Shown here: positions 1 through 64,000 of the stretch, one piece after another
Numbering within the stretch: the first letter of the stretch is position 1
Layout of the letters: the number at the start of each line of letters is the position of its first letter
From: Lichenihabitans psoromatis
GTDB taxonomy: Bacteria > Pseudomonadota > Alphaproteobacteria > Rhizobiales > Beijerinckiaceae
Assembly (NCBI RefSeq): GCF_004323635.1
Contig: NZ_CP036515.1
Location: forward strand, 4,581,779 to 4,645,778
Direction: 5' to 3'
Length of the DNA stretch: 64,000 bases
Notes under the pieces: generated by a model
The model's database searches: none
What the model was told of the DNA's origin: nothing
What the model saw: only the letters and a program-made list of their open reading frames with translations
Program-made: the position numbers and the translations under genes

Positions 1-2
1 AA

Positions 3-662
3 CACCTCGCCGAGCGGAGCGACGTCCAGATCATCGATCTCCGGTCGATCGCGACGCGAGGCTTGGTGTCGAATGACGATCTCGGCGCGCTGGCGCAAGC
101 CAAGGCCGTAACGCACTGGCATCGCCAGCATCGGTTCTGCTCAAATTGCGGAACGCCAACGGAGGTGGCCGGGGCCGGATGGCGGCGCGAATGCCCCGCC
201 TGCGGCACGCATCACTTTCCGCGCACCGACCCGGTCGTCATCATGCTGGCGGTCGATGGCGAACGTTGCCTGCTGGGGCGGCAGGCGCGCTTTCCGGAGC
301 GGATGTATTCCTGCCTCGCTGGTTTTCTCGAACCCGGTGAAACCTTCGAGGACGCGGTGCGGCGGGAACTTCACGAAGAGGCCGGGATCACCACCGGCTA
401 CGTCGCCTATCTCGGCTCGCAGCCCTGGCCGTTTCCCGCCTCGATCATGCTGGGCTGCGTCGCACAGGCGATCGAAACCGACATCACGATCGACACCACC
501 GAGCTCGAGGATGCGCGCTGGTTTACGCGCGAGGAGACGCGCGCCTTGCTGGAGGGACGCCACGAGGGCGGCCTGACCTGCCCGCCTCCCATGGCGATCG
601 CGCATCACATCATGCGGGCTTGGGCGATCGAAGGCATCGCCCCGCGCGCGCCGTCCGTCTGA
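3..662 (+). CDS. nudC: NAD(+) diphosphatase NudC, 5'-truncated by window start
   Basis: C-terminal part of a Nudix hydrolase that cleaves NAD(H) or NAD-capped RNA to NMN and AMP. The frame is open from base 3, so the gene starts outside the window; about 219 residues are visible against roughly 300 for the family. A zinc ribbon of two CxxC pairs (FCSNCGTP, then CPACG about 20 residues on) precedes the Nudix fold. The Nudix box follows, with GFLEPGE and REL.EEAG in register, and then the NudC signature SQPWPFPAS, which separates NudC from other Nudix proteins. An internal TTG at 63 could be taken as a start but would lie only just before the zinc ribbon. It ends 9 bases before the convergent pheA stop. 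Confidence 0.95.
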   Translation, partial: HLAERSDVQIIDLRSIATRGLVSNDDLGALAQAKAVTHWHRQHRFCSNCGTPTEVAGAGWRRECPACGTHHFPRTDPVVIMLAVDGERCLLGRQARFPERMYSCLAGFLEPGETFEDAVRRELHEEAGITTGYVAYLGSQPWPFPASIMLGCVAQAIETDITIDTTELEDARWFTREETRALLEGRHEGGLTCPPPMAIAHHIMRAWAIEGIAPRAPSV

Positions 663-671
663 GCCCACTCG

Positions 672-1532
672 CTACGCTTCCGGGTGTCCCTGGCTCACAA
701 GCCGAAACGGGTGCGCCGGATAGGTCCCGAGGATGCGGACCTCACGCGAGAAGAACGACAGTTCCTCGAGCGCCCGCCGCACCGCCGGATCATCCGGATG
801 GCCGTCGACGTCGGACAGAAATTGCGTGGCCGTGAACTCGCCCTCGACCATGTAGCTTTCGAGCTTCGTCATATTGACCGCATTTGTCGCGAAGCCGCCG
901 AGCGCCTTGTAGAGCGCGGCCGGCACGTTGCGGACGCGGAACACGAAAGTGGTGACGACCGGACCATTGCCGGCCGGGGCGACGACCGCGGTCTTCGACA
1001 GGATCACGAAGCGCGTCGTATTGTGAGCCTCGTCCTCGACGTCGCTCGCGAGGGTGTCGAGGCCATAGATCTCGGCGGCGAGGCGCGGCGCGAGGGACGC
1101 GCGGGTCGGGTCCTTCGCTTCGGCGACCTCACGCGCCGAACCGGCCGTGTCGCCCGCCACATGAGCCGAGAGCCCGAGCTTGCGGATGATCTTGCGGCAT
1201 TGGCCGAGCGCATGGATGTGGCTGTGCACGCTCCGCAACCCCTCCAAGGTCGCACCCTTGAGGCCCAACAATTGGAAGTGGATCGGCAGAAAATACTCGC
1301 CGACGATATGCAGGTTGGAGCCCGGCATCAGCGCGTGAATATCGGCGACCCGGCCCGCGATCGAATTCTCGATCGGGATCATGGCCAGATCGGCACGCCC
1401 CTCCGTCACAGCCGTAAAGGCATCCTCGAAGGTGGCGCAAGGAAGCGGCGTCCAGCCTGGATAGACATCCGCGCAAGCGATGTGGGAATTGGCGCCGGGT
1501 TCCCCCTGGTAGGCGATGGTCCGGGACGTCAC
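672..1532 (-). CDS. pheA: Prephenate dehydratase (phenylalanine biosynthesis)
   Basis: Monofunctional prephenate dehydratase of 286 residues, converting prephenate to phenylpyruvate in the cytoplasm. The catalytic part covers about residues 5-180 and ends in the diagnostic NTTRFVIL segment with the catalytic Thr-Arg-Phe. An ACT regulatory domain follows (LYKALGGFA, then KLESYM, the equivalent of the Phe-binding ESRP region). There is no chorismate mutase domain, unlike enterobacterial PheA. The start is GTG at 1532 with an AGGA-type ribosome-binding site upstream. The gene lies 19 bases downstream of kdsB on the same strand and is probably cotranscribed with it. The ACT domain suggests feedback inhibition by phenylalanine, which is inference from the family. 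Confidence 0.95.
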   Translation of the reverse strand: MTSRTIAYQGEPGANSHIACADVYPGWTPLPCATFEDAFTAVTEGRADLAMIPIENSIAGRVADIHALMPGSNLHIVGEYFLPIHFQLLGLKGATLEGLRSVHSHIHALGQCRKIIRKLGLSAHVAGDTAGSAREVAEAKDPTRASLAPRLAAEIYGLDTLASDVEDEAHNTTRFVILSKTAVVAPAGNGPVVTTFVFRVRNVPAALYKALGGFATNAVNMTKLESYMVEGEFTATQFLSDVDGHPDDPAVRRALEELSFFSREVRILGTYPAHPFRLVSQGHPEA

Positions 1533-1551
1533 GTCGGTTCGTTCCTCATTC

Positions 1552-2289
1552 CTAGGGGTGCGCCGCCATGATGATGCGGGCGCGTTCGAGATCGGCCGGC
1601 GTGTCGATGCCGAGTGGCACGGTGTCGATCACGGCGACATCGATCCGCATCCCGGCCTCGAGAGCCCGCAATTGCTCAAGCTTCTCGCGCAATTCGAGGC
1701 TCGATGGCCGCAAGGCGACGAAGCGGCGTAGCGCTTTTCGCCGGTAGGCGTAAAGGCCGATATGGTGCAGCAGCGGCCCAGGCCCGAACGGCGCCGTGAC
1801 GCGCGTGAAATACAAAGCCCGCAGCAATCCGGGCCCAATCGGGCTTCCGACCACCTTCACGACGTTCGGATCGTCGCGCTCTTCCTCACGCACGATGACG
1901 GCGGCCAGCGTCGCGATATCGACCGCAGGGTCGTCGAGCGGCCGCAGTGCGGCCCGAATCGCATCGGCCTCGATGCTCGGTAGATCGCCCTGCACATTGA
2001 CCACGATATCGTAGTGACGCTCCGCATCGAACCGCTCGACCGCCTCGTGGATGCGATCCGATCCGGCCGGATGATCCGAGCGTGTGAGCACGACCTCGCC
2101 GCCCACGGATCGAACCGCCTCGGCGACTCGGTCATCATCCGTCGCAACCACGACGGGGCCGATATCGGCCTCCCGGCCGCGTCGCCAGACATGCACGATC
2201 ATGGGCTCGCCACCGATATCGGCGAGCGGTTTCCCGGGAAGGCGCGACGAGCCCATTCGGGCCGGGATCAACACGATGGGGTTCGACAT
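1552..2289 (-). CDS. kdsB: CMP-KDO synthetase (3-deoxy-manno-octulosonate cytidylyltransferase)
   Basis: Activates KDO with CTP for lipopolysaccharide inner-core synthesis in the cytoplasm. The 245-residue product begins [20 protein letters not shown], the typical nucleotide-binding N-terminus of the family, and has the normal length. A much longer open frame runs upstream to 2559, but ATG at 2289 is chosen because homology begins exactly there and the 90 extra residues look non-coding. Upstream is a 275-base region divergent from the cytochrome c gene; pheA follows after 19 bases. Confidence 0.95.
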
Positions 2290-2564
2290 GGTGCGGCTCG
2301 CATGGGCGTCGGGGCCTTGGAACATGATCGCATCCCACATGTCGACCATCTTCTGCCCGTCCCCTTGCTTGCCACAGACCCACGACGGCCACGCGTCGAG
2401 CGGCAAAAAGTAGCGTGACGACCCCATCAAACGGGTTGCCAAGCTCACGGCAAAAAACGTAATCACAAATTGTCGCAGTCGGCCAACGCCTGCCACAGGT
2501 CTACCTGCAACCGGGTCCGCGTCGTGGCCTGGATCAGGTCCGCCACACGAGGAGCGCATCGACT

Positions 2565-3104
2565 ATGGATTCATTCGAATTCAACAAGATTGCCGGAGCG
2601 ATCTTGGGAACGTTGATGCTCACCATGGCGCTGGGATTATTCTCCGGCTTCATCTTCGCGCCGAATGCGCCGGCCAAGCCGGGTTACGACTTGCCGATGG
2701 CCGTCGCCGAGGAAGCCGCTCCGGCCGCAGCGGATGCGCCGGCCGTGCCGCTCCCGGTGTTGCTCGCCAAGGCTGACGTTCACAAAGGCGAGACCTTCGC
2801 CAAAGTGTGCGGCGCCTGCCACAACTTCCCCAAAGGCGCGGGTGCCAAGATCGGGCCGCCGCTCTGGGACGTTGTCGGACGCCCCGTCGCCTCGGTGGTA
2901 AATTTCGACTATTCCGACGCGCTGAAGAAGAAGGGTGGCAACTGGACCCTGGCGGACATCAACCAGTTCATCACCAACCCGAAAGCCTATGCGCCCGGCA
3001 CCAAGATGGGCTTCGCCGGCGAAGCCAATCCCGAAAAGCGAGCCGACATCGTCGATTATCTCCATACGTTGAGCGACAGCCCGCAGCCGCTTCCGGCGCC
3101 CTGA
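2565..3104 (+). CDS. Membrane-anchored cytochrome c (CycM/c552-like)
   Basis: A 179-residue class I cytochrome c. One N-terminal membrane segment (about residues 10-32) anchors it, followed by an Ala/Pro-rich linker (about 33-65). A single c-type haem motif, CGACH, lies near residue 84, and a distal Met ligand sits in GTKMGFAG near residue 146. This layout matches CycM-type membrane cytochromes that pass electrons from the bc1 complex to aa3 oxidase in rhizobia; such a role here is inferred. It is divergent from kdsB. A GAGGAG-like ribosome-binding site precedes the ATG. A hairpin terminator follows at 3136. Confidence 0.9.
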   Translation: MDSFEFNKIAGAILGTLMLTMALGLFSGFIFAPNAPAKPGYDLPMAVAEEAAPAAADAPAVPLPVLLAKADVHKGETFAKVCGACHNFPKGAGAKIGPPLWDVVGRPVASVVNFDYSDALKKKGGNWTLADINQFITNPKAYAPGTKMGFAGEANPEKRADIVDYLHTLSDSPQPLPAP

Positions 3105-3135
3105 CGCTCAACATCCTCTGCGAATGCGATACCAT

Positions 3136-3160
3136 AGCAGGGTCGACGACCCTGCTGTTT
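3136..3160 (+). terminator. Hairpin terminator after cytochrome c gene
   Basis: A perfect 9-bp stem, AGCAGGGTC/GACCCTGCT, with a 3-base loop followed by GTTT. It lies 31 bases after the cytochrome c stop and before yejA, so it probably separates the two transcription units. The short T run makes it a moderate rho-independent terminator. Confidence 0.6.
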
Positions 3161-3279
3161 CGATTCGGGATGGCTTGATCGGCAGACGTGAGCCGTGCAT
3201 GAGGCCGGAAAAGCGACACAATCCGGATCGCACATCCGCCTGTGACGCTCTTGGTACCACGCCGCTTCAAGGAGAACCG

Positions 3280-5187
3280 ATGTCGCAAAACGGGCCGATG
3301 ATGCCAGGAATGACGCGCCGCGCCGCTTTGGCGTTGGGCGGAACGTTGGCGGCCGCGACAGGTTTGCGGAGCCTGCCTTGGGCCGGCTCATCAGTGGCCC
3401 AGGCGGCCGACGGTGAAACGGAACAACATGGCCTCTCGATCTTCGGCGAACTCGGTCTGCCGGCGGACTTCAAGTCCTTCGCCTATGTCGACCCGAACGC
3501 CCCGAAGGGCGGCAGCATCTCGCTGCAGGTCAATGCGACCGGCGGCAACCAGAATTTCGACACCTTCGACACGCTGAACATCTACATCCTGCGCGGTAAT
3601 GGCGCGGCCGGCATGGGCGCGATTTTCGACACGTTGATGACCGGCAGTCTCGACGAACCGGATGCGCTCTACGGGCTCGTGGCCCGCACGGTGCGATGGT
3701 CGGCCGACCGCCTGACCTATCGATTTGTGCTGCGACCCGAAGCGAGGTTCCACGACGGCTCGAAACTGACAGCGGCCGATGTGGCGTTTTCGCTTAACCT
3801 GCTGAAAACCAAAGGCCACCCGGTCATTCGGTCGACGCTGCGTAATCTCGAGGCTGCCGAGGCTGAGGGCGACGATGTCGTCATGGTGCGTCTCAATGCA
3901 GCGCATAGCCGCGAATTGCCGCTGATCGTCGCCGGTCAACCGATCTTCTCCAAGGCATTCTACACGACCCATTCGTTCGAGGACCCGACGCTCGATCCGC
4001 CGCTCGGTTCGGGCGCCTATACGGTCGGAGCCTTCGAGCAAGGCCGGCACATCAACTTCGATCGGGTCAAGGATTACTGGGCCAAGGACCTGCCCGTGAA
4101 TGTCGGCCAGAATAACTTCGATACGATCCGCTATGAATATTTTCGCGAGCGGCAGATCGCATTCGAGGCGTTTAAATCCGGCGTCTTCACGTTCCGCGAG
4201 GACGCAACCTCGATCATCTGGGCACAGGGCTATGATTTTCCGGCCGCCAAAGATGGCCGCGTCAAACGGGAGACGATCCCGGACCAGGGACCGCGCGGCG
4301 CCCAAGGCTGGTTCCTGAACACCCGTCGCGACAAATTCAAGAACCCAAAAATCCGCGAGGCACTCGGTCTCTGCTTCGATTTTAACTGGACCAACCAGAA
4401 CATCATGTTCGGCCTCTACCAGCGGACCTGGTCCTACTTTCAGAACACGCCGATGGCCGCGACCGGTAAGCCCGGCCCAGACGAACTGGCGCTGCTCGAC
4501 CCGCTGCGCGACAGGCTGTCGCCCGACGTGTTCAAGGATGCCTATATGCCGCCGACCTCGGATGGCTCGGGCCAGGACCGTGCGTTGCTCGGGCGGGCCT
4601 TCAAAATGCTGCAGGAGGCCGGCTGCAAGCGAGACGGCTCCATCCTCAAGCTCCCCGATGGACAACCCTTCACGATCGAGTTTCTCGACTATAGCCAGGC
4701 GCTGGAGCGGCACACGGCTCCGTTCATCAAGAATCTGCGGCTGCTGGGCATCGAGGCCACGTTCCGCCTCGTCGATACGGCCCAATTCCAGAGCCGCACC
4801 CAGACATTCGATTTCGACGTGGTGACGCGCAATAACGGCGCCAGCTTCACACCGGGGGAAGGGCTGCGGGTCGTCTACGGGTCGGACGCCGCCAAGACGC
4901 CGGGATCGCTCAATCTGACCGGCATCGCCGATCCGGTCGTCGATCTTCTGATCGACAAGGCGCTTGTGGCTGCAACCCGCCCAGAGCTCGAGACCATCTG
5001 CCGATCGCTGGATCGCGTCCTTCGCGCCGGGCACTATTGGGTGCCGATGTGGAACCTGCCGGCGCATTGGCTCGCCTATTGGGACATCTACGACCGGCCG
5101 AAACAGCCGCCGAAATATGATCCCGGCGTGCTCTCGACCTGGTGGGTCGATCCGGCCAAGGCCGCTCGCGTCAAGCTGCCGGGCTGA
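3280..5187 (+). CDS. yejA: YejA-type periplasmic oligopeptide-binding protein
   Basis: Substrate-binding protein (SBP family 5) of the YejABEF ABC importer for oligopeptides, 635 residues. The ATG at 3280 has a good AAGGAG ribosome-binding site; the open frame extends to 3124 but the upstream part lacks homology. The N-terminus MTRRAALALGG followed by a hydrophobic stretch ending near VAQA looks like a twin-arginine signal, so export may go through Tat. The mature part starts with the YejA-typical GLSIFGELGLP and LKYPEDFKSF-like region, then the DAPKGG element (here NAPKGG). It heads a four-gene transporter operon, 9 bases before yejB. YejA-class systems import peptides including microcin C-like compounds; the actual substrate cannot be read here. 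Confidence 0.92.
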   Translation: MSQNGPMMPGMTRRAALALGGTLAAATGLRSLPWAGSSVAQAADGETEQHGLSIFGELGLPADFKSFAYVDPNAPKGGSISLQVNATGGNQNFDTFDTLNIYILRGNGAAGMGAIFDTLMTGSLDEPDALYGLVARTVRWSADRLTYRFVLRPEARFHDGSKLTAADVAFSLNLLKTKGHPVIRSTLRNLEAAEAEGDDVVMVRLNAAHSRELPLIVAGQPIFSKAFYTTHSFEDPTLDPPLGSGAYTVGAFEQGRHINFDRVKDYWAKDLPVNVGQNNFDTIRYEYFRERQIAFEAFKSGVFTFREDATSIIWAQGYDFPAAKDGRVKRETIPDQGPRGAQGWFLNTRRDKFKNPKIREALGLCFDFNWTNQNIMFGLYQRTWSYFQNTPMAATGKPGPDELALLDPLRDRLSPDVFKDAYMPPTSDGSGQDRALLGRAFKMLQEAGCKRDGSILKLPDGQPFTIEFLDYSQALERHTAPFIKNLRLLGIEATFRLVDTAQFQSRTQTFDFDVVTRNNGASFTPGEGLRVVYGSDAAKTPGSLNLTGIADPVVDLLIDKALVAATRPELETICRSLDRVLRAGHYWVPMWNLPAHWLAYWDIYDRPKQPPKYDPGVLSTWWVDPAKAARVKLPG

Positions 5188-5196
5188 GCGCCGACG

Positions 5197-6303
5197 ATGC
5201 TGGCCTATATCGCACGGCGGCTCCTGCTGATGATCCCGACCATCTTCGGGATCATGCTGATTTCCTTTATCGTGGTGCAGTTCGCGCCCGGCGGCCCCGT
5301 CGAGCGCATCATCGCGCAACTGCAAGGGTTCGACTCCGGCGGCAGTGCGCGGCTCGGGGGCGGCCAGGATGTGGGCGCCGCGAGTTCGTCGCAGACCGTG
5401 GGGGGTGGCGAGAGCGGCGGAAAATATCGCGGCTCCCAGGGCCTCGATCCCAAGTTCATCAAGGACCTCGAAGTCCAGTTCGGCTTCGACAAGCCGGTCT
5501 ATGAGCGCTTCTGGATCATGATCCGGAATTACGCGACCTTCGATTTCGGCCAGAGCTATTTCGGCCACGCCTCGGTCATGCAGCTCATTCGCGAGAAGCT
5601 GCCTGTTTCGATCTCGCTCGGACTGTGGATGACACTCCTGTCCTATGCGATCTCGATCCCGCTGGGCATTTCGAAGGCCGTGCGGGATGGATCGCGCTTC
5701 GATGTCTGGACCTCGGCCGTCATCACGGTCGGTTATGCGCTGCCGAGCTTCCTGTTCGCCGTGCTGCTCATCATCCTGTTCGCGGGTGGGTCTTTCTACG
5801 ACCTGTTTCCGTTGCGCGGCCTCACGTCGGACAATTGGGCCGACCTCTCCTGGCCACACAAGACCATGGATTATCTCTGGCACATCACGCTGCCGGTCAC
5901 CGCCATGACGATCGGCTCTTTCGCGACCGCGACCTTCCTGACCAAGAATTCGTTTCTTGAGGAAATCCGTAAGCAATATGTCCAAACCGCGCGGATGAAG
6001 GGTCTTAGCGAGCGCCGCGTGCTCTACGGACACGTGTTCCGCAACGCCATGATGATCGTGGTGGCGGGGTTCCCGGGCGCGTTCGTCAGCGCCTTTTTTA
6101 CCGGCTCGTTGTTGATCGAGAGCATCTTCTCGCTCGATGGGCTTGGGCTTCTATCCTACGATTCCATCCTCAACCGAGACTATCCGGTGGTGTTCGCCAC
6201 GCTGTATATCTTCGCGTTGCTCGGGCTCTTCGTGAACCTGATTTCCGACCTCACCTATGCGTGGATCGATCCCCGCATCGATTTTGAAACCCGTGAGGTC
6301 TGA
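5197..6303 (+). CDS. yejB: YejB-type oligopeptide ABC permease
   Basis: Inner-membrane permease of 368 residues (BPD_transp_1 fold). The first membrane segment (about residues 8-28) is followed by a long Gly/Ser-rich periplasmic insert (about 45-85), typical of YejB and longer than in DppB or OppB. Five further membrane segments follow. The EAA-type loop that contacts the ATPase lies near residues 255-275 (QTARMKGLSERRVLYGH). Its stop is immediately followed by the yejE start, consistent with stoichiometric expression. Confidence 0.92.
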   Translation: MLAYIARRLLLMIPTIFGIMLISFIVVQFAPGGPVERIIAQLQGFDSGGSARLGGGQDVGAASSSQTVGGGESGGKYRGSQGLDPKFIKDLEVQFGFDKPVYERFWIMIRNYATFDFGQSYFGHASVMQLIREKLPVSISLGLWMTLLSYAISIPLGISKAVRDGSRFDVWTSAVITVGYALPSFLFAVLLIILFAGGSFYDLFPLRGLTSDNWADLSWPHKTMDYLWHITLPVTAMTIGSFATATFLTKNSFLEEIRKQYVQTARMKGLSERRVLYGHVFRNAMMIVVAGFPGAFVSAFFTGSLLIESIFSLDGLGLLSYDSILNRDYPVVFATLYIFALLGLFVNLISDLTYAWIDPRIDFETREV

Positions 6304-6304
6304 C

Positions 6305-7492
6305 GTGAGCGCCTCCTTCGACGCGACCCTCGACCCCGCCGCCTCGACGCGAGCGCATGCGCCGACGCTCCCCAGCAAGGGCTGGCTGAAGCTCTCGCCC
6401 ATCAACCGGCGTCGGCTCGACAACTTCCGTGGCAATCGGCGCGGCTATTGGTCCCTGGTCGTCTTCATGGTCATCTTCATCCTGTCGCTGTTTGCGGAAT
6501 TTATCGCCAACGACCGACCGATCCTTGCGGTCTACAAGGGCGAGGTGCTGATGCCGATCTTCCAGACCTATCCGGAGGAGAAGTTTGGCGGCTTCCTGGC
6601 GCAGACGGATTATCGCGACCCAACCATCGCGGACGAAATCCAGGCCCATGGCTGGATGGTGTGGCCGCCGATCCGCTACGCCGACAACACCCACAACCTG
6701 TCCCCGCCGACCGCCGTCCCCTCGCCGCCGACCTGGCTCCTGAGCGACGCGCAATGCCGCGCCGCGATCGAGCGTCAGCACGGCACACCGCCGGCGACCT
6801 CGCCATGCCGGGCGCTGGAGACGAACTGGCTCGGTACGGACGACCAGAGCCGCGACGTGCTGGCCCGGCTGATCTACGGGTTTCGGATCTCCATCCTGTT
6901 CGGCCTGCTTCTGGCCGGCATCTCCTCGGTGATCGGCATCGCGGCCGGGGCGATCCAGGGCTATTTCGGTGGTTGGGTCGATCTCATCTTCCAGCGCTTC
7001 ATCGAGATCTGGTCCTCGTTGCCTCATCTCTATCTGCTCATCATCATCTCGGCCGTGCTGACGCCGGGCTTTTTCGTGCTGCTCGGCATCCTGCTGTTGT
7101 TCTCCTGGGTGAACCTCGTTCACGTGGTGCGGGCCGAGTTTCTGCGCGCCCGCAACTTCGAATATGTGACGGCAGCGCGGGCGCTCGGTCTCTCCGACCG
7201 CAAGATCATGCTGAAACACCTGCTGCCGAACGCCATGGTGGCGACGCTGACGTTCCTGCCTTTTGTGCTGAACGGCTCGATCACGACGTTGACGTCGCTC
7301 GACTTCCTCGGCTTCGGCCTGCCGCCCGGTTCGCCGTCGCTGGGCGAACTGCTGCTGCAAGGCAAGTCCTACACGCAGGCGCCATGGCTCGGCCTGACGG
7401 GCTTCTTCACCATTGCGATCATGCTGTCGCTGCTGATCTTCATCGGCGAGGCCGTGCGCGACGCTTTCGATCCGCGAAAGACCTTCCGGTGA
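6305..7492 (+). CDS. yejE: YejE-type oligopeptide ABC permease
   Basis: Second permease of the YejABEF importer, 395 residues. GTG at 6305 is chosen because it directly follows the yejB stop; the longer frame starting at 6257 would overlap yejB by 47 bases. The cytoplasmic N-terminus (LSPINRRRLDNFRGNRRG) is typical of YejE/OppC-like permeases. After the first membrane segment comes a large periplasmic domain (about 65-185), then the remaining membrane segments with the EAA loop (TAARALGLSDRKIMLKH) near residue 295. Confidence 0.9.
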   Translation: MSASFDATLDPAASTRAHAPTLPSKGWLKLSPINRRRLDNFRGNRRGYWSLVVFMVIFILSLFAEFIANDRPILAVYKGEVLMPIFQTYPEEKFGGFLAQTDYRDPTIADEIQAHGWMVWPPIRYADNTHNLSPPTAVPSPPTWLLSDAQCRAAIERQHGTPPATSPCRALETNWLGTDDQSRDVLARLIYGFRISILFGLLLAGISSVIGIAAGAIQGYFGGWVDLIFQRFIEIWSSLPHLYLLIIISAVLTPGFFVLLGILLLFSWVNLVHVVRAEFLRARNFEYVTAARALGLSDRKIMLKHLLPNAMVATLTFLPFVLNGSITTLTSLDFLGFGLPPGSPSLGELLLQGKSYTQAPWLGLTGFFTIAIMLSLLIFIGEAVRDAFDPRKTFR

Positions 7493-7508
7493 TTGACGGT
7501 TATGCCGC

Positions 7509-9146
7509 GTGATTGAACCCCTCCTCGACGTCCGCAATCTATCGATCGGCTTTCGGCAGGGCGGGCGCACGACGCAAGCGGTCGACGGGATCTCGTTTTC
7601 GCTCCAGGCCGGGCGGACGCTTGCGCTCGTCGGTGAGTCCGGCTCCGGCAAATCGGTCACGGCTTTGTCGATCGCGCGACTACACGGCGCCTCGGCCGCC
7701 GAAATCTCCGGCGAGATCCTGTTCGAGGGCAAAGACCTCCGCACGGCCTCCGAAAGCGAGATGCGCGCGGTGCGCGGGCAGGACATCACCATGGTGTTCC
7801 AGGAACCCATGACGTCGCTGAACCCGCTCCATACGATCGAGCGTCAGGTCGGCGAAATTTTGGAGCTGCACGGCGCACGTGGCGCGGCCAAGATCCGCGA
7901 GCGGGTCGTGGCGTTGCTGCAGGATGTCGGTATTCCCGATCCGGCAAGCCGCCTGACCGCTTTTCCGCATCAATTATCCGGCGGTCAGCGGCAGCGCGTC
8001 ATGATCGCCATGGCGCTCGCCAATCGCCCGAAACTGTTCATCGCGGATGAGCCGACCACCGCGCTCGACGTCACGGTGCAGGCGCAGATCCTCGCCTTGT
8101 TGAAGGATCTTCAAGGCCGCCTCGGCATGGCGATGCTGTTCATCACGCATGATCTCGGCATTGTGCGCCGCATCGCCGACGATGTCGCCGTGATGCAGCA
8201 AGGCCGCATCGTGGAGGCTGGGCCGGTCGAGCAGGTGTTCCGCGACCCGCAGCACGCCTACACACGCATGTTGCTCGCGGCCGAGCCGAAAGGCGCTCCA
8301 CCGCCGGTCGATCTCGCGGCCAAGACGGTCGTGTCGGCGGACGACATCAAGGTCTGGTTTCCGATCAAACGCGGCTTCCTCCGCAAAACCGTCGGCTACG
8401 TAAAAGCGGTCGACGGCATCTCGCTGACGATCCGCGAAGGCGAAACAGTCGGCGTCGTCGGCGAATCCGGCTCGGGCAAGACGACGCTCGGCCTCGCGAT
8501 CCTGCGACTGATCCGGTCCGAGGGTCGGATCGCCTATCTCGGCTCTCGGATCGACGGGTTGGATCGCCAAGCCATGCGGCCGCTGCGACGGGACATTCAG
8601 GTGGTGTTCCAGGATCCCTACGGATCGCTGTCGCCGCGATTATCGGTCGCCGAAATCGTCGAGGAGGGTCTGCTGATCCAGAACAGCGCCCTCAGCTATG
8701 CGGCGCGACGCGATATCGTGGCGCAGGCACTGGCCGACACAGGTCTCGACCCCGCCTCCATGGATCGTTACCCGCATGAATTCTCTGGTGGCCAGCGCCA
8801 GCGCATCGCGATCGCGCGTGCCATGGTGCTGAATCCCAAATTCGTGGTGCTCGACGAGCCGACCTCGGCGCTTGATATGTCGGTCCAGGCGCAGATCGTC
8901 GATCTGCTGCGGGATTTGCAGCGCAAGCGCGGGCTCGCCTATCTGTTCATCAGCCACGATCTCAAGGTCGTCAGAGCTTTGGCGGCCGAGATCATCGTGA
9001 TGCGTCAGGGCCGGATCGTCGAAGCTGGTCCCGCCGTGGACATCTTCCGCGACCCGCAAACGGACTATACCAAAGCGCTGTTCGCGGCCGCATTTCGCGT
9101 CGATGCCGCGCCCGTCGGCGTCGTTTCACAGGACAGCGGCGGGTGA
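7509..9146 (+). CDS. yejF: YejF-type ABC ATPase with two nucleotide-binding domains
   Basis: Energises the Yej peptide importer. The 545 residues hold two complete ATPase domains: Walker A GESGSGKS near residues 39 and 320, signature motifs LSGGQRQRV and FSGGQRQRI, and Walker [13 protein letters not shown] and [12 protein letters not shown]. Each half ends with an oligopeptide-transporter C-terminal extension ([15 protein letters not shown] and [15 protein letters not shown]). The start is GTG at 7509. Its last four bases overlap the deoB start, so a nucleotide-sugar enzyme is coupled to a peptide importer, which is unusual. Confidence 0.95.
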
Positions 9147-10357
9147 AACGCGCCATCATCATCGTTCTGGACTCGGTCGGCTGCGGCAGCGCTCCCGACG
9201 CGGCCGACTATGGCGACGCAGGCGCGGACACGCTTGGCCATCTAGCGGAGGCCTGCGCGGTCGGGCGTGGCGACCGCAATGGTCTGCGGTCTGGACCGCT
9301 CACGCTACCGCATCTCTGCGCCCTCGGACTAGGATCGGCCGCCGAAGCGGCGACGGGCCGCCTGCCGCACGGCCTGACCCGTGCCGGGCCAGAGGCCTCC
9401 TGGGGCTATGGCATCGAACGCTCCGCCGGCAAGGACACGCCATCCGGCCATTGGGAAATCGCCGGGACGCCGGTCCCGTTCGCCTGGGGCTATTTCCCCC
9501 GGACGGAGCCATGCTTTCCCCCTGCGCTGATCACGAGCCTCATCGAGCAAGCCGGATTGCCTGGCAGCCTCGGCAATCGTCACGCGTCGGGGACGACCAT
9601 TATCGAGGCTCTTGGGCTGGAGCACATCCGCACCGGCCGCCCCATTTGCTATACATCGATCGATAGCGTGTTTCAGATCGCGGCACATGAAGATGCATTC
9701 GGGCTCGAGCGGCTTTACGAGCTTTGCGGCATCGCGCGGCGCTTATGCGATCCGCTGACGATCGGCCGCGTCATCGCGAGGCCATTCCGGGGGACCGCGG
9801 CGAGCGACTTCCGCCGCACCGCGAACCGTCGCGATTTCGCGGTGCCGCCGCCACCCGGAACGATTTTCGCACGCGCCGATGCGGCGGGTCTTCCGATCGT
9901 CAGCATCGGCAAAACGGCCGACATCTTTGCTCATTCGCACACGGGCGAGGCCCGCAGAGGCAAGACGAACGACGACAACATCGATCTCGTGATCGACGCG
10001 CTTCGCTCGCAAGATAGTGGCTTGATCTTCGCCAATCTGGTCGATTTCGACAGCGACTATGGCCATCGGCGCGACAGTCCCGGCTATGCGGCCTGTCTCG
10101 AATCATTCGATGCGCGACTGCCCCACATCCTCGCGGCAGTTCGCTCCGACGATCTCTTGATCGTGACGGCGGACCACGGCAACGATCCGACGTGGGAGGG
10201 GACAGATCATACGCGAGAGGTGGTGCCGATCCTGTCTCGATCTGGCGCCTCTGGTACTCTGATGATTGGCCGACGCGACACGCTGGCCGATATTGGAGCC
10301 AGCGTGACGGTACATCTTGGCCTCGAGCCGACACCTTCGGGGCTGTCTTGGCTCTAA
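9143..10357 (+). CDS. deoB: Phosphopentomutase
   Basis: Interconverts (deoxy)ribose 1-phosphate and 5-phosphate, the step after nucleoside phosphorolysis. The 404-residue alkaline-phosphatase-superfamily protein shows the N-terminal metal site [13 protein letters not shown], the active-site loop [12 protein letters not shown], the HSHTGEA region and C-terminal metal ligands in [10 protein letters not shown] and TDHTRE. Length is normal for DeoB. GTG at 9143 overlaps the yejF stop by 4 bases, so translation is probably coupled. The nucleoside phosphorylases it would serve (punA, deoA) lie 12-14 kb downstream on the same strand. A terminator-like hairpin follows. Confidence 0.95.
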
Positions 10358-10383
10358 AGCTCTAAATTGACCGCTCTAAGGCG

Positions 10384-10411
10384 ACATCCCAGGTTTGACC
10401 CGGGATGTTTT
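10384..10411. terminator. Hairpin terminator between deoB and the CVNH gene
   Basis: An inverted repeat, ACATCCC(a)GGT / ACC(c)GGGATGT, with one internal mismatch and a TTG loop is followed on the plus strand by TTTTC. It sits between the convergent ends of deoB and the CVNH gene and probably ends the yejABEF-deoB transcript. Confidence 0.6.
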
Positions 10412-10417
10412 CAGCCC

Positions 10418-10888
10418 TCATTCGTCGTCGGGTTGATAGTAGCGGCGCGGGCGGCGAGGGGCATAATCGTCGTCGTTCGGGCGCGGCTGACCATAGCCGT
10501 AACCCTGCGGTTGCCCATAACCACCACGACCCGGCTGCACATAGTCCGAATCTTGGTTGCGACGGCGCCCACCGCCATCATAGCCACCGTCGTTGCCATT
10601 ATCGCCGTAGCCGTTGTTTCTCGACCGACCACCCGGGGCAGCGGAGCCCTGAACATTGCCGCAGGCCAGACGTCCGTAGGAGTTGGCGACGCCCTGGCCG
10701 CGGCAGCGACCCAGATCCAGCGTCGAACGCACCGTGCCGCCACCTGGCACCTTGCAATCCGCCGTGAGTGAGTTGCCGTCTTGCTGCACGTTACGGCAGG
10801 ACTGCTGATAGCTGCCCGATACCTGAGCCGATGCGCCGCCAAGCGGCAAGAGGCACAAGACCGGTAAGGCCAACCAAAGTTTCGTCAT
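10418..10888 (-). CDS. Secreted protein with a single cyanovirin-N (CVNH)-like repeat
   Basis: A 156-residue protein of unknown role. A Sec signal peptide covers about residues 1-21 (cleavage after ASA). Residues about 24-76 show the cyanovirin-N homology pattern: SYQQSCRN, then LTADC, then STLDLGRC and YGRLACG, with cysteines spaced as in one CVNH repeat. Full CVNH lectins carry two such repeats; only one is present. The remaining 75 residues are low complexity, rich in Gly, Arg, Asn, Tyr, Pro and Gln, and likely disordered. CVNH domains bind mannose-rich glycans in studied lectins, but binding here is not shown. A one-mismatch stress-sigma promoter lies 35 bases upstream of the ATG. Confidence 0.8.
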   Translation of the reverse strand: MTKLWLALPVLCLLPLGGASAQVSGSYQQSCRNVQQDGNSLTADCKVPGGGTVRSTLDLGRCRGQGVANSYGRLACGNVQGSAAPGGRSRNNGYGDNGNDGGYDGGGRRRNQDSDYVQPGRGGYGQPQGYGYGQPRPNDDDYAPRRPRRYYQPDDE

Positions 10889-10923
10889 GCGTTCACCTGC
10901 GTTTGACTAAGAAGCTTAGCTTG

Positions 10924-10949
10924 AACGCCGCAATACACGAATTCGTTCG
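10924..10949 (-). promoter_or_regulatory. Possible sigma(EcfG)-type promoter of the CVNH gene (one mismatch)
   Basis: On the minus strand CGAAC is followed after 17 bases by CGTT, and the CGTT lies 35 bases before the ATG. The alphaproteobacterial general-stress consensus is GGAAC-N16/17-CGTT, so the first base of the -35 is wrong. Spacing and placement match the two perfect copies at 42211 and 44276. Confidence 0.35.
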
Positions 10950-10950
10950 A

Positions 10951-12573
10951 TCAGGCTGATCGCTGCAGATCGTTCACCGAAACAGACGAGGCATTCGCCG
11001 CCTCTTTGGCGCTCGCCTTCGCGGCATAGAAGGAGGCGTTATGCTCGCCGCGCAGCGCCTCTCGCGTGAAGCGGATCAGGTGATGGCAGACGAAACCCAT
11101 GTTGAAGATCGCTTCGATCTGCCCCTTCTTGGCCGCGTGCCAAGCCGAGCGCCAGAACTCTCCCCGATAGTCGGATTTCACGCCGATCTGCCAAATGATG
11201 TTCTTGCCCATGATGAACGCACGACGCAGGTTCGAACGAGTCAGCTTGCCGCGCGCCGGCGTCTTCATCCGGTTGCCGTAAGTATGATCCATTTGATAGC
11301 GGAACCGTGCGAAGATGTTTTCAGGCGCATAGGCATGCGCGATCGCCCGACGCCAACTGGCTACCACCTCATCATGGGGCCGAAGGAAGCGGACGTTGGA
11401 CTCGAGCGATGGATCGTTGACGAGCCGATTTTCCTTCGTGAGCCGATCCCATAGCGGCGTCTTGGGCAGTGCCTGAAGAAGATTGATGGTCAGCACCGGA
11501 ACGGCGGACCGATCGACGAATTCCTTGAGGAGGTTCTCGGACGCGTCGGTCTCCGTATCGAGCCCGAGAATGATGCCGGAGGTCACCTCCAGCCCGTAAT
11601 CGTTCAAGGTCTTGATCGCGCCCATCATGGGGACGGCGTTGTTGTGATCCTTGGCGATCGACTTGAGCGCATCGAGTTCGGGCGTCTCGATCCCCACGAA
11701 GACGGTGAAGAACCCCGCCTCACGCATCAACTCGAGAATGTCAGTCTGCTTGGCGATGTTCAGCGTCGCTTCGCAGGCAAATTGCAACGGATAGGCATGT
11801 TTCTTCTGCCACGCGACGAGATGCGGCAGCATGTCCTTCGTGGCCTTGCGATTACCGATAAAATTGTCGTCGACGAAATAGATTACGGCCGGATGCGACG
11901 GTTGCGCGATGAACGCGTCGAGTTCCGCCAATAACTGCTCGACCGATTTTAGGCGAGGCTGCCGCCCATAGAGGGCCGGGATATCGCAAAACTCGCATCG
12001 ATACGGGCAGCCGCTCGAAAATTGCAGCGATCCGAGCAGGTACTTCTTGAGCGGCAGCGCCGAATAGGACGGCAGTGGAAAATCGCTGAGCGGCGTCCGG
12101 TCCTTGGTCTCTAGTATGATTTGAGAGGCCGGCGGCGTTACATCCGCGTCGAGGATCTCGACCAAGCGGTCGGTCGCGTCGCCGAGTTCGCCGATGTGCA
12201 GATAGTCGAAAAAGGCATATTTTTCGGGTGCGGCCGAAGCGGACGACCCGCCAAGCGCCGTGACCTTGCCGTGCCGCTTGGCGCGCTCATGGATGTCGCG
12301 GATCTGCGGCTCCTGCACATGCATGCCGCTGACGAACACCGCGTCGGCCCATGCGAAATCCTCATCAGTGGCGGCGCGAAGATTTTCGTCGATGAACCGC
12401 ATCGACCAGCGCTCGGGCAGGTAGGCCGCGATGACCAGGAGCCCTTGGGGCGGCATGAACGCCTGGACGTTCATCAAGGAATAGGCACCCGAGAACGTGC
12501 CGAAGGAGGGAGTATAAGCCGGGAAAACGCACAAAATGCGCCTCTCGCGGGTCACAGGGACGGTGCAGCGCAA
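10951..12573 (-). CDS. B12-binding radical SAM protein, HpnP-like (DUF4070 type)
   Basis: About 540 residues. An N-terminal cobalamin-binding domain (about 10-150) is followed by a radical SAM core with the 4Fe-4S motif CPYRCEFC near residue 195 in SSGCPYRCEFCDIP. A C-terminal DUF4070-like part follows the segment TINLLQALPKTPLWDRL. The N-terminus (RILCVFPAYTPSFGTF), PPQGLLVIAAYLPERW and the core resemble hopanoid C-2 methylase HpnP and close relatives, which methylate lipids with methylcobalamin; paralogues of other function exist, so no symbol is given. TTG at 12573 is preferred because AGGAG sits 7 bases before it; GTG at 12555 is an alternative, and the frame is open to 12660. It is divergent from upp. 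Confidence 0.85.
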   Translation of the reverse strand: MRCTVPVTRERRILCVFPAYTPSFGTFSGAYSLMNVQAFMPPQGLLVIAAYLPERWSMRFIDENLRAATDEDFAWADAVFVSGMHVQEPQIRDIHERAKRHGKVTALGGSSASAAPEKYAFFDYLHIGELGDATDRLVEILDADVTPPASQIILETKDRTPLSDFPLPSYSALPLKKYLLGSLQFSSGCPYRCEFCDIPALYGRQPRLKSVEQLLAELDAFIAQPSHPAVIYFVDDNFIGNRKATKDMLPHLVAWQKKHAYPLQFACEATLNIAKQTDILELMREAGFFTVFVGIETPELDALKSIAKDHNNAVPMMGAIKTLNDYGLEVTSGIILGLDTETDASENLLKEFVDRSAVPVLTINLLQALPKTPLWDRLTKENRLVNDPSLESNVRFLRPHDEVVASWRRAIAHAYAPENIFARFRYQMDHTYGNRMKTPARGKLTRSNLRRAFIMGKNIIWQIGVKSDYRGEFWRSAWHAAKKGQIEAIFNMGFVCHHLIRFTREALRGEHNASFYAAKASAKEAANASSVSVNDLQRSA

Positions 12574-12765
12574 ACGGTCACTCCTTCGACGCGGCGTGGC
12601 GTATGTTGATTTTGCACAGATTACCACGAAACGGGTGAATTGTTGCGCCGCCGCGCGCACAATCGAACTTGTCGCGGTGGGCCTGAGGGTCGATACAGCC
12701 TCTCAACAGGGGAACGCGCGAGCCGCCCGTCGCAGCAATCCAGGTCGAGTTTCGAGGAGTTGAAA

Positions 12766-13407
12766 ATGCCAGACGTTCCCGAAGGCGTGCACGTCGTCGA
12801 CCATCCGCTCGTTCAGCATAAGCTGACGCTTATGCGGACGGCCTCGCGCTCGACCAAAGGCTTTCGGCAATTGCTGAACGAGATCGGTATGCTGCTCTGC
12901 TACGAAGTGACGCGCGATCTGCCGGTCGAGTATGTCGACGTCGAAACGCCGATCACCACCATGAAAGCCCCGATGATCGCGGGCAAAAAGCTGGTTTTCG
13001 CGCCAATCCTGCGGGCTGGCGTCGGCTTTCTCGACGGGATGCTCGACCTCGTCCCCTCGGCCCGCGTGGCCCATATCGGCCTCTATCGTGACCCCGAAAC
13101 CCTGCAGGCCGTCGAATATTACTTCAAGGCGCCGACCGATCTTGCCGAGCGTCTGACCATCATCATGGACCCGATGCTGGCGACCGCCAATTCGGCCACG
13201 GCCGCGATCGAACGCCTGAAGGCGCGCGGCGCCAAGGACATCCGCTTCGTGTGCCTGCTGGCGGCGCCCGAGGGGATCGCAAAGCTCCGCGCCGAACATC
13301 CAGACGTGTTGATCTGGACGGCCGCGATCGACAGTCACCTCAATGACCACGGCTATATCGTGCCGGGACTTGGCGATGCCGGCGACCGCATGTTCGGCAC
13401 GCGCTAG
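12766..13407 (+). CDS. upp: Uracil phosphoribosyltransferase
   Basis: Salvages uracil with PRPP to give UMP. The product has 213 residues, near the family length of 208-210. It carries the PRPP-binding segment [16 protein letters not shown] and the C-terminal uracil-binding element [16 protein letters not shown]. The ATG at 12766 follows a GAGGAG ribosome-binding site; the open frame continues upstream to 12640 without homology. It opens the nucleoside/pentose salvage block and is divergent from the radical SAM gene. Confidence 0.96.
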
Positions 13408-13557
13408 ACATCACCGGCGGCGCCGATCGCGAGCGATTCCTCAACCCACGGTCGAAATCGACATGGCTGCTATGCGCCGAGGCTAGCCAAGCGTCTCGGA
13501 CGTGCTAATAGTAAGATGATCGGCGAAAGATCGATCATCAACTTGGTGGGAGGAACT

Positions 13558-14502
13558 ATGCGAAACCTCGTCCTCGCGGGCGTTGCGGCCGCGTTGCTTT
13601 GCTCGACGGCGCAGGCCGCGGACAAAAAAGCTCTTGTGTTCGTCGTGAACGGCGCTTCCGATTTTTGGAAGTCGGCCGAAGCGGGCGTCAAGAAGGCGCA
13701 AGCGGAACTGCCGAACTATACGCTCTCGCTCAAATATCCGGAGCAATCCTCCGCCGCCATCCAGAACCGTCTGCTAGACGATCTCCTGGCCAATGGCACG
13801 GCCGGCATCATGGTCAGCGCGGTCGACCCCAAGACGCAGACAGAGGAACTCAACAAGGTCGCGAGCCAGGCCGTGCTGTTCACGACCGATAGCGACGCGC
13901 CCTCCACCAAGCGCATTGCTTATATCGGGTCGAGCAACGTCGAGGCCGGCAAGCAGGCTGGCGAGTTGATGAAGAAGGCGTTGCCGAACGGCGGCAAGTG
14001 CATGGGCTTCGTGGGTCTGCCCGGCGCCGATAATGCGCGTGAGCGCGTCGAAGGCATCAAGGCCGGCATCGCGGGCACCAAGATCACCATGGTGGACGTG
14101 CGCGCCGACGACATCGATCAGGCGCGCGCCAAGCGCAATGTAGAGGATACGTTGACCGCCAACCCAGACATCAACTGCATGGTGGGCATCTATTCCTACA
14201 ACACGCCGCAGATCTATCAGGCCTTGAAAGAGGGCGGCAAGCTCGGTCAGATCACCGTCATCGGCTTCGACGAGGATCCGATCACGCTCGGCGGCGTCAA
14301 GGAAGGCACGATCGCCGGCACCGTCGTGCAGCAGCCCTACGAGTGGGGCTATCAGGGCATGAAGGATATGGCCAAGGTCATCGAGGGAGACTCCTCGGTT
14401 GTTCCGGCCGGAAAGCTGATGATCATCCCGACCAAGCTCATCGAGAAAGACAATGTCGATGCGTTCTGGGCGGAACTGAAGCAGCGCCAAGGCCGCAAGT
14501 AA
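13558..14502 (+). CDS. Ribose-type ABC importer, periplasmic sugar-binding protein
   Basis: A 314-residue type I periplasmic binding protein (Peripla_BP_4, RbsB-like). A signal peptide with cleavage near STAQA (about residue 20) precedes KKALVFVVNGASDFW, the usual first strand and ligand loop. The RbsB-like hinge segments GIMVSAVDP and VIGFDEDP are visible. ATG at 13558 has a GGGAGGA ribosome-binding site; an in-frame ATG at 13516 lies outside the signal peptide. It forms an operon with the ATPase and permease that follow. The substrate is probably a pentose or related sugar, possibly ribose given the neighbours, but this is inference. Confidence 0.9.
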   Translation: MRNLVLAGVAAALLCSTAQAADKKALVFVVNGASDFWKSAEAGVKKAQAELPNYTLSLKYPEQSSAAIQNRLLDDLLANGTAGIMVSAVDPKTQTEELNKVASQAVLFTTDSDAPSTKRIAYIGSSNVEAGKQAGELMKKALPNGGKCMGFVGLPGADNARERVEGIKAGIAGTKITMVDVRADDIDQARAKRNVEDTLTANPDINCMVGIYSYNTPQIYQALKEGGKLGQITVIGFDEDPITLGGVKEGTIAGTVVQQPYEWGYQGMKDMAKVIEGDSSVVPAGKLMIIPTKLIEKDNVDAFWAELKQRQGRK

Positions 14503-14601
14503 GCGCGTCACCCGTGGGTTGACACGGGGATCGTTCCTCTGGGCTACCGACGTCGCGACGTGGGTGGTCCGGAGGAGCGCTTCAAGGACCGTAGGACACC
14601 G

Positions 14602-16107
14602 ATGCCCGAGCCTCTGCTGCAACTCCTGAATGTCAGCAAGACCTATCCCGGCGTTCGCGCCCTCAAGGATGTCAGCTTCCACATCGATCCCGGCGAAGTG
14701 GTCGGTTTGATCGGCGAGAACGGGGCGGGCAAGAGCACGCTGATGAAGATTCTCGGCGGCGTCGTCGAGCCGAGCGCCGGCACCATCAGGGTCGAGGGCC
14801 GTGATCACGCCGCCATGACGGTCAGCCAGTCGCTGGCCTCCGGCATTGCCTTCGTGCATCAGGAACTCAACCTGTTCGACAATCTCGATGCGGCCGCCAA
14901 CGTCTTCATCGGGCGAGAGCCGCGTTACGGCGGCCCGCTGCGCCTGATCGATCGTCGCGCCTTGCACAAAGCCGTGACGCCGCTTTTGAAGCGGCTTGGC
15001 TGCGATTTCGCGGCTGACACGCCTGTCGCGGACCTGTCGTTGGCGCAATGCCAGATGCTCGAAATCGTGAAAGCGCTGTCGCTCGAGGCGCGCGTCATCA
15101 TCATGGACGAGCCGACGTCGAGCCTAACCATGACCGAGACCAACAAGCTGCTCGAGGTCGTGGCCGACCTCAAGGCCAGCGGGGTCGCCGTCATCTTCAT
15201 TTCGCATCGCCTCAATGAGATCGAGCGGTGCGCCGACCGCGTGGTCGTGCTGCGCGACGGCGAGGTGGTGGGCACGCTGCAGCGGGGCGCCATTCGCCAC
15301 GACACGATGATTCGTATGATGATCGGGCGGGACCTCAAGACGCTCTACACGCCGCCCGCCGGTGCGCCCGGCAATGCGGTTGTCCAGCTCGTCGGGCTGA
15401 CGACCCCCGCCTATCCGGGCCGTCCCGTCACGCTCGATTTCAGAGCTGGCGAAATCCTCGGTCTCGGCGGCCTTGTCGGAGCCGGCCGCACCGAACTCGC
15501 TCGCGTCGTCTTCGGCATCGATCCGCCCGGCGCGGGCGCCATCCGCATGGCCGGGCAAGCGATCAAGATCCGGTCTCCGCGCGACGCGATCGACCGCGGC
15601 ATCTATCTGGTGCCGGAAGACCGCAAAAAATCCGGCCTGATCCTCGAGGATTCGATCACCGAGAACATCTCGCTCGCAAGCCTCTTGCGATTTTCCCGCG
15701 CCACGCTCGTGAGCGGCGCGGCGGAACAGCGCAACGCGGAGGCGCAATCGCGCTCGCTCCGCATCAAGACCCCCACGGTCGCGACGCGGGCCGGCTCGCT
15801 GTCGGGCGGCAACCAGCAAAAGGTGGTGCTCGGCAAGTGGCTGTCGATGCAGCCGAAACTGATGATCTTCGATGAGCCGACGCGTGGCATCGACGTCGGA
15901 TCGAAGAGCGAAATCTATGCGCTGATGCGAAAGCTCGCCGATAGTGGCGTCGCGATTTTGATGATCTCCAGCGACATGGAGGAGGTCATCGGGGTCAGCG
16001 ATCGTGTCGCCGTCATGCACGAAGGCGCGATCGCCGGCGTCCTCGGCCGCGATCAGCTCAGCGAACAAAACCTCATGCAACTCGCGGTCGGCAACGCGCT
16101 CAACTGA
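14602..16107 (+). CDS. Ribose-type (CUT2) sugar ABC ATPase
   Basis: RbsA/MglA-class ATPase of 501 residues with two fused nucleotide-binding domains. The N-terminal half has Walker A GENGAGKST near residue 42, an atypical signature LSLAQCQ and Walker B VIIMDEPTSS. The C-terminal half has the degenerate Walker A (GLVGAGRTELARV) usual for this family, then LSGGNQQKV and LMIFDEPTRGID. ATG at 14602 with AGGA upstream is preferred over GTG at 14560. It follows the binding-protein gene by 99 bases and precedes the permease by 9. Confidence 0.92.
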   Translation: MPEPLLQLLNVSKTYPGVRALKDVSFHIDPGEVVGLIGENGAGKSTLMKILGGVVEPSAGTIRVEGRDHAAMTVSQSLASGIAFVHQELNLFDNLDAAANVFIGREPRYGGPLRLIDRRALHKAVTPLLKRLGCDFAADTPVADLSLAQCQMLEIVKALSLEARVIIMDEPTSSLTMTETNKLLEVVADLKASGVAVIFISHRLNEIERCADRVVVLRDGEVVGTLQRGAIRHDTMIRMMIGRDLKTLYTPPAGAPGNAVVQLVGLTTPAYPGRPVTLDFRAGEILGLGGLVGAGRTELARVVFGIDPPGAGAIRMAGQAIKIRSPRDAIDRGIYLVPEDRKKSGLILEDSITENISLASLLRFSRATLVSGAAEQRNAEAQSRSLRIKTPTVATRAGSLSGGNQQKVVLGKWLSMQPKLMIFDEPTRGIDVGSKSEIYALMRKLADSGVAILMISSDMEEVIGVSDRVAVMHEGAIAGVLGRDQLSEQNLMQLAVGNALN

Positions 16108-16116
16108 GACCCAATC

Positions 16117-17124
16117 ATGCTCAAGAAAGATCTCGGTCTCCTCATCCTCATCCTCGTGGTGGGTGCCGTCGTGGCCTTCATCAATCCACGCTTCATCTCG
16201 CCCATCAACCTGTCCAACACCGCGAATCTGATCGGCCTCTACGGCTTGTTCTCGATCGGCGAAGGTTTCGTGATCATCACGGGCGGCATCGATCTCTCGA
16301 TCGGCTCCGTCTTCGCCCTATTCGGGGTCGTGTTCATCACGCTGCTGACGAGCTACGGCATGAACTGGGTCTTGGCCGTTGTGCTGATGATCGCGGCCGG
16401 CGCGCTGCTTGGTCTATTCCACGGCTTTCTCATCACGCGGATGCGGCTACAACCCTTCGTCGTCACGCTTTGCGGCCTGCTGATCTACCGGGGCGTCGCG
16501 CGCTATTATACCGACGACGGAACAGCGGGTTTCGACTTCGGCCAGAGCTTCCCGACACTGGAATGGCTGACGACCGGCCGCGTCTATGGTGTGCCCAACA
16601 GCTTCACGGTCTTCGTCATTCTGGCGCTCGTCATGGCCGTGGTGCTGCATCGCTCCGTCTTCGGCCGTTATCTTTTCGCGGTCGGCAAGAACGAGGAAGC
16701 CGCGCGCTATTCAGGCATCAACACTCGCGCCGTGATCGTCGCCGCCTATGTGATCTGCAGCGCCTTGGCGGGACTCTCGTCGATCTATTTTGCCATGTAT
16801 ACGCGGTCGATTTCGCCCGCCAGCCACGGCAATTTCTACGAACTCTATGGCATCGCGGCGGCGGTGCTGGGCGGCTGCTCGCTGCGTGGCGGCGAAGGCT
16901 CGATCCTGGGCATCGCGCTCGGTGCGGTTCTGCTCCAGATCCTTCAGAATCTCGTCAATCTGCTCGGTATTCCATCATCGCTGAATTTTGCCGTCATGGG
17001 GACCGTGATCCTGATCGGCGTCTTGGCGGATGGGCAGTTGGAGCGGTTTCGCCGGTTCCGGGCCAGCAAGCCCGCCGCGCCGGTCGCGGCCGCGCCGCAG
17101 CCGCAATTGGGTCACGAGGGGTAG
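16117..17124 (+). CDS. Ribose-type (CUT2) sugar ABC permease
   Basis: RbsC-like inner-membrane permease of 335 residues with about eight to ten hydrophobic segments. The family landmarks TGGIDLSIGSVFAL (about 50-63) and SISPASHGNFYELYGIAAAVLGG with GGEGS (about 230-260) are present. The C-terminal tail is Ala/Pro-rich. It completes a three-gene importer of a single binding protein, a double ATPase and a permease that would act as a homodimer. Confidence 0.92.
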   Translation: MLKKDLGLLILILVVGAVVAFINPRFISPINLSNTANLIGLYGLFSIGEGFVIITGGIDLSIGSVFALFGVVFITLLTSYGMNWVLAVVLMIAAGALLGLFHGFLITRMRLQPFVVTLCGLLIYRGVARYYTDDGTAGFDFGQSFPTLEWLTTGRVYGVPNSFTVFVILALVMAVVLHRSVFGRYLFAVGKNEEAARYSGINTRAVIVAAYVICSALAGLSSIYFAMYTRSISPASHGNFYELYGIAAAVLGGCSLRGGEGSILGIALGAVLLQILQNLVNLLGIPSSLNFAVMGTVILIGVLADGQLERFRRFRASKPAAPVAAAPQPQLGHEG

Positions 17125-17267
17125 TGACCCCCTGCCGATCCATCAGGTGGGAAGGGGCATAAATCCTGCTTGGCCGAGGATGGTGCGTCATGCCATGTTG
17201 CCACCGCACGGGAGCCGACTTTTCGCATCGGCCGCCTGGGACGAGTTTATCTGAGGAGCGTTGATCG

Positions 17268-18275
17268 ATGATGGTTCGGACTGCCCTGCAATCGCTTCTC
17301 TTTGGTGCCGGTCTCACCGCGCTCGTCGCAGCCTCCGCGCTCGCTGCCGACGTCAAGCCGGCGATCGTCTATGATCTCGGTGGCAAGTTCGACAAATCCT
17401 TCAACGAAGGCGTGTTGCACGGAGCCGAGCGTTTCAAGCAAGAAACCGGCATCGACTTCCGCGATTTCGAAATCACCAACGATGCGCAGCGCGAGCAGGC
17501 TCTCCGCCGCTTTGCGCGTGACGGCTTCAACCCGATCGTCGCGGTCGGCTTCAGCCAGGAAAGCGCCGTCGAGAAGGTCGCGGCCGAGTTCCCGAACTCG
17601 AAGTTTGCGATCATCGACTCGGTCGTCAAATTGCCGAATGTCCAATCGATCGTGTTCAAGGAGCAGGAAGGCTCGTTCATCGTCGGGCTTTTGGCCGCCA
17701 AGGCCTCGAAGACCGGCAAAGTCGGCTTCGTGGGCGGCATGGACATTCCGCTGATCCGTCGCTTCGCCTGCGGCTATGTGCAGGGCGTGAAATATGCCAA
17801 CCCGCAAGCCGAAGTGTTCCAGAACATGACCGGTACGACCGGCGATGCCTGGAAAGATCCGGTCAAGGGTGGCGAACTCGCCAAGTCGCAGATCGATCGT
17901 GGCGCTGATGTCGTTTATCACGCGGCTGGCGGCACCGGCGTCGGCGTGCTCCGGGCTGCGGCGGACGCCGGCAAACTCGGCATCGGCGTCGATTCCGACC
18001 AGGATGGCTTGTTCCCCGGCAAAGTGCTGACCTCGATGCTGAAGCGCGTCGACAATGCCACCTACAAGACCTTCATGGACGCCAAAGCCGGCACGTGGGC
18101 TCCCGGCATTCAGGCTCTGGGCCTCAAGGAGAATGGCGTCGGCTATTCGGAGGATGAGTATAACAAGGCGTTGATCTCGGCCGACATGAAGGCCGCCGCA
18201 TCGGCAGCATCCGCCGACATCATCTCGGGCAAGATCGAGGTGCACGACTATATGGCCGATTCGAAGTGCCCCTGA
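17268..18275 (+). CDS. BMP-family nucleoside-binding protein
   Basis: Periplasmic binding protein of 335 residues in the Bmp/PnrA (basic membrane protein) family, which binds purine or other nucleosides. The signal peptide ends near ASALAA; there is no lipobox cysteine, unlike the Gram-positive lipoprotein members. Diagnostic segments are YDLGGKFDKSFNEG, VGFSQESAV, EGSFIVGLLAA, VGFVGGMDIPLI and GVDSDQDG. ATG at 17268 has GAGGAG upstream. It is followed on the same strand by an ATPase and two permeases, the standard order of nucleoside ABC importers. Confidence 0.92.
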   Translation: MMVRTALQSLLFGAGLTALVAASALAADVKPAIVYDLGGKFDKSFNEGVLHGAERFKQETGIDFRDFEITNDAQREQALRRFARDGFNPIVAVGFSQESAVEKVAAEFPNSKFAIIDSVVKLPNVQSIVFKEQEGSFIVGLLAAKASKTGKVGFVGGMDIPLIRRFACGYVQGVKYANPQAEVFQNMTGTTGDAWKDPVKGGELAKSQIDRGADVVYHAAGGTGVGVLRAAADAGKLGIGVDSDQDGLFPGKVLTSMLKRVDNATYKTFMDAKAGTWAPGIQALGLKENGVGYSEDEYNKALISADMKAAASAASADIISGKIEVHDYMADSKCP

Positions 18276-18314
18276 ACCGGGGTCTCGGTCCTCGCATCGC
18301 GAAGCCGGTCGGCG

Positions 18315-19886
18315 ATGGAGCCGGCCAGCCGGAGCGCTAGCTTGACGACGCCAGCGATCGAATTGCGCGCCATCAACAAAAGCTTCGGCACGGTTCAGGC
18401 CAACCGCGACGTCAATCTGCTGGTCCAAGCCGGGTCGATCCACGGCATCGTCGGCGAAAACGGGGCCGGCAAGTCGACCCTCATGTCGATCCTCTACGGC
18501 TTCTACGAGGCCGATAGCGGCACCATCCTGATTGGCGACAAGCCGGTCAGGATCGCCTCATCGCGCGACGCGATCGCGCAAGGCATCGGCATGGTTCACC
18601 AGCATTTCATGCTGGTCGATAGCTTGACCGTCCTCGACAATGTGATGCTGGGGGCCGAAGGCGGCGCCCTGGTGGCCAAGGGCGCCGCGCGAATTCGCGG
18701 AAAACTGGCCGAACTGGCACGCGACTACGGCCTGGTGGTCGACCCCGACGCTCTCGTGGGTGATCTTGGCGTCGGCTTGCAACAGCGCGTCGAAATCCTG
18801 AAGGCCCTGGTGCGCGGCGCTCAAGTGCTGATCCTCGACGAACCGACCGCCGTGCTGACCCCGCCCGAGGCCGACCAGCTCTTCGCCATGCTCGACACGT
18901 TGCGGCGCGAGGGCAAGACGGTGGTGTTCATCACCCATAAGCTGCGCGAGATCATGCACATCACCGATCGGGTGTCGGTGATGCGGCGCGGCGAAATCGT
19001 GCTGACGACCGAAACATCCGCGACCTCTCCGCCAGCGCTGGCCGACGCCATGGTGGGCCGACGCGTGCTGCTCACGGTCGATAAGACGCCGTCTCGTCCG
19101 GGGCCGGCTCGGCTCGAGGTGCGCGACATCGTTGTGATGGGCGACAATGGCGTGCCGCTGGTCGACCACGTGTCGTTCACGTTGCGCGGCGGCGAGATCA
19201 CCGGACTGGCCGGCGTGGCCGGCAACGGCCAATCGGAACTGCTCGAAGCGCTGGCCGGCATCCGACCGATCGCCTCCGGCGAGGTTTTGATCGACGGCAA
19301 GCGGGTCGATCCTGCCGCCCTCAACCCCAAGGCCATGCGGGCGCTCGGGGTCAGCCACATTCCGGAGGACCGGCACCGGATGGGGCTCGTCATGTCATTC
19401 GAGGCCAGCGAAAGCGCCATCCTCGGTTTCCATCAGGACCCGATGTATGGCGCCGGCCCCTGGCTGTCGCGGGCCAGGGTCGTGGCCGATCTCGCCCGCA
19501 AGATGCTGGCCTATGACGTCCGCCCGCCGTTACCACGGCTCAAGACTGCGAATTTTTCCGGCGGCAACCAGCAGAAGATCGTGCTGGCGCGGGAGATGGA
19601 GCGGGACCCCGGAATCGTGCTGGCCGGCCAACCGACCCGCGGGGTCGATATCGGCGCCATTGAATTCATCCATAAGCGCCTCGTCGCGCTCCGCGACGCC
19701 GGCAAGGCCGTCCTGGTGGTGTCGGTAGAACTCGACGAAATCATGGCTCTATCGGACAAGATCATCGTGCTTTGCGGCGGCAAGCTGACCGGCGAGCGGA
19801 CCCCCTCGCCCGATCGGCATGAGGGTGAAACCCTGGTCGGCGAACTCGGCCTGTTGATGGCCGGCGTGACGGACCGCGCCGCATGA
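18315..19886 (+). CDS. Nucleoside ABC importer, double ATPase
   Basis: YufO/NupA-like ATPase of 523 residues with two nucleotide-binding domains. The first has Walker A GENGAGKST near residue 51, the Q-loop context GMVHQHFMLVD, signature LGVGLQQRVE and Walker B VLILDEPTAVL. The second has a degenerate Walker A (GVAGNGQSELLE) and FSGGNQQKIV. ATG at 18315 is used; TTG at 18342, with GGAG just upstream, is a credible alternative giving an N-terminus closer to homologues. The last 4 bases overlap the next permease. Confidence 0.92.
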   Translation: MEPASRSASLTTPAIELRAINKSFGTVQANRDVNLLVQAGSIHGIVGENGAGKSTLMSILYGFYEADSGTILIGDKPVRIASSRDAIAQGIGMVHQHFMLVDSLTVLDNVMLGAEGGALVAKGAARIRGKLAELARDYGLVVDPDALVGDLGVGLQQRVEILKALVRGAQVLILDEPTAVLTPPEADQLFAMLDTLRREGKTVVFITHKLREIMHITDRVSVMRRGEIVLTTETSATSPPALADAMVGRRVLLTVDKTPSRPGPARLEVRDIVVMGDNGVPLVDHVSFTLRGGEITGLAGVAGNGQSELLEALAGIRPIASGEVLIDGKRVDPAALNPKAMRALGVSHIPEDRHRMGLVMSFEASESAILGFHQDPMYGAGPWLSRARVVADLARKMLAYDVRPPLPRLKTANFSGGNQQKIVLAREMERDPGIVLAGQPTRGVDIGAIEFIHKRLVALRDAGKAVLVVSVELDEIMALSDKIIVLCGGKLTGERTPSPDRHEGETLVGELGLLMAGVTDRAA

Positions 19887-21079
19887 GCCAGCCGATCGCC
19901 CTGCCCCGTTGGGCCGATCTCGTTCTCGTGCCGCTTCTCAGTGTCGTCACGGCCTTCATCGTCGCGGCCCTGGTGGTGCTCGCGATCGGGGTCGACCCTT
20001 GGGCCGCGACCGTCAGCATGGTGCAGGGCAGTCTCGGCACGCCTGAAGGCATCGGCTTCACGCTCTACTACACGACGGACTTCATCTTCACGGGGCTGGC
20101 GGTCGCGCTCGCGTTCCAGGCGGGGCTTTTCAACATCGGGGCGGAGGGTCAAGCCTATATGGGCGGGCTCGGGGCGGCGCTCGTCTGCCTGAACGGCGGG
20201 TCGCTCCCATCCTGGCTGCTGATCCCGCTCGGCATCATCGGCGCGGGCGTATTCGGGGGCTTGTGGGCCTATATTCCCGGCCTGCTCCAAGCCAAGCGCG
20301 GTAGCCACATCGTCATCACGACCATCATGTTCAACTGGCTGGCCACGACCCTGATGGCCTACCTCCTGGTCAACACGCTGCGGGAGCCGACATCCATGCA
20401 GCCCGGCACGGCACGGTTTCCAGCGGCCTCGATCATCCCCTCGGTGCAGTCGGTCCTCGCCGGTTTCGGCATCACCACGGTCGAGACGCCCCTCAACCTC
20501 TCGTTCGTGCTGGCTCTGGCCTGTGCGGTCGCATTGTGGATCTTCGTCTGGCGCACCCGCACCGGCTATGAGATCCGCACCGTCGGCCAGAACGCGACGG
20601 CGGCGGTCTATGGCGGGATCGCACCTTCGCGCATCATCGTCTTGACCATGGCGCTATCGGGCGTGCTGGCCTCCGGCGTCGCCGTCAACGAGATCATGGG
20701 CGTCCAAAATCGGCTGCTGCTGGAGTTCACGGCCGGCTACGGCTTCGTCGGCATCGCGGTGGCGCTGATGGGCCGCGCTCATCCGGTCGGCGTCGTGCTG
20801 GCGAGCTTGCTGTTCGGCATCCTCTACCAGGGAGGAGCGGAACTCGCCTTCGATCAGCCGAAGATCACGCGCGACATGATCGTGGTGATCCAGGGCCTCG
20901 TCGTCTTGTTTGCCGGCGCGCTCGAAGGCTTATTCCGCCGCCCGCTTGCCTCGATGTTCGCGGGTCTGCTGCCGGCGCGGCAACCGCCCACCGGTCCGTC
21001 GACGCCTCCGGCGTTTCTCGAACCCGCCTCCGAGGAGGCAGAACCCGCTGTGGCACAACCTGGCGCGGGCGTGATCTGA
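19883..21079 (+). CDS. Nucleoside ABC importer permease 1
   Basis: Permease of the BPD_transp_2 family (YufP/NupB-like), 398 residues with about nine to ten membrane segments. FNIGAEGQAYMGG is the family hallmark near residue 90, and GYGFVGIAVALMGRAHPVG lies near residue 285. The C-terminal 40 residues are Pro/Glu-rich and extra to the fold. The start overlaps the ATPase stop by 4 bases and the stop overlaps the next start by 1 base. Confidence 0.92.
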   Translation: MSQPIALPRWADLVLVPLLSVVTAFIVAALVVLAIGVDPWAATVSMVQGSLGTPEGIGFTLYYTTDFIFTGLAVALAFQAGLFNIGAEGQAYMGGLGAALVCLNGGSLPSWLLIPLGIIGAGVFGGLWAYIPGLLQAKRGSHIVITTIMFNWLATTLMAYLLVNTLREPTSMQPGTARFPAASIIPSVQSVLAGFGITTVETPLNLSFVLALACAVALWIFVWRTRTGYEIRTVGQNATAAVYGGIAPSRIIVLTMALSGVLASGVAVNEIMGVQNRLLLEFTAGYGFVGIAVALMGRAHPVGVVLASLLFGILYQGGAELAFDQPKITRDMIVVIQGLVVLFAGALEGLFRRPLASMFAGLLPARQPPTGPSTPPAFLEPASEEAEPAVAQPGAGVI

Positions 21080-22056
21080 TGCAGGATCTCGCCACCACCA
21101 TCGCGCTTGTTCTATCCTCCAGCGTCCGGCTCGCGGTGCCGCTGATCTTCGCCAGCCTCGCGGGTCTCTGGTCCGAGCGGGCGGGCGTCGTCGATATCGG
21201 TCTCGAAGGCAAGATGCTGGTGGCGGCCTTTGCGGCCGCCACGACTGCGAGCGAGACCGGCAATGCGTGGCTCGGTCTGCTGGCCGGCATCGTGGCGTCG
21301 GTGGCGTTCGGTCTCGTGCATGGGTTTGCGGCAATCGATCAGCGCGGCAATCAGATCGTCTCGGGCGCGGCCATCAACCTCGTGGCGGCTGGGCTGACGG
21401 CGCTGCTCGGCAATGCCTGGTTCGGCGAAGGCGGCAGAACCCCACAGCTCGACCTCCCGGCGTCGCGCTTCACCCCGATCGTTTGGCCCGGCGCCGACAC
21501 CATCGCGACTGTGCCGATCCTCGGGCCGGTCTACCATGATCTCATCTCGGGCCACGATATCCTGACCTATCTGGCATTTCTAACCGTACCGCTGACCGCC
21601 TTCATGCTCTACCGGACTCGGTTTGGCCTGCGGCTGCGGGCGACAGGCGAAAACCCGGCCGCCGTCGATACGGCCGGTATCTCGGTGCGGCAGCTGCGCT
21701 ACGGCGGCGTGATCATCTGCGGCATCCTCTGCGGCTTCGCCGGCACGTATCTGTCGGTGTCGCAGGCCGCGGGCTTCTTGCCGCAGATGACAGCCGGCAA
21801 AGGCTATATCGCCCTTGCCGCCATGGTGTTCGCCAAATGGCGGCCGATTCCCGCGCTCCTGACCTGTTTGCTGTTCGGTTTTCTCGACGCAATCTCGATC
21901 CGGCTGCAGGGCGTCGTGATCCCGAATGTCGGCGAGATCCCGGTCCAAGCCATCCAATCCCTGCCCTATCTGCTCACGGTCATCCTGCTGGCCGGTTTCG
22001 TCGGTCGGGCCATTCCGCCCAAAGCCTCGGGCATTCCCTATGTGAAGGAGCGGTGA
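21079..22056 (+). CDS. Nucleoside ABC importer permease 2
   Basis: Second permease (YufQ/NupC-like) of 325 residues. It shows the family pattern ERAGVVDIGLEGKMLV near residue 35, GNQIVSGAAINLVAAGLTALL near 90 and GFAGTYLSVSQAAGF near 225. It is coupled by TGATG overlaps to the first permease and to cdd, so uptake and the first catabolic enzymes are made together. Confidence 0.92.
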   Translation: MQDLATTIALVLSSSVRLAVPLIFASLAGLWSERAGVVDIGLEGKMLVAAFAAATTASETGNAWLGLLAGIVASVAFGLVHGFAAIDQRGNQIVSGAAINLVAAGLTALLGNAWFGEGGRTPQLDLPASRFTPIVWPGADTIATVPILGPVYHDLISGHDILTYLAFLTVPLTAFMLYRTRFGLRLRATGENPAAVDTAGISVRQLRYGGVIICGILCGFAGTYLSVSQAAGFLPQMTAGKGYIALAAMVFAKWRPIPALLTCLLFGFLDAISIRLQGVVIPNVGEIPVQAIQSLPYLLTVILLAGFVGRAIPPKASGIPYVKER

Positions 22057-22466
22057 TGACCGTCATCGACGACCTCTTCGCGGCCGCCCTCGCGGCTCAG
22101 ATCCGCGCCCATGCGCCCTATTCGCGGTTTCGCGTGGGTGCGGCCATCCGGTCCTCATCCGGCACGCTCTACAGCGGCTGCAACGTCGAAAATGCCGCCT
22201 ACCCGGTCGGCTCCTGTGCCGAGGCCGGAGCGATCTCGGCTATGGTGGCGGGCGGCGATACGGCGATCGGCGAAATCCTCATCGTCGGCGATGGCGACCA
22301 TTTAGTAACACCCTGCGGCGCATGCCGGCAGCGGATCCGGGAATTCGCGACGCCTGCGACGCCGATCCATATCGCCGGGCCCGAGGGCCTGCGCCAGAGT
22401 TTCACGCTCGAGGCGTTGCTGCCGCACTCGTTCGGCCCCGATAATCTGACCAAGGTCACGCCATGA
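22056..22466 (+). CDS. cdd: Cytidine deaminase
   Basis: Deaminates (deoxy)cytidine to (deoxy)uridine. The 136-residue homotetrameric-type enzyme has the substrate segment YSRFRVGAA, CNVENAAYPVGSCAEAGAI (zinc ligand Cys and catalytic Glu in CAE) and PCGACRQRI, which supplies the other two zinc cysteines. Its ATG lies in TGATG with the permease stop. The product would feed phosphorolysis by the downstream pyrimidine phosphorylase. Confidence 0.96.
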   Translation: MTVIDDLFAAALAAQIRAHAPYSRFRVGAAIRSSSGTLYSGCNVENAAYPVGSCAEAGAISAMVAGGDTAIGEILIVGDGDHLVTPCGACRQRIREFATPATPIHIAGPEGLRQSFTLEALLPHSFGPDNLTKVTP

Positions 22467-23290
22467 CGACCGACAGTCTTCGCGCGCTGGCGGTGTTGCG
22501 CGAGCGCGGTGTGACGCAACCGCTCGATCTAGGCATCGTGCTCGGGACGGGCCTCGGCTCGATCGCCGACGAGCTCACGGACGCGATCGTCGTGCCTTAT
22601 GCCGATCTCCCGGGGTTTCCTTCGGGCCACGTGTCGGGCCATGTCGGACAACTCGCGATCGGCCGCCTCGGCGGATTGCCGGTCGCGATCATGCAAGGCC
22701 GCGCCCATTACTACGAATCCGGCAATCCGGCCGCTATGGCGAGCCCGTTGCGGACCTTGGCGGCGCTCGGGGTCGGAACCATGGTGCTCACCAATTCGGC
22801 CGGGTCGGTTCAGCCGGGTTGGACGCCCGGCACCCTGGCGCTCATCGCCGACCACATCAACGTCTCGGGCCTTAATCCGCTGATCGGCGCGACGGCGGAC
22901 GATCGGTTCGTGCCGCTCGCTAATGCCTATGATGCAGACCTGCGATCGATGCTGCGGGCCGTTGCTATCGAGGCGCGGATCGAGCCGCTCCACGAAGGCA
23001 CCTACATGTGGTTCGCGGGGCCATCGTTCGAGACACCGGCGGAGGTGCGGGTCGCCAAACTGCTCGGGGCCGATCTCGTCGGCATGTCGACGGTGCCGGA
23101 GACGATCCTGGCGCGACAATTAGGATTGCGGGTCGCCGCCGTCTCGGTGATCACCAATTTTGCGACCGGTGTCTCGGGAGGCGACCCGAATCACGCCGAA
23201 ACCAAAGTGGTCGCGCGGCTCGGGTCGGATGCGCTGCGGCGGCTCACGCGGGGGCTGGCCGAGCGGTTGAGCCAAATCAGGGCCGTATAG
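22463..23290 (+). CDS. Purine nucleoside phosphorylase
   Basis: PNP of the trimeric inosine/guanosine type (PunA/XapA family), 275 residues. It cleaves purine nucleosides with phosphate to base and ribose 1-phosphate. Seen are LGTGLGSIADEL, GHVGQLAIGRLGG, MQGRAHYYE, LTNSAGSVQPGW, the purine-site MWFAGPSFETPAEVR and MSTVPETILARQLG. The ATG overlaps the cdd stop by 4 bases. The pentose 1-phosphate would be isomerised by DeoB. Confidence 0.95.
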   Translation: MTTDSLRALAVLRERGVTQPLDLGIVLGTGLGSIADELTDAIVVPYADLPGFPSGHVSGHVGQLAIGRLGGLPVAIMQGRAHYYESGNPAAMASPLRTLAALGVGTMVLTNSAGSVQPGWTPGTLALIADHINVSGLNPLIGATADDRFVPLANAYDADLRSMLRAVAIEARIEPLHEGTYMWFAGPSFETPAEVRVAKLLGADLVGMSTVPETILARQLGLRVAAVSVITNFATGVSGGDPNHAETKVVARLGSDALRRLTRGLAERLSQIRAV

Positions 23291-23292
23291 GA

Positions 23293-24606
23293 ATGTTGCC
23301 GCAGGAGATCATCCGCAAGAAGCGCGACGGCCGTCGGCTCGATGCCGCCGAGATCACCGCCTTCATGCTCGGCTTGTCGTCGGGCGCTGTGACCGGCGAG
23401 CAGGCCGCCGCTTTCGCGATGGCGGTGTTTCTGCGCGGCATGGACCCGCCTGAAATCGTGGCGCTCACGGCCGCCATGACGGCCTCGGGTCGCACCCTGA
23501 CGTGGAGCGACCTCGACTTGCCCGGTCCGGTGGTCGACAAACACTCGACCGGCGGCGTCGGCGACAATGTCAGCCTGATGCTCGCGCCACTGGTGGCGGC
23601 CTGCGGCGGCTTCGTGCCAATGATCTCGGGCCGGGGCCTCGGCCATAGCGGCGGCACGCTCGACAAGCTCGACAGTATTCCGGGCTACGATTGCACGCCG
23701 GACCTCGTCCGGTTTCGCAGCACGGTGCGGACCATCGGATGCGCGATCATCGGGCAGACGGCGGATCTGGCGCCGGCCGACCGCCACCTCTATGCGATCC
23801 GTGACGTGACCGCGACCGTCGAGTCTATTCCGCTCATCACGGCATCGATCCTGTCGAAGAAGATCGCGGCCGGCCTTGGTGCGCTCGTCATGGACGTCAA
23901 AACTGGGTCGGGCGCCTTCATGAGCGATCTCGCCTCGGCCCGGGCTCTCGCAACCAGCATCGTGGCGGTTGCGAACGGCGCCGGCTTGCCCACGACCGCG
24001 CTGATCACCGATATGAACGAGCCGCTCGCGAGCGCCGCCGGCAATGCGCTCGAGATCCACCACGCCATTCGATATCTGACAGGGGCGACACGCGAGACGC
24101 GGCTGCACGAGGTCGTCCTGGCACTCGGAAGCGAAATGCTGGTGACCAGCAAGATTGCCGGAAATCTGCCCGACGCGCGAGCGCGGCTCGAAGCGGCCTT
24201 GGCGAGCGGCCACGCCGCCGAGCGCTTTTCGCGCATGGTCGCGGCTCTCGGTGGCCCGCATGATCTCCTCAAGCGGCCAGGAGTACACCTCATCGATGCG
24301 CCCATACGCCTGAAGGTCATGGCGGCGCGATCCGGATATGTGCAGCATATCGAGACACGCGCGCTGGGGCTTGCGGTCGTGGCTCTGGGCGGCGGCCGCA
24401 CCCGCCCCGGCGATGCCATCGATCATCGCGTCGGCTTCGACAGCCTTGCGCCGATCGGCGCAATCATGCCGGACATGCCGCTTGGCATCGTCCATGCAGC
24501 AGACGACGATCAGGCTGCCCATGCCGCAGAGGCGTTGCGGCGGGCCTATATGATCGGCGACCAACGACCGGCCCTCGCGGCTCCCGTGATCGAGCGCATC
24601 AGCTAA
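23293..24606 (+). CDS. deoA: Thymidine (pyrimidine-nucleoside) phosphorylase
   Basis: Cleaves thymidine or uridine to base and (deoxy)ribose 1-phosphate. 437 residues, usual for the family. The signature DKHSTGGVGD lies near residue 81, followed by SGRGLGHSGGTLDKLDSI and KTGSGAFM. A longer open frame starts at 23008 inside punA; ATG at 23293, two bases after the punA stop and followed by the typical LPQEIIRKKRDG, is the true start. Its 3' neighbour on the same strand starts 10 bases later. Confidence 0.96.
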   Translation: MLPQEIIRKKRDGRRLDAAEITAFMLGLSSGAVTGEQAAAFAMAVFLRGMDPPEIVALTAAMTASGRTLTWSDLDLPGPVVDKHSTGGVGDNVSLMLAPLVAACGGFVPMISGRGLGHSGGTLDKLDSIPGYDCTPDLVRFRSTVRTIGCAIIGQTADLAPADRHLYAIRDVTATVESIPLITASILSKKIAAGLGALVMDVKTGSGAFMSDLASARALATSIVAVANGAGLPTTALITDMNEPLASAAGNALEIHHAIRYLTGATRETRLHEVVLALGSEMLVTSKIAGNLPDARARLEAALASGHAAERFSRMVAALGGPHDLLKRPGVHLIDAPIRLKVMAARSGYVQHIETRALGLAVVALGGGRTRPGDAIDHRVGFDSLAPIGAIMPDMPLGIVHAADDDQAAHAAEALRRAYMIGDQRPALAAPVIERIS

Positions 24607-24616
24607 GGATTTGACG

Positions 24617-25585
24617 ATGGACCAAGACGAACGCCACATCGTCGTCGTGGCAATGCCGGCGGGCGATGACCCGGGCACCTGGATCGAGGCCTTGCGGCCG
24701 CGTCTGCCGAACTTCGACGTGCTGTCCCTCGATGCGGCGACCGACACGGCCCGGGTCGCCTATGTGGTGGCATGGAAACATCCGCGCGGCGCACTCGCGC
24801 GGTTCCCAAACCTGAAGGCCGTGTTCTCGCTCGGTGCGGGCGTCGATCATCTGCTCAGCGACCCGGATCTCCCCGTCGCTTTGCCGATCGTCCGCGTCGT
24901 CGATCCGGATCTCACCAGCCGCATGAGCGAATGGGTGATGCTGCATGTGTTGATGCACCATCGTCAGCAACGCCTCTACGAGTGGCAGCAATTCGAAAAA
25001 ATCTGGGCCGACGATGCCACGCAGCCAGCCGCCAAGGACGTGCGGGTCGGCATCATGGGGCTTGGCGTCATGGGGCAGGATTCCGCCCACAAGCTCGCGA
25101 TGATGGGCTTCGACGTCGCTGGCTGGAGCCGCACGCCGAAGACGCTGCCCGGCATCGAGACATTCTCGGGCGATGCCGGGCTCGGCCCCTTCCTGGCCCG
25201 CACGCAGATCCTGGTCTCGTTGCTTCCGCTCACCTCGGCCACGCGCGGCATTCTCGATCTCGGCCTGTTCCGACAACTCGCACGCGATTCGCATGTCGGC
25301 GGTCCGGTGTTGATCAACGCCGGACGCGGCGGCCTTCAAAACGAAGCCGACATCCTGACGGCCCTCGACGAGGGGCTGCTCCGAGCCGCCACGCTCGACG
25401 TGTTCGAGACCGAACCGCTGCCGCAGACGTCAGAGTTCTGGCACCATCCCGCCGTCATGGTGACGCCGCATAATGCGGCGATCTCCAGCCCGCAGACGAT
25501 TGCGGCCTTCATCGCGGATCAGATCGAAGCAGCCGAGGACGGCGAGCCCCTCGAGCACGTCGTCGATCGAAACGCCGAATATTGA
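24617..25585 (+). CDS. D-2-hydroxyacid dehydrogenase, GhrA-like (glyoxylate/hydroxypyruvate reductase)
   Basis: A 322-residue NAD(P)-dependent 2-hydroxyacid dehydrogenase. The dinucleotide motif GIMGLGVMG is near residue 148, and the catalytic Arg (INAGRGG), Glu (FETEPLP) and His (VTPHNAA) lie at the expected spacing. LFSLGAGVDHLL resembles GhrA, which reduces glyoxylate and hydroxypyruvate. ATG at 24617 with AAGGA seven bases upstream is preferred over TTG at 24611. It is the last gene of the nucleoside operon, only 10 bases after deoA, so it probably acts on a product of nucleoside or purine breakdown such as glyoxylate; that link is inferred. Confidence 0.88.
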   Translation: MDQDERHIVVVAMPAGDDPGTWIEALRPRLPNFDVLSLDAATDTARVAYVVAWKHPRGALARFPNLKAVFSLGAGVDHLLSDPDLPVALPIVRVVDPDLTSRMSEWVMLHVLMHHRQQRLYEWQQFEKIWADDATQPAAKDVRVGIMGLGVMGQDSAHKLAMMGFDVAGWSRTPKTLPGIETFSGDAGLGPFLARTQILVSLLPLTSATRGILDLGLFRQLARDSHVGGPVLINAGRGGLQNEADILTALDEGLLRAATLDVFETEPLPQTSEFWHHPAVMVTPHNAAISSPQTIAAFIADQIEAAEDGEPLEHVVDRNAEY

Positions 25586-25609
25586 GCGGTGCCGATTCGG
25601 CCGAACGGT

Positions 25610-26464
25610 CTATAATCGCCGAACGCTGGTGATCTCGCCGCTTCCGGCGGCCATGATCCGCGCCCGCGCGTCGGCGAGCGGCTCGGACGCTACCGTCATA
25701 GTGTGGCCGTTGGCATGCAGAAGCGTCATCGGGTTCCGCATGAGGCCGACATGACCCTTCCAGAAGACGAGATCGCCGCGCTTGAACGGGCCATTCAGAT
25801 CGACGGGTGCGCCGAGGCTCCGTTCCTGCATGTCGCTGTCGCGAGGCGTTGGCCGGCCGGTTGAGGCCAGCGCAGTTTGGACAAGGCCGGAGCAATCGAG
25901 GCCCAGGCTGGTCTTGCCGCCCCACAGATAGGGCACACCGAGAAAGCGTTTCGCGACGTCCACGGCATCGCTCTCGAACTGATCGATTGGCCGCAGATGA
26001 CCGGCCCAGATGTATCCACTCTCCACGGCCGCAAAGGCGCCAGCCCGTTCCTGCACCGCAACCTGCGACCCGAAGGCCAACACGCCATCGGCCGGCAACT
26101 TCATGTCCGGACCGGGATAGATGAAGCTCCGAAGCGCCGCGATCTTATGCGTGGCGGCCGCCGGAGCCGTGATGCCGAGCGCCACGGTCGGCAGCCACCC
26201 GACGTAGCCATCCTGTTCGGCCTGCCCCCAGGACCAGCCCTCGGCGTCGGTTTCATAGACCGTGAAAATTTCTCCGAAGAGCAATTCGGTGTCGAGAGAG
26301 AGATCGGGCCGGGGCTCGCGCCGGAGCGGCGTCGACGTGATCGCGACGGCGCGGCGCTCTCCCTCGACGAACCGGTCCGCCTCCACGGTCCCACGCAGAT
26401 GCGCGGCCGCCAGATCCGGGCGGGCCGGGGTGATCCGTCGATCGACGCCCGCGGTGGCGCTCAT
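25610..26464 (-). CDS. NlpC/P60 family peptidoglycan hydrolase with SH3b domains
   Basis: A 284-residue cell-wall endopeptidase of the NlpC/P60 (C40) class. The N-terminal half carries two SH3-like domains (around TELLFGEIFTVYE and GYVGWLPTVALG). The C-terminal catalytic domain (about 165-284) shows the Cys nucleophile in LGLDCSGLVQ and the His in WKGHVGLM. No signal peptide is obvious, so the export route is unclear. ATG at 26464 overlaps the stop of the M17 aminopeptidase gene by 4 bases; a longer open frame inside that gene was rejected. This aminopeptidase-NlpC pair is common in alphaproteobacteria and suggests joint muropeptide processing. Confidence 0.88.
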   Translation of the reverse strand: MSATAGVDRRITPARPDLAAAHLRGTVEADRFVEGERRAVAITSTPLRREPRPDLSLDTELLFGEIFTVYETDAEGWSWGQAEQDGYVGWLPTVALGITAPAAATHKIAALRSFIYPGPDMKLPADGVLAFGSQVAVQERAGAFAAVESGYIWAGHLRPIDQFESDAVDVAKRFLGVPYLWGGKTSLGLDCSGLVQTALASTGRPTPRDSDMQERSLGAPVDLNGPFKRGDLVFWKGHVGLMRNPMTLLHANGHTMTVASEPLADARARIMAAGSGEITSVRRL

Positions 26465-27840
26465 GCCGGGTAGCGTGCGCTGAGGAGATCGAACAGCAAC
26501 CGTGCCGTCTGCGTCTCGCCGCCCTCCGGTCGCCCAGGCTTGGTGGTGGGGTTCCAACCAAAGATATCGAAATGCACCCAAGCCGTATCAGGCTCGACGA
26601 AGCGGCGCAGGAACAGCGCCGCCGTGACCGACCCCGCGAAAGGACCTCCGGAAATATTATTGATCTCGCCGGTCTTCCCCTCGAGCAGCGCGTCATAGGG
26701 CGCCCAGAGCGGCATTCGCCAAACAGGATCGTGGGCCGCCTTGCCGCATCGGGCGATCTCATCCGCGAGCGCATCGTCGTCGGTATAGAACGGTGGCAGA
26801 TCGGGCCCGAGCGCGACGCGCGCCGCCCCGGTCAGGGTCGCGAAATCGAGCAACAGGGCAGGACTTTCCTCGCAAGCCAGCGCCAGCGCATCGGCCAGGA
26901 TCAACCGGCCTTCAGCATCGGTATTGCCGATCTCGACCGTCGGCCCCTTGCGGCTGCGATAGACGTCGCCCGGGCGGAACGCACTGGACGAAATGGCATT
27001 TTCGACAATCGGGACGATGACCCGCAGCCGGATTTTCAACCCGGCATCCATCACCATATGGGCGAGTGCCAAGGCGGTTGCCGCGCCACCCATATCCTTC
27101 TTCATCAGAGCCATACCGCTCTCGGGCTTGATATCGAGACCGCCGGTGTCGAACGTCACGCCTTTGCCGACCAGCGTGACCTTCGGGGCATCCATGGGCC
27201 CCCAGGCGAAATCGACCAGCCTCGGGTGTTCGGCGGCGGCCTGTCCGACCGCGTGGACGAGCGGGAAGCCGGTCCGCAGCATATCGCCACTGAACACCCG
27301 CACCTCTGCGCCGTGCCGCGTCGCAAGCGCGACGGCTGCGGCTTCGAGCGCCTCGGGTCCGAGATCGTTGGCCGGTGTATTGACGAGATCCCGCGCTAAC
27401 GCGACAGCCTCGACGATTCGCTGCAGCCGCGCACCGTCTGTGCCGGTCGGCACGCAGAGCAGCGGACCATCGTCGGTGCGCGACTTATAGCGTGTGAACC
27501 GATAGGCCGACAGCGCCCATCCGAGGGCGGTCAAGCTCGGATCGGGCCAGCCGCCGACGAGTTGGTAGCGACCGGCGGGCAGCAGGGTCGATAAACGACC
27601 GGCGGCAAAGGGGTCAAAGCCCCGCGCCGTCGCGTCTACACTGCCGTAGAGCACACGCCCGATCGCCCCATCGGCTCCCGGCACAATGAGATGAGATCCG
27701 GGCTTCGCCGTGAAGCCAAGGGCCTGAGCAAAGCTTCGCTCGATCGGCTCCAGCGCGTCGGCGAACGCCGGCCACTTATCGGCCAGGACCGCATGGATCG
27801 GGATCGCCTCGGGGTCGGGCGCGGCGAAACTGGCGGGCAT
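26461..27840 (-). CDS. M17 leucyl aminopeptidase family protein
   Basis: A 459-residue cytosolic metallo-aminopeptidase. The metal and catalytic motifs are present: VGKGVTFDTGG (Lys ligand region), KKDMGGAA and NTDAEGRLILADAL (Asp/Glu ligands and catalytic Arg). It is about 40 residues shorter than PepA, and the N-terminal domain is divergent, as in the PepB-like subgroup. It is translationally coupled to the NlpC/P60 gene. ATG at 27840 has AAGGATG immediately upstream. Confidence 0.92.
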   Translation of the reverse strand: MPASFAAPDPEAIPIHAVLADKWPAFADALEPIERSFAQALGFTAKPGSHLIVPGADGAIGRVLYGSVDATARGFDPFAAGRLSTLLPAGRYQLVGGWPDPSLTALGWALSAYRFTRYKSRTDDGPLLCVPTGTDGARLQRIVEAVALARDLVNTPANDLGPEALEAAAVALATRHGAEVRVFSGDMLRTGFPLVHAVGQAAAEHPRLVDFAWGPMDAPKVTLVGKGVTFDTGGLDIKPESGMALMKKDMGGAATALALAHMVMDAGLKIRLRVIVPIVENAISSSAFRPGDVYRSRKGPTVEIGNTDAEGRLILADALALACEESPALLLDFATLTGAARVALGPDLPPFYTDDDALADEIARCGKAAHDPVWRMPLWAPYDALLEGKTGEINNISGGPFAGSVTAALFLRRFVEPDTAWVHFDIFGWNPTTKPGRPEGGETQTARLLFDLLSARYPA

Positions 27841-27924
27841 CGAACATCCTTTCGGCTCTCGCAGCGCTGTGGCGCGACCCTGCAGCTCCGCCCTTCAGCG
27901 CCGCGGCTCGTTTGACAGGGCCGC

Positions 27925-28464
27925 TTACGGAAGCGCCTCGAATCCTTCCTTGAAGCCGGCGAGCGTGAGCGGAATGCCGACACCCTCCTCCGGAGTCTGA
28001 AAGATGATGAATGTCGCGGTTGTGCCGGTCCGCAATTGGTCGATCAGTTTATCTTCCATGGTGACCTCCGCGATACAGCCGGTCGGCAGGCAACGCACGA
28101 ATCCAGCACGCCCGATATCGACTTGGTCGACCTTGAGGCCCAGACCGGACGGCAGCAGGACGCCGAGCGGCGCCACCACGCGAAGCAGGCGGCTTTTTCC
28201 GTCGGCCGTCTTCAACACGATGACGACGATGCTGATATTCGGGCGATCCTCGGCCGCAACGCTCTGAATCAGCGCGCATTGCTCCTTGGCGGCGCCAGGG
28301 GGCGTCTCGCAGCGGGTTTCCCAGTCACCATGTTTGGCTTTGACGACGCCTTGGGCTGAGGCCGGGGTCAGGGCTCCAAAAGCGCTGAACACCAGCGCGA
28401 CGGCCGCCAACCACACCACCCGGCGCCGTGAGGCCGGAACCGAGCCTTGAGTACCATCGACCAT
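27925..28464 (-). CDS. Invasion-associated locus B (IalB) family protein
   Basis: A secreted protein of about 179 residues. A signal peptide (VVWLAAVALVFSAFGALTPASAQ) leads into the IalB domain with HGDWETRCE, a paired cysteine (KEQCALIQ), VVAPLGVLLPSGLGL and the disulphide pair RCLPTGC. Function is unknown; the family was named from Bartonella, but it is widespread in free-living alphaproteobacteria and often duplicated. ATG at 28464 has GGAAG upstream; ATG at 28479 is an alternative, and the open frame reaches 28611 without signal-peptide logic. Confidence 0.85.
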   Translation of the reverse strand: MVDGTQGSVPASRRRVVWLAAVALVFSAFGALTPASAQGVVKAKHGDWETRCETPPGAAKEQCALIQSVAAEDRPNISIVVIVLKTADGKSRLLRVVAPLGVLLPSGLGLKVDQVDIGRAGFVRCLPTGCIAEVTMEDKLIDQLRTGTTATFIIFQTPEEGVGIPLTLAGFKEGFEALP

Positions 28465-28776
28465 TGCGCTTCCCGTCATCCGAATCGCGGATCGCGACGA
28501 TCCGCACCGGCGATCCGTTGCGCCACGATCCACGACGATGCCGATTGGCGTAGCAAATGACCGGGGGCTGTCAAGCGCAACTGGCTTTAAGCCGTCACCC
28601 TGCAGAGCCACAAAGGGAAAAGCCGACCTTTTCTTGACCGGCGAGCGCCGTAATGACGCACGAATGTGTTCCGACTAACATTGCGCTTGGTTCAGCTTTA
28701 TGTTTTTGACAACATTCACGACCGACGCGGCGAACCGACGATCATCATCGACGGATTCGACGAACGACGCGGCGGC
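28465..28776. other. Intergenic region between ialB-like gene and coxB
   Basis: About 310 bases between divergent genes. It must hold promoters for both, but I see no convincing -35/-10 pair, no FnrL/FixK-type palindrome and no EcfG or CtrA box. A short inverted repeat (CGGATCGCGACGATCCG) lies near 28490. The coxB frame is open upstream to 28666. Confidence 0.4.
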
Positions 28777-31384
<2,608 letters not shown>

Positions 31385-31415
31385 GCAGGAGGCGTTAGAA
31401 CCGTCTCGCGCGGCT

Positions 31416-31438
31416 GGGCGGGTCCGTCGGATCCGCCC
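31416..31438 (+). terminator. Hairpin between ctaD and ctaB (possible attenuator)
   Basis: A 10-bp stem GGGCGGGTCC/GGATCCGCCC with one G-U pair and a GTC loop lies 31 bases after the ctaD stop. It is followed by pyrimidine-rich CGCACTTCTTCTT rather than a T run. It may reduce read-through so that assembly factors are made in lower amounts than the core subunits. Confidence 0.4.
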
Positions 31439-31467
31439 CGCACTTCTTCTTGGAACTTGGGTTATTC

Positions 31468-32415
31468 ATGAGCTTGGTCAGTGAAGTCACCCCTCTCGAC
31501 AGGGACGCCTATGCGGGCGCGTCGACGGCCACGCCATCGGATTATCTCGAACTGCTGAAGCCCCGCGTCATGTCGCTGGTGGTCTTCACGGCGCTCTGCG
31601 GCATGGCGGTCGCGCCAGGAAGCATCAACCCGGTCACGGGGCTCGCGTCGTTGCTGGCCATCGCGGTCGGCGCAGGTGCGTCTGGCGCGCTCAACATGGC
31701 CTATGATTCAGATATCGATGCCATCATGACGCGCACCAAGACGCGTCCGATTCCACAGGGCCGCGTTTCGAAGCAGGAGGCCAATGCGTTCGGCCTCACG
31801 CTGTCGCTCTTCTCCGTGATGCTGCTTGCCATCTCGGCCAACTACCTGTCGGCAGCCTTGTTGGCCGGCACGATCGTGTTCTACGCCGTGATCTATACGA
31901 TGTGGCTGAAGCGCTGGACGCCGCAGAATATCGTGATCGGCGGCGCGGCTGGTGCCTTCCCGCCGATGATCGGTTATGCGGTCGTGACCGGCAACGTGAC
32001 GATCGCGAGCGTGTTGCTGTTCGCCATCATCTTCATTTGGACGCCGCCGCATTTTTGGGCTCTCGCCCTGCTGCGGTCGGACGATTACGCCCGAGCCGGC
32101 ATTCCGATGATGCCGAACGTGAAGGGGCCCGATCGCACGCGGCTCGAAATCCTGCTTTACACGCTGGTCCTGGCGCCGGTCGCGGTTTTGCCCTGGGCGA
32201 TCGGCATCGGCGGAACCGTCTACGGCGTCGCCGCCATCGTGACGGGCGCTCTGATGGTCCATTTCGCCGTGCAAGTGTATCGCAAACGCGAGGGCGAAGC
32301 CGCCGACAAAGCCGCCAAACACCTGTTTGGCTTCTCGATCCTCTATCTCTTCGTGCTGTTCGCTATTCTTCTGGCCGAACACTCGCTCGGCCTTTTGAGC
32401 CACCTCGGATGGTAG
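31468..32415 (+). CDS. ctaB: Protohaem IX farnesyltransferase (haem O synthase)
   Basis: Makes haem O from haem B for the oxidase. A 315-residue UbiA-family prenyltransferase with about nine membrane segments. The first Asp-rich motif is in [19 protein letters not shown] near residue 80, and the second is the [18 protein letters not shown] region near 205. ATG at 31468 is preferred; an in-frame ATG at 31450 would add six residues. It overlaps coxF by 7 bases. Confidence 0.95.
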
Positions 32416-32612
32416 TCGACACCAACAAGCCACAGGCGCCTCAACAGCCTGCGCCATCCCCCCTGACCGGGATCGTGCTGACGCCGGCGCAACTGAAAAG
32501 CCGCCGGCAGCGCAATCTGGCGATCGGGCTGCTGGTCGGTTTCATCGTGCTGCTCTTCTACGTCATCACCATCGCGAAACTCGGCCCCGGCGTTCTCGAC
32601 AGGCCGCTTTGA
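32409..32612 (+). CDS. coxF: CoxF-like small cytochrome oxidase assembly protein
   Basis: A 67-residue protein with a hydrophilic Pro/Gln-rich N-terminus and a single membrane helix ([20 protein letters not shown]), preceded by LKSRRQRN. The pattern [21 protein letters not shown] is typical of the CoxF proteins encoded between ctaB and ctaG in alphaproteobacteria. Its role in oxidase assembly is poorly defined. The ATG at 32409 overlaps the ctaB stop by 7 bases, and ctaG begins 9 bases after its stop. Confidence 0.85.
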
Positions 32613-32621
32613 GGTAATTCG

Positions 32622-33221
32622 TTGTCAGACGACCAAGCCGAACGCTCTTACCGCCGTCGCCGGACACTGATCGCCTCGAGCGTCGTTGCCGGTGTGGCGC
32701 TCGCGCTCGGCATGTCGTTTGCGGCCGTGCCGCTGTATCGCATGTTCTGCCAAGCCACCGGTTACGCCGGGACGACGCAGGTCGCCACCGGCGCGTCGGC
32801 CAACACAGGCAAGCGAACGCTGACGGTTCGGTTCGACGCCAATGTCGCGCCCGGGCTGAACTGGAGCTTTGAGCCCGAAACACCCTCGATCAGCCTGAAG
32901 ACCGGCACCACCGCAACGGTCTATTTTCACGTCAAGAACAAGACCGACAAGCCGACCGTCGCCAATGCGCGTTACAACGTTTCGCCCGACGTGGTCGGTC
33001 CCTACTTCGATAAGATCGCGTGTTTCTGCTTCACCGAGCAGACACTTGCGCCGCATGAAGAGCTCGACATGCCGGTCGTGTTCTTCCTCAATCCCGAACT
33101 CGAGGGCGACGAGACCATGGCGGGGGTCGATACCGTCACGTTGTCCTACACGTTCTTTGCGCCGAAAGTGTCTCTCGGTGCCGCGACACCCACGGACGGA
33201 ACACCGCGACCGAAACTATGA
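32622..33221 (+). CDS. ctaG: Cytochrome c oxidase assembly protein CtaG/Cox11
   Basis: Copper chaperone that delivers CuB to subunit I. 199 residues with one N-terminal membrane helix (about 20-40), the YRMFCQATGY motif and the copper-binding CFCFTEQ near residue 130. The start is TTG at 32622, with GAGGT upstream. Normal family length. Confidence 0.95.
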   Translation: MSDDQAERSYRRRRTLIASSVVAGVALALGMSFAAVPLYRMFCQATGYAGTTQVATGASANTGKRTLTVRFDANVAPGLNWSFEPETPSISLKTGTTATVYFHVKNKTDKPTVANARYNVSPDVVGPYFDKIACFCFTEQTLAPHEELDMPVVFFLNPELEGDETMAGVDTVTLSYTFFAPKVSLGAATPTDGTPRPKL

Positions 33222-33263
33222 CCAGCACGACCTTGACCGTGCAGCTGAACCGATACAATGACG

Positions 33264-33383
33264 TGATGCCCGACGACGCGTTGCCCAACCGGGCCATGCC
33301 AGACGGAGCAAAGCAAAGGATCGCGTCGCCGGCCGCATCTTGAGGCCGATAAGACGAGACGAATAATGTGGTGTCGGGCATCA
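33264..33383. repeat. Long-range inverted repeat before ctaE
   Basis: TGATGCCCGAC at 33264-33274 is exactly complementary to GTCGGGCATCA at 33373-33383, with a loop of about 98 bases. It lies in the 220-base gap between ctaG and the subunit III gene and could fold in the mRNA leader. No function is evident. Confidence 0.5.
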
Positions 33384-33441
33384 TGGGCGTGAACGTCTTC
33401 GATGCTTGATGATCGTGACGCACGCGAAGGGGAAACGAGAC

Positions 33442-34311
33442 ATGGCCGACGCCCATGCCAAACCGAATCACGACTACCATCTCGTTAACCCGAGCCCATG
33501 GCCGCTGATCGGCTCCGCCAGCGTGTTCGTCACCGCCATCGGCGCGATCCTCTGGATGAAGCACATCCCGTTCGGGTCGGCGCAGATGGGTCCCTACATC
33601 TTCGCGGCCGGGATGCTCGGCGTCCTCTACACCATGATGTCGTGGTGGATGGACGTGATCCACGAAGCGAATGTCGATCATGCCCATACGCGCGTGGTGC
33701 AGATCAGCCATCGCTACGGCATGCTGCTGTTCATCGCTTCCGAGGTCATGTTCTTCGTCGCGTGGTTCTGGGCTTATTTCGACGTCAGCCTCTATCCGAG
33801 CGAAGCCATCGAATATACCCGCACGGCTTTTACGGGCGGCCATTGGCCTCCGAAGGGCATCGAGCCATTCGACCCGTGGCACCTGCCTTTGTTCAACACG
33901 CTGATCCTGCTGACGTCAGGAACGACCGTGACGTGGGCGCATCACGCCCTCCTGCACAATGATCGTCGCTCGCTCAAGATCGGCCTCATCATCACGGTGC
34001 TGCTCGGTGCGCTCTTCACCTGCGTCCAGGCCTATGAATATTCGCACGCGGACTTCGGGTTCTCGGGCAATATCTTCGGTGCGACCTTCTTCATGGCGAC
34101 CGGCTTCCATGGCGTGCATGTCGTCATCGGCACCATCTTCCTCCTGGTCTGCCTGATCCGCGCCTATGCGGGGCAGTTCACCCCGCGCCAGCATCTCGGC
34201 TTCGAGTTCGCGGCCTGGTATTGGCACTTCGTGGACGTGGTTTGGCTCTTCCTCTTCGCCAGCATCTATGTCTTCGGATCGTGGGGCGCGGCGGTCGAAG
34301 CGGCCCGCTGA
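33442..34311 (+). CDS. ctaE: Cytochrome c oxidase subunit III
   Basis: Third core subunit of aa3 oxidase, 289 residues with seven membrane helices. Conserved segments include YHLVNPSPWPLIGS at the N-terminus, FIASEVMFFVAWFWAYFD, AHHALLHNDR and GFHGVHVVIGT with FAAWYWHFVDVVWLFLF at the C-terminus. ATG at 33442 follows GAAGGGGAAACGAG; the frame is open to 33406. Confidence 0.96.
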   Translation: MADAHAKPNHDYHLVNPSPWPLIGSASVFVTAIGAILWMKHIPFGSAQMGPYIFAAGMLGVLYTMMSWWMDVIHEANVDHAHTRVVQISHRYGMLLFIASEVMFFVAWFWAYFDVSLYPSEAIEYTRTAFTGGHWPPKGIEPFDPWHLPLFNTLILLTSGTTVTWAHHALLHNDRRSLKIGLIITVLLGALFTCVQAYEYSHADFGFSGNIFGATFFMATGFHGVHVVIGTIFLLVCLIRAYAGQFTPRQHLGFEFAAWYWHFVDVVWLFLFASIYVFGSWGAAVEAAR

Positions 34312-34388
34312 CGCAGCAGGCGCTCGGAGCAAGTCTCGCGCGCCATCCCTTTCCTTGATCCAGCCTTCGGGTCACGCCTCGAGGCATC

Positions 34389-34769
34389 ATGTCCACAGAC
34401 CGCGACAACACCGCCTCCACCTCCGCTGTCTCGGTCGGGCTCCGCGGCCGTTGCCCGCGCTGTGGCAAGGGTCCATTGTTCAAAGGCTTCCTTGATCTTG
34501 CGCCATCCTGCACGGTCTGCGGGCTCGATTACGGCTTCGCCGATGCAGGCGACGGCCCAGCGGTCTTCGTCACCATGATCGCGGGCACGATCGTGGTTGG
34601 TCTAGCGCTGTGGACCGAGGTGACCTACGAGCCGCCCTTCTGGGTCCATCTCGCCATCTTCCTGCCGCTGACGCTGGTGCTCTGCCTTGGGACTTTGCGC
34701 CCGATCAAGGGGCTCCTGATCGCCCTGCAGTATCGCAACAAAGCCGAACAGGGGCGGTTCGACTCGTGA
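34389..34769 (+). CDS. DUF983 membrane protein with zinc-ribbon-like N-terminus
   Basis: 126 residues. The N-terminus has CPRCGKGPLF and CTVCGLDYGFADAGDGPA, four cysteines in a zinc-ribbon spacing, followed by two membrane helices. Function is unknown. The gene is regularly found between ctaE and surf1 in alphaproteobacterial oxidase clusters, which suggests a link to oxidase biogenesis. Its stop overlaps the surf1 start by 4 bases. Confidence 0.88.
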   Translation: MSTDRDNTASTSAVSVGLRGRCPRCGKGPLFKGFLDLAPSCTVCGLDYGFADAGDGPAVFVTMIAGTIVVGLALWTEVTYEPPFWVHLAIFLPLTLVLCLGTLRPIKGLLIALQYRNKAEQGRFDS

Positions 34770-35545
34770 CCGTGACGATGGGTGACAGCCGGGTCCGCCG
34801 AAGGCCAAGCCTGCTCTGGCCGACCCTATCGACCCTGATCGCGCTAGCGATCCTGATCGCGCTCGGAGTCTGGCAATTGGAGCGGCTGGCCTGGAAGAAT
34901 GGCCTCGTCGCCATGATCGCGGCGCGGACGACCGCTCCTCCCGCTCCCCTCCCGCCCGAAGCGGACTGGATGCGACTGTCGCCCGACGCCTATGCCTATC
35001 GCCATGTGACGGTCGAGGGCAGGTTCGAGCATGACAAGGAAGCCCATGTGTTTCGGCCCCTGTCGGACCCGCGCGGGCGCTACAGTGGGCTCGGTGATCT
35101 TGTGTTGACGCCGCTTCGCCTTGCATCCGGCGCGGTCGTGATCGTCAATCGTGGTTTCGTGCCGGACAACAAGGTCGATCCGTCGACCCGTCTGCTGGGT
35201 CAGATCGAAGGCCCGGTGACGGTGACCGGCCTGATGCGCGAGCCCGAATCCCGCAACGCCTTCACGCCCGCCGACGACCCGGCCCACAGCCTCTGGTTCA
35301 CACGCGACCCGGGTTCGATCGCGCAGGCGTTCGGCCTCGATCGCGTCGCCCCGTTCACAATCGATCAGGATGCTTCGGCCATTCCCGGCGGTCTTCCCCA
35401 GGGTGGCGAAACGGTCTTGTCGCTGCCCAACGACCATCTGTCCTATGCTTTAACTTGGTTTGGCTTGGCGTTCGGGCTGCTCCTGGTCTATGCGGTCTTT
35501 GTCTGGCGTGCGCTGTTCAGCGCACCGGTCGAGCCGGCCGTTTGA
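34766..35545 (+). CDS. surf1: SURF1 family oxidase biogenesis protein
   Basis: A 259-residue inner-membrane protein needed for haem a insertion or early assembly of aa3 oxidase. It has an N-terminal helix ending in the conserved GVWQLERLAWK, a central periplasmic domain (FEHDKEAHVFRP, VIVNRGFVP) and a C-terminal helix (YALTWFGLAFGLLLVYAVF). GTG at 34766, overlapping the DUF983 stop, is used; GTG at 34772 or ATG at 34778 would shorten it by 2 or 4 residues. Confidence 0.92.
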   Translation: MTVTMGDSRVRRRPSLLWPTLSTLIALAILIALGVWQLERLAWKNGLVAMIAARTTAPPAPLPPEADWMRLSPDAYAYRHVTVEGRFEHDKEAHVFRPLSDPRGRYSGLGDLVLTPLRLASGAVVIVNRGFVPDNKVDPSTRLLGQIEGPVTVTGLMREPESRNAFTPADDPAHSLWFTRDPGSIAQAFGLDRVAPFTIDQDASAIPGGLPQGGETVLSLPNDHLSYALTWFGLAFGLLLVYAVFVWRALFSAPVEPAV

Positions 35546-35647
35546 GTCCGGCGAATGGAATGGCATGCCGGGGCGATCCATGAAACGATGGACAGTTCCG
35601 TTGAACCCTCATCACACGGCGCGGCAATCGCGCGGGAGTGACCTTTA

Positions 35648-37063
35648 GTGAACTATGTGTCGACCCGAGGCGAAACAACGAGCGTCTCGTTTACCGAGGC
35701 CCTGCTGGCGGGCTTGGCGCGAGACGGCGGGCTTTACGTTCCGGAGACCGTCCCGGTCCTCACGCCGTCCACCATCGCGAGCTTTGCGGGCCGACCCTTT
35801 GTCGAGGTGATCGAGACGGTGATTTCGCCCTTCGCCACGGATGCATTCGATCCCGCCGATCTGCGCCGCATGATCGAGACCGCCTACGCGACCTTCCGGC
35901 ACCCGGCCGTCACGCCCCTCGTACAACTCGACACCAACCTCTTCGTGCTCGAACTCTTTCACGGCCGCACGCTGGCGTTCAAGGATGTGGCCATGCAATT
36001 GCTGGGTCGCATGATGGACGCGACCCTGAAGCGGAGCGGACGCCGCGCCACCATCGTGGGCGCGACCTCGGGCGATACGGGCGCAGCCGCGATCGACGCC
36101 TTTCGCGGGCTCGATCAGGTCGATGTGTTCATTCTCTATCCCCATGGCCGCGTATCCGACGTGCAGCGGCGACAGATGACCACGATCGATGACGGCAATG
36201 TCCACACGATCGCGATCGAGGGGACGTTCGACGATTGCCAGGCCATCGTGAAGGGCCTGTTCAACCATCATACGTTCCGAGACCGCGTCGGCTTATCCGG
36301 CGTCAATTCGATCAACTGGGCCCGGATCGTCGCGCAGATCGGCTATTATTTCGTGGCCGGCGCCGTCCTCGGGTCGCCGCATCGCGCCTTGTCCTATGTG
36401 GTGCCGACCGGAAACTTCGGTGACATCCTGGCCGGTCATTACGCCAAAGCGATGGGCCTACCGATCGACCGGTTGGTGATCGCCACCAATGAGAACGACA
36501 TTCTGGACCGCTGCCTCAAGACCGGAACCTATGGGATCCAGGGTGTGCGGCCGACCCAATCCCCCTCAATGGATATCCAGATCTCATCGAATTTCGAACG
36601 GCTTCTCTTCGGTGCCTATGGGCGCGACAGCACGGCCTTGCGCGAGCTGATGGCCAATCTGGCCCAGGCCGGGCAATTCACCATCGCGCCCGAACCGCTG
36701 GCGCGGATCAGGGAGGATTTCGATTCAGAGCGGGTCGATGAGGCTGGAACCCAGGCCGAAATGGTCCGCACGTTCAAGGAGACGGGTCACATCTTGGATC
36801 CCCATACCGCGATCGGCGTCGCAGCCGCCCGCACCACGTTGGCTCGCGATCCCAAAACGCCGGTCGTGGCGCTCGGGACCGCCCATCCAGCGAAATTCCC
36901 CGATGCGGTGGCGCGCGCCACCGGCAAGCATCCGGCTCTGCCGGAGCATCTCGCCAACCTGATGAGCCAGCGGGAGCGGATCAATCGCCTGCCGAACGAC
37001 ATCGCGGCCGTTGAGTCCTTCGTGACCGACCGCGCCCGCATCCTCGCGGATGCCTCCGCATGA
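35648..37063 (+). CDS. thrC: Threonine synthase
   Basis: PLP-dependent conversion of O-phosphohomoserine to threonine. 471 residues, class of ThrC with the N-terminal YVSTRG segment. The PLP lysine is in LAFKDVAMQ near residue 112, followed by the phosphate-binding SGDTGAAAI and GNFGDILAGHYAK. The start is GTG at 35648 with GGGAG upstream. It follows the oxidase cluster, a placement frequent in Hyphomicrobiales, and overlaps the M16 peptidase gene by 4 bases. Confidence 0.96.
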   Translation: MNYVSTRGETTSVSFTEALLAGLARDGGLYVPETVPVLTPSTIASFAGRPFVEVIETVISPFATDAFDPADLRRMIETAYATFRHPAVTPLVQLDTNLFVLELFHGRTLAFKDVAMQLLGRMMDATLKRSGRRATIVGATSGDTGAAAIDAFRGLDQVDVFILYPHGRVSDVQRRQMTTIDDGNVHTIAIEGTFDDCQAIVKGLFNHHTFRDRVGLSGVNSINWARIVAQIGYYFVAGAVLGSPHRALSYVVPTGNFGDILAGHYAKAMGLPIDRLVIATNENDILDRCLKTGTYGIQGVRPTQSPSMDIQISSNFERLLFGAYGRDSTALRELMANLAQAGQFTIAPEPLARIREDFDSERVDEAGTQAEMVRTFKETGHILDPHTAIGVAAARTTLARDPKTPVVALGTAHPAKFPDAVARATGKHPALPEHLANLMSQRERINRLPNDIAAVESFVTDRARILADASA

Positions 37064-38328
37064 GCGTCGATCTCACGACCCTGCCAAACGGGCTCCGCAT
37101 TCTGACCGACTCGATGCCTAACCTCGAGACCACCTCGCTCGGCATATGGGTTGGGGTCGGATCGCGCCATGAGACGCGAGCCGAACATGGCCTGTCGCAT
37201 TTCCTCGAACATATGGCCTTCAAGGGCACGCGGCGGCGGTCGGCCCGACGCATCGCCGAGGAAATCGAATCCGCCGGCGGCGACCTGAACGCCGCAACCT
37301 CGACCGAGCAGACCACCTACTATGCCCGCGTGCTCGCGGCCGATACGGGACTGGCGCTCGACATCCTCGCAGATATTCTAACCGAGAGCGTGTTCGACCC
37401 GATCGAGCTTGAGCGCGAAAAAGACGTCGTGCTGCAGGAGATCGGCGCCGTCGACGACACGCCGGACGACCTCGTCTTCGAGGTCTTCACCGCCACGGCC
37501 TTCCCGGACCAGCCGATCGGCCGCGCCATTCTCGGCACACCCGACGGCGTCAGCAGCTTCGACCGTGACGCGATCGCGCGCTACCTCGCGGCCCATTACA
37601 ACCCATCCGCCATGATCGTCGGCGCCGCCGGGGCGCTGGAGCATGACCGCATCGTCGAGGACGCCGAAAAGCGGTTCGGCGGCATGGCGGCGCAGGCGGC
37701 CTTACCCGCTGTTCCGGCCGTCTACAAGGGTGGTGAGCAGCGTATTCGGCGCAAGATCGAGCAAGCCCATCTGGTGATCGGGTGGGAGGGGCCGTCATTC
37801 AACGACCCCACCCATTACGCCGCTCATGTCTTCTCGCATGCGGCAGGGGGCGGCATGTCCTCGAGGCTGTTTCAGGACGTGCGGGAAAACCGCGGGCTTG
37901 CCTATTCGATCTACACGTTCGACTGGGCCTATGCGGATACCGGACTGTTCGGTTTTTATGCCGCGACGGCGCCGAAACACATGGGCGAATTGCTTCCCGT
38001 GTCGCTGGATTGCCTCGCCGGCGCGACCGCGACCCTGACCGAGGAAGAGGTCGAGCGCGCGAAAGCTCAGCTCAAGGTATCGGTGCTCGTGGCCCTCGAA
38101 TCCTCCGGCGCGCGCGCCGAGCAGATCGCTCGCCAACATCTCGCCTTCGGCCGCATCATCGATCGGCACGAGGTCATCGCCAAGATCGACGCGATCGGCG
38201 TCGAGGATGCACGCCGGGCTGGATTGAAGATGCTGCAAAGCGCGCCGACCGTGGTATCGGTGGGCCCCACCAAGGGGTTGCTGACCCCCGACCAAGTGAT
38301 GGCACGGCTCGGATCGACGCGAGGCTAG
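37060..38328 (+). CDS. M16 family zinc metallopeptidase (mitochondrial-processing-peptidase-like)
   Basis: 422 residues in two M16 halves. The inverted zinc motif HFLEH is near residue 49, and the further ligand Glu sits in the LEREKDVVLQEI helix near 128. The second half contains RENRGLAYSIYTF, the substrate-binding element of active M16 subunits. Bacterial members degrade or process peptides; the substrate is unknown. It is translationally coupled to thrC, as in many rhizobia. Confidence 0.93.
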   Translation: MSVDLTTLPNGLRILTDSMPNLETTSLGIWVGVGSRHETRAEHGLSHFLEHMAFKGTRRRSARRIAEEIESAGGDLNAATSTEQTTYYARVLAADTGLALDILADILTESVFDPIELEREKDVVLQEIGAVDDTPDDLVFEVFTATAFPDQPIGRAILGTPDGVSSFDRDAIARYLAAHYNPSAMIVGAAGALEHDRIVEDAEKRFGGMAAQAALPAVPAVYKGGEQRIRRKIEQAHLVIGWEGPSFNDPTHYAAHVFSHAAGGGMSSRLFQDVRENRGLAYSIYTFDWAYADTGLFGFYAATAPKHMGELLPVSLDCLAGATATLTEEEVERAKAQLKVSVLVALESSGARAEQIARQHLAFGRIIDRHEVIAKIDAIGVEDARRAGLKMLQSAPTVVSVGPTKGLLTPDQVMARLGSTRG

Positions 38329-38329
38329 A

Positions 38330-38935
38330 ATGGCGCTGTTCCGTATCGGCTCCCCCAACGAGGCCTCGACCTTTCTCAGAGGTGACCGGGTTTTTCTGCG
38401 CCCGGCCGAGATGCGCGATTACGAGCAATGGTCGACGCTGCGGGATCGCAGCCGGACGTTTCTGACGCCTTGGGAGCCGATCTGGCCGGCCGACGACCTG
38501 ACCCGCGCGTCGTTCCGTCGCCGCATTCGCGCCCATGCGGAAGAGATCGAGGCCGACGATGCCTATCCGTTCCTGATCTTCCGCGAAGACGAGACGCTGA
38601 TCGGCGGCCTCACGATCGGCCAGGTGACGCGCGGCGTGTCGCAAACCGCGACGCTTGGCTATTGGATGGGGCAGCCTTACGCGGGTCACGGCTATATGAG
38701 CCGGGCTGTGCGCGCGGCCGCGCATTTCACCTTTGGGACGCTACGGCTGCATCGGTTCGAAGCCGCCTGCCTCGCCCATAACAATGCGTCCATCCGCGTG
38801 TTGGAGCGGGTCGGGTTTCAGCGCGAGGGATTTGCACGATCCTACCTCCGCATTAACGGGCGCTGGCAGGATCATATCCTCTTTGCCCTGCTGGAAAGCG
38901 ACCCGATCGCCGGGCCGAACCACCGGCCGGAATGA
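38330..38935 (+). CDS. GNAT acetyltransferase, RimJ/RimL-like
   Basis: A 201-residue N-acetyltransferase. The acetyl-CoA loop is in LGYWMGQPYAGHGYMSRAV, and the C-terminal NNASIRVLERVGFQREGFAR segment is typical of the RimJ group that acetylates the N-terminus of a ribosomal protein; other substrates are possible. It starts 2 bases after the M16 peptidase stop and so probably shares its transcript. Confidence 0.88.
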   Translation: MALFRIGSPNEASTFLRGDRVFLRPAEMRDYEQWSTLRDRSRTFLTPWEPIWPADDLTRASFRRRIRAHAEEIEADDAYPFLIFREDETLIGGLTIGQVTRGVSQTATLGYWMGQPYAGHGYMSRAVRAAAHFTFGTLRLHRFEAACLAHNNASIRVLERVGFQREGFARSYLRINGRWQDHILFALLESDPIAGPNHRPE

Positions 38936-38959
38936 CCCCGACCCCATGAGGAGCCTTCC

Positions 38960-40705
38960 ATGCGGCTGAAGATCCTGGTCGGTGCCGCACTATCGCTCAT
39001 CGTGTCGACGCCGCTGCGAGCCGCTTCGCCTGAGCCGGTCGGCGCGGATCACGCCATGGTCGTTTCGGCGCAGTCGCTAGCCTCGGATGTCGGGGTGGAT
39101 ATCCTCAAGCGGGGTGGCAATGTCGTCGATGCGGCTGTCGCTGTCGGCTATGCTCTCGCGGTCGTCTATCCCGCAGCCGGTAATCTCGGTGGCGGCGGCT
39201 TCATGACAATCCGGTTCGCCGACGGCCGGACGACGTTCCTCGACTTCCGCGAAAAGGCGCCGCTTGCCGCAACCGCATCGCTGTTCCTCGATTCGAGCGG
39301 CAACGTGGTTCATGGCCGGTCCACCGATTCATGGCTTGCGGTCGGCGTTCCCGGGTCGGTCGCGGGGCTTGAGGCGGCGCGAGAGCGTTATGGTTCACTG
39401 AGCCGCGAGGCGCTGATCGCGCCGGCGCTCGCGTTGGCGCGCGATGGCTTCGTGCTGACCGATGCCGATGCGCGGCTGTTTCGTCTGGCTGCGGATGACC
39501 TCGCCAAGAACCCCGCCGCTTCCGCGATCTTCGTCAAAGACGGGCATGCATTATCGGCGGGCGATCGCTTGCAACAGCCCGATCTCGCTCAGACGCTCGA
39601 GACGATCAGCCACGATGGGGCAGCCGCCGTCTACGGTGGCCCGATCGGGACCGCGATCGTCGCGGCCAGCCAAGCCGGCGGCGGCATTCTCGAGGATCGT
39701 GATTTCGCGACCTACAAGGTCCGCGAGTTGGCGCCCGTGCGATGTTCCTATCGCGGGTTCGACATTCACGCGGCACCGCCACCGAGCTCCGGCGGCGTCA
39801 CGCTTTGCGAAATCCTGAACATCGTCGAGGGATTCGATCTGCGCGGCATGGGGTTCCATTCGGCCGCCGAGGTCCATGTGCTGACCGAAGCGATGCGGAT
39901 CGCTTATCGCGACCGCAACAGCGCCCTCGGGGATCCGGATTTCGTCACCAATCCCGTGGCGCATCTCATCGATAAAAGCTACGCCGCCAAGGTGCGGGCG
40001 GGCTTGCCGCTCGAACACGCCAGTACAATGGCAGATCTCGCGGCGCATGCGGCCGAGGGGCGGCAGACGACGCATTACTCGATCGCGGATGCAGCCGGAA
40101 ACGCGGTGTCGGTCACGACCACGCTCAATGCTTGGTTCGGAGCGCGACGCGTCGCGGGAACAACCGGCATTCTGGTCAATAATGAGATGGACGATTTCAC
40201 CGCCAAAATTGGGTCCGCCAACATGTTCGGCCTCGTCCAAGGCGAGAATAACGTTATCGCGCCCGGCAAAACGCCGCTGAGTTCGATGACCCCGACCATC
40301 ATCACGCGCGGCGACAAGCTGGTGGCGGTCATCGGCAGTCCCGGCGGATCGCGCATCATCACGACCGTGGTCGAGGTCATCATCAACATGGTCGACCATG
40401 GCATGACCATTGCCGAGGCCATCGATGCGCCGCGCATCCATGTGCAGGATGCACCGGCCACGATCGCAATCGAACCTTTCGCGCTCTCCCCCGACACCCG
40501 ACATCTTCTCGAACGGTCTGGCCATGTCTTTGAAGACAGCGCCGTGTGGAGCATGGCGCAGGGGATTCTGACCGGCGCACCGGCGCTGTCGCCTCCGCCC
40601 GTCGACACGCATGCGCTGTCGATCCCGGATAATTTCGCCCAGCGCTATCAGCTCTATGGCGCACGGGATGAGCGGGGCCCCACCGGCGCCGCAAGGGGCT
40701 TCTGA
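38960..40705 (+). CDS. ggt: Gamma-glutamyltransferase precursor
   Basis: Periplasmic enzyme that hydrolyses glutathione and transfers its gamma-glutamyl group. 581 residues with a signal peptide (about 1-21). The precursor self-cleaves before the Thr nucleophile in TTHYSIADAAGNAVSVTT near residue 373, dividing it into large and small subunits. GSPGGSRIITTV is the oxyanion-hole region. AGE..AAY-type N-terminal elements and ANNGGGGF-like NLGGGGFMTIR are present. The last base is shared with the next start codon. Confidence 0.94.
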   Translation: MRLKILVGAALSLIVSTPLRAASPEPVGADHAMVVSAQSLASDVGVDILKRGGNVVDAAVAVGYALAVVYPAAGNLGGGGFMTIRFADGRTTFLDFREKAPLAATASLFLDSSGNVVHGRSTDSWLAVGVPGSVAGLEAARERYGSLSREALIAPALALARDGFVLTDADARLFRLAADDLAKNPAASAIFVKDGHALSAGDRLQQPDLAQTLETISHDGAAAVYGGPIGTAIVAASQAGGGILEDRDFATYKVRELAPVRCSYRGFDIHAAPPPSSGGVTLCEILNIVEGFDLRGMGFHSAAEVHVLTEAMRIAYRDRNSALGDPDFVTNPVAHLIDKSYAAKVRAGLPLEHASTMADLAAHAAEGRQTTHYSIADAAGNAVSVTTTLNAWFGARRVAGTTGILVNNEMDDFTAKIGSANMFGLVQGENNVIAPGKTPLSSMTPTIITRGDKLVAVIGSPGGSRIITTVVEVIINMVDHGMTIAEAIDAPRIHVQDAPATIAIEPFALSPDTRHLLERSGHVFEDSAVWSMAQGILTGAPALSPPPVDTHALSIPDNFAQRYQLYGARDERGPTGAARGF

Positions 40706-41805
40706 TGTCGCTCCCGACCAGGCGCCAGGGGCCGGACGCGCGCCAGCCGATCCGCATGGAACGGCTCGCCACGCTGCCGATCTTTCTCAAGCTCGGGCAA
40801 AAACGCGCCGTCATGGCGGGCGGATCTCTTCCCGCCGTCTGGAAAGCCGAATTGCTGTCGGCCTGCGGTGCCGATGTCACGATCTTCACGGCCGAGCCCT
40901 GCCCCGAACTCCTCGACCTCGTCGTCTCTCCGCCCGGTGGACCGATCGACATCGTGGCGCGGGACTGGCGGCCGGATGACCTCGTCGGAGCCGCTGTCGC
41001 GATCGGCGCGATCGAGGAGGAGGCGGATGCGACCGCCTTTCGGGATGCGGCGCGGCAAGCCGGCGTTCCGGTCAACGTCATCGACAAGCCGGCCTTCTGT
41101 GACTTTCAATTCGGGACCATCGTCGGCCGCTCACCAATGGTGATCGGCATCTCGACCGACGGAGCCGCACCGGTCTTCGGTCAGGTCGTCCGCGCTCGGA
41201 TCGAGGCTCTCCTGCCCCAAGGCCTGCGGCGCTGGGCGGAAGCCGCGCGCGACTGGCGTCCGGCTGTTCAGGCCTATGGTTTCGATTTTCGATCGCGTCG
41301 GCGGTTCTGGGAAGCCTTTACGGACCGGGCCTTCGCGGCGGTCGATAAAGAACCTCTTGACGCGGATTTCGACGCCTGCCGTGACGCGGCTTTATCGCAA
41401 CGCGCAGCCTCGACGGCCGCGAGTGTCGTGCTGGTCGGGGCTGGACCGGGCCACCCCGACGATATGACTTTGCGCGGAATCCGCGCCCTGCAAACCGCAG
41501 ACGTCGTGATTCACGGATCCGACGTTGCCGAGCCAATCGTCGCCTTTGCGCGCCGCGAAGCCGTCAAGGTGGTGGTGGATGCGCCACTCGGCTCAACACT
41601 GCCGGCGATGGTTCAACAGCAGCTTCAGCCCGGACGCCGCGTGGCTTGGCTCGACCGAGGCAACCCCGACCTCTGCGAACGTTGGGTTGCTCGCGCTGTC
41701 CAACTCGCCGCCGGCTCAGTGACGGTCGAGACGACCTCGGGGCTTGGCTTATGTCCGGATTGTACGCCGGACTGCCCAGCCTGGATCAAACTATCGAGAC
41801 GCTAA
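40705..41805 (+). CDS. CysG-like protein with intact-length dehydrogenase domain and truncated SUMT domain
   Basis: 366 residues against about 480 for alphaproteobacterial CysG. Residues about 20-215 match the siroheme synthase N-terminal domain (precorrin-2 dehydrogenase/ferrochelatase): LPIFLKLGQKRAVMAGGS, VIDKPAFCDFQFGTIVGRSP and ISTDGAAPVFGQVVRARIE. From about 237 a SUMT methyltransferase domain begins (VVLVGAGPGHPDDMTLRGIR), but the middle is degraded. The expected RLKGGDPFVFGR loop reads WLDRGNPDL, and the protein ends about 110 residues early in a Cys-rich tail (CPDCTPDC). I found no downstream frame that restores the rest. It may retain only dehydrogenase activity or be decaying. Confidence 0.8.
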   Translation: MSLPTRRQGPDARQPIRMERLATLPIFLKLGQKRAVMAGGSLPAVWKAELLSACGADVTIFTAEPCPELLDLVVSPPGGPIDIVARDWRPDDLVGAAVAIGAIEEEADATAFRDAARQAGVPVNVIDKPAFCDFQFGTIVGRSPMVIGISTDGAAPVFGQVVRARIEALLPQGLRRWAEAARDWRPAVQAYGFDFRSRRRFWEAFTDRAFAAVDKEPLDADFDACRDAALSQRAASTAASVVLVGAGPGHPDDMTLRGIRALQTADVVIHGSDVAEPIVAFARREAVKVVVDAPLGSTLPAMVQQQLQPGRRVAWLDRGNPDLCERWVARAVQLAAGSVTVETTSGLGLCPDCTPDCPAWIKLSRR

Positions 41806-41846
41806 AACCCCCGGGTCGGATCGGCCCGAGGTCAGATGGAGTTTTC

Positions 41847-41874
41847 ACAAGATCGGCCGGGAGGCCGATCTTGT
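41847..41874. terminator. Perfect 12-bp hairpin between convergent genes
   Basis: ACAAGATCGGCC and GGCCGATCTTGT form a perfect 12-bp stem with a GGGA tetraloop. It lies between the convergent ends of the CysG-like gene and the KGG stress gene, 8 bases from the latter's stop. T runs are short on both sides, so it may act as an mRNA 3'-end stabiliser as much as a terminator. Confidence 0.6.
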
Positions 41875-41882
41875 TCGTCCGG

Positions 41883-42173
41883 CTATTCTGCCGAAACTTT
41901 CGCTGGCTGAAGCGCCGTATGCGACGCATGTCCACCCTTTCGGCCCGCTTGAGCCGCCAGTTGATGATCTTGCGAGAAGCTGCGCTTTTCAGGGTTGACG
42001 CTCCGTCCCCCCTTCCGACCGGCTTCTGATGCCAAACCAGGATTTTGCGAAAAGCTTCGCTTTTCATTCGGCACGCTCTCGCCGCCTTTGCGGGCGATCG
42101 CACGCCGTTTTTCGACATCCATCGAGGCGAAGCCTCGGGTGGATGTGGGTAGGCTTTGGGTTGGCTCGGTCAT
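41883..42173 (-). CDS. KGG-motif general stress protein (GsiB/YciG-like)
   Basis: A 96-residue hydrophilic protein with tandem KGG (Stress-induced_KGG, PF10685-type) units: RRAIARKGGESVPNEKRSF, then ASEAGRKGGRSVNPEKRSF, then AAQAGRKGGHAS. The repeats are visible at DNA level as a repeated GCGCTTTTC-like segment. Such proteins resemble plant LEA proteins and accumulate in stressed or starved cells. ATG at 42173 has GAGGA close upstream; an open frame to 42323 crosses the promoter and is rejected. A perfect sigma(EcfG) promoter lies 37 bases upstream of the ATG. Confidence 0.88.
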   Translation of the reverse strand: MTEPTQSLPTSTRGFASMDVEKRRAIARKGGESVPNEKRSFSQNPGLASEAGRKGGRSVNPEKRSFSQDHQLAAQAGRKGGHASHTALQPAKVSAE

Positions 42174-42210
42174 ATCCTCGCACCTGCTCGTGACGCCCCT
42201 CGCAGAGATG

Positions 42211-42235
42211 AACGCTGCGACCCCAGGGCAGTTCC
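42211..42235 (-). promoter_or_regulatory. Sigma(EcfG) general-stress promoter of the KGG gene
   Basis: On the minus strand GGAAC (42235-42231) and CGTT (42214-42211) are separated by exactly 16 bases, matching the alphaproteobacterial EcfG consensus GGAAC-N16/17-CGTT. Transcription would start about 7 bases after CGTT, giving a leader of about 30 bases to the ATG at 42173. Confidence 0.8.
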
Positions 42236-42436
42236 GCGTTCGGGGCCACACGCTGTCCGGCAAAGAGCGACCCAGGGTCGCGGGGGGTCGACCGAGCCAC
42301 CTCACGCCTTCATTGCGCGTCACGCCACGATGAGATCGAAGAGGGTCTTAGGAGTCTCGGCCGTTTGCGGGTAAAACGCGGCTCGTCGCGGGTGGCCGTC
42401 GCGGCCGGCCCGTTGTCCTCCAGACAGGACCATCGC

Positions 42437-43606
42437 ATGCCGCCCGATTCCGCCACGCTGCACAGCGTCATCGCCTTGCTCGATCGGTTGGTGTCGTTCG
42501 ACACCGAGAGCGCGAAAACGAACCTGCCCCTGATCCATGCGGTTGCCGATCACTGCCGCATGCAGGACGTGCCGTTTCGCCTCGCGCCGAATGCAGCAGG
42601 CGACAAGGCGGCGCTGATCGCCACGATCGGACCCATGGTTGACGGCGGCATCGTGCTGTCGGGCCATACCGACGTTGTACCGGTCAAAGGGCAGGCTTGG
42701 ACGAGCGATCCCTTTACGATGCGGCGCGACGGAAACCGCCTTTTCGGGCGGGGCACCTGCGACATGAAGGGGTTCGACGCGCTCGCTCTCGCCATGATCC
42801 CCGCCTTCAAGGCCGCTCGTCTGTCGGTGCCGATCCACATCGTCTTGAGTTACGACGAGGAGGTCACCTGCCTCGGGTCGGAGGACATCATACGCCAGTT
42901 CGGCAACGGTCTGCCGATGCCCCGCGCCGTCATCGTCGGTGAACCCACCATGATGCAGGTCGCGGACTCACATAAGTCCGTCTGCACCTATGCGACCCAT
43001 GTCGAGGGGCATGAAGCGCATTCGGCCAAGCCGGCGCTCGGCGCCGACGCCATCGCGGCGGCGGTCGACATCGCCTGCGAATTGATGCGGCTCGGCGATC
43101 GGTTCGAGCAGGAGGGTGACCGCACCGGCCGCTTCGATCCTGCTTTTTCGACGGTCCATGTCGGCCTGATCAACGGCGGAACCGCTCGCAATATTCTCGC
43201 GAAACAATGCGATCTCCTTTGGGAGTTTCGCGGCTTGCCGTCTGTCCCGCTTGATACGGCCTATCGCCATCTCGAGCGCTACGTCGCCGAGAAAGCTCTG
43301 CCCACGCTCAATCGCTATTCGGACAAGGGAACGATCTCGACGACCGTCGAGGTCGAGGTGCCGGGACTCGAGCCGGATGCGGGCTCCGCAGCCGAAGTGC
43401 TGGCGCTTCGCGCCGCAAAGGCCAACCATACCATTAGCGTATCCTATGCCACCGAAGGTGGGCGCTTCCAAGGTGCAGGCCTGCCGACCGTCATTTGCGG
43501 GCCAGGAAGCATCGATCAAGCCCATCAACCCGATGAGTTTATCGAGATTTCTCAATTGTCGGAGGGCATTGCCTTCATGCATCGACTGATCGATGGGCTT
43601 CGCTGA
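42437..43606 (+). CDS. argE: Acetylornithine deacetylase
   Basis: M20 metallopeptidase-fold enzyme that releases ornithine from N-acetylornithine. 389 residues, the normal length. Zinc ligands are seen in LSGHTDVVPV, CDMKGFDALALAM and the catalytic YDEEVTCLGS (Glu-Glu); the dimerisation part contains INGGTARNILAKQC. ATG at 42437 has AGGA upstream; the frame is open to 42365. It stands alone on the plus strand between two stress genes on the minus strand. Confidence 0.93.
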   Translation: MPPDSATLHSVIALLDRLVSFDTESAKTNLPLIHAVADHCRMQDVPFRLAPNAAGDKAALIATIGPMVDGGIVLSGHTDVVPVKGQAWTSDPFTMRRDGNRLFGRGTCDMKGFDALALAMIPAFKAARLSVPIHIVLSYDEEVTCLGSEDIIRQFGNGLPMPRAVIVGEPTMMQVADSHKSVCTYATHVEGHEAHSAKPALGADAIAAAVDIACELMRLGDRFEQEGDRTGRFDPAFSTVHVGLINGGTARNILAKQCDLLWEFRGLPSVPLDTAYRHLERYVAEKALPTLNRYSDKGTISTTVEVEVPGLEPDAGSAAEVLALRAAKANHTISVSYATEGGRFQGAGLPTVICGPGSIDQAHQPDEFIEISQLSEGIAFMHRLIDGLR

Positions 43607-43611
43607 CGACA

Positions 43612-43645
43612 GCGTGAGCGCAGAGACGAGCCTCCGCGCTCACGC
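43612..43645. terminator. Perfect 10-bp hairpin between convergent argE and DUF1236 gene
   Basis: GCGTGAGCGC and GCGCTCACGC form a perfect stem around a 14-base loop, 5 bases after the argE stop and 9 bases before the end of the DUF1236 gene. No clear T run follows on either strand, so it is a candidate bidirectional terminator. Confidence 0.55.
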
Positions 43646-43654
43646 CCAGCGGGA

Positions 43655-44239
43655 TCAGGCGGGGAAGACGTCGATGATTTCGAGCGTTTCCGGATCGACC
43701 ACGACGATGTCGCCCCGCACAAGAAGAAATTCGTAACCCTCGTAGTCCGGGTAGGCGTCGATGATGCTCGGGGGCAACGGATTGAGCTCGAGGGCGCGCG
43801 GAACGCGGACGCCGACATTCAAGGCGAAATCGACCGCCTGCAATTCACGGATCCCAAGGCCGTTGATGGCGTGACGGAAGCGCTCCTGATGGCCGCGATC
43901 AATCCGGGCAGGATGCTGTCTGTCGCTACCGCCTTGGCGCGGCTGGCCTTGCATCGCCTGACCTTGCATGCCTTTGCCTTGCATGCCATGACCCGCCTGC
44001 GGCTCGAGGCCAGGCTTTTGGCCAGCCGACCCGCCTTCCGCATGCGGCGCGCCTGCGCCCCCGCCTTCCGCTCCGCGGCCACTTCCGTTTGGCAGCACGT
44101 TTTGACCGGCACCCATCGCACCCTGGCCCGCATTCGGCGCTCCGCCACCGGCGCCGCCTGCATTTTGGGCAAAGCCGGTGCCCTGCAGCGCCAGTGTTGC
44201 GGTCACGACCGTCGCCAGAAAACTTTGTCTCATACGCAT
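43655..44239 (-). CDS. Secreted DUF1236 protein with Gly/Gln-rich linker
   Basis: 194 residues. The signal peptide ends near GTGFAQ (about residue 25). A low-complexity Gly/Ala/Gln/Met-rich linker covers about 26-105 and includes tandem GMQGKGMQGQAMQGQ. The C-terminal part (about 115-194) matches DUF1236: VGVRVPRALELNPLPPSII, then YPDYEGYEFLLV and DIVVVDPETLEIIDV. Such proteins are common and often stress-induced in Hyphomicrobiales; function is unknown. A perfect sigma(EcfG) promoter lies 36 bases upstream of the ATG. Confidence 0.88.
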   Translation of the reverse strand: MRMRQSFLATVVTATLALQGTGFAQNAGGAGGGAPNAGQGAMGAGQNVLPNGSGRGAEGGGAGAPHAEGGSAGQKPGLEPQAGHGMQGKGMQGQAMQGQPRQGGSDRQHPARIDRGHQERFRHAINGLGIRELQAVDFALNVGVRVPRALELNPLPPSIIDAYPDYEGYEFLLVRGDIVVVDPETLEIIDVFPA

Positions 44240-44275
44240 CGAACAACCTTTTCAGACCTCTATCGTCCTTCAAGG

Positions 44276-44300
44276 AACGACCCTCGGTCAGCGATGTTCC
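44276..44300 (-). promoter_or_regulatory. Sigma(EcfG) general-stress promoter of the DUF1236 gene
   Basis: On the minus strand GGAAC (44300-44296) and CGTT (44279-44276) are separated by exactly 16 bases, the same spacing as at 42211. It lies 36 bases before the ATG at 44239. The rest of the 319-base gap to fabF (44301-44558) shows no recognisable site. Confidence 0.8.
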
Positions 44301-44558
44301 GCGAGGCATATCGCCTATGCGTTGAGCATTTCGACCCTAAAAACGCCAAGTTTCATGCTCGTGTCGGACCGATGATGTGAAATAAAGTTGCGGCTTTCGG
44401 CAGCGCACGCCATCAAGCTGCGGTGACGTTCGGCTTTTTCCGATAGTCATTCGGACGGAGCCGGGGTTATGTCTCGATCGTCGGTCTACCTTGCCGGCGC
44501 CGACACGGCTGGCCGATCAGGTCTTCTAATTCGCGTAGTGCCAGGAATGAACGGGACA

Positions 44559-45842
44559 ATGTCGAACGAAATACAACGGATTGTCGTCACCGGTCTGGGT
44601 GTCGTGTCACCCCTGGGATCGGGCGTGGCGCCTGTCTGGAAACGGCTGATCGAAGGCCAATCGGGCTTGCGCCTCCTGCCGGACGAGATGGTTCCCGATA
44701 TCGACGCCAAGGTCGGCGCTCGTGTTCCGAGCCGTGAGGAGGACGAACACGGCTTCGATTTCGCTGCGGTTCCCGTCAAGGACCGGAAGAAGATGGATCG
44801 GTTCATCGTCTTCGGCATGGAAGCGGCGCGGCAGGCGATCGAACAATCCGGGTGGCTGCCCGAAACATCTGACGAGCGTGACATGACCGCGACCGTGATC
44901 GCCTCCGGGATCGGTGGCTTTCCCGGGATCGTCGAGGCGGCCCGGACTGTCGAAACACGCGGCGCAAAGCGCCTCTCGCCGTTCACGGTGCCGTCGTTCC
45001 TGGTCAATCTCGCGGCGGGCCAAGTCTCGATCCGCTATGGTTACAAGGGCCCGATCGGCGCGCCGGTGACAGCCTGCGCGGCGAGCGTACAGGCCATCGG
45101 CGACGCCATGCGCCTGATCCACAGCGGTGAAGCTACGGTGGCGATCTGCGGCGGCACGGAGGCCTGCATCGATCGCGTCAGCCTCGGTGGGTTCCATGCC
45201 GCGCGAGCTTTGTCGACAGGCTTCACCGATACTCCGACGGCGGCGTCGCGGCCCTTCGATGCCAAACGCGACGGCTTCATCATGGGCGAAGGCGCCGGCA
45301 TGCTGGTCATCGAGACGCTCGAGAATGCCAAGCGACGCGGCGCAACGCCGCTGGCCGAACTCGTCGGCTACGGCACCAGTGCCGATGCTTATCATATGGC
45401 TGCCTCGCCCGAGGACGGCAACGGCGCACAGCGCGCCATGCGACGCGCCATCACGATGGCCGGCATCGCGCCGAGCGATATCGGCTATTTGAACGCCCAT
45501 GCCACGTCGACGCCGGTGGGCGACGCGGGCGAGCTGGCCGCCATCAAGGCGGTGTTCGGGACCGACGGCAAATTGCCCATCTCGTCGACCAAATCGGCGA
45601 CGGGCCATCTTCTCGGAGCAGCTGGCGGCTTGGAAGCCGTGTTCTCGATCATGGCGCTTCTGACCGGCACGCTCCCGCCCACGCTCAATCTCGAGACGCC
45701 CGATCCGCTGGCCGAGGGGCTGGACATCATCGGTCCGCAGGCCCGCACCAAGGCTGTCGACTACGTGCTGTCGAACGGGTTCGGCTTTGGCGGCGTCAAC
45801 GCCTCGGTCATCTTCCGGCGCTGGGACGAGGCGCGCGGCTAA
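44559..45842 (+). CDS. fabF: Beta-ketoacyl-ACP synthase II (FabF-like)
   Basis: Condensing enzyme of fatty acid elongation, 427 residues. The active-site Cys is in VTACAASVQ near residue 171; the two histidines are in NAHATSTPVGD and SATGHLLGAAGG. N-terminal RIVVTGLGVVSPLG is typical. ATG at 44559 is used; ATG at 44547 would add four residues, and the frame is open to 44469. No acpP or fab genes flank it, so it could be the housekeeping FabF or a paralogue with a special substrate. Confidence 0.9.
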   Translation: MSNEIQRIVVTGLGVVSPLGSGVAPVWKRLIEGQSGLRLLPDEMVPDIDAKVGARVPSREEDEHGFDFAAVPVKDRKKMDRFIVFGMEAARQAIEQSGWLPETSDERDMTATVIASGIGGFPGIVEAARTVETRGAKRLSPFTVPSFLVNLAAGQVSIRYGYKGPIGAPVTACAASVQAIGDAMRLIHSGEATVAICGGTEACIDRVSLGGFHAARALSTGFTDTPTAASRPFDAKRDGFIMGEGAGMLVIETLENAKRRGATPLAELVGYGTSADAYHMAASPEDGNGAQRAMRRAITMAGIAPSDIGYLNAHATSTPVGDAGELAAIKAVFGTDGKLPISSTKSATGHLLGAAGGLEAVFSIMALLTGTLPPTLNLETPDPLAEGLDIIGPQARTKAVDYVLSNGFGFGGVNASVIFRRWDEARG

Positions 45843-45895
45843 ACGCGGTCTGTGAATCGACGGGTGGCCTGGCAGGCGCTCGTTTAGCGAAAAGG

Positions 45896-45918
45896 CTGGT
45901 GACAGAAAGCCACCAGCG
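45896..45918 (-). terminator. Hairpin terminator of the minus-strand MFS gene
   Basis: A 7-bp stem GCTGGTG/CACCAGC with a 9-base loop is followed on the minus strand by CTTTT. It lies just beyond the stop of the MFS gene and between it and convergent fabF. Confidence 0.55.
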
Positions 45919-45924
45919 TTTGAC

Positions 45925-47259
45925 TCACCCAGCGGTTCGAGTGGCCCCGGCCGCCAGGGTGACCTCGTCGCGATGCTTGGCAAGATAGGCCAACACCACG
46001 AAGGTCATGACGCCACCAACGAACACGCAGGCCGCGACGAACAGCATCGGGGCCTCGACGCTGCCGGTCCAATCCTTGATGAGCGGGACCGCATTCTGGG
46101 CGATGAAGCCGCCGAGATTACCAACCGAGTTGATGACCGCGAGGCCGGCTGCCGCCGATGCGCCTGTCAGGAAGCTCGACGGCAACGTCCAGAACACCGG
46201 CTGTGCCGCGAAAATGCCGGCCGCCGCGAGCGAAATGCAGCCGAACTTCACCCAGTCGCCCGGGAGATAGACGCTCAACACGAGGCAGAGCGCGCCGAAC
46301 AGCGCCGGTCCGGCGATGAAGGCCGTGGTCTGCCCCGTGCGGGCCGCGAGTTTCGGCGTACCCCACAAGGCGAGCGCCACGATGGCCCAGGGAATGATGT
46401 TCAACAGTCCGTTCACCGTGTTGGATACGCCGAAGCTCTTCACGATGGTGGGCAGCCAATAGCTGATCCCATAGGCGCCGAGCGGCAGCGACACGTACCA
46501 AATCGCGAGGATCAGCACCCGCCGGTCGAGTAGCGCCTTGAACGGGTTCGTGTGGAGCGTCTTTCCTGATGCACGATCTTCCTGCTCCAGAGTCGAGCGA
46601 AGCCACTGCTTCTCCGACGCATCGAGGAATTTGGCATTCTCGGGCCGATCATCGAGATAAAAGAGGGTCACGATCCCGGCGATCACGGCCGGGAGGCCGG
46701 TGACGAGAAACACCCACTGCCAGCCCTTCAGGCCGAGAGTTCCGTTGAGATCGAGCATAGCGCCGCCGATGGGCGCACCGACCGCATTGGCGATTGCGCT
46801 ATAGAACATGAAGGATCCGACCATGCGGCCCCGATATTTGAACGGAAACCAAATCGTCAGCAGATAGAGCACGCCGGGAAAGAAGCCCGCTTCGCATGCC
46901 CCGAGCAGAAACCGCAGGATGTAGAACATCGTCGCGTTTTGCGTATAGGCCAACGCGATCGTCACGATACCCCAGGTGATCATGATGCGGGCGAACCAAC
47001 GCCGCGCGCCGACGCGCTCGAGAATGATGTTGCTCGGCACTTCGAAGATGAAATAGCCGATGAAAAACAGCGATGCGCCGAGCCCGTAAGCGAATTCGGT
47101 CAGGCCGAGGTCGCCCACCATCTGCAGCTTGGCGTAGCTGACGTTCTGCCGGTCGATATAGGCGATCAGATAGATGATGCCGACGAACGGCAGCAGCCGT
47201 CGCGTGATCTTCGCGATGATCTCGGGCCGCTCCTCGATCGCTTGCGTCACATGGATCAT
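45925..47259 (-). CDS. MFS transporter, ACS (anion:cation symporter) family
   Basis: 444 residues with 12 predicted membrane helices. The N-terminus (LLPFVGIIYLIAYIDRQNVSYAK) and IRFLLGACEAGFFPGVLYLLTIWFP-like segment (here LRFLLGACEAGFFPG) are hallmarks of the ACS family, which includes tartrate, phthalate and hydroxyphenylacetate permeases. It therefore probably imports an organic anion; the substrate cannot be deduced and no catabolic genes adjoin it. It is monocistronic, with a terminator on its 3' side. Confidence 0.9.
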   Translation of the reverse strand: MIHVTQAIEERPEIIAKITRRLLPFVGIIYLIAYIDRQNVSYAKLQMVGDLGLTEFAYGLGASLFFIGYFIFEVPSNIILERVGARRWFARIMITWGIVTIALAYTQNATMFYILRFLLGACEAGFFPGVLYLLTIWFPFKYRGRMVGSFMFYSAIANAVGAPIGGAMLDLNGTLGLKGWQWVFLVTGLPAVIAGIVTLFYLDDRPENAKFLDASEKQWLRSTLEQEDRASGKTLHTNPFKALLDRRVLILAIWYVSLPLGAYGISYWLPTIVKSFGVSNTVNGLLNIIPWAIVALALWGTPKLAARTGQTTAFIAGPALFGALCLVLSVYLPGDWVKFGCISLAAAGIFAAQPVFWTLPSSFLTGASAAAGLAVINSVGNLGGFIAQNAVPLIKDWTGSVEAPMLFVAACVFVGGVMTFVVLAYLAKHRDEVTLAAGATRTAG

Positions 47260-47414
47260 CGGACCCCCCGGGTTGGACTCATGGCGTATCGCGAGTCGCT
47301 TGCCTGTTGACCCTGCGTATCATGGAGGTGGCACGAGGCTCTATGCGAAAGCGATGATCGCATCCGCGAGCGCACGACGATCGCCGTGTCACTAGCACTC
47401 TTGCGACTCCGATG

Positions 47415-47450
47415 AAAAAAGCCCGGATCGATGATCCGGGCTTTTGTTTT
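47415..47450 (-). terminator. Rho-independent terminator of minCDE
   Basis: A perfect 12-bp stem, AAAGCCCGGATC/GATCCGGGCTTT, with a 3-base loop. On the minus strand it is followed by a run of six T; on the plus strand by TTTTGTTTT, so it could work both ways. It lies 24 bases after the minE stop. This is the strongest terminator in the window. Confidence 0.9.
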
Positions 47451-47473
47451 ACCGTTCATCGACCGCAGAAGCT

Positions 47474-47749
47474 TCAGCTCGCGAGAGCCGTCAGGCTGCT
47501 GGTCGGCGCGCGGATCTCGAGGTCGACCTCGAGGGTCGACAGCGTGTCGTGCTTGCCCATCCGGACCCGCACCTTGTCCCGATCGATCGAGACATGCTTG
47601 GCGATCACCTTGAGGATTTCTTCGCGCAGGATCACGACGAGATCCGACCGGCCGTCGAGCGCGCGCTCGTGGGACAGCAGGAGTTGCAGGCGTTCACGCG
47701 CCTGCGGGGCGGAATTCGCGCGTGCCCCGAAGAAACGGAACGGGTTCAT
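47474..47749 (-). CDS. minE: Cell division topological specificity factor MinE
   Basis: 91-residue partner of MinD that drives its ATP hydrolysis and oscillation and so restricts MinC to the cell poles. The N-terminal MNPFRFFGAR membrane-binding segment, the anti-MinCD helix (RLQLLLSHER) and the dimerisation domain (LREEILKVIAKHV) are present. ATG at 47749 overlaps the minD stop by 4 bases. Confidence 0.95.
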   Translation of the reverse strand: MNPFRFFGARANSAPQARERLQLLLSHERALDGRSDLVVILREEILKVIAKHVSIDRDKVRVRMGKHDTLSTLEVDLEIRAPTSSLTALAS

Positions 47750-48561
47750 GCAGCCCTCCGTCCGAACAGCATGCCGAACAGGTTCTTCTTCTCGCGCGGC
47801 ACCGTCACGGCCATCGTGTCGCCGAGCAGGCGGCGGGCCGCTTCGGCATAGGCCTTGGCCGGAGCGCTCGAGGGGTTGTTGATCGTGACGGGCGAGCCGA
47901 CGTTGGAGGCCCGCAACACGTCCTGGCTTTCCGGGATGATGCCGAGCAACGGGATCGACAGGATGTCGAGCACGTCCTCGGTCTTCAGCATGTCGCCGCG
48001 TTGCGCGCGGGCATGGTCGTAGCGGGTCAGCAGCAGGAACTTGTCCATCCACTCGCCGCGCTCGGCCTTCTCGGTCTTCGAGTCGAGCATGCCGATGATG
48101 CGGTCGCTATCGCGCACCGAGGAGACTTCCGGGTTGGTGACGATCACGGCGATATCGGCATGGCGCATCGCCAGCGTCGCGCCGCGCTCGATACCGGCCG
48201 GGCTGTCGCAGATCACCCAATCGAAGCGCTCGCGCAATTCGGCGATGATGCGGGCGACGCCATCGTCGGTCAGCGCATCCTTGTCGCGCGTTTGCGAGGC
48301 GGGCAGCAGATAGAGCGTCTCGACGCGCTTGTCGCGGATCAAAGCCTGGTTGAGGTTCGCCTGGCCCTGGATGACGTTGATCATGTCATAGACGACCCGA
48401 CGTTCCGCGCCGAGCACCAGATCGAGGTTCCGCAACCCGACGTCGAAATCCACCACGACGACGGTCTGCCCCTCTTGGGCCAGCGCCGCGCCAAGCGCCG
48501 CCGTCGAGGTCGTCTTGCCGACCCCGCCCTTACCCGATGTGACCACCAGAACCTGAGCCAT
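47746..48561 (-). CDS. minD: Septum site-determining ATPase MinD
   Basis: Membrane-associated ParA/MinD ATPase of 271 residues. It has the deviant Walker A GKGGVGKTT near residue 10, VVVVDFDVGLRNLDL and CDSPAGIERGA. The C-terminal amphipathic membrane-targeting helix is KKNLFGMLFGRRA. ATG at 48561 begins MAQVLVVTSGKGG; the open frame runs to 48813 inside minC. Order minC-minD-minE on one transcript. Confidence 0.97.
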   Translation of the reverse strand: MAQVLVVTSGKGGVGKTTSTAALGAALAQEGQTVVVVDFDVGLRNLDLVLGAERRVVYDMINVIQGQANLNQALIRDKRVETLYLLPASQTRDKDALTDDGVARIIAELRERFDWVICDSPAGIERGATLAMRHADIAVIVTNPEVSSVRDSDRIIGMLDSKTEKAERGEWMDKFLLLTRYDHARAQRGDMLKTEDVLDILSIPLLGIIPESQDVLRASNVGSPVTINNPSSAPAKAYAEAARRLLGDTMAVTVPREKKNLFGMLFGRRAA

Positions 48562-48589
48562 CCCGACTACCCCCCACCAATCCGTTTGG

Positions 48590-49303
48590 TCACGCCAATG
48601 CTTCGACGACGAGAACGTCGCCATTCGACCAGGCCTGGACCGGCCGGCCACGCAGGCCGATGTCGATCTCGTCCGCTGTCTTGTAGAGGCCGTCCACCGC
48701 CAGCAGCTCGGCATCGAGGCTTTGGCAGAAGATGCGACCGTTTTTGTTGCCCCAACCGGCCATCGCGCGGCCCCGCAGGGCGCCGTAGATGTGGATGGAG
48801 CCGCCCGCCACAATCTCGGCGCCCGAAGCGACCGAGCCGAGAATGGTCACGTCGCCATCCGGGCAATAGATCGACTGCCCCGATCGGACCGGCCGATCGA
48901 TGACCATCGAGGTCGAGGGTCGCGGGTCGGGCGGCGTCGCGGGCGCTGCTTCGTTGGTCTGCGGCGGCACGTCGATCGGCGTCGAGGGGCGACCGTCCGA
49001 CAGAATCGGCGGCAAGCCGCGCGCATCCGCCCCGAGGGTCGCGGTTTCGGTGCCTTCGAGCGCCATGACACGAATTTTGCGCGCCTGCAGCTCGTTCACG
49101 ATGCCCATCAGGTCCGGCCGCTTCTGCGGCAAGCCCGACACGTCGACCACGACGGGCCGATTGATGAAATAGGCCGGCGACCGCGCCAGCAACGCATCGA
49201 ATTGCTCTAGCCAGTCCGCCACCGGCATCTCTGGTGTCAGCACCAGCGCCATGAGCGAGCGGCCACGAAAGCGAACCGGAGAGGAGGCTAGGGAATCAGA
49301 CAC
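48590..49303 (-). CDS. minC: Septum site-determining protein MinC
   Basis: FtsZ-ring inhibitor of 237 residues. The N-terminal FtsZ-binding domain (about 1-100) is joined by a Pro-rich linker to the C-terminal beta-helix domain with VRSGQSIYCPDGDVTILGSV, SGAEIVAGGSIHIYG and LRGRAMAG. GTG at 49303 is chosen for its AGGA ribosome-binding site; TTG at 49339 is an artefact. minD follows after 28 bases. Two CtrA-type boxes lie directly upstream. Confidence 0.93.
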   Translation of the reverse strand: MSDSLASSPVRFRGRSLMALVLTPEMPVADWLEQFDALLARSPAYFINRPVVVDVSGLPQKRPDLMGIVNELQARKIRVMALEGTETATLGADARGLPPILSDGRPSTPIDVPPQTNEAAPATPPDPRPSTSMVIDRPVRSGQSIYCPDGDVTILGSVASGAEIVAGGSIHIYGALRGRAMAGWGNKNGRIFCQSLDAELLAVDGLYKTADEIDIGLRGRPVQAWSNGDVLVVEALA

Positions 49304-49305
49304 GT

Positions 49306-49320
49306 TTAACGATCCTTTAA
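49306..49320. promoter_or_regulatory. CtrA-type box overlapping the minC ribosome-binding site
   Basis: TTAA-CGATCCT-TTAA matches the alphaproteobacterial CtrA consensus TTAA-N7-TTAA exactly. It ends 2 bases before the minC GTG and covers its ribosome-binding site, so protein bound here would block the start rather than activate. Confidence 0.6.
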
Positions 49321-49344
49321 TGCTCCGATCTGGAGCCAAGATCG

Positions 49345-49359
49345 TTAAGAAATGGTTAA
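49345..49359. promoter_or_regulatory. CtrA-type box upstream of minC
   Basis: TTAA-GAAATGG-TTAA, a second exact TTAA-N7-TTAA match, centred about 50 bases before the GTG and 39 bases from the first box. It is well placed as the -35 region element of a CtrA-controlled promoter. Confidence 0.65.
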
Positions 49360-49452
49360 CGCGCCCTTGGTGATTCAGCCTTTGTTAAGCACAATGACAG
49401 GAATTCCACAGATGATTCAGGCCTGTTTCGACGCATAGCGCCGACAAGTGGT

Positions 49453-50688
49453 TCAAGCCTGGGCCGTCGCATAGCGGCGACAATGGTCGAGATATCCCGC
49501 CTCGTGATGCGCGACGAGATCGACCACGCTTGTCCACAGCCATGACGGCGCATCGAGTGTCCCGCTATGATGACGGCCGAGCTCGTCATGCCAGGCTCGC
49601 TTCGTCTCCTCGTCCATCTGCCGCCCATGCGCGTAGCCCAGGACGGCGGCGAGAAAGCGGGCCGCCTTTGCCGCATCGTCTTGCGACAGATGCTCGATCT
49701 CAAGCTTCATATCTTGCGGCATGAGTTCGCGAAGCACGACGGGCTTCCCGAAGAGGCGTGTCGCCAGCATCCGATCGCCGAGATAGGGGGAGAGGTGTCG
49801 CGCGCCTTCGACGACCCTGAAGGCATCGTCGAGCGGCATCGCTGCGCCCGGCGCACGCGGCGCGGCGGACTCTACGGCCTCCTTGATGTCGAGCAGGCAA
49901 TAGCTCTTACCGGCGGTTTCGGACCGCTCAAGGCCGAGCAACACCGCATAGCGGAGGCGGCCGAGGGAACTGCAACCTTTCATCCAATAGGCAGCGTCGA
50001 GAACCTCGATTGCAACGTCGGAGGCTCGACCATGCAGCGCGGTCACGAGCAGCCGGACATCCTCCGTCTGAACCAAGGCCGCAATATCGTCCCGCTCCTG
50101 ATCCGACAAAGGCCAGAACCGTCGTCCGAGCGGGATCGTCGGCTTCACATGGTCGAGGCGCTCTTCGGCCAGATGCTTCCACCGACGGCTGGTGGCGCGA
50201 CCCAGAATCTGGCGAATGGCGCGGCCGGCATGCCCAGCCCGCAAAACATCCGCATCGCTGGCCAGCGTTCTCTGGTAACCGATGATCATCTCCTCCATCA
50301 TCCGCGCGGTCGTGACACCCGGGAGATCGGAGCCGCGCGCCGCCGTGGCCAGCGATAGGCCGAGGCGGATCAGATCATGGGCCGGATTGCCGATCACGGT
50401 TTGGTCGAGGTCGCGGATCTGGATTCTGATCTTCCCCTTCGCATTGGCGACCGGCCCGAGATTGCCAAGGTGACAATCGCCCCCGATCCACACCGCCGGC
50501 GCTTGCGGCAGGGCCCGCCCGGCCGATGTGGACAACCAATTATAGAACCGCACCGTCGCGCCGCGCACATAGGCGTGGGCCGATTGAGCCATCTTGAGAT
50601 TGCGTTGTTTCAGCAGCAGCTGCTGCCGATCGTCGATGCCGGGCAGAATTTTCGCGAGGCGTTTGGGGGCAGATAGGACAGCCGACAT
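49453..50688 (-). CDS. DUF2252 protein with kinase-like motifs
   Basis: 411-residue protein of unknown function. VWIGGDCHLGNLGP near residue 103 and IQIRDLDQTVIGNPAHDLIRL near 125 resemble the catalytic loop (HGDxxxxN) and the metal-binding Asp of aminoglycoside-phosphotransferase-like kinases, as is general for DUF2252. A later SYCLLDIKEAVESAAPR supplies a possible Lys. No signal peptide is seen. ATG at 50688 is preferred (GGAG upstream); the frame is open to 50805. It is followed after about 150 bases by minCDE on the same strand. Confidence 0.85.
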   Translation of the reverse strand: MSAVLSAPKRLAKILPGIDDRQQLLLKQRNLKMAQSAHAYVRGATVRFYNWLSTSAGRALPQAPAVWIGGDCHLGNLGPVANAKGKIRIQIRDLDQTVIGNPAHDLIRLGLSLATAARGSDLPGVTTARMMEEMIIGYQRTLASDADVLRAGHAGRAIRQILGRATSRRWKHLAEERLDHVKPTIPLGRRFWPLSDQERDDIAALVQTEDVRLLVTALHGRASDVAIEVLDAAYWMKGCSSLGRLRYAVLLGLERSETAGKSYCLLDIKEAVESAAPRAPGAAMPLDDAFRVVEGARHLSPYLGDRMLATRLFGKPVVLRELMPQDMKLEIEHLSQDDAAKAARFLAAVLGYAHGRQMDEETKRAWHDELGRHHSGTLDAPSWLWTSVVDLVAHHEAGYLDHCRRYATAQA

Positions 50689-50951
50689 GATGCTCCGATC
50701 AGCGAGCCAAACCAATTGGTACGATTTGCACACGAGCGAGTTAGGACCCGGCAGGGGCGTCATACAGATGTCATAAACGCGCAGATCGCTTGGTTCCAGC
50801 GGCAACTTCGAGGGTGAACGGGTCAGGTTTTTGGTCGGGCGGGTGGTTTCAGCGCGCTAATCACTGTAAAGCCTCCGCTTGAACGTGCCCTGCGCGGGTG
50901 GAGATCAAGAGAGCGATCAGGCTGGATCGCGTTGTGGGATGTGGAGGCTCA

Positions 50952-52952
50952 ATGAGATGTGGCGGACCGTGGACGTGTCGAACAGGCGCTCTGGTTCTGT
51001 CGGGTCTCGTGATCCTCGCCGGTCTTTGCGTGCAAGCCGGCCCTGCCTCCGCCTTTAGTTTCTTCGGCTTGTTCGGCAGCGACGATCCACCAAAACCGTC
51101 GCCGACCACGCTTCCCTATCGGGTCGCGTTCACCGTGGTCGGCAACGCCGATGTCACGTCGGCGCTGCAGGACAGTTCCGAGTTTTATAAGCTCCGGCAG
51201 GACGCACCAACCGATGCCGACGCGCTGGTGCAGCGGCTGAAAGCCGACTTTGCCCCGATGCTCGATGCGCTCTGGGGTGCGGGCTATTATAACGCAAAGT
51301 TGAGCGCGACCGTCGGGAGCGTCACCCTCGACCTCAGCCAAAACCAGGATGAGGCCGCGGTGAAAGTCGCCGCAACGTTCCGGAACCGCGAGGCCGTGCC
51401 GGTCACGATCACGGCCGATCCCGGGCCACTTTTCACGATCCGAACCGTCGCGGTTATCGACGCATCGACACGACAGCCTTTCAGCTCGGAGGTCCTGCCG
51501 CCGCGCATCGTCAAGCTGCGGGTCGGAGATCCGGCCCGCGCTGCGGACATTCGCGCCGCCGATGCGCGGCTAATCGACCATTTCCGCGACCACGCGCATC
51601 CCCTCGTCAAGTCGCCGCTCCCCAGTCCCACGGTCGATCATGCGGCCACCACGATGGACGTGACCTTCGTGGTCGATCCCGGCCCGGTCGCCGGCATCGG
51701 CGAAGTGTCGGTCAAAGGTCCCGACACGTTCGATCCCTCGATCGTGCGGTCGTTCATCTATCTCGATCCGGGTCAGCCCTACAGCCCCAAGGCGCTGGCC
51801 GACACGCGCAAGTCGATCGGCTCGATCCCGGCCGTGGGCTCCGTCCGGATCCGTGAGGGAGACCGGCTCGACCGGAACGGCAACCTCCCGCTCTTCGTCG
51901 ATGTCACCCATCGGGCCTCGAACCTGATCGGCTTCACGGCCGGGTTCTCGACGGTCGACGGGCCGACCGCCAGCACCTACTACGAGAACCGCAACCTGTT
52001 TGGAGGGGCCGAGCGGCTTCGCGTGCAGGCCGACGCTTTTCTGGCACCCCGGATCGACGGCAGCACCATCAAGGGCTTCAAGGATTTCAAGCTGGCCGAC
52101 ATTGGCGAGCGGTTCACGATCGGCTTTGTCAAGCCGGCTTTGAACGGCTCGCGGGTCGACCTGCTGCTCGACGGCATCGCCGAGCGCAACCGCGTCGGCG
52201 GCGGCCGGTTCGGCGGCTACGAGGACAGGCTCGCAGGCGGCACGGCGGCGCTTCGCTATCGTTTCGACGACACGCTGTCGGCTCAAGCCGGCATTAAATA
52301 TGAGCGCGGCGAGGCGACCGACATTCTCGGCCGCACCGATTATCAATTGGTCGGCGTGCCCGTGTCGGTGAAATTCGACAACACCGACAAGCCGCTCGAC
52401 CCGAGCCGAGGCATCCGCGCGTCAGCCACCGTCACGCCTTATCCGACACCATTCGGTTCGAGCACCGGCTTCACGAAGGCGACTGCGGCGGGGTCGGGTT
52501 ATTACGCCCTCGACGATGACTCGAACTATATCCTGGCAGGGCGTGTCGGCTTCGGGTCGATCTTCGGAGCAACAGGCGGACTCGCGGATATTCCGGCCAA
52601 TTACCGCTTCTATGTGGGCGGCGTGTCGACCGTGCGGGGCTATCGCTATCAAACCGTCAGCCCGCTCGCCGCGAATGGCTTCACGACCGGCGGGCTGAGC
52701 GAATTCGACGGGTCGGTCGAGGCGCGGATCAAGATCACGGATACGATCGGCATCGCGCCCTTTTTCGACATCGGCGGCGCCTATCGCGGGTCAGTGCCGT
52801 TTACGGGCGGCGGCACCCGCTCGGCGGCGGGGCTCGGCCTCATGTATTACACGCCGATCGGTCCGATCCGCGTCGACGTGGCGACGCCGCTCACGCCGCG
52901 GCCGGGCGACCGGCCTGTCGTGCTCTACGTCAGCATCGGGCAGTCCTTCTGA
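50952..52952 (+). CDS. tamA: TamA, Omp85-family outer-membrane assembly protein
   Basis: 666-residue outer-membrane protein of the translocation and assembly module. A signal peptide precedes the FSFFGLFG segment (about residues 35-42). Three POTRA-like domains (about 58-320) lead to a 16-strand beta-barrel. The Omp85 loop motif VRGY is in VSTVRGYRYQ near residue 562, and the chain ends in Phe (SIGQSF), as required for barrel assembly. ATG at 50952 has GGAGG just upstream; GTG at 50898 is less likely. Its last base is shared with tamB. Confidence 0.94.
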   Translation: MRCGGPWTCRTGALVLSGLVILAGLCVQAGPASAFSFFGLFGSDDPPKPSPTTLPYRVAFTVVGNADVTSALQDSSEFYKLRQDAPTDADALVQRLKADFAPMLDALWGAGYYNAKLSATVGSVTLDLSQNQDEAAVKVAATFRNREAVPVTITADPGPLFTIRTVAVIDASTRQPFSSEVLPPRIVKLRVGDPARAADIRAADARLIDHFRDHAHPLVKSPLPSPTVDHAATTMDVTFVVDPGPVAGIGEVSVKGPDTFDPSIVRSFIYLDPGQPYSPKALADTRKSIGSIPAVGSVRIREGDRLDRNGNLPLFVDVTHRASNLIGFTAGFSTVDGPTASTYYENRNLFGGAERLRVQADAFLAPRIDGSTIKGFKDFKLADIGERFTIGFVKPALNGSRVDLLLDGIAERNRVGGGRFGGYEDRLAGGTAALRYRFDDTLSAQAGIKYERGEATDILGRTDYQLVGVPVSVKFDNTDKPLDPSRGIRASATVTPYPTPFGSSTGFTKATAAGSGYYALDDDSNYILAGRVGFGSIFGATGGLADIPANYRFYVGGVSTVRGYRYQTVSPLAANGFTTGGLSEFDGSVEARIKITDTIGIAPFFDIGGAYRGSVPFTGGGTRSAAGLGLMYYTPIGPIRVDVATPLTPRPGDRPVVLYVSIGQSF

Positions 52953-55900
52953 TGGCGAACCGTCTCACGTCCCGGCCCACCCTGGCGATTGTCATATTGC
53001 TGCTGAGCATGCTCAGCCTCGGCCTGTTCGGCGTCGCAAGCCGAGCCGCCGAAGAGGAACGCGGCGTGCTCGCGGACCTGATCTCCCGCGCCCTGTCGAC
53101 GCCGGCCAGCCGGGTCACGATCGGCACGATCGAGGGCGCGCTCTCGTCCGACGCGACGATCCATGACATTGCGATTCAAGACCGGGACGGCGTTTGGCTC
53201 AAACTGGATCGAGCGCGCATCAACTGGCGGCGTCTGGCGCTAATCCAGCGGCGGCTTGAGATCGACACGCTCGATCTCGGCACCCTCACGATCTATCGAA
53301 AGCCGATCCCGGCCGAGACACCCGTCGCGGGTGAGCAGCAGCCGCTGTTGCCTGAACTCCCGGTCCGGGTGGAAATCAAGCAATTTGCGCTGTCCGAGAT
53401 GATCCTCGGCGAGCCTATCCTTGGAACGCCGGCGCGGTTTTCGGTCGGCGGCTTCGGCACGCTCGGCGCACCCGCAGAGGGCCTGGAACTCCACGTCGAT
53501 GGTCAGCGGCTCGACCGGCCGGCCTCGGCCACCGTGCGGCTCAAGCTCGTGCCCGAAGGGCAGCGCCTGAACCTCGTCGTGACGCTGGACGAGCCGCAGG
53601 GCGGCATCCTGTCCCGCTTGGCCAACATCCCCGGCGAACCGGCCATCAAGCTGAACGCCGGCGGGGATGGGACGCTCGACGCCTTCAAGGCGACGCTGGC
53701 CTTCGATGCCGGGCCGGAGATCAATGCCAAGGGGACCGCGACGCTGAACCGGGACGGCACAACCCGCAAGCTTGTGCTCGACCTCGCGGCGCGGGTCGCA
53801 GGATTGCTTCCGGCCGCCGCCGCGCCGGTGTTTGCCGACGTCACCAAACTGACCGGCACAGTGGTGTTCGGGGACGACAGCGCGGTCTCGATCCCCTCGA
53901 TCCGGCTCGCGGCCGCCGCCGCATCACTCGATATCGGCGGCACGCTGAGCAAGGACCAGATCGCCGATCTCAGGATCAAGGCCGTCAATCTCTCCAATCG
54001 TGATGGACGGACCGCTCTGGCCGACGCACAGATCGATAAGCTCGCCTTCGACGCCCATGTAACCGGCGCTCTGGCGTCGCCCACCATTGAGGCCAGCCTC
54101 ATGGCGCGCGACGCACGCACGCCGAGCGGATCCGTCGCGGTCCTCGATGCTCATTTCCGGGCGGAACCGAACGGCTCGATAGCCGAAACATCGACGCAGC
54201 TGCGCCTGAGCGCCGATGCAGAGGCCAGCGGTCTGGCGCTCACCAATCCAGCGCTCGCGCAAGCCCTCGGCCCGCGCGCTCACATCGCCTTGCGCGGGAC
54301 CAGCACGCTGAAAGGCGTGCTCGATGTCGAGACCCTGGCGCTCACATCCGACACGCTGGCGGCGAGTTACAAGGGCCGAGCCAGCGGCGCCGAACTGCAA
54401 GGCCGCATGGACCTCCACGCCCCCGATCTGTCGCGCTTCGGCGCCGTCGCGGGCTTCGACCTGAAAGGCGCCGCCGACCTCTCGGCCACGCTCGAAGGCA
54501 CGCCACGCTCGAACCGCTACTCTGCCATGATCGATGGCCGCGCCAAGAGCTTCGGAACCGGGGTCGTGCCGTTTGACGAGGTGTTCGGTGACAAGCTGAC
54601 GCTGGCGGGCGGCATAAGGCTCGACCCCGACGGCGGCGTCGGCTTTTCCGATTTTCGCTTGACCGGCCCGCATGCGGCCGTTCGGATCGACGGTGCCGCA
54701 ACGCCTGCGCTGGCCGATCTCACGGCAGCCCTCACGCTGCCGGATCTGTCGAAGGTCGACGCGCGCCTGAGCGGGCGTGGCGACGTTCAAGCGCATGTGA
54801 CCGGTACGCTGGATGCGCCGGACGCCACAGCCACCATGACGCTGCTGGATGCAACGATGATGAGCCGCCCGGTGCCGCGCCTGGTGCTGCAAGCCATCGC
54901 GACGAAGCTCCGGAGCGATCCGGAAGCGCGCATCACGCTCGACGGCGAGATCGACCGCAAACCCGCGACCGGCGCGCTGCACGTCGCACGCGGCGCTGCG
55001 GGAGCGACCGTCATCGATGGGATCGACGTAAGGGTCGGCTCGGTGGCGCTCGCCGGAGGCGTGGCCCTGTCGCCGGAGGCGCGGGCCGATGGGCAGATCA
55101 GCCTGCGGGCCGGCAATCTCGACGATCTGTCGCCGCTTCTGCTGCAGAAACTCGGCGGCCGCCTGTCGGCCGATGTCGCGTTTGTCCAGAGGAACGGCGG
55201 ACAGGACGCCACCGTCAAAGCGACCGGGCAGATGCTCAGCGGCTACGGCGCCAGCCTCGATGCATTGAAGGCCGATGTGTCGGTCAGCGACGTCACCCGG
55301 CACCCCGTCATTGGCGGCGCGGTCGCGGTCGATCGCGCCACCTTCGACGGCCAGGCGATCACGCGACTCCGCCTCGACGCGACGGGCCGCCCCCAGGGCA
55401 GCGACGTGACCGTGAGCGCGACGGCGGCAGGGTTCGACCTGACGGCCGCGGCCCGCATCGTTCCGGCCGACCGCATCCGGCTCGAGCTGTCCCGGTTCGC
55501 AGCGAACCGAGGTCGCGACAGGATCGCCCTGGCTGGCCCAGCCACCATCACGTTTGCGGATGGCGGCGCCGATATCCGCAATCTGGCCCTCGCGCTCGGC
55601 AGCGGACGCCTCAGCATCGACGGGCATGCCGGGCAGCGGCTCGATCTCAAAGCCGTCGCGCGCGCCATTCCGCTCTCGGTCGCCGACCTCGTGTCGCCCG
55701 GCCTCGGTCTCACCGGCACGCTCGATGGCGATGCGCGGGTCACCGGGTCGGCCATGGCCCCGACCGGCGATTACCGCCTCCATGTGGCGGCGCTGGCGGC
55801 GCCACAGACACGCTCGCTTGGCCTGCCGCCAATCGACATCAAGGCGAGCGGCGCGCTGCAAGGCACGCGGGCCAGCCTCGACGCCACCATGTCGGCCGCG

Positions 55901-57232
55901 CAGGCCGGAACCATCCGGGTCACGGGCACAGCGCCCCTCGGAGCCAGCGGCACGATCGATCTTGGCGTGCGCGGCACGCTCGACGCCGCCTTGGCGAACC
56001 GCACCATCTCGGTGTCGGGGCGTCGCGTGACCGGCGCGCTCGCAATCGACGGGCAGCTCGGCGGCACGCTCGCCAAACCGCAGGCGACCGGCTCAGCGAC
56101 CCTGTCGAACGGCTCGTTTCAGGATGCGGTGGTGGGCCTCCGCCTCGACGCGATCCGGGCGCGTGTCGTGGCGCGCGGCGACACGGTCACGATCGAGGGC
56201 GCCTCGGCCACGACCCGCAACGGCGGCATCATCACGGCCGGTGGTCGGGTGCGGCTCGATCCCGCCGCAGGTTTTCCCGGCGACATCAAGATCACCGGGC
56301 AGCATGCACAACTGGTGCAAAGTTCGCTCGCCACCGCGATCGTCGATCTCAACCTCGGCGTATCGGGGCCCCTCGCCCGCAGCCCGCGCATCGCCGGTCG
56401 CGTCGATATCCAGTCGCTCGATGTGCCGGTTCCCGAACGCCTGCCCGGGGGCCTGCAGCCGCTGCCCGGCACGCGGCACCTCAACCCGACCGTCACGGCG
56501 GCCCGCCGTCTCACGATCGACGCCAAGAAGAAGCTGGGACACGGAGCCCCTCCCCCGTTCGATGCCACGCTCGACCTCACGATCGCGGTGCCGGGCGAGA
56601 TCGTGGTGCATGGGCGCGGCCTGAACGCCCGGCTCGGCGGCGCACTGAAACTCACCGGCACGCTCGATAAACCGAAGCCGGTCGGCGCCTTCACGCTGGT
56701 GCGCGGACGCCTCCAGATCCTCACCGCCAGCCTCGATTTCTCGCGCGCAAACCTGACCTTTGCGGGCGATCTGTCGCCCGAGCTCGACTTTCTGGCCACG
56801 ACCCAGGCGGGGGGCGCCACAATCGGCATCGCGATCACCGGCAATGCCGACGATCCGCAATTCGCCTTCACGTCCAGTCCCGATCTGCCGCAGGACGAGA
56901 TCTTGTCGCGCCTGCTCTTCGGCGCACCGTCGGGCCAACTCACGGCCACACAGGCTTTATCGCTGGCGCAGGCCGCTGCGATCTATTCGGGTGGCAGCGA
57001 TGCGCTGGAAGGTCTGCGGCGCTCCCTCGGGCTCGGCGACGCCAGCCGGTCCGACAATCCGCTCAGCAACGCGCTCGGCGACCGGGTCAGCATCGGGGTC
57101 CGCACCGGCGCGACGCCGCGCGAGACGGGGGTCGGTGTGGACATTTCAGTCTTCGGCCCGCTGAAGGTCAAAGGCGCGGTTGACGCGACGGGCGGCCAGT
57201 CCGTCGGGGTCGGTGCCGAACATGAATGGTGA
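52952..57232 (+). CDS. tamB: TamB, DUF490 envelope-spanning protein
   Basis: 1426-residue partner of TamA. One N-terminal membrane helix (about 10-30) is followed by a long repetitive beta-taco body rich in Ala, Gly, Asp and Thr, and the C-terminal DUF490 domain (about 1080-1426) with PDLPQDEILSRLLFGAPSG and the terminal SIGVRTGATPRETGVGVDIS. Members span the periplasm and are implicated in outer-membrane protein assembly and phospholipid transport. The TGATG overlap with tamA indicates coupled translation. Confidence 0.95.
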   Translation: MANRLTSRPTLAIVILLLSMLSLGLFGVASRAAEEERGVLADLISRALSTPASRVTIGTIEGALSSDATIHDIAIQDRDGVWLKLDRARINWRRLALIQRRLEIDTLDLGTLTIYRKPIPAETPVAGEQQPLLPELPVRVEIKQFALSEMILGEPILGTPARFSVGGFGTLGAPAEGLELHVDGQRLDRPASATVRLKLVPEGQRLNLVVTLDEPQGGILSRLANIPGEPAIKLNAGGDGTLDAFKATLAFDAGPEINAKGTATLNRDGTTRKLVLDLAARVAGLLPAAAAPVFADVTKLTGTVVFGDDSAVSIPSIRLAAAAASLDIGGTLSKDQIADLRIKAVNLSNRDGRTALADAQIDKLAFDAHVTGALASPTIEASLMARDARTPSGSVAVLDAHFRAEPNGSIAETSTQLRLSADAEASGLALTNPALAQALGPRAHIALRGTSTLKGVLDVETLALTSDTLAASYKGRASGAELQGRMDLHAPDLSRFGAVAGFDLKGAADLSATLEGTPRSNRYSAMIDGRAKSFGTGVVPFDEVFGDKLTLAGGIRLDPDGGVGFSDFRLTGPHAAVRIDGAATPALADLTAALTLPDLSKVDARLSGRGDVQAHVTGTLDAPDATATMTLLDATMMSRPVPRLVLQAIATKLRSDPEARITLDGEIDRKPATGALHVARGAAGATVIDGIDVRVGSVALAGGVALSPEARADGQISLRAGNLDDLSPLLLQKLGGRLSADVAFVQRNGGQDATVKATGQMLSGYGASLDALKADVSVSDVTRHPVIGGAVAVDRATFDGQAITRLRLDATGRPQGSDVTVSATAAGFDLTAAARIVPADRIRLELSRFAANRGRDRIALAGPATITFADGGADIRNLALALGSGRLSIDGHAGQRLDLKAVARAIPLSVADLVSPGLGLTGTLDGDARVTGSAMAPTGDYRLHVAALAAPQTRSLGLPPIDIKASGALQGTRASLDATMSAAQAGTIRVTGTAPLGASGTIDLGVRGTLDAALANRTISVSGRRVTGALAIDGQLGGTLAKPQATGSATLSNGSFQDAVVGLRLDAIRARVVARGDTVTIEGASATTRNGGIITAGGRVRLDPAAGFPGDIKITGQHAQLVQSSLATAIVDLNLGVSGPLARSPRIAGRVDIQSLDVPVPERLPGGLQPLPGTRHLNPTVTAARRLTIDAKKKLGHGAPPPFDATLDLTIAVPGEIVVHGRGLNARLGGALKLTGTLDKPKPVGAFTLVRGRLQILTASLDFSRANLTFAGDLSPELDFLATTQAGGATIGIAITGNADDPQFAFTSSPDLPQDEILSRLLFGAPSGQLTATQALSLAQAAAIYSGGSDALEGLRRSLGLGDASRSDNPLSNALGDRVSIGVRTGATPRETGVGVDISVFGPLKVKGAVDATGGQSVGVGAEHEW

Positions 57233-57301
57233 TGACCTGATCGAACGGCCAACGCGCGATCATCCTGGTCGGGCTTGTCACCCCTCTCATTCACACGCTA
57301 T

Positions 57302-57343
57302 GGGCCCGAGCGCCCGCCAAGGGTTGCGCGCTCGCTCGGGCCC
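57302..57343 (+). terminator. Hairpin after tamB
   Basis: GGGCCCGAGCG and CGCTCGGGCCC form a perfect 11-bp stem with a 20-base loop, 69 bases after the tamB stop and before the MFS gene. There is no T run, so termination strength is uncertain. Confidence 0.5.
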
Positions 57344-57370
57344 GACCCTCAGTCTTCGGGAGAGCCAGAC

Positions 57371-58900
57371 ATGACTTCAGAGCGCTCCGATCGTCCCATC
57401 GATACCATCGCCGACTTGAGCGCGCGGCTCGATCGTCTGCCGGCCACGCGTGCCGTCTGGCAGCTCGCGGTCCTGCTCGGCCTTGGGTTCTTCTTCGAAC
57501 TCTACGACCTTCTGTTCACGGGTTATGTGGCGCCCGGCCTTGTGAAAGCGGGGCTGCTCACAGCGACGACGCCGGGCTTGTTCGGCGCAAGCGGCGTCGC
57601 GAGTTTCGTGGCCGCTCTCTTCACCGGGCTATTTCTCGGCACTCTAGTGTGCGGGTGGCTGGCGGACCGGTTCGGGCGGCGAGCGATGTTCACCTGGTCG
57701 TTGCTGGCCTATACGACCGCCAACGTCATCATGGCCTGTCAAAGGACGGCATTCGGCCTGAACACCTGGCGCCTCATCGCCGGACTTGGGCTTGGGCTCG
57801 AGATGGTGACGATCGGCAGCTACTTGTCGGAGTTGATGCCGAAAGCAATTCGCAGCCGCGCCTTCGCGCTGTGCCAGGGCATCGGGTTCGTGGCCGTGCC
57901 GGTCGTGGCTTTCTTGTCCTATCTGCTGATTCCGACAGCACCGTTCGGCGTGGATGGATGGCGTTGGGTTGTCCTGATCGGCGCGTCGGCGGCCCTTCCG
58001 GTCTGGTGGCTGCGGGTCGGGCTTCCGGAAAGTCCACGCTGGCTCGCCGAGCGTGGGCGGTTGGCTGAAGCGGAAGCGGTCGTGACCCGGCTCGAAACGA
58101 TTGTCGAGGCCGAATATGGACGCCCGCTGCCGCCGCCGCAGAGGATCGAGCCGGTCCAGACGCGTCGACGCCTGCGCGACCTTTGGCATGCACCTTACCG
58201 TCGTCGGATCGTGATGATGGCCGGCTTCAACGTGTTTCAGACCGTCGGGTTCTACGGCTTCGCCAATTGGGTGCCGACGCTGCTGGTCGCGCAAGGCATC
58301 ACGGTCACGTCGAGCCTCGCCTATACGGCCCTGATCGCCCTCGCGGCGCCTGTCGGGCCGCTCATTGGCCTGATGATCGCCGATCGTTTCGAGAACAAAC
58401 ACGTCATCGTTGCGGCCGCGATTGTCTATATCGCCTGCGGGCTGCTGTTCGCCGAAACACGCAACATCGTGACGATCGTGCCGCTCGGCATCGGGCTGAC
58501 GCTCGCCAGCAACGTGATGTCCTACAGCTACCACGCCTATCAAGCCGAGCTGTTCCCGACCACGATGCGGGCGCGGGCGGTCGGCTTCGTCTATTCGTGG
58601 AGCCGCTTCTCGGCGATTTTCACGGGGTTCATCATCGCCTTCGTGCTCCGCACGGCCGGGGTCCCCGGCGTGTTCTTGTTCATCTCGGGCGCCATGCTGG
58701 CTGCGGGTCGCTGGTCGGCCTTCTGGGTCCCAGAACCCGCAACACCGCTCTCGAGCAGATCGCTGCGTGACAGAGTTGCGTGCCGGACCGGCAGACGTGC
58801 TGCCGACCGGCCGGGGACGCCTTCAAGCACCCCGTTTGTCCCTCAGGCCGCTGCGTCGGTCTCGGCACGTTCCGTCATCTGCTTGGCGAGGCCGACGTAA
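57371..58900 (+). CDS. MFS transporter (sugar/aromatic-acid:H+ type), probably frameshifted near its 3' end
   Basis: The literal reading frame encodes 509 residues, but the last 60 look non-native. The first 445 or so show 12 membrane helices with FFFELYDLLFTGYVAPGLV, LADRFGRRA and GLPESPRWLAERGR, the pattern of metabolite:H+ symporters. At 58705-58707 (GGG) the homology moves to another frame that gives SLVGLLGPRTRN and ends at 58770 with TALEQIAA, the expected C-terminus. One missing G there explains it. The corrected gene is 57371-58770. Substrate unknown. ATG at 57371 follows GGAGAG; the frame is open to 57275. Confidence 0.85.
   Translation: MTSERSDRPIDTIADLSARLDRLPATRAVWQLAVLLGLGFFFELYDLLFTGYVAPGLVKAGLLTATTPGLFGASGVASFVAALFTGLFLGTLVCGWLADRFGRRAMFTWSLLAYTTANVIMACQRTAFGLNTWRLIAGLGLGLEMVTIGSYLSELMPKAIRSRAFALCQGIGFVAVPVVAFLSYLLIPTAPFGVDGWRWVVLIGASAALPVWWLRVGLPESPRWLAERGRLAEAEAVVTRLETIVEAEYGRPLPPPQRIEPVQTRRRLRDLWHAPYRRRIVMMAGFNVFQTVGFYGFANWVPTLLVAQGITVTSSLAYTALIALAAPVGPLIGLMIADRFENKHVIVAAAIVYIACGLLFAETRNIVTIVPLGIGLTLASNVMSYSYHAYQAELFPTTMRARAVGFVYSWSRFSAIFTGFIIAFVLRTAGVPGVFLFISGAMLAAGRWSAFWVPEPATPLSSRSLRDRVACRTGRRAADRPGTPSSTPFVPQAAASVSARSVICLARPT
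58782..58811. terminator. Imperfect hairpin between convergent MFS and aas genes
   Basis: GCCGGACCGGCAG pairs with CTGCCGACCGGC around a short loop, with one bulge. It lies in the 72-base gap that exists once both frameshifts are corrected (58771-58842), where a bidirectional terminator is expected. No T run. Confidence 0.4.
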
Positions 58901-61900
58901 TCGACCTTGCCCGAGCCGAGCACCGGCAGCCTCTCCACGACGACGACCTCGGACGGCACCACAAGATCGGCAGCGCCCTTTCGCTTGGCATAGGCCGAAA
59001 ATCCTGCCGGGTCGCCCCGCTCTGCTGCGTGACGAGAACCAGCCGTTCCCCCTTGCGAGGATCGGGCTCGGCTACGACGGCCGTCGGCACGTCGGGCCAG
59101 AGGTCATGCGCCAAGGCCTCGATGGCGGCCAGAGACACCATTTCGCCGCCAATCTTGGCGAAGCGCTTGGCACGGCCCTTGATAGTAGTGAATCCCTCCG
59201 GGTCGATCGCCACGATATCGCCGGTGTCGTACCAGCCGTCCTCGGGCGGTTGCAGCACACCGGGCTGATCGTGTTTCAAATAGCCCAGCATGATGTTCGG
59301 GCCACGAAGATGGAGCCGACCGCCGTCATCGATGCCCGGCACCGCTTCCAGCCGGACGTCGATGCCGGGCAGAATACGGCCGACAGTCCCGAATTTATTG
59401 AACATCGGCGTATTGAGCGCAACGGCCGGCGCGGCCTCGGTGATGCCGTAGCCTTCGAGGATCCGGAGGCCGAACTTCTCCATCCAGACCTTCCGGGTCG
59501 CATCTTTCACGGGCTCGGCCCCCGCGAGAACGTAGCGGAGCGAGCGGAAGTCATAGGGGTTGGCCACCCGCGCATAGCCGGCCAGGAACGTATCGGTGCC
59601 GAACAGGAGGGTGGCGTTGGACCCGTAGACGAGTTCCGGCACCATCCGGTAATGCAGCGGCGACGGGTAGAGATAGACCGGGACGCCCGAGACGAGCGGC
59701 AGCACCAGCCCAACCGTCAGGCCGAAGGAATGGAACACCGGCAGGACGTTGAAGAATTTGTCGGACCGGCCGAAATCGATCCGCGCCTCGGCCTGGGCCG
59801 TGTTGACCAGCATGTTTCGATGCGACAGGACCACGCCTTTCGGCGTGCCCTCCGATCCCGACGTGAACAGGATCACGGCCGGGTCGTCCGGTAAGCGCGC
59901 GACCAGCGGCCGGCGCGGCGCCGCGAGGGCCCTGAGCTTATCGACCAGAGACAGGTCCTTCCGGAGATCCTCGAGATAGACAATGCGGACGCTGGCCTGC
60001 AGCGATGCGATCAGCTTGTCGAGCCGCCCCTTTTCGATAAAGGCGCGCGAGGTCACGATGCTGGTGACGCCCGCCATCGTGCAGGCGGCGGTGACCGCCG
60101 TGGCCCCCGCCGTGAAGTTGATCATGGCGGGAACGCGCCCAGCCGAACTGACGGCCAGCAGCGTCACGGCCGCCGCATTGGAACTCGGCAGCAAAACGCC
60201 GATGGCCTCGCCGGGCTTCGCCAAGGCCGTCATCTTGCGGGCGAAGAGATGCACACCGGTCATCAGCTTGCGATAGGTCAGGATGCCGGTGACCGGGTCT
60301 TCGAGCGCAACGCGGCTCCACCCCTGCTTGTCACCCGCCTCGGCCACGGCCTCGACCAGGGTCCGATCGGTGCGGGTCGTATGGAAGATCAGATCCGACA
60401 TCACGCCATAGAGCGCCGCACCCGCCGCATGGCGTCGCGCCCGGCCCTTCAAATTGTCGTCGACGGTGAGACGAACGGCCGGCAGCATCGTGACCACGAC
60501 CTTTGGGAACCAGCGCCGACGAACCTGGGCGCGGCTCAAGCGCGAGAACATCGTCTGTTCGAGGCCATGGATCCGGACCGGCACCACCATGGCGCCCGAC
60601 TTTTCGGCAATCATCCCAGCGCCGTCATAAACCTTCATCAGGCTGCCGGTCACGGTCAGGCGGCCTTCTGGGAAGATCACCAACGTGTCGCCGCCCCGCA
60701 CCGCATTGATGAGGCTGCGGGTCGCGAGCGGGCGAGCGGGATCGAGCGGCAAGGCTCGGGTGAAGCGCAGGAACGGCTTGACCCACCACCGTTGCGCGAT
60801 CCCGTGGTCGATCGCGAAAATCGGGTTGGTCGGCAGGATCGACAAAGCCAACGCGGCATCGAGGAAGCTGACGTGGTTGAGTGCGATGATGGGGTTTGGG
60901 CCGGCCGCGTCGAGATGTTCGAGCCCATGCGTCTCCAGCCGGTAGACCACGCGGAACAGGATCGAGATGGCATCGTGCATCGGGTTGGTCGGCAGAATGC
61001 GGATGATCCAGGCGGCCGCAAGCAACGCGAGTGCGCCGATCCCGGCAAACAACATCGGCAGAGTGACGCCGGCGCCTTGCAGCGCAGCCACCACGACGGC
61101 CGATACGACCATGAAGGCGGCGTTCAACACGTTGACGGCCGCAACGGCCCGCGCGCGCCAGGCCGGATCGGCCCAGACCTGCAAGGCGGCGAAGGACGGC
61201 ACGATCATAAGGCCGCCGCCGATCGCCACGATCGCGAGGTCGATGGCGGTGTGCCAGGCGATCGCCTGATCGAAGAAGGTGGCGGGTGCAAGGAGGTCGC
61301 CTGGGGTGACGGGTGGCAGATGCGCGATGGCCCAGGCGAGATCGAGGGAGGCCACCCCGATCAGCACGGTGCCCACGACGACCGGCAGGAAGACGACGCG
61401 TCCCCCCGACAGCCAGGAGGCGAGGCCCGAGCCGACCGCGATCGCAACCGCAAAGACCGCGAGATAGATCGTGACCACGATCTCGGACCCGTGCAGGACG
61501 TGGCTGACGAGCGGTGCGAGAAGCGACAGCATTACGGCGCCGACCGCCCAGAAGATGCTGGTGATAATGCCGCAGCGCCAGAGGCGCGGCTCCGACCAGA
61601 GTTCGCGCAGCAGGCGTGCGGTCGATCGGACGACATTGTAATCGAGCGAGAGGCCGGGCGAGGCTGCCGCGGTTTTCGGGATCAGCAGGCTGCTGACCCA
61701 GCAGAGCACTCCGACGATCAGCATGCTGACGGTCAGAATGGCCGGATGCACGCCGTCTTTCATGGCGAGGCCGCCCGCGATCGTGCCGGCCAGGATCGCC
61801 AGAAACGTTGCGCCTTCGACAAGGGCGTTACCGGCCGGCAGCTCCTCGCGGTCGAGATGGTCGGGCAGGATGCCGTATTTCAGCGGTCCGAACAGCGCCC

Positions 61901-62243
61901 CGAAGGTGCCGAAGGCCAGCAGCGCGGCGAATAGGACGGGAACCGATTGCAGCCAGAAGCCGACGACGGCGAGGATCGCGGCTCCGATTTCGGCCAGCTT
62001 GAGCCGGCGCGCCACGAGCGATTTATCGAAGCGATCGGCCAGTTGGCCACCGAAGGCCGAAAAGAGAAAGAACGGCGCCATCAGGGCGGCACCGGCCAGC
62101 GTCACCAGCGATTCGGCGCCGCCAACGCGGAACAGGATCAGGAACACGACGGCATTCTTGAGGACGTTGTCGTTGAAGGCCGACAGAAACTGGCACCAGA
62201 ACAAGGGTGCGAAGCGCCGCGACGTCATAAGCGATTGCGACAT
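58875..62243 (-). CDS. aas: LplT-PlsC-Aas fusion: acyl-[ACP]-phospholipid O-acyltransferase, frameshifted at its 3' end
   Basis: 1122 residues as read. Three parts: an MFS-type lysophospholipid flippase (about 1-415, starting FAPLFWCQFLSAFNDNVLKN), a PlsC acyltransferase (about 430-620, with NHVSFLDAAL and FPEGRLTVTG), and an acyl-AMP ligase (about 640 on, with VILFTSGSEGTPKG and GYGITEAAP). Together they take up and re-acylate lysophospholipids. The last 40 residues as read are Ser/Arg-rich nonsense. In the next frame, after the A run at 58998-59001, the sequence gives VPSEVVVVERLPVLGSGKVD and stops at 58843, the normal C-terminus. One base is missing. ATG at 62243 is used; the frame is open to 62495. 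Confidence 0.9.
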   Translation of the reverse strand: MSQSLMTSRRFAPLFWCQFLSAFNDNVLKNAVVFLILFRVGGAESLVTLAGAALMAPFFLFSAFGGQLADRFDKSLVARRLKLAEIGAAILAVVGFWLQSVPVLFAALLAFGTFGALFGPLKYGILPDHLDREELPAGNALVEGATFLAILAGTIAGGLAMKDGVHPAILTVSMLIVGVLCWVSSLLIPKTAAASPGLSLDYNVVRSTARLLRELWSEPRLWRCGIITSIFWAVGAVMLSLLAPLVSHVLHGSEIVVTIYLAVFAVAIAVGSGLASWLSGGRVVFLPVVVGTVLIGVASLDLAWAIAHLPPVTPGDLLAPATFFDQAIAWHTAIDLAIVAIGGGLMIVPSFAALQVWADPAWRARAVAAVNVLNAAFMVVSAVVVAALQGAGVTLPMLFAGIGALALLAAAWIIRILPTNPMHDAISILFRVVYRLETHGLEHLDAAGPNPIIALNHVSFLDAALALSILPTNPIFAIDHGIAQRWWVKPFLRFTRALPLDPARPLATRSLINAVRGGDTLVIFPEGRLTVTGSLMKVYDGAGMIAEKSGAMVVPVRIHGLEQTMFSRLSRAQVRRRWFPKVVVTMLPAVRLTVDDNLKGRARRHAAGAALYGVMSDLIFHTTRTDRTLVEAVAEAGDKQGWSRVALEDPVTGILTYRKLMTGVHLFARKMTALAKPGEAIGVLLPSSNAAAVTLLAVSSAGRVPAMINFTAGATAVTAACTMAGVTSIVTSRAFIEKGRLDKLIASLQASVRIVYLEDLRKDLSLVDKLRALAAPRRPLVARLPDDPAVILFTSGSEGTPKGVVLSHRNMLVNTAQAEARIDFGRSDKFFNVLPVFHSFGLTVGLVLPLVSGVPVYLYPSPLHYRMVPELVYGSNATLLFGTDTFLAGYARVANPYDFRSLRYVLAGAEPVKDATRKVWMEKFGLRILEGYGITEAAPAVALNTPMFNKFGTVGRILPGIDVRLEAVPGIDDGGRLHLRGPNIMLGYLKHDQPGVLQPPEDGWYDTGDIVAIDPEGFTTIKGRAKRFAKIGGEMVSLAAIEALAHDLWPDVPTAVVAEPDPRKGERLVLVTQQSGATRQDFRPMPSERALPILWCRPRSSSWRGCRCSARARSITSASPSR

Positions 62244-62406
62244 GGGCTGCTCTCGGGAAAGGCCTGGACCGAGCGCCGCGATCGATGCATCGACCTGGCG
62301 CTCGGGCAGAGCGTGCCCGAAAAGGCTTAAGCGGATGCGCCGCCACCGTCCAGAGCGCGGCGGCTGGCCGCTCTGGATGGGAAGCAGCGTCGGGGGACGA
62401 TCTGGC

Positions 62407-63017
62407 TCAGGCCGCCGACATGGCGGCAATGGTCTGCTCGGCCGAAGCAATCGCCTTGGCTTTGGTCTCGTCACCCATGGCGAGACCTTCGGCACGAACG
62501 ATCTCGATATCGGGCAGACCGATGAAGCCGAACACGCCCCGGAGATAGGCTTCCTGATGGTCCATGGCGGTCATCGGGCCGTCCGAATAGGCGCCGCCAC
62601 GCGACGAAGCGACGATGACGCGCCGGCCTCCCGCCAGACCTTCGACGCCGGTCGCCGTATAGCGGAATGTCTTGCCGGCGACGAGCAAGCGATCGATCCA
62701 GGCTTTCAGTGGCTCGGGATGGCAAAATTATACATCGGCGCGCCGATCACGACCACATCGGCGGTCATGAAGTCTTCCAGAGCGGCTTCGCTTGAGGCGA
62801 GATCCTCCTGCAGGGCCGGGCTGTGTTGGCCAGCGGCCGCCTGGGCCGCGCCGAGATACGCGCCGGACAAATGCGCGATCGGGGTCGCGGCCAAGTCGCG
62901 GGTCGTGACCGTGACGTCGGGATGCGCCTCGCGCAGCTTGGCCACGATGCCTGCCGACAGGCGACGGCTGACCGAGTTATCGCCGAGAATGCTGGAATCG
63001 ATATGCAGGAGTTTCAT
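62407..63017 (-). pseudogene. azoR: FMN-dependent NADH azoreductase AzoR, one frameshift (probable sequence error)
   Basis: Flavodoxin-fold NADH:quinone/azo oxidoreductase of about 203 residues, split in two frames. The 5' part (ATG at 63017) gives [28 protein letters not shown] and [11 protein letters not shown], then hits a stop at 62706. The 3' part in another frame continues [27 protein letters not shown] and GFIGLPDIEIVRAEG to the stop at 62407. One base missing at 62709/62710 joins them exactly (expected ...IPSQLKAWIDR). Divergent from an HxlR regulator, the usual arrangement for redox-inducible azoreductases. Confidence 0.85.
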
Positions 63018-63057
63018 GGGACACGCCGATGCAAGAGAACGCTGATGATATAAAAGC

Positions 63058-63070
63058 GTAACCAAGTTAT
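63058..63070. promoter_or_regulatory. Candidate HxlR operator between azoR and the regulator gene
   Basis: GTAACCAAGTTAT contains TAAC-CAA-GTTA, a short inverted repeat centred in the 92-base divergent intergenic region. HxlR-family regulators bind such palindromes near their own promoters. The match is short and no family consensus is fixed. Confidence 0.3.
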
Positions 63071-63109
63071 CTTCCGTGCCTATGGGGCGCGCCGCAAGGA
63101 GGCACATCT

Positions 63110-63549
63110 TTGGAACCCAGTCACAGCATGTGCCCACGCACTGCAGCGGCGTTGCTCCCGTTCTGGCCCGGATCGGGGATAATGGAGCATTCTGGTCGTC
63201 ATGATGCTGGGCAACGGCCCGCTTCGCTTTAACGAACTGCGGCGACAGGTCGGCGGCATCTCGCAGCGGATGCTGACCCTGACGGTGCGGGGTTTGGAGC
63301 GGGACGGTTCGTCAGCCGCACTGTCACGCCGACGATTCCACCACGCGTCGATTACGAGCTCACCCCCCTCGGTCGGTCGCTACAGAGCCGGTGCAGCACC
63401 TCGGGCGATGGGCGATCGCCAATCTCGACGCGATCGCGACCGCACAACGGAAGTTCGACGACGCGACCAAGAACGAGCCGATCCTGTTCAAGATTCTCGG
63501 AACGGCCGCGCCCCGGCCCGCCACTGCGCCGCAAGCCTTAGAAAATTAG
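63110..63549 (+). pseudogene. HxlR-family winged-helix regulator, four frameshifts (probable sequence errors)
   Basis: No single frame encodes the protein, but stitching frames gives a complete HxlR regulator of about 147 residues. It has the conserved Cys-Pro start (SMCPRTAA), [41 protein letters not shown], then PRVDYELTPLGRSL and GRWAIANLDAI. Single bases are missing near 63154, 63183, 63306 and 63385. TTG at 63110 has AAGGAGG seven bases upstream; ATG at 63128 is an alternative. HxlR proteins such as YodB sense quinones or electrophiles through the N-terminal Cys and repress divergent azoreductase genes, which fits azoR here. Confidence 0.8.
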
Positions 63550-64000
63550 CCAACAGGGCGTGACCGCCCTCGGTGAAACAGATTCAGGGTGGAATTGGAC
63601 CCCCACGGTTACAGTGTCCCGATGCGCCAGCGCCATGATCTCTCCGGACGACGAGCGTGCCGTCACACGGAGTGGGCTCGTCTCGACCTGATCGATCTCG
63701 ACGATCAGCGCATGATACCGCCCCGCCATGACGGGGTTCGGGAGTCCTCGAATAGACCGTCCCCGTCATGCGTGATGGCGAGGCGCGCCCGTGCATCGGC
63801 TCGCCGGCCCGCACCACGCGCGCGCCGAACGCCTGCCCGATACATTGATGCCGAGGCAAATGCCGAGGATCGGCAGATGGCCGTTGAAACGCGCGATCAA
63901 ATCCAGCGACGCGCCCGCTGCTCGGGGCCGCATGGGCCCGGAGAGATCACCAACGCGTCACAGCCTGACGCTTCGACCCGGCGGCGTCGATCGCGTCGTT
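63538..64000 (-). pseudogene. TrpG/PabA-type glutamine amidotransferase, cut by window end, at least six frameshifts (probable sequence errors)
   Basis: Class I glutamine amidotransferase pieced together from several frames. SPGPCGPEQ and LPILGICLGHQCIGQAFGA (Cys nucleophile in GICLGHQ) lie between 63960 and 63820. GEPMHGRAS, HDGDGLFE and AGRYHALIVE follow, then VGVQFHPESV and EGGHALLANF with the His-x-Glu pair of the triad. SPGPC and HG.AS..HDG mark the anthranilate/aminodeoxychorismate synthase glutaminase group (TrpG or PabA); the two cannot be separated without the missing N-terminus and partner gene. Missing bases lie near 63978, 63915, 63850, 63777, 63744 and 63576. It is convergent with the HxlR gene. 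Confidence 0.75.

Follow-up and report, generated by a model that had tools for sequence, protein, structure and literature searches.

Low-quality contig ends and the trimming of overlaps in long-read assemblies of circular replicons are both treated in the available text of the Circlator paper (PMC4699355). A contig of this kind would be clean where it starts and poor where it ends, as is seen here, whereas a run of frameshifted genes like the one reported below is not described for it in that text. For the genome of Geobacter pickeringii, the overlap was trimmed and two rounds of Quiver were then run for the removal of remaining indels (PMC4358379); in contrast, the pattern at our locus looks as if polishing were missing or had been unsuccessful at the seam. 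It is also known that false frameshifts can arise from indel errors in long-read assemblies (PMC6807382). The kind of error and its effect on genes are the same in our case, in which, however, the errors cluster at the ends of contigs.

The window analysed is a 64,000-nucleotide stretch of the Lichenihabitans psoromatis genome (C1:4581779-4645778), an assembly of three contigs, and extends on the right to the final base of C1 (4,645,778 bases); C2 and C3 have 152,258 and 38,445 bases. The first-pass annotation of the window, made without knowledge of this boundary, read a cluster of frame breaks as a poorly polished contig end, and the window does indeed end at one. This reading is supported and can be refined in two respects: the end is the opening point of a closed circular chromosome inside pabA, with only the tail side damaged, and the ends of both other contigs carry the same damage, accompanied there by a few shifts in the opposite direction. 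We consider it about 97% probable that the frame breaks are an assembly artefact, namely an unpolished circularisation seam at which a poor tail was kept. The deposited sequence does contain the breaks, yet it is very probable that the organism itself lacks them.

Intact proteins of relatives were aligned to each gene with a purpose-written, FASTX-like frameshift-aware aligner. Alignment to the AzoR, HxlR and TrpG/PabA families, which had been proposed as a check, recovered one, three and six breaks, respectively, and the MFS and Aas genes have one each. Twelve of the 13 breaks originally listed were thus confirmed, within about 10 bases of the places given for them, the exception being one near 63154. 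All 12 lie in the direction of a one-base loss, consistent with the earlier observation that each could be mended by one added base, and the reported lack of premature stops also holds, as no in-frame stop occurs on the aligned paths of the five genes. Identity is kept at 54-70% on both sides of the breaks. The described rise towards the window end is real, with two breaks at 58.7-59.0 kb, one at 62.7 kb and nine in the last 0.82 kb. Runs of at least three equal bases lie within 9 bases of 10 of 13 break places (the unconfirmed HxlR place included) versus 49% of random places, a weak signal.

The first of the five genes encodes an MFS transporter (57371..58770, plus strand; Sugar_tr / MFS_1 in Pfam) with one break near 58696 in alignments to both close relatives, each of which extends to 58764, adjoining the stop of the second frame. 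This break narrowly fails our both-flank identity test with both relatives (40% identity after the break), and a third, more distant ORF (41% identical) places a shift in the opposite direction at 58736. The Aas-type gene (58843..62243, minus strand; MFS, acyltransferase and AMP-binding domains in Pfam) has a single break close to its 3' end (58995-59007), recovered with all 11 relatives aligned over the C-terminal 230 residues, 10 of which pass the both-flank test, and with all five relatives aligned at full length. No other break in Aas is common to the five full-length relatives; one of them gave two further shifts upstream of the start codon, and with one of the 11 there was, in addition, a shift in the opposite direction near 58862. 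Among named loci, those most similar in Aas belong mostly to Hyphomicrobiales, for example Alsobacter, Microvirga, Methylobacterium and Bosea. In the AzoR-like flavodoxin-fold gene (62407..63017, minus strand), the single break at 62709-62712 was found, and passed the both-flank test, with five of five relatives, and the Pfam profile Flavodoxin_2 is divided accordingly over two frames, with profile positions 1-94 in one and 104-195 in the next.

Damage becomes denser in the HxlR-family regulator gene (63103..63480, plus strand; HxlR in Pfam), where breaks at 63183, 63308 and 63382-63388 were each recovered with all eight relatives (both-flank test passed in 20 of 21 cases, seven relatives). 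The break near 63154 was not recovered here: all eight standard-penalty alignments start at 63103-63151 and reach 63183 without a shift. Upstream, a 10-residue match in another frame at 63095-63124, on the N-terminal side, is weak (E 0.3), and a deletion-direction shift with one relative and opposite shifts with two emerged only when the penalty was set to its lowest value. These extra low-penalty events are not common to the relatives and were left out of the counts; a further error may lie at 63095-63142, the sequence signs for it being weak and in disagreement. The last gene is pabA from codon 31 on (63509..64000, minus strand), aligned to PabA of the same-genus genome G004 and to five further relatives. 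Breaks at 63574-63577, 63744-63750, 63776-63782, 63850 and 63918 were found with six of six relatives each, and a sixth at 63956-63977 with four, the alignments of the other two beginning beyond it; 30 of 34 cases (six relatives) pass the both-flank test.

PabA residues 1-30 are encoded, unbroken, at C1:90-1 on the minus strand. Residue 30 falls at C1:1, and the reading resumes with residue 31 at window base 64000, where C1 ends, giving exact continuity across the linearisation seam. The adjoining pabB (C1:1505-87, minus strand; Chorismate_bind and Anth_synt_I_N in Pfam) has no breaks in 458 codons, whereas pabA codons 31-191 at the window end have six in 161. In G004, pabB and pabA stand in the same order in a single piece. 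Because pabA passes from the end of C1 to its beginning, with pabB beside it, and both genes are in one piece in G004, C1 is circular and was cut open inside pabA, with breaks on the tail side of the gene only.

The same test of continuity from contig end into contig start gave a positive result for C2, which was opened inside an ABC-ATPase gene. On the start side this gene has no breaks over about 365 codons (nine of nine relatives), and on the end side it has three (five relatives) or four (four relatives) deletion-direction breaks in approximately the last 270 bases, the alignments from the two sides being separated at the seam by two to four residues. The preceding gene, which on our reading of its sequence encodes a BMP-like binding protein, has seven breaks with each of four relatives, six in the deletion direction and one opposite, and 6 to 9 breaks over nine loci; Pfam gave no family for the piece of it that was tested. 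Together, the approximately seven breaks of the BMP-like gene and the three to four in the first part of the ABC-ATPase gene make up the damaged C2 end (positions 18480-20000 of C2:132259-152258, L110). At the end of C3 (positions 16700-20000 of C3:18446-38445, L111), a glycosyltransferase gene has three breaks 3.2-2.1 kb from the contig end with four of four long relatives, two in the deletion direction and one opposite; a further two, poorly flanked, came from a single relative. The last 1.7 kb of C3 look broken by the frame model only. The damage thus recurs at all three contig ends. At the C3 start (C3:1-20000, L009), a glycosyltransferase gene is split over two frames with one probable break at about base 1540, and this small contig may therefore be damaged at both ends. 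Several low-scoring alignments of shadow frames, at the beginning of C2 and at the end of C3, were disregarded.

If the whole assembly were poor, the window end would be merely a sample of it, a reading to which we give very little weight. Our control comprised 70 genes (50 from the C1 interior, 6 from the first 40 kb of C1, 9 from the window before 58.6 kb, 4 from C2 and 1 from C3) and 23,713 aligned codons, with one relative each and HMM-filtered references. It replaced a first control with longest-ORF references (24 candidates, 23 alignments), which suffered from shadow-ORF contamination and is outside the counts; tblastn without composition correction was likewise rejected for noise from GC-rich shadow frames. 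Scattered events do occur elsewhere, the aligner giving 14 in the control genes, or 13 on a recount with wider flanks, six of which pass the both-flank test. However, the cluster at the window end goes beyond chance: the control rate is about 0.5 per 1000 codons, whereas the stretch from AzoR to PabA, with about 480 codons, carries 10 breaks. On our reading of the alignments, moreover, most of the control events fall beyond the genes themselves, chiefly ahead of the true starts. A transposase-like gene at about position 9800 of L009 looks truly frameshifted, which would fit a poor assembly, and it may be a natural broken insertion sequence.

A reference-free frame model bears on the same question. 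This HMM was trained on the window's initial 50 kb together with L006, L007, L112, L113, L008 and L110, which put the C2 stretches among its training data; 40 interior chunks were kept outside the training set. Over the terminal 6 kb it called 6 shifts for C1, 11 for C2 and 8 for C3, as opposed to 2, 1 and 2, respectively, over the initial 6 kb, and the interior chunks, with gene overlaps included, had a mean of 1.7 and a maximum of 5, which argues against uniformly poor sequence. For C1 the margin is narrow (6 versus the interior maximum of 5), and one of its six shifts (62409) corresponds to no confirmed break. With a strict prior of 1e-6, the model called two confirmed terminal breaks (58739, the MFS break, and 59001) together with the unconfirmed 62409, and at 1e-9 it called none of the terminal breaks; the strict version was dropped, the model being useful once the prior was looser and the interior chunks served as control. 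The sole strict call in the window, at 26481, falls at an overlap of two genes, and ordinary gene overlaps of this kind are probably among the interior shifts. The two minus-strand genes in question (25610-27840), peptidase-like and NlpC/P60-like on our reading of their sequence, share about 120 bases, and to the frame model this overlap looks like a frameshift.

Real gene decay, in which five neighbouring pseudogenes gained one-base deletions in the organism, is slightly less probable still. The breaks do stand in the deposited sequence, and loss of pabA need not be lethal given an intact TrpG/PabA-like paralogue elsewhere on C1. This gene (G000:C1:3842829-3843389) is 52% identical to G004 PabA and lies near a TrpE-like gene at C1:3839297. 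Decay would nevertheless have to peak at an arbitrary cut and to stop there in the middle of a gene, pabA on C1 and the ATPase on C2, and to affect three replicons at their ends. Moreover, with 12 of 12 lesions in one direction, open aligned paths and conservation kept on both flanks, the mixed lesions and relaxed conservation of pseudogenes were not seen on the aligned paths of the five genes. A naturally linear C1 chromosome whose telomeric end had degenerated would account for damage at a contig end, but this reading is practically dismissed by the passage of pabA, with pabB adjoining, from the last base of C1 into the first and by the C2 ATPase gene, which likewise spans end and start.

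The recurrence at three contig ends, in unrelated genes on both strands, together with damage that climbs to its maximum at an arbitrary cut and an unbroken rest of the same gene beyond that cut, marks the breaks as a property of the assembly. In the assembly artefact that we propose, a circular chromosome and two further replicons would have been assembled, probably from error-prone long reads, with each contig tail built from ever fewer of them. Thin coverage of the tails would have left one-base losses uncorrected, their density rising to some one in every 80 bases where C1 ends. Circularisation would then have removed the duplicated head copy and kept the poor tail, and the seam would have had no effective re-polishing afterwards, the outcome being contigs that start clean and end damaged, with the seam of C1 lying within pabA. 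Trimming of the head copy, with the poor tail left in place, would explain why the damage is one-sided. A search for an untrimmed end-to-start overlap found none, as is expected after trimming, although this is no proof of it. Two observations sit less well with the artefact: the probable break at the C3 start makes the one-sidedness imperfect on that contig, and shifts in the opposite direction occur on C2 and C3. Even so, we see nothing biological left to explain in the frame breaks.

The seam offers a test that requires no reads. If a gene runs from the last base of a contig into the first, and one part of it is clean while the other is broken, a circularisation artefact can be told from true decay. 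It is possible, though on the basis of this one genome doubtful, that a one-sided ramp of one-base losses at the seam is a recurrent and recognisable signature of head-trimming circularisation in closed genomes, and that it is a source of spurious pseudogenes and mistaken gene absences in reference databases. Annotated as it stands, the sequence would lead to pabA, the HxlR regulator, azoR, aas and the MFS gene being called pseudogenes, and likewise the genes at the ends of the other two contigs. The first-pass annotation cautioned against such calls without checking, and we agree that they should not be made on this sequence; the genes at the window end look dead, but most likely are not.
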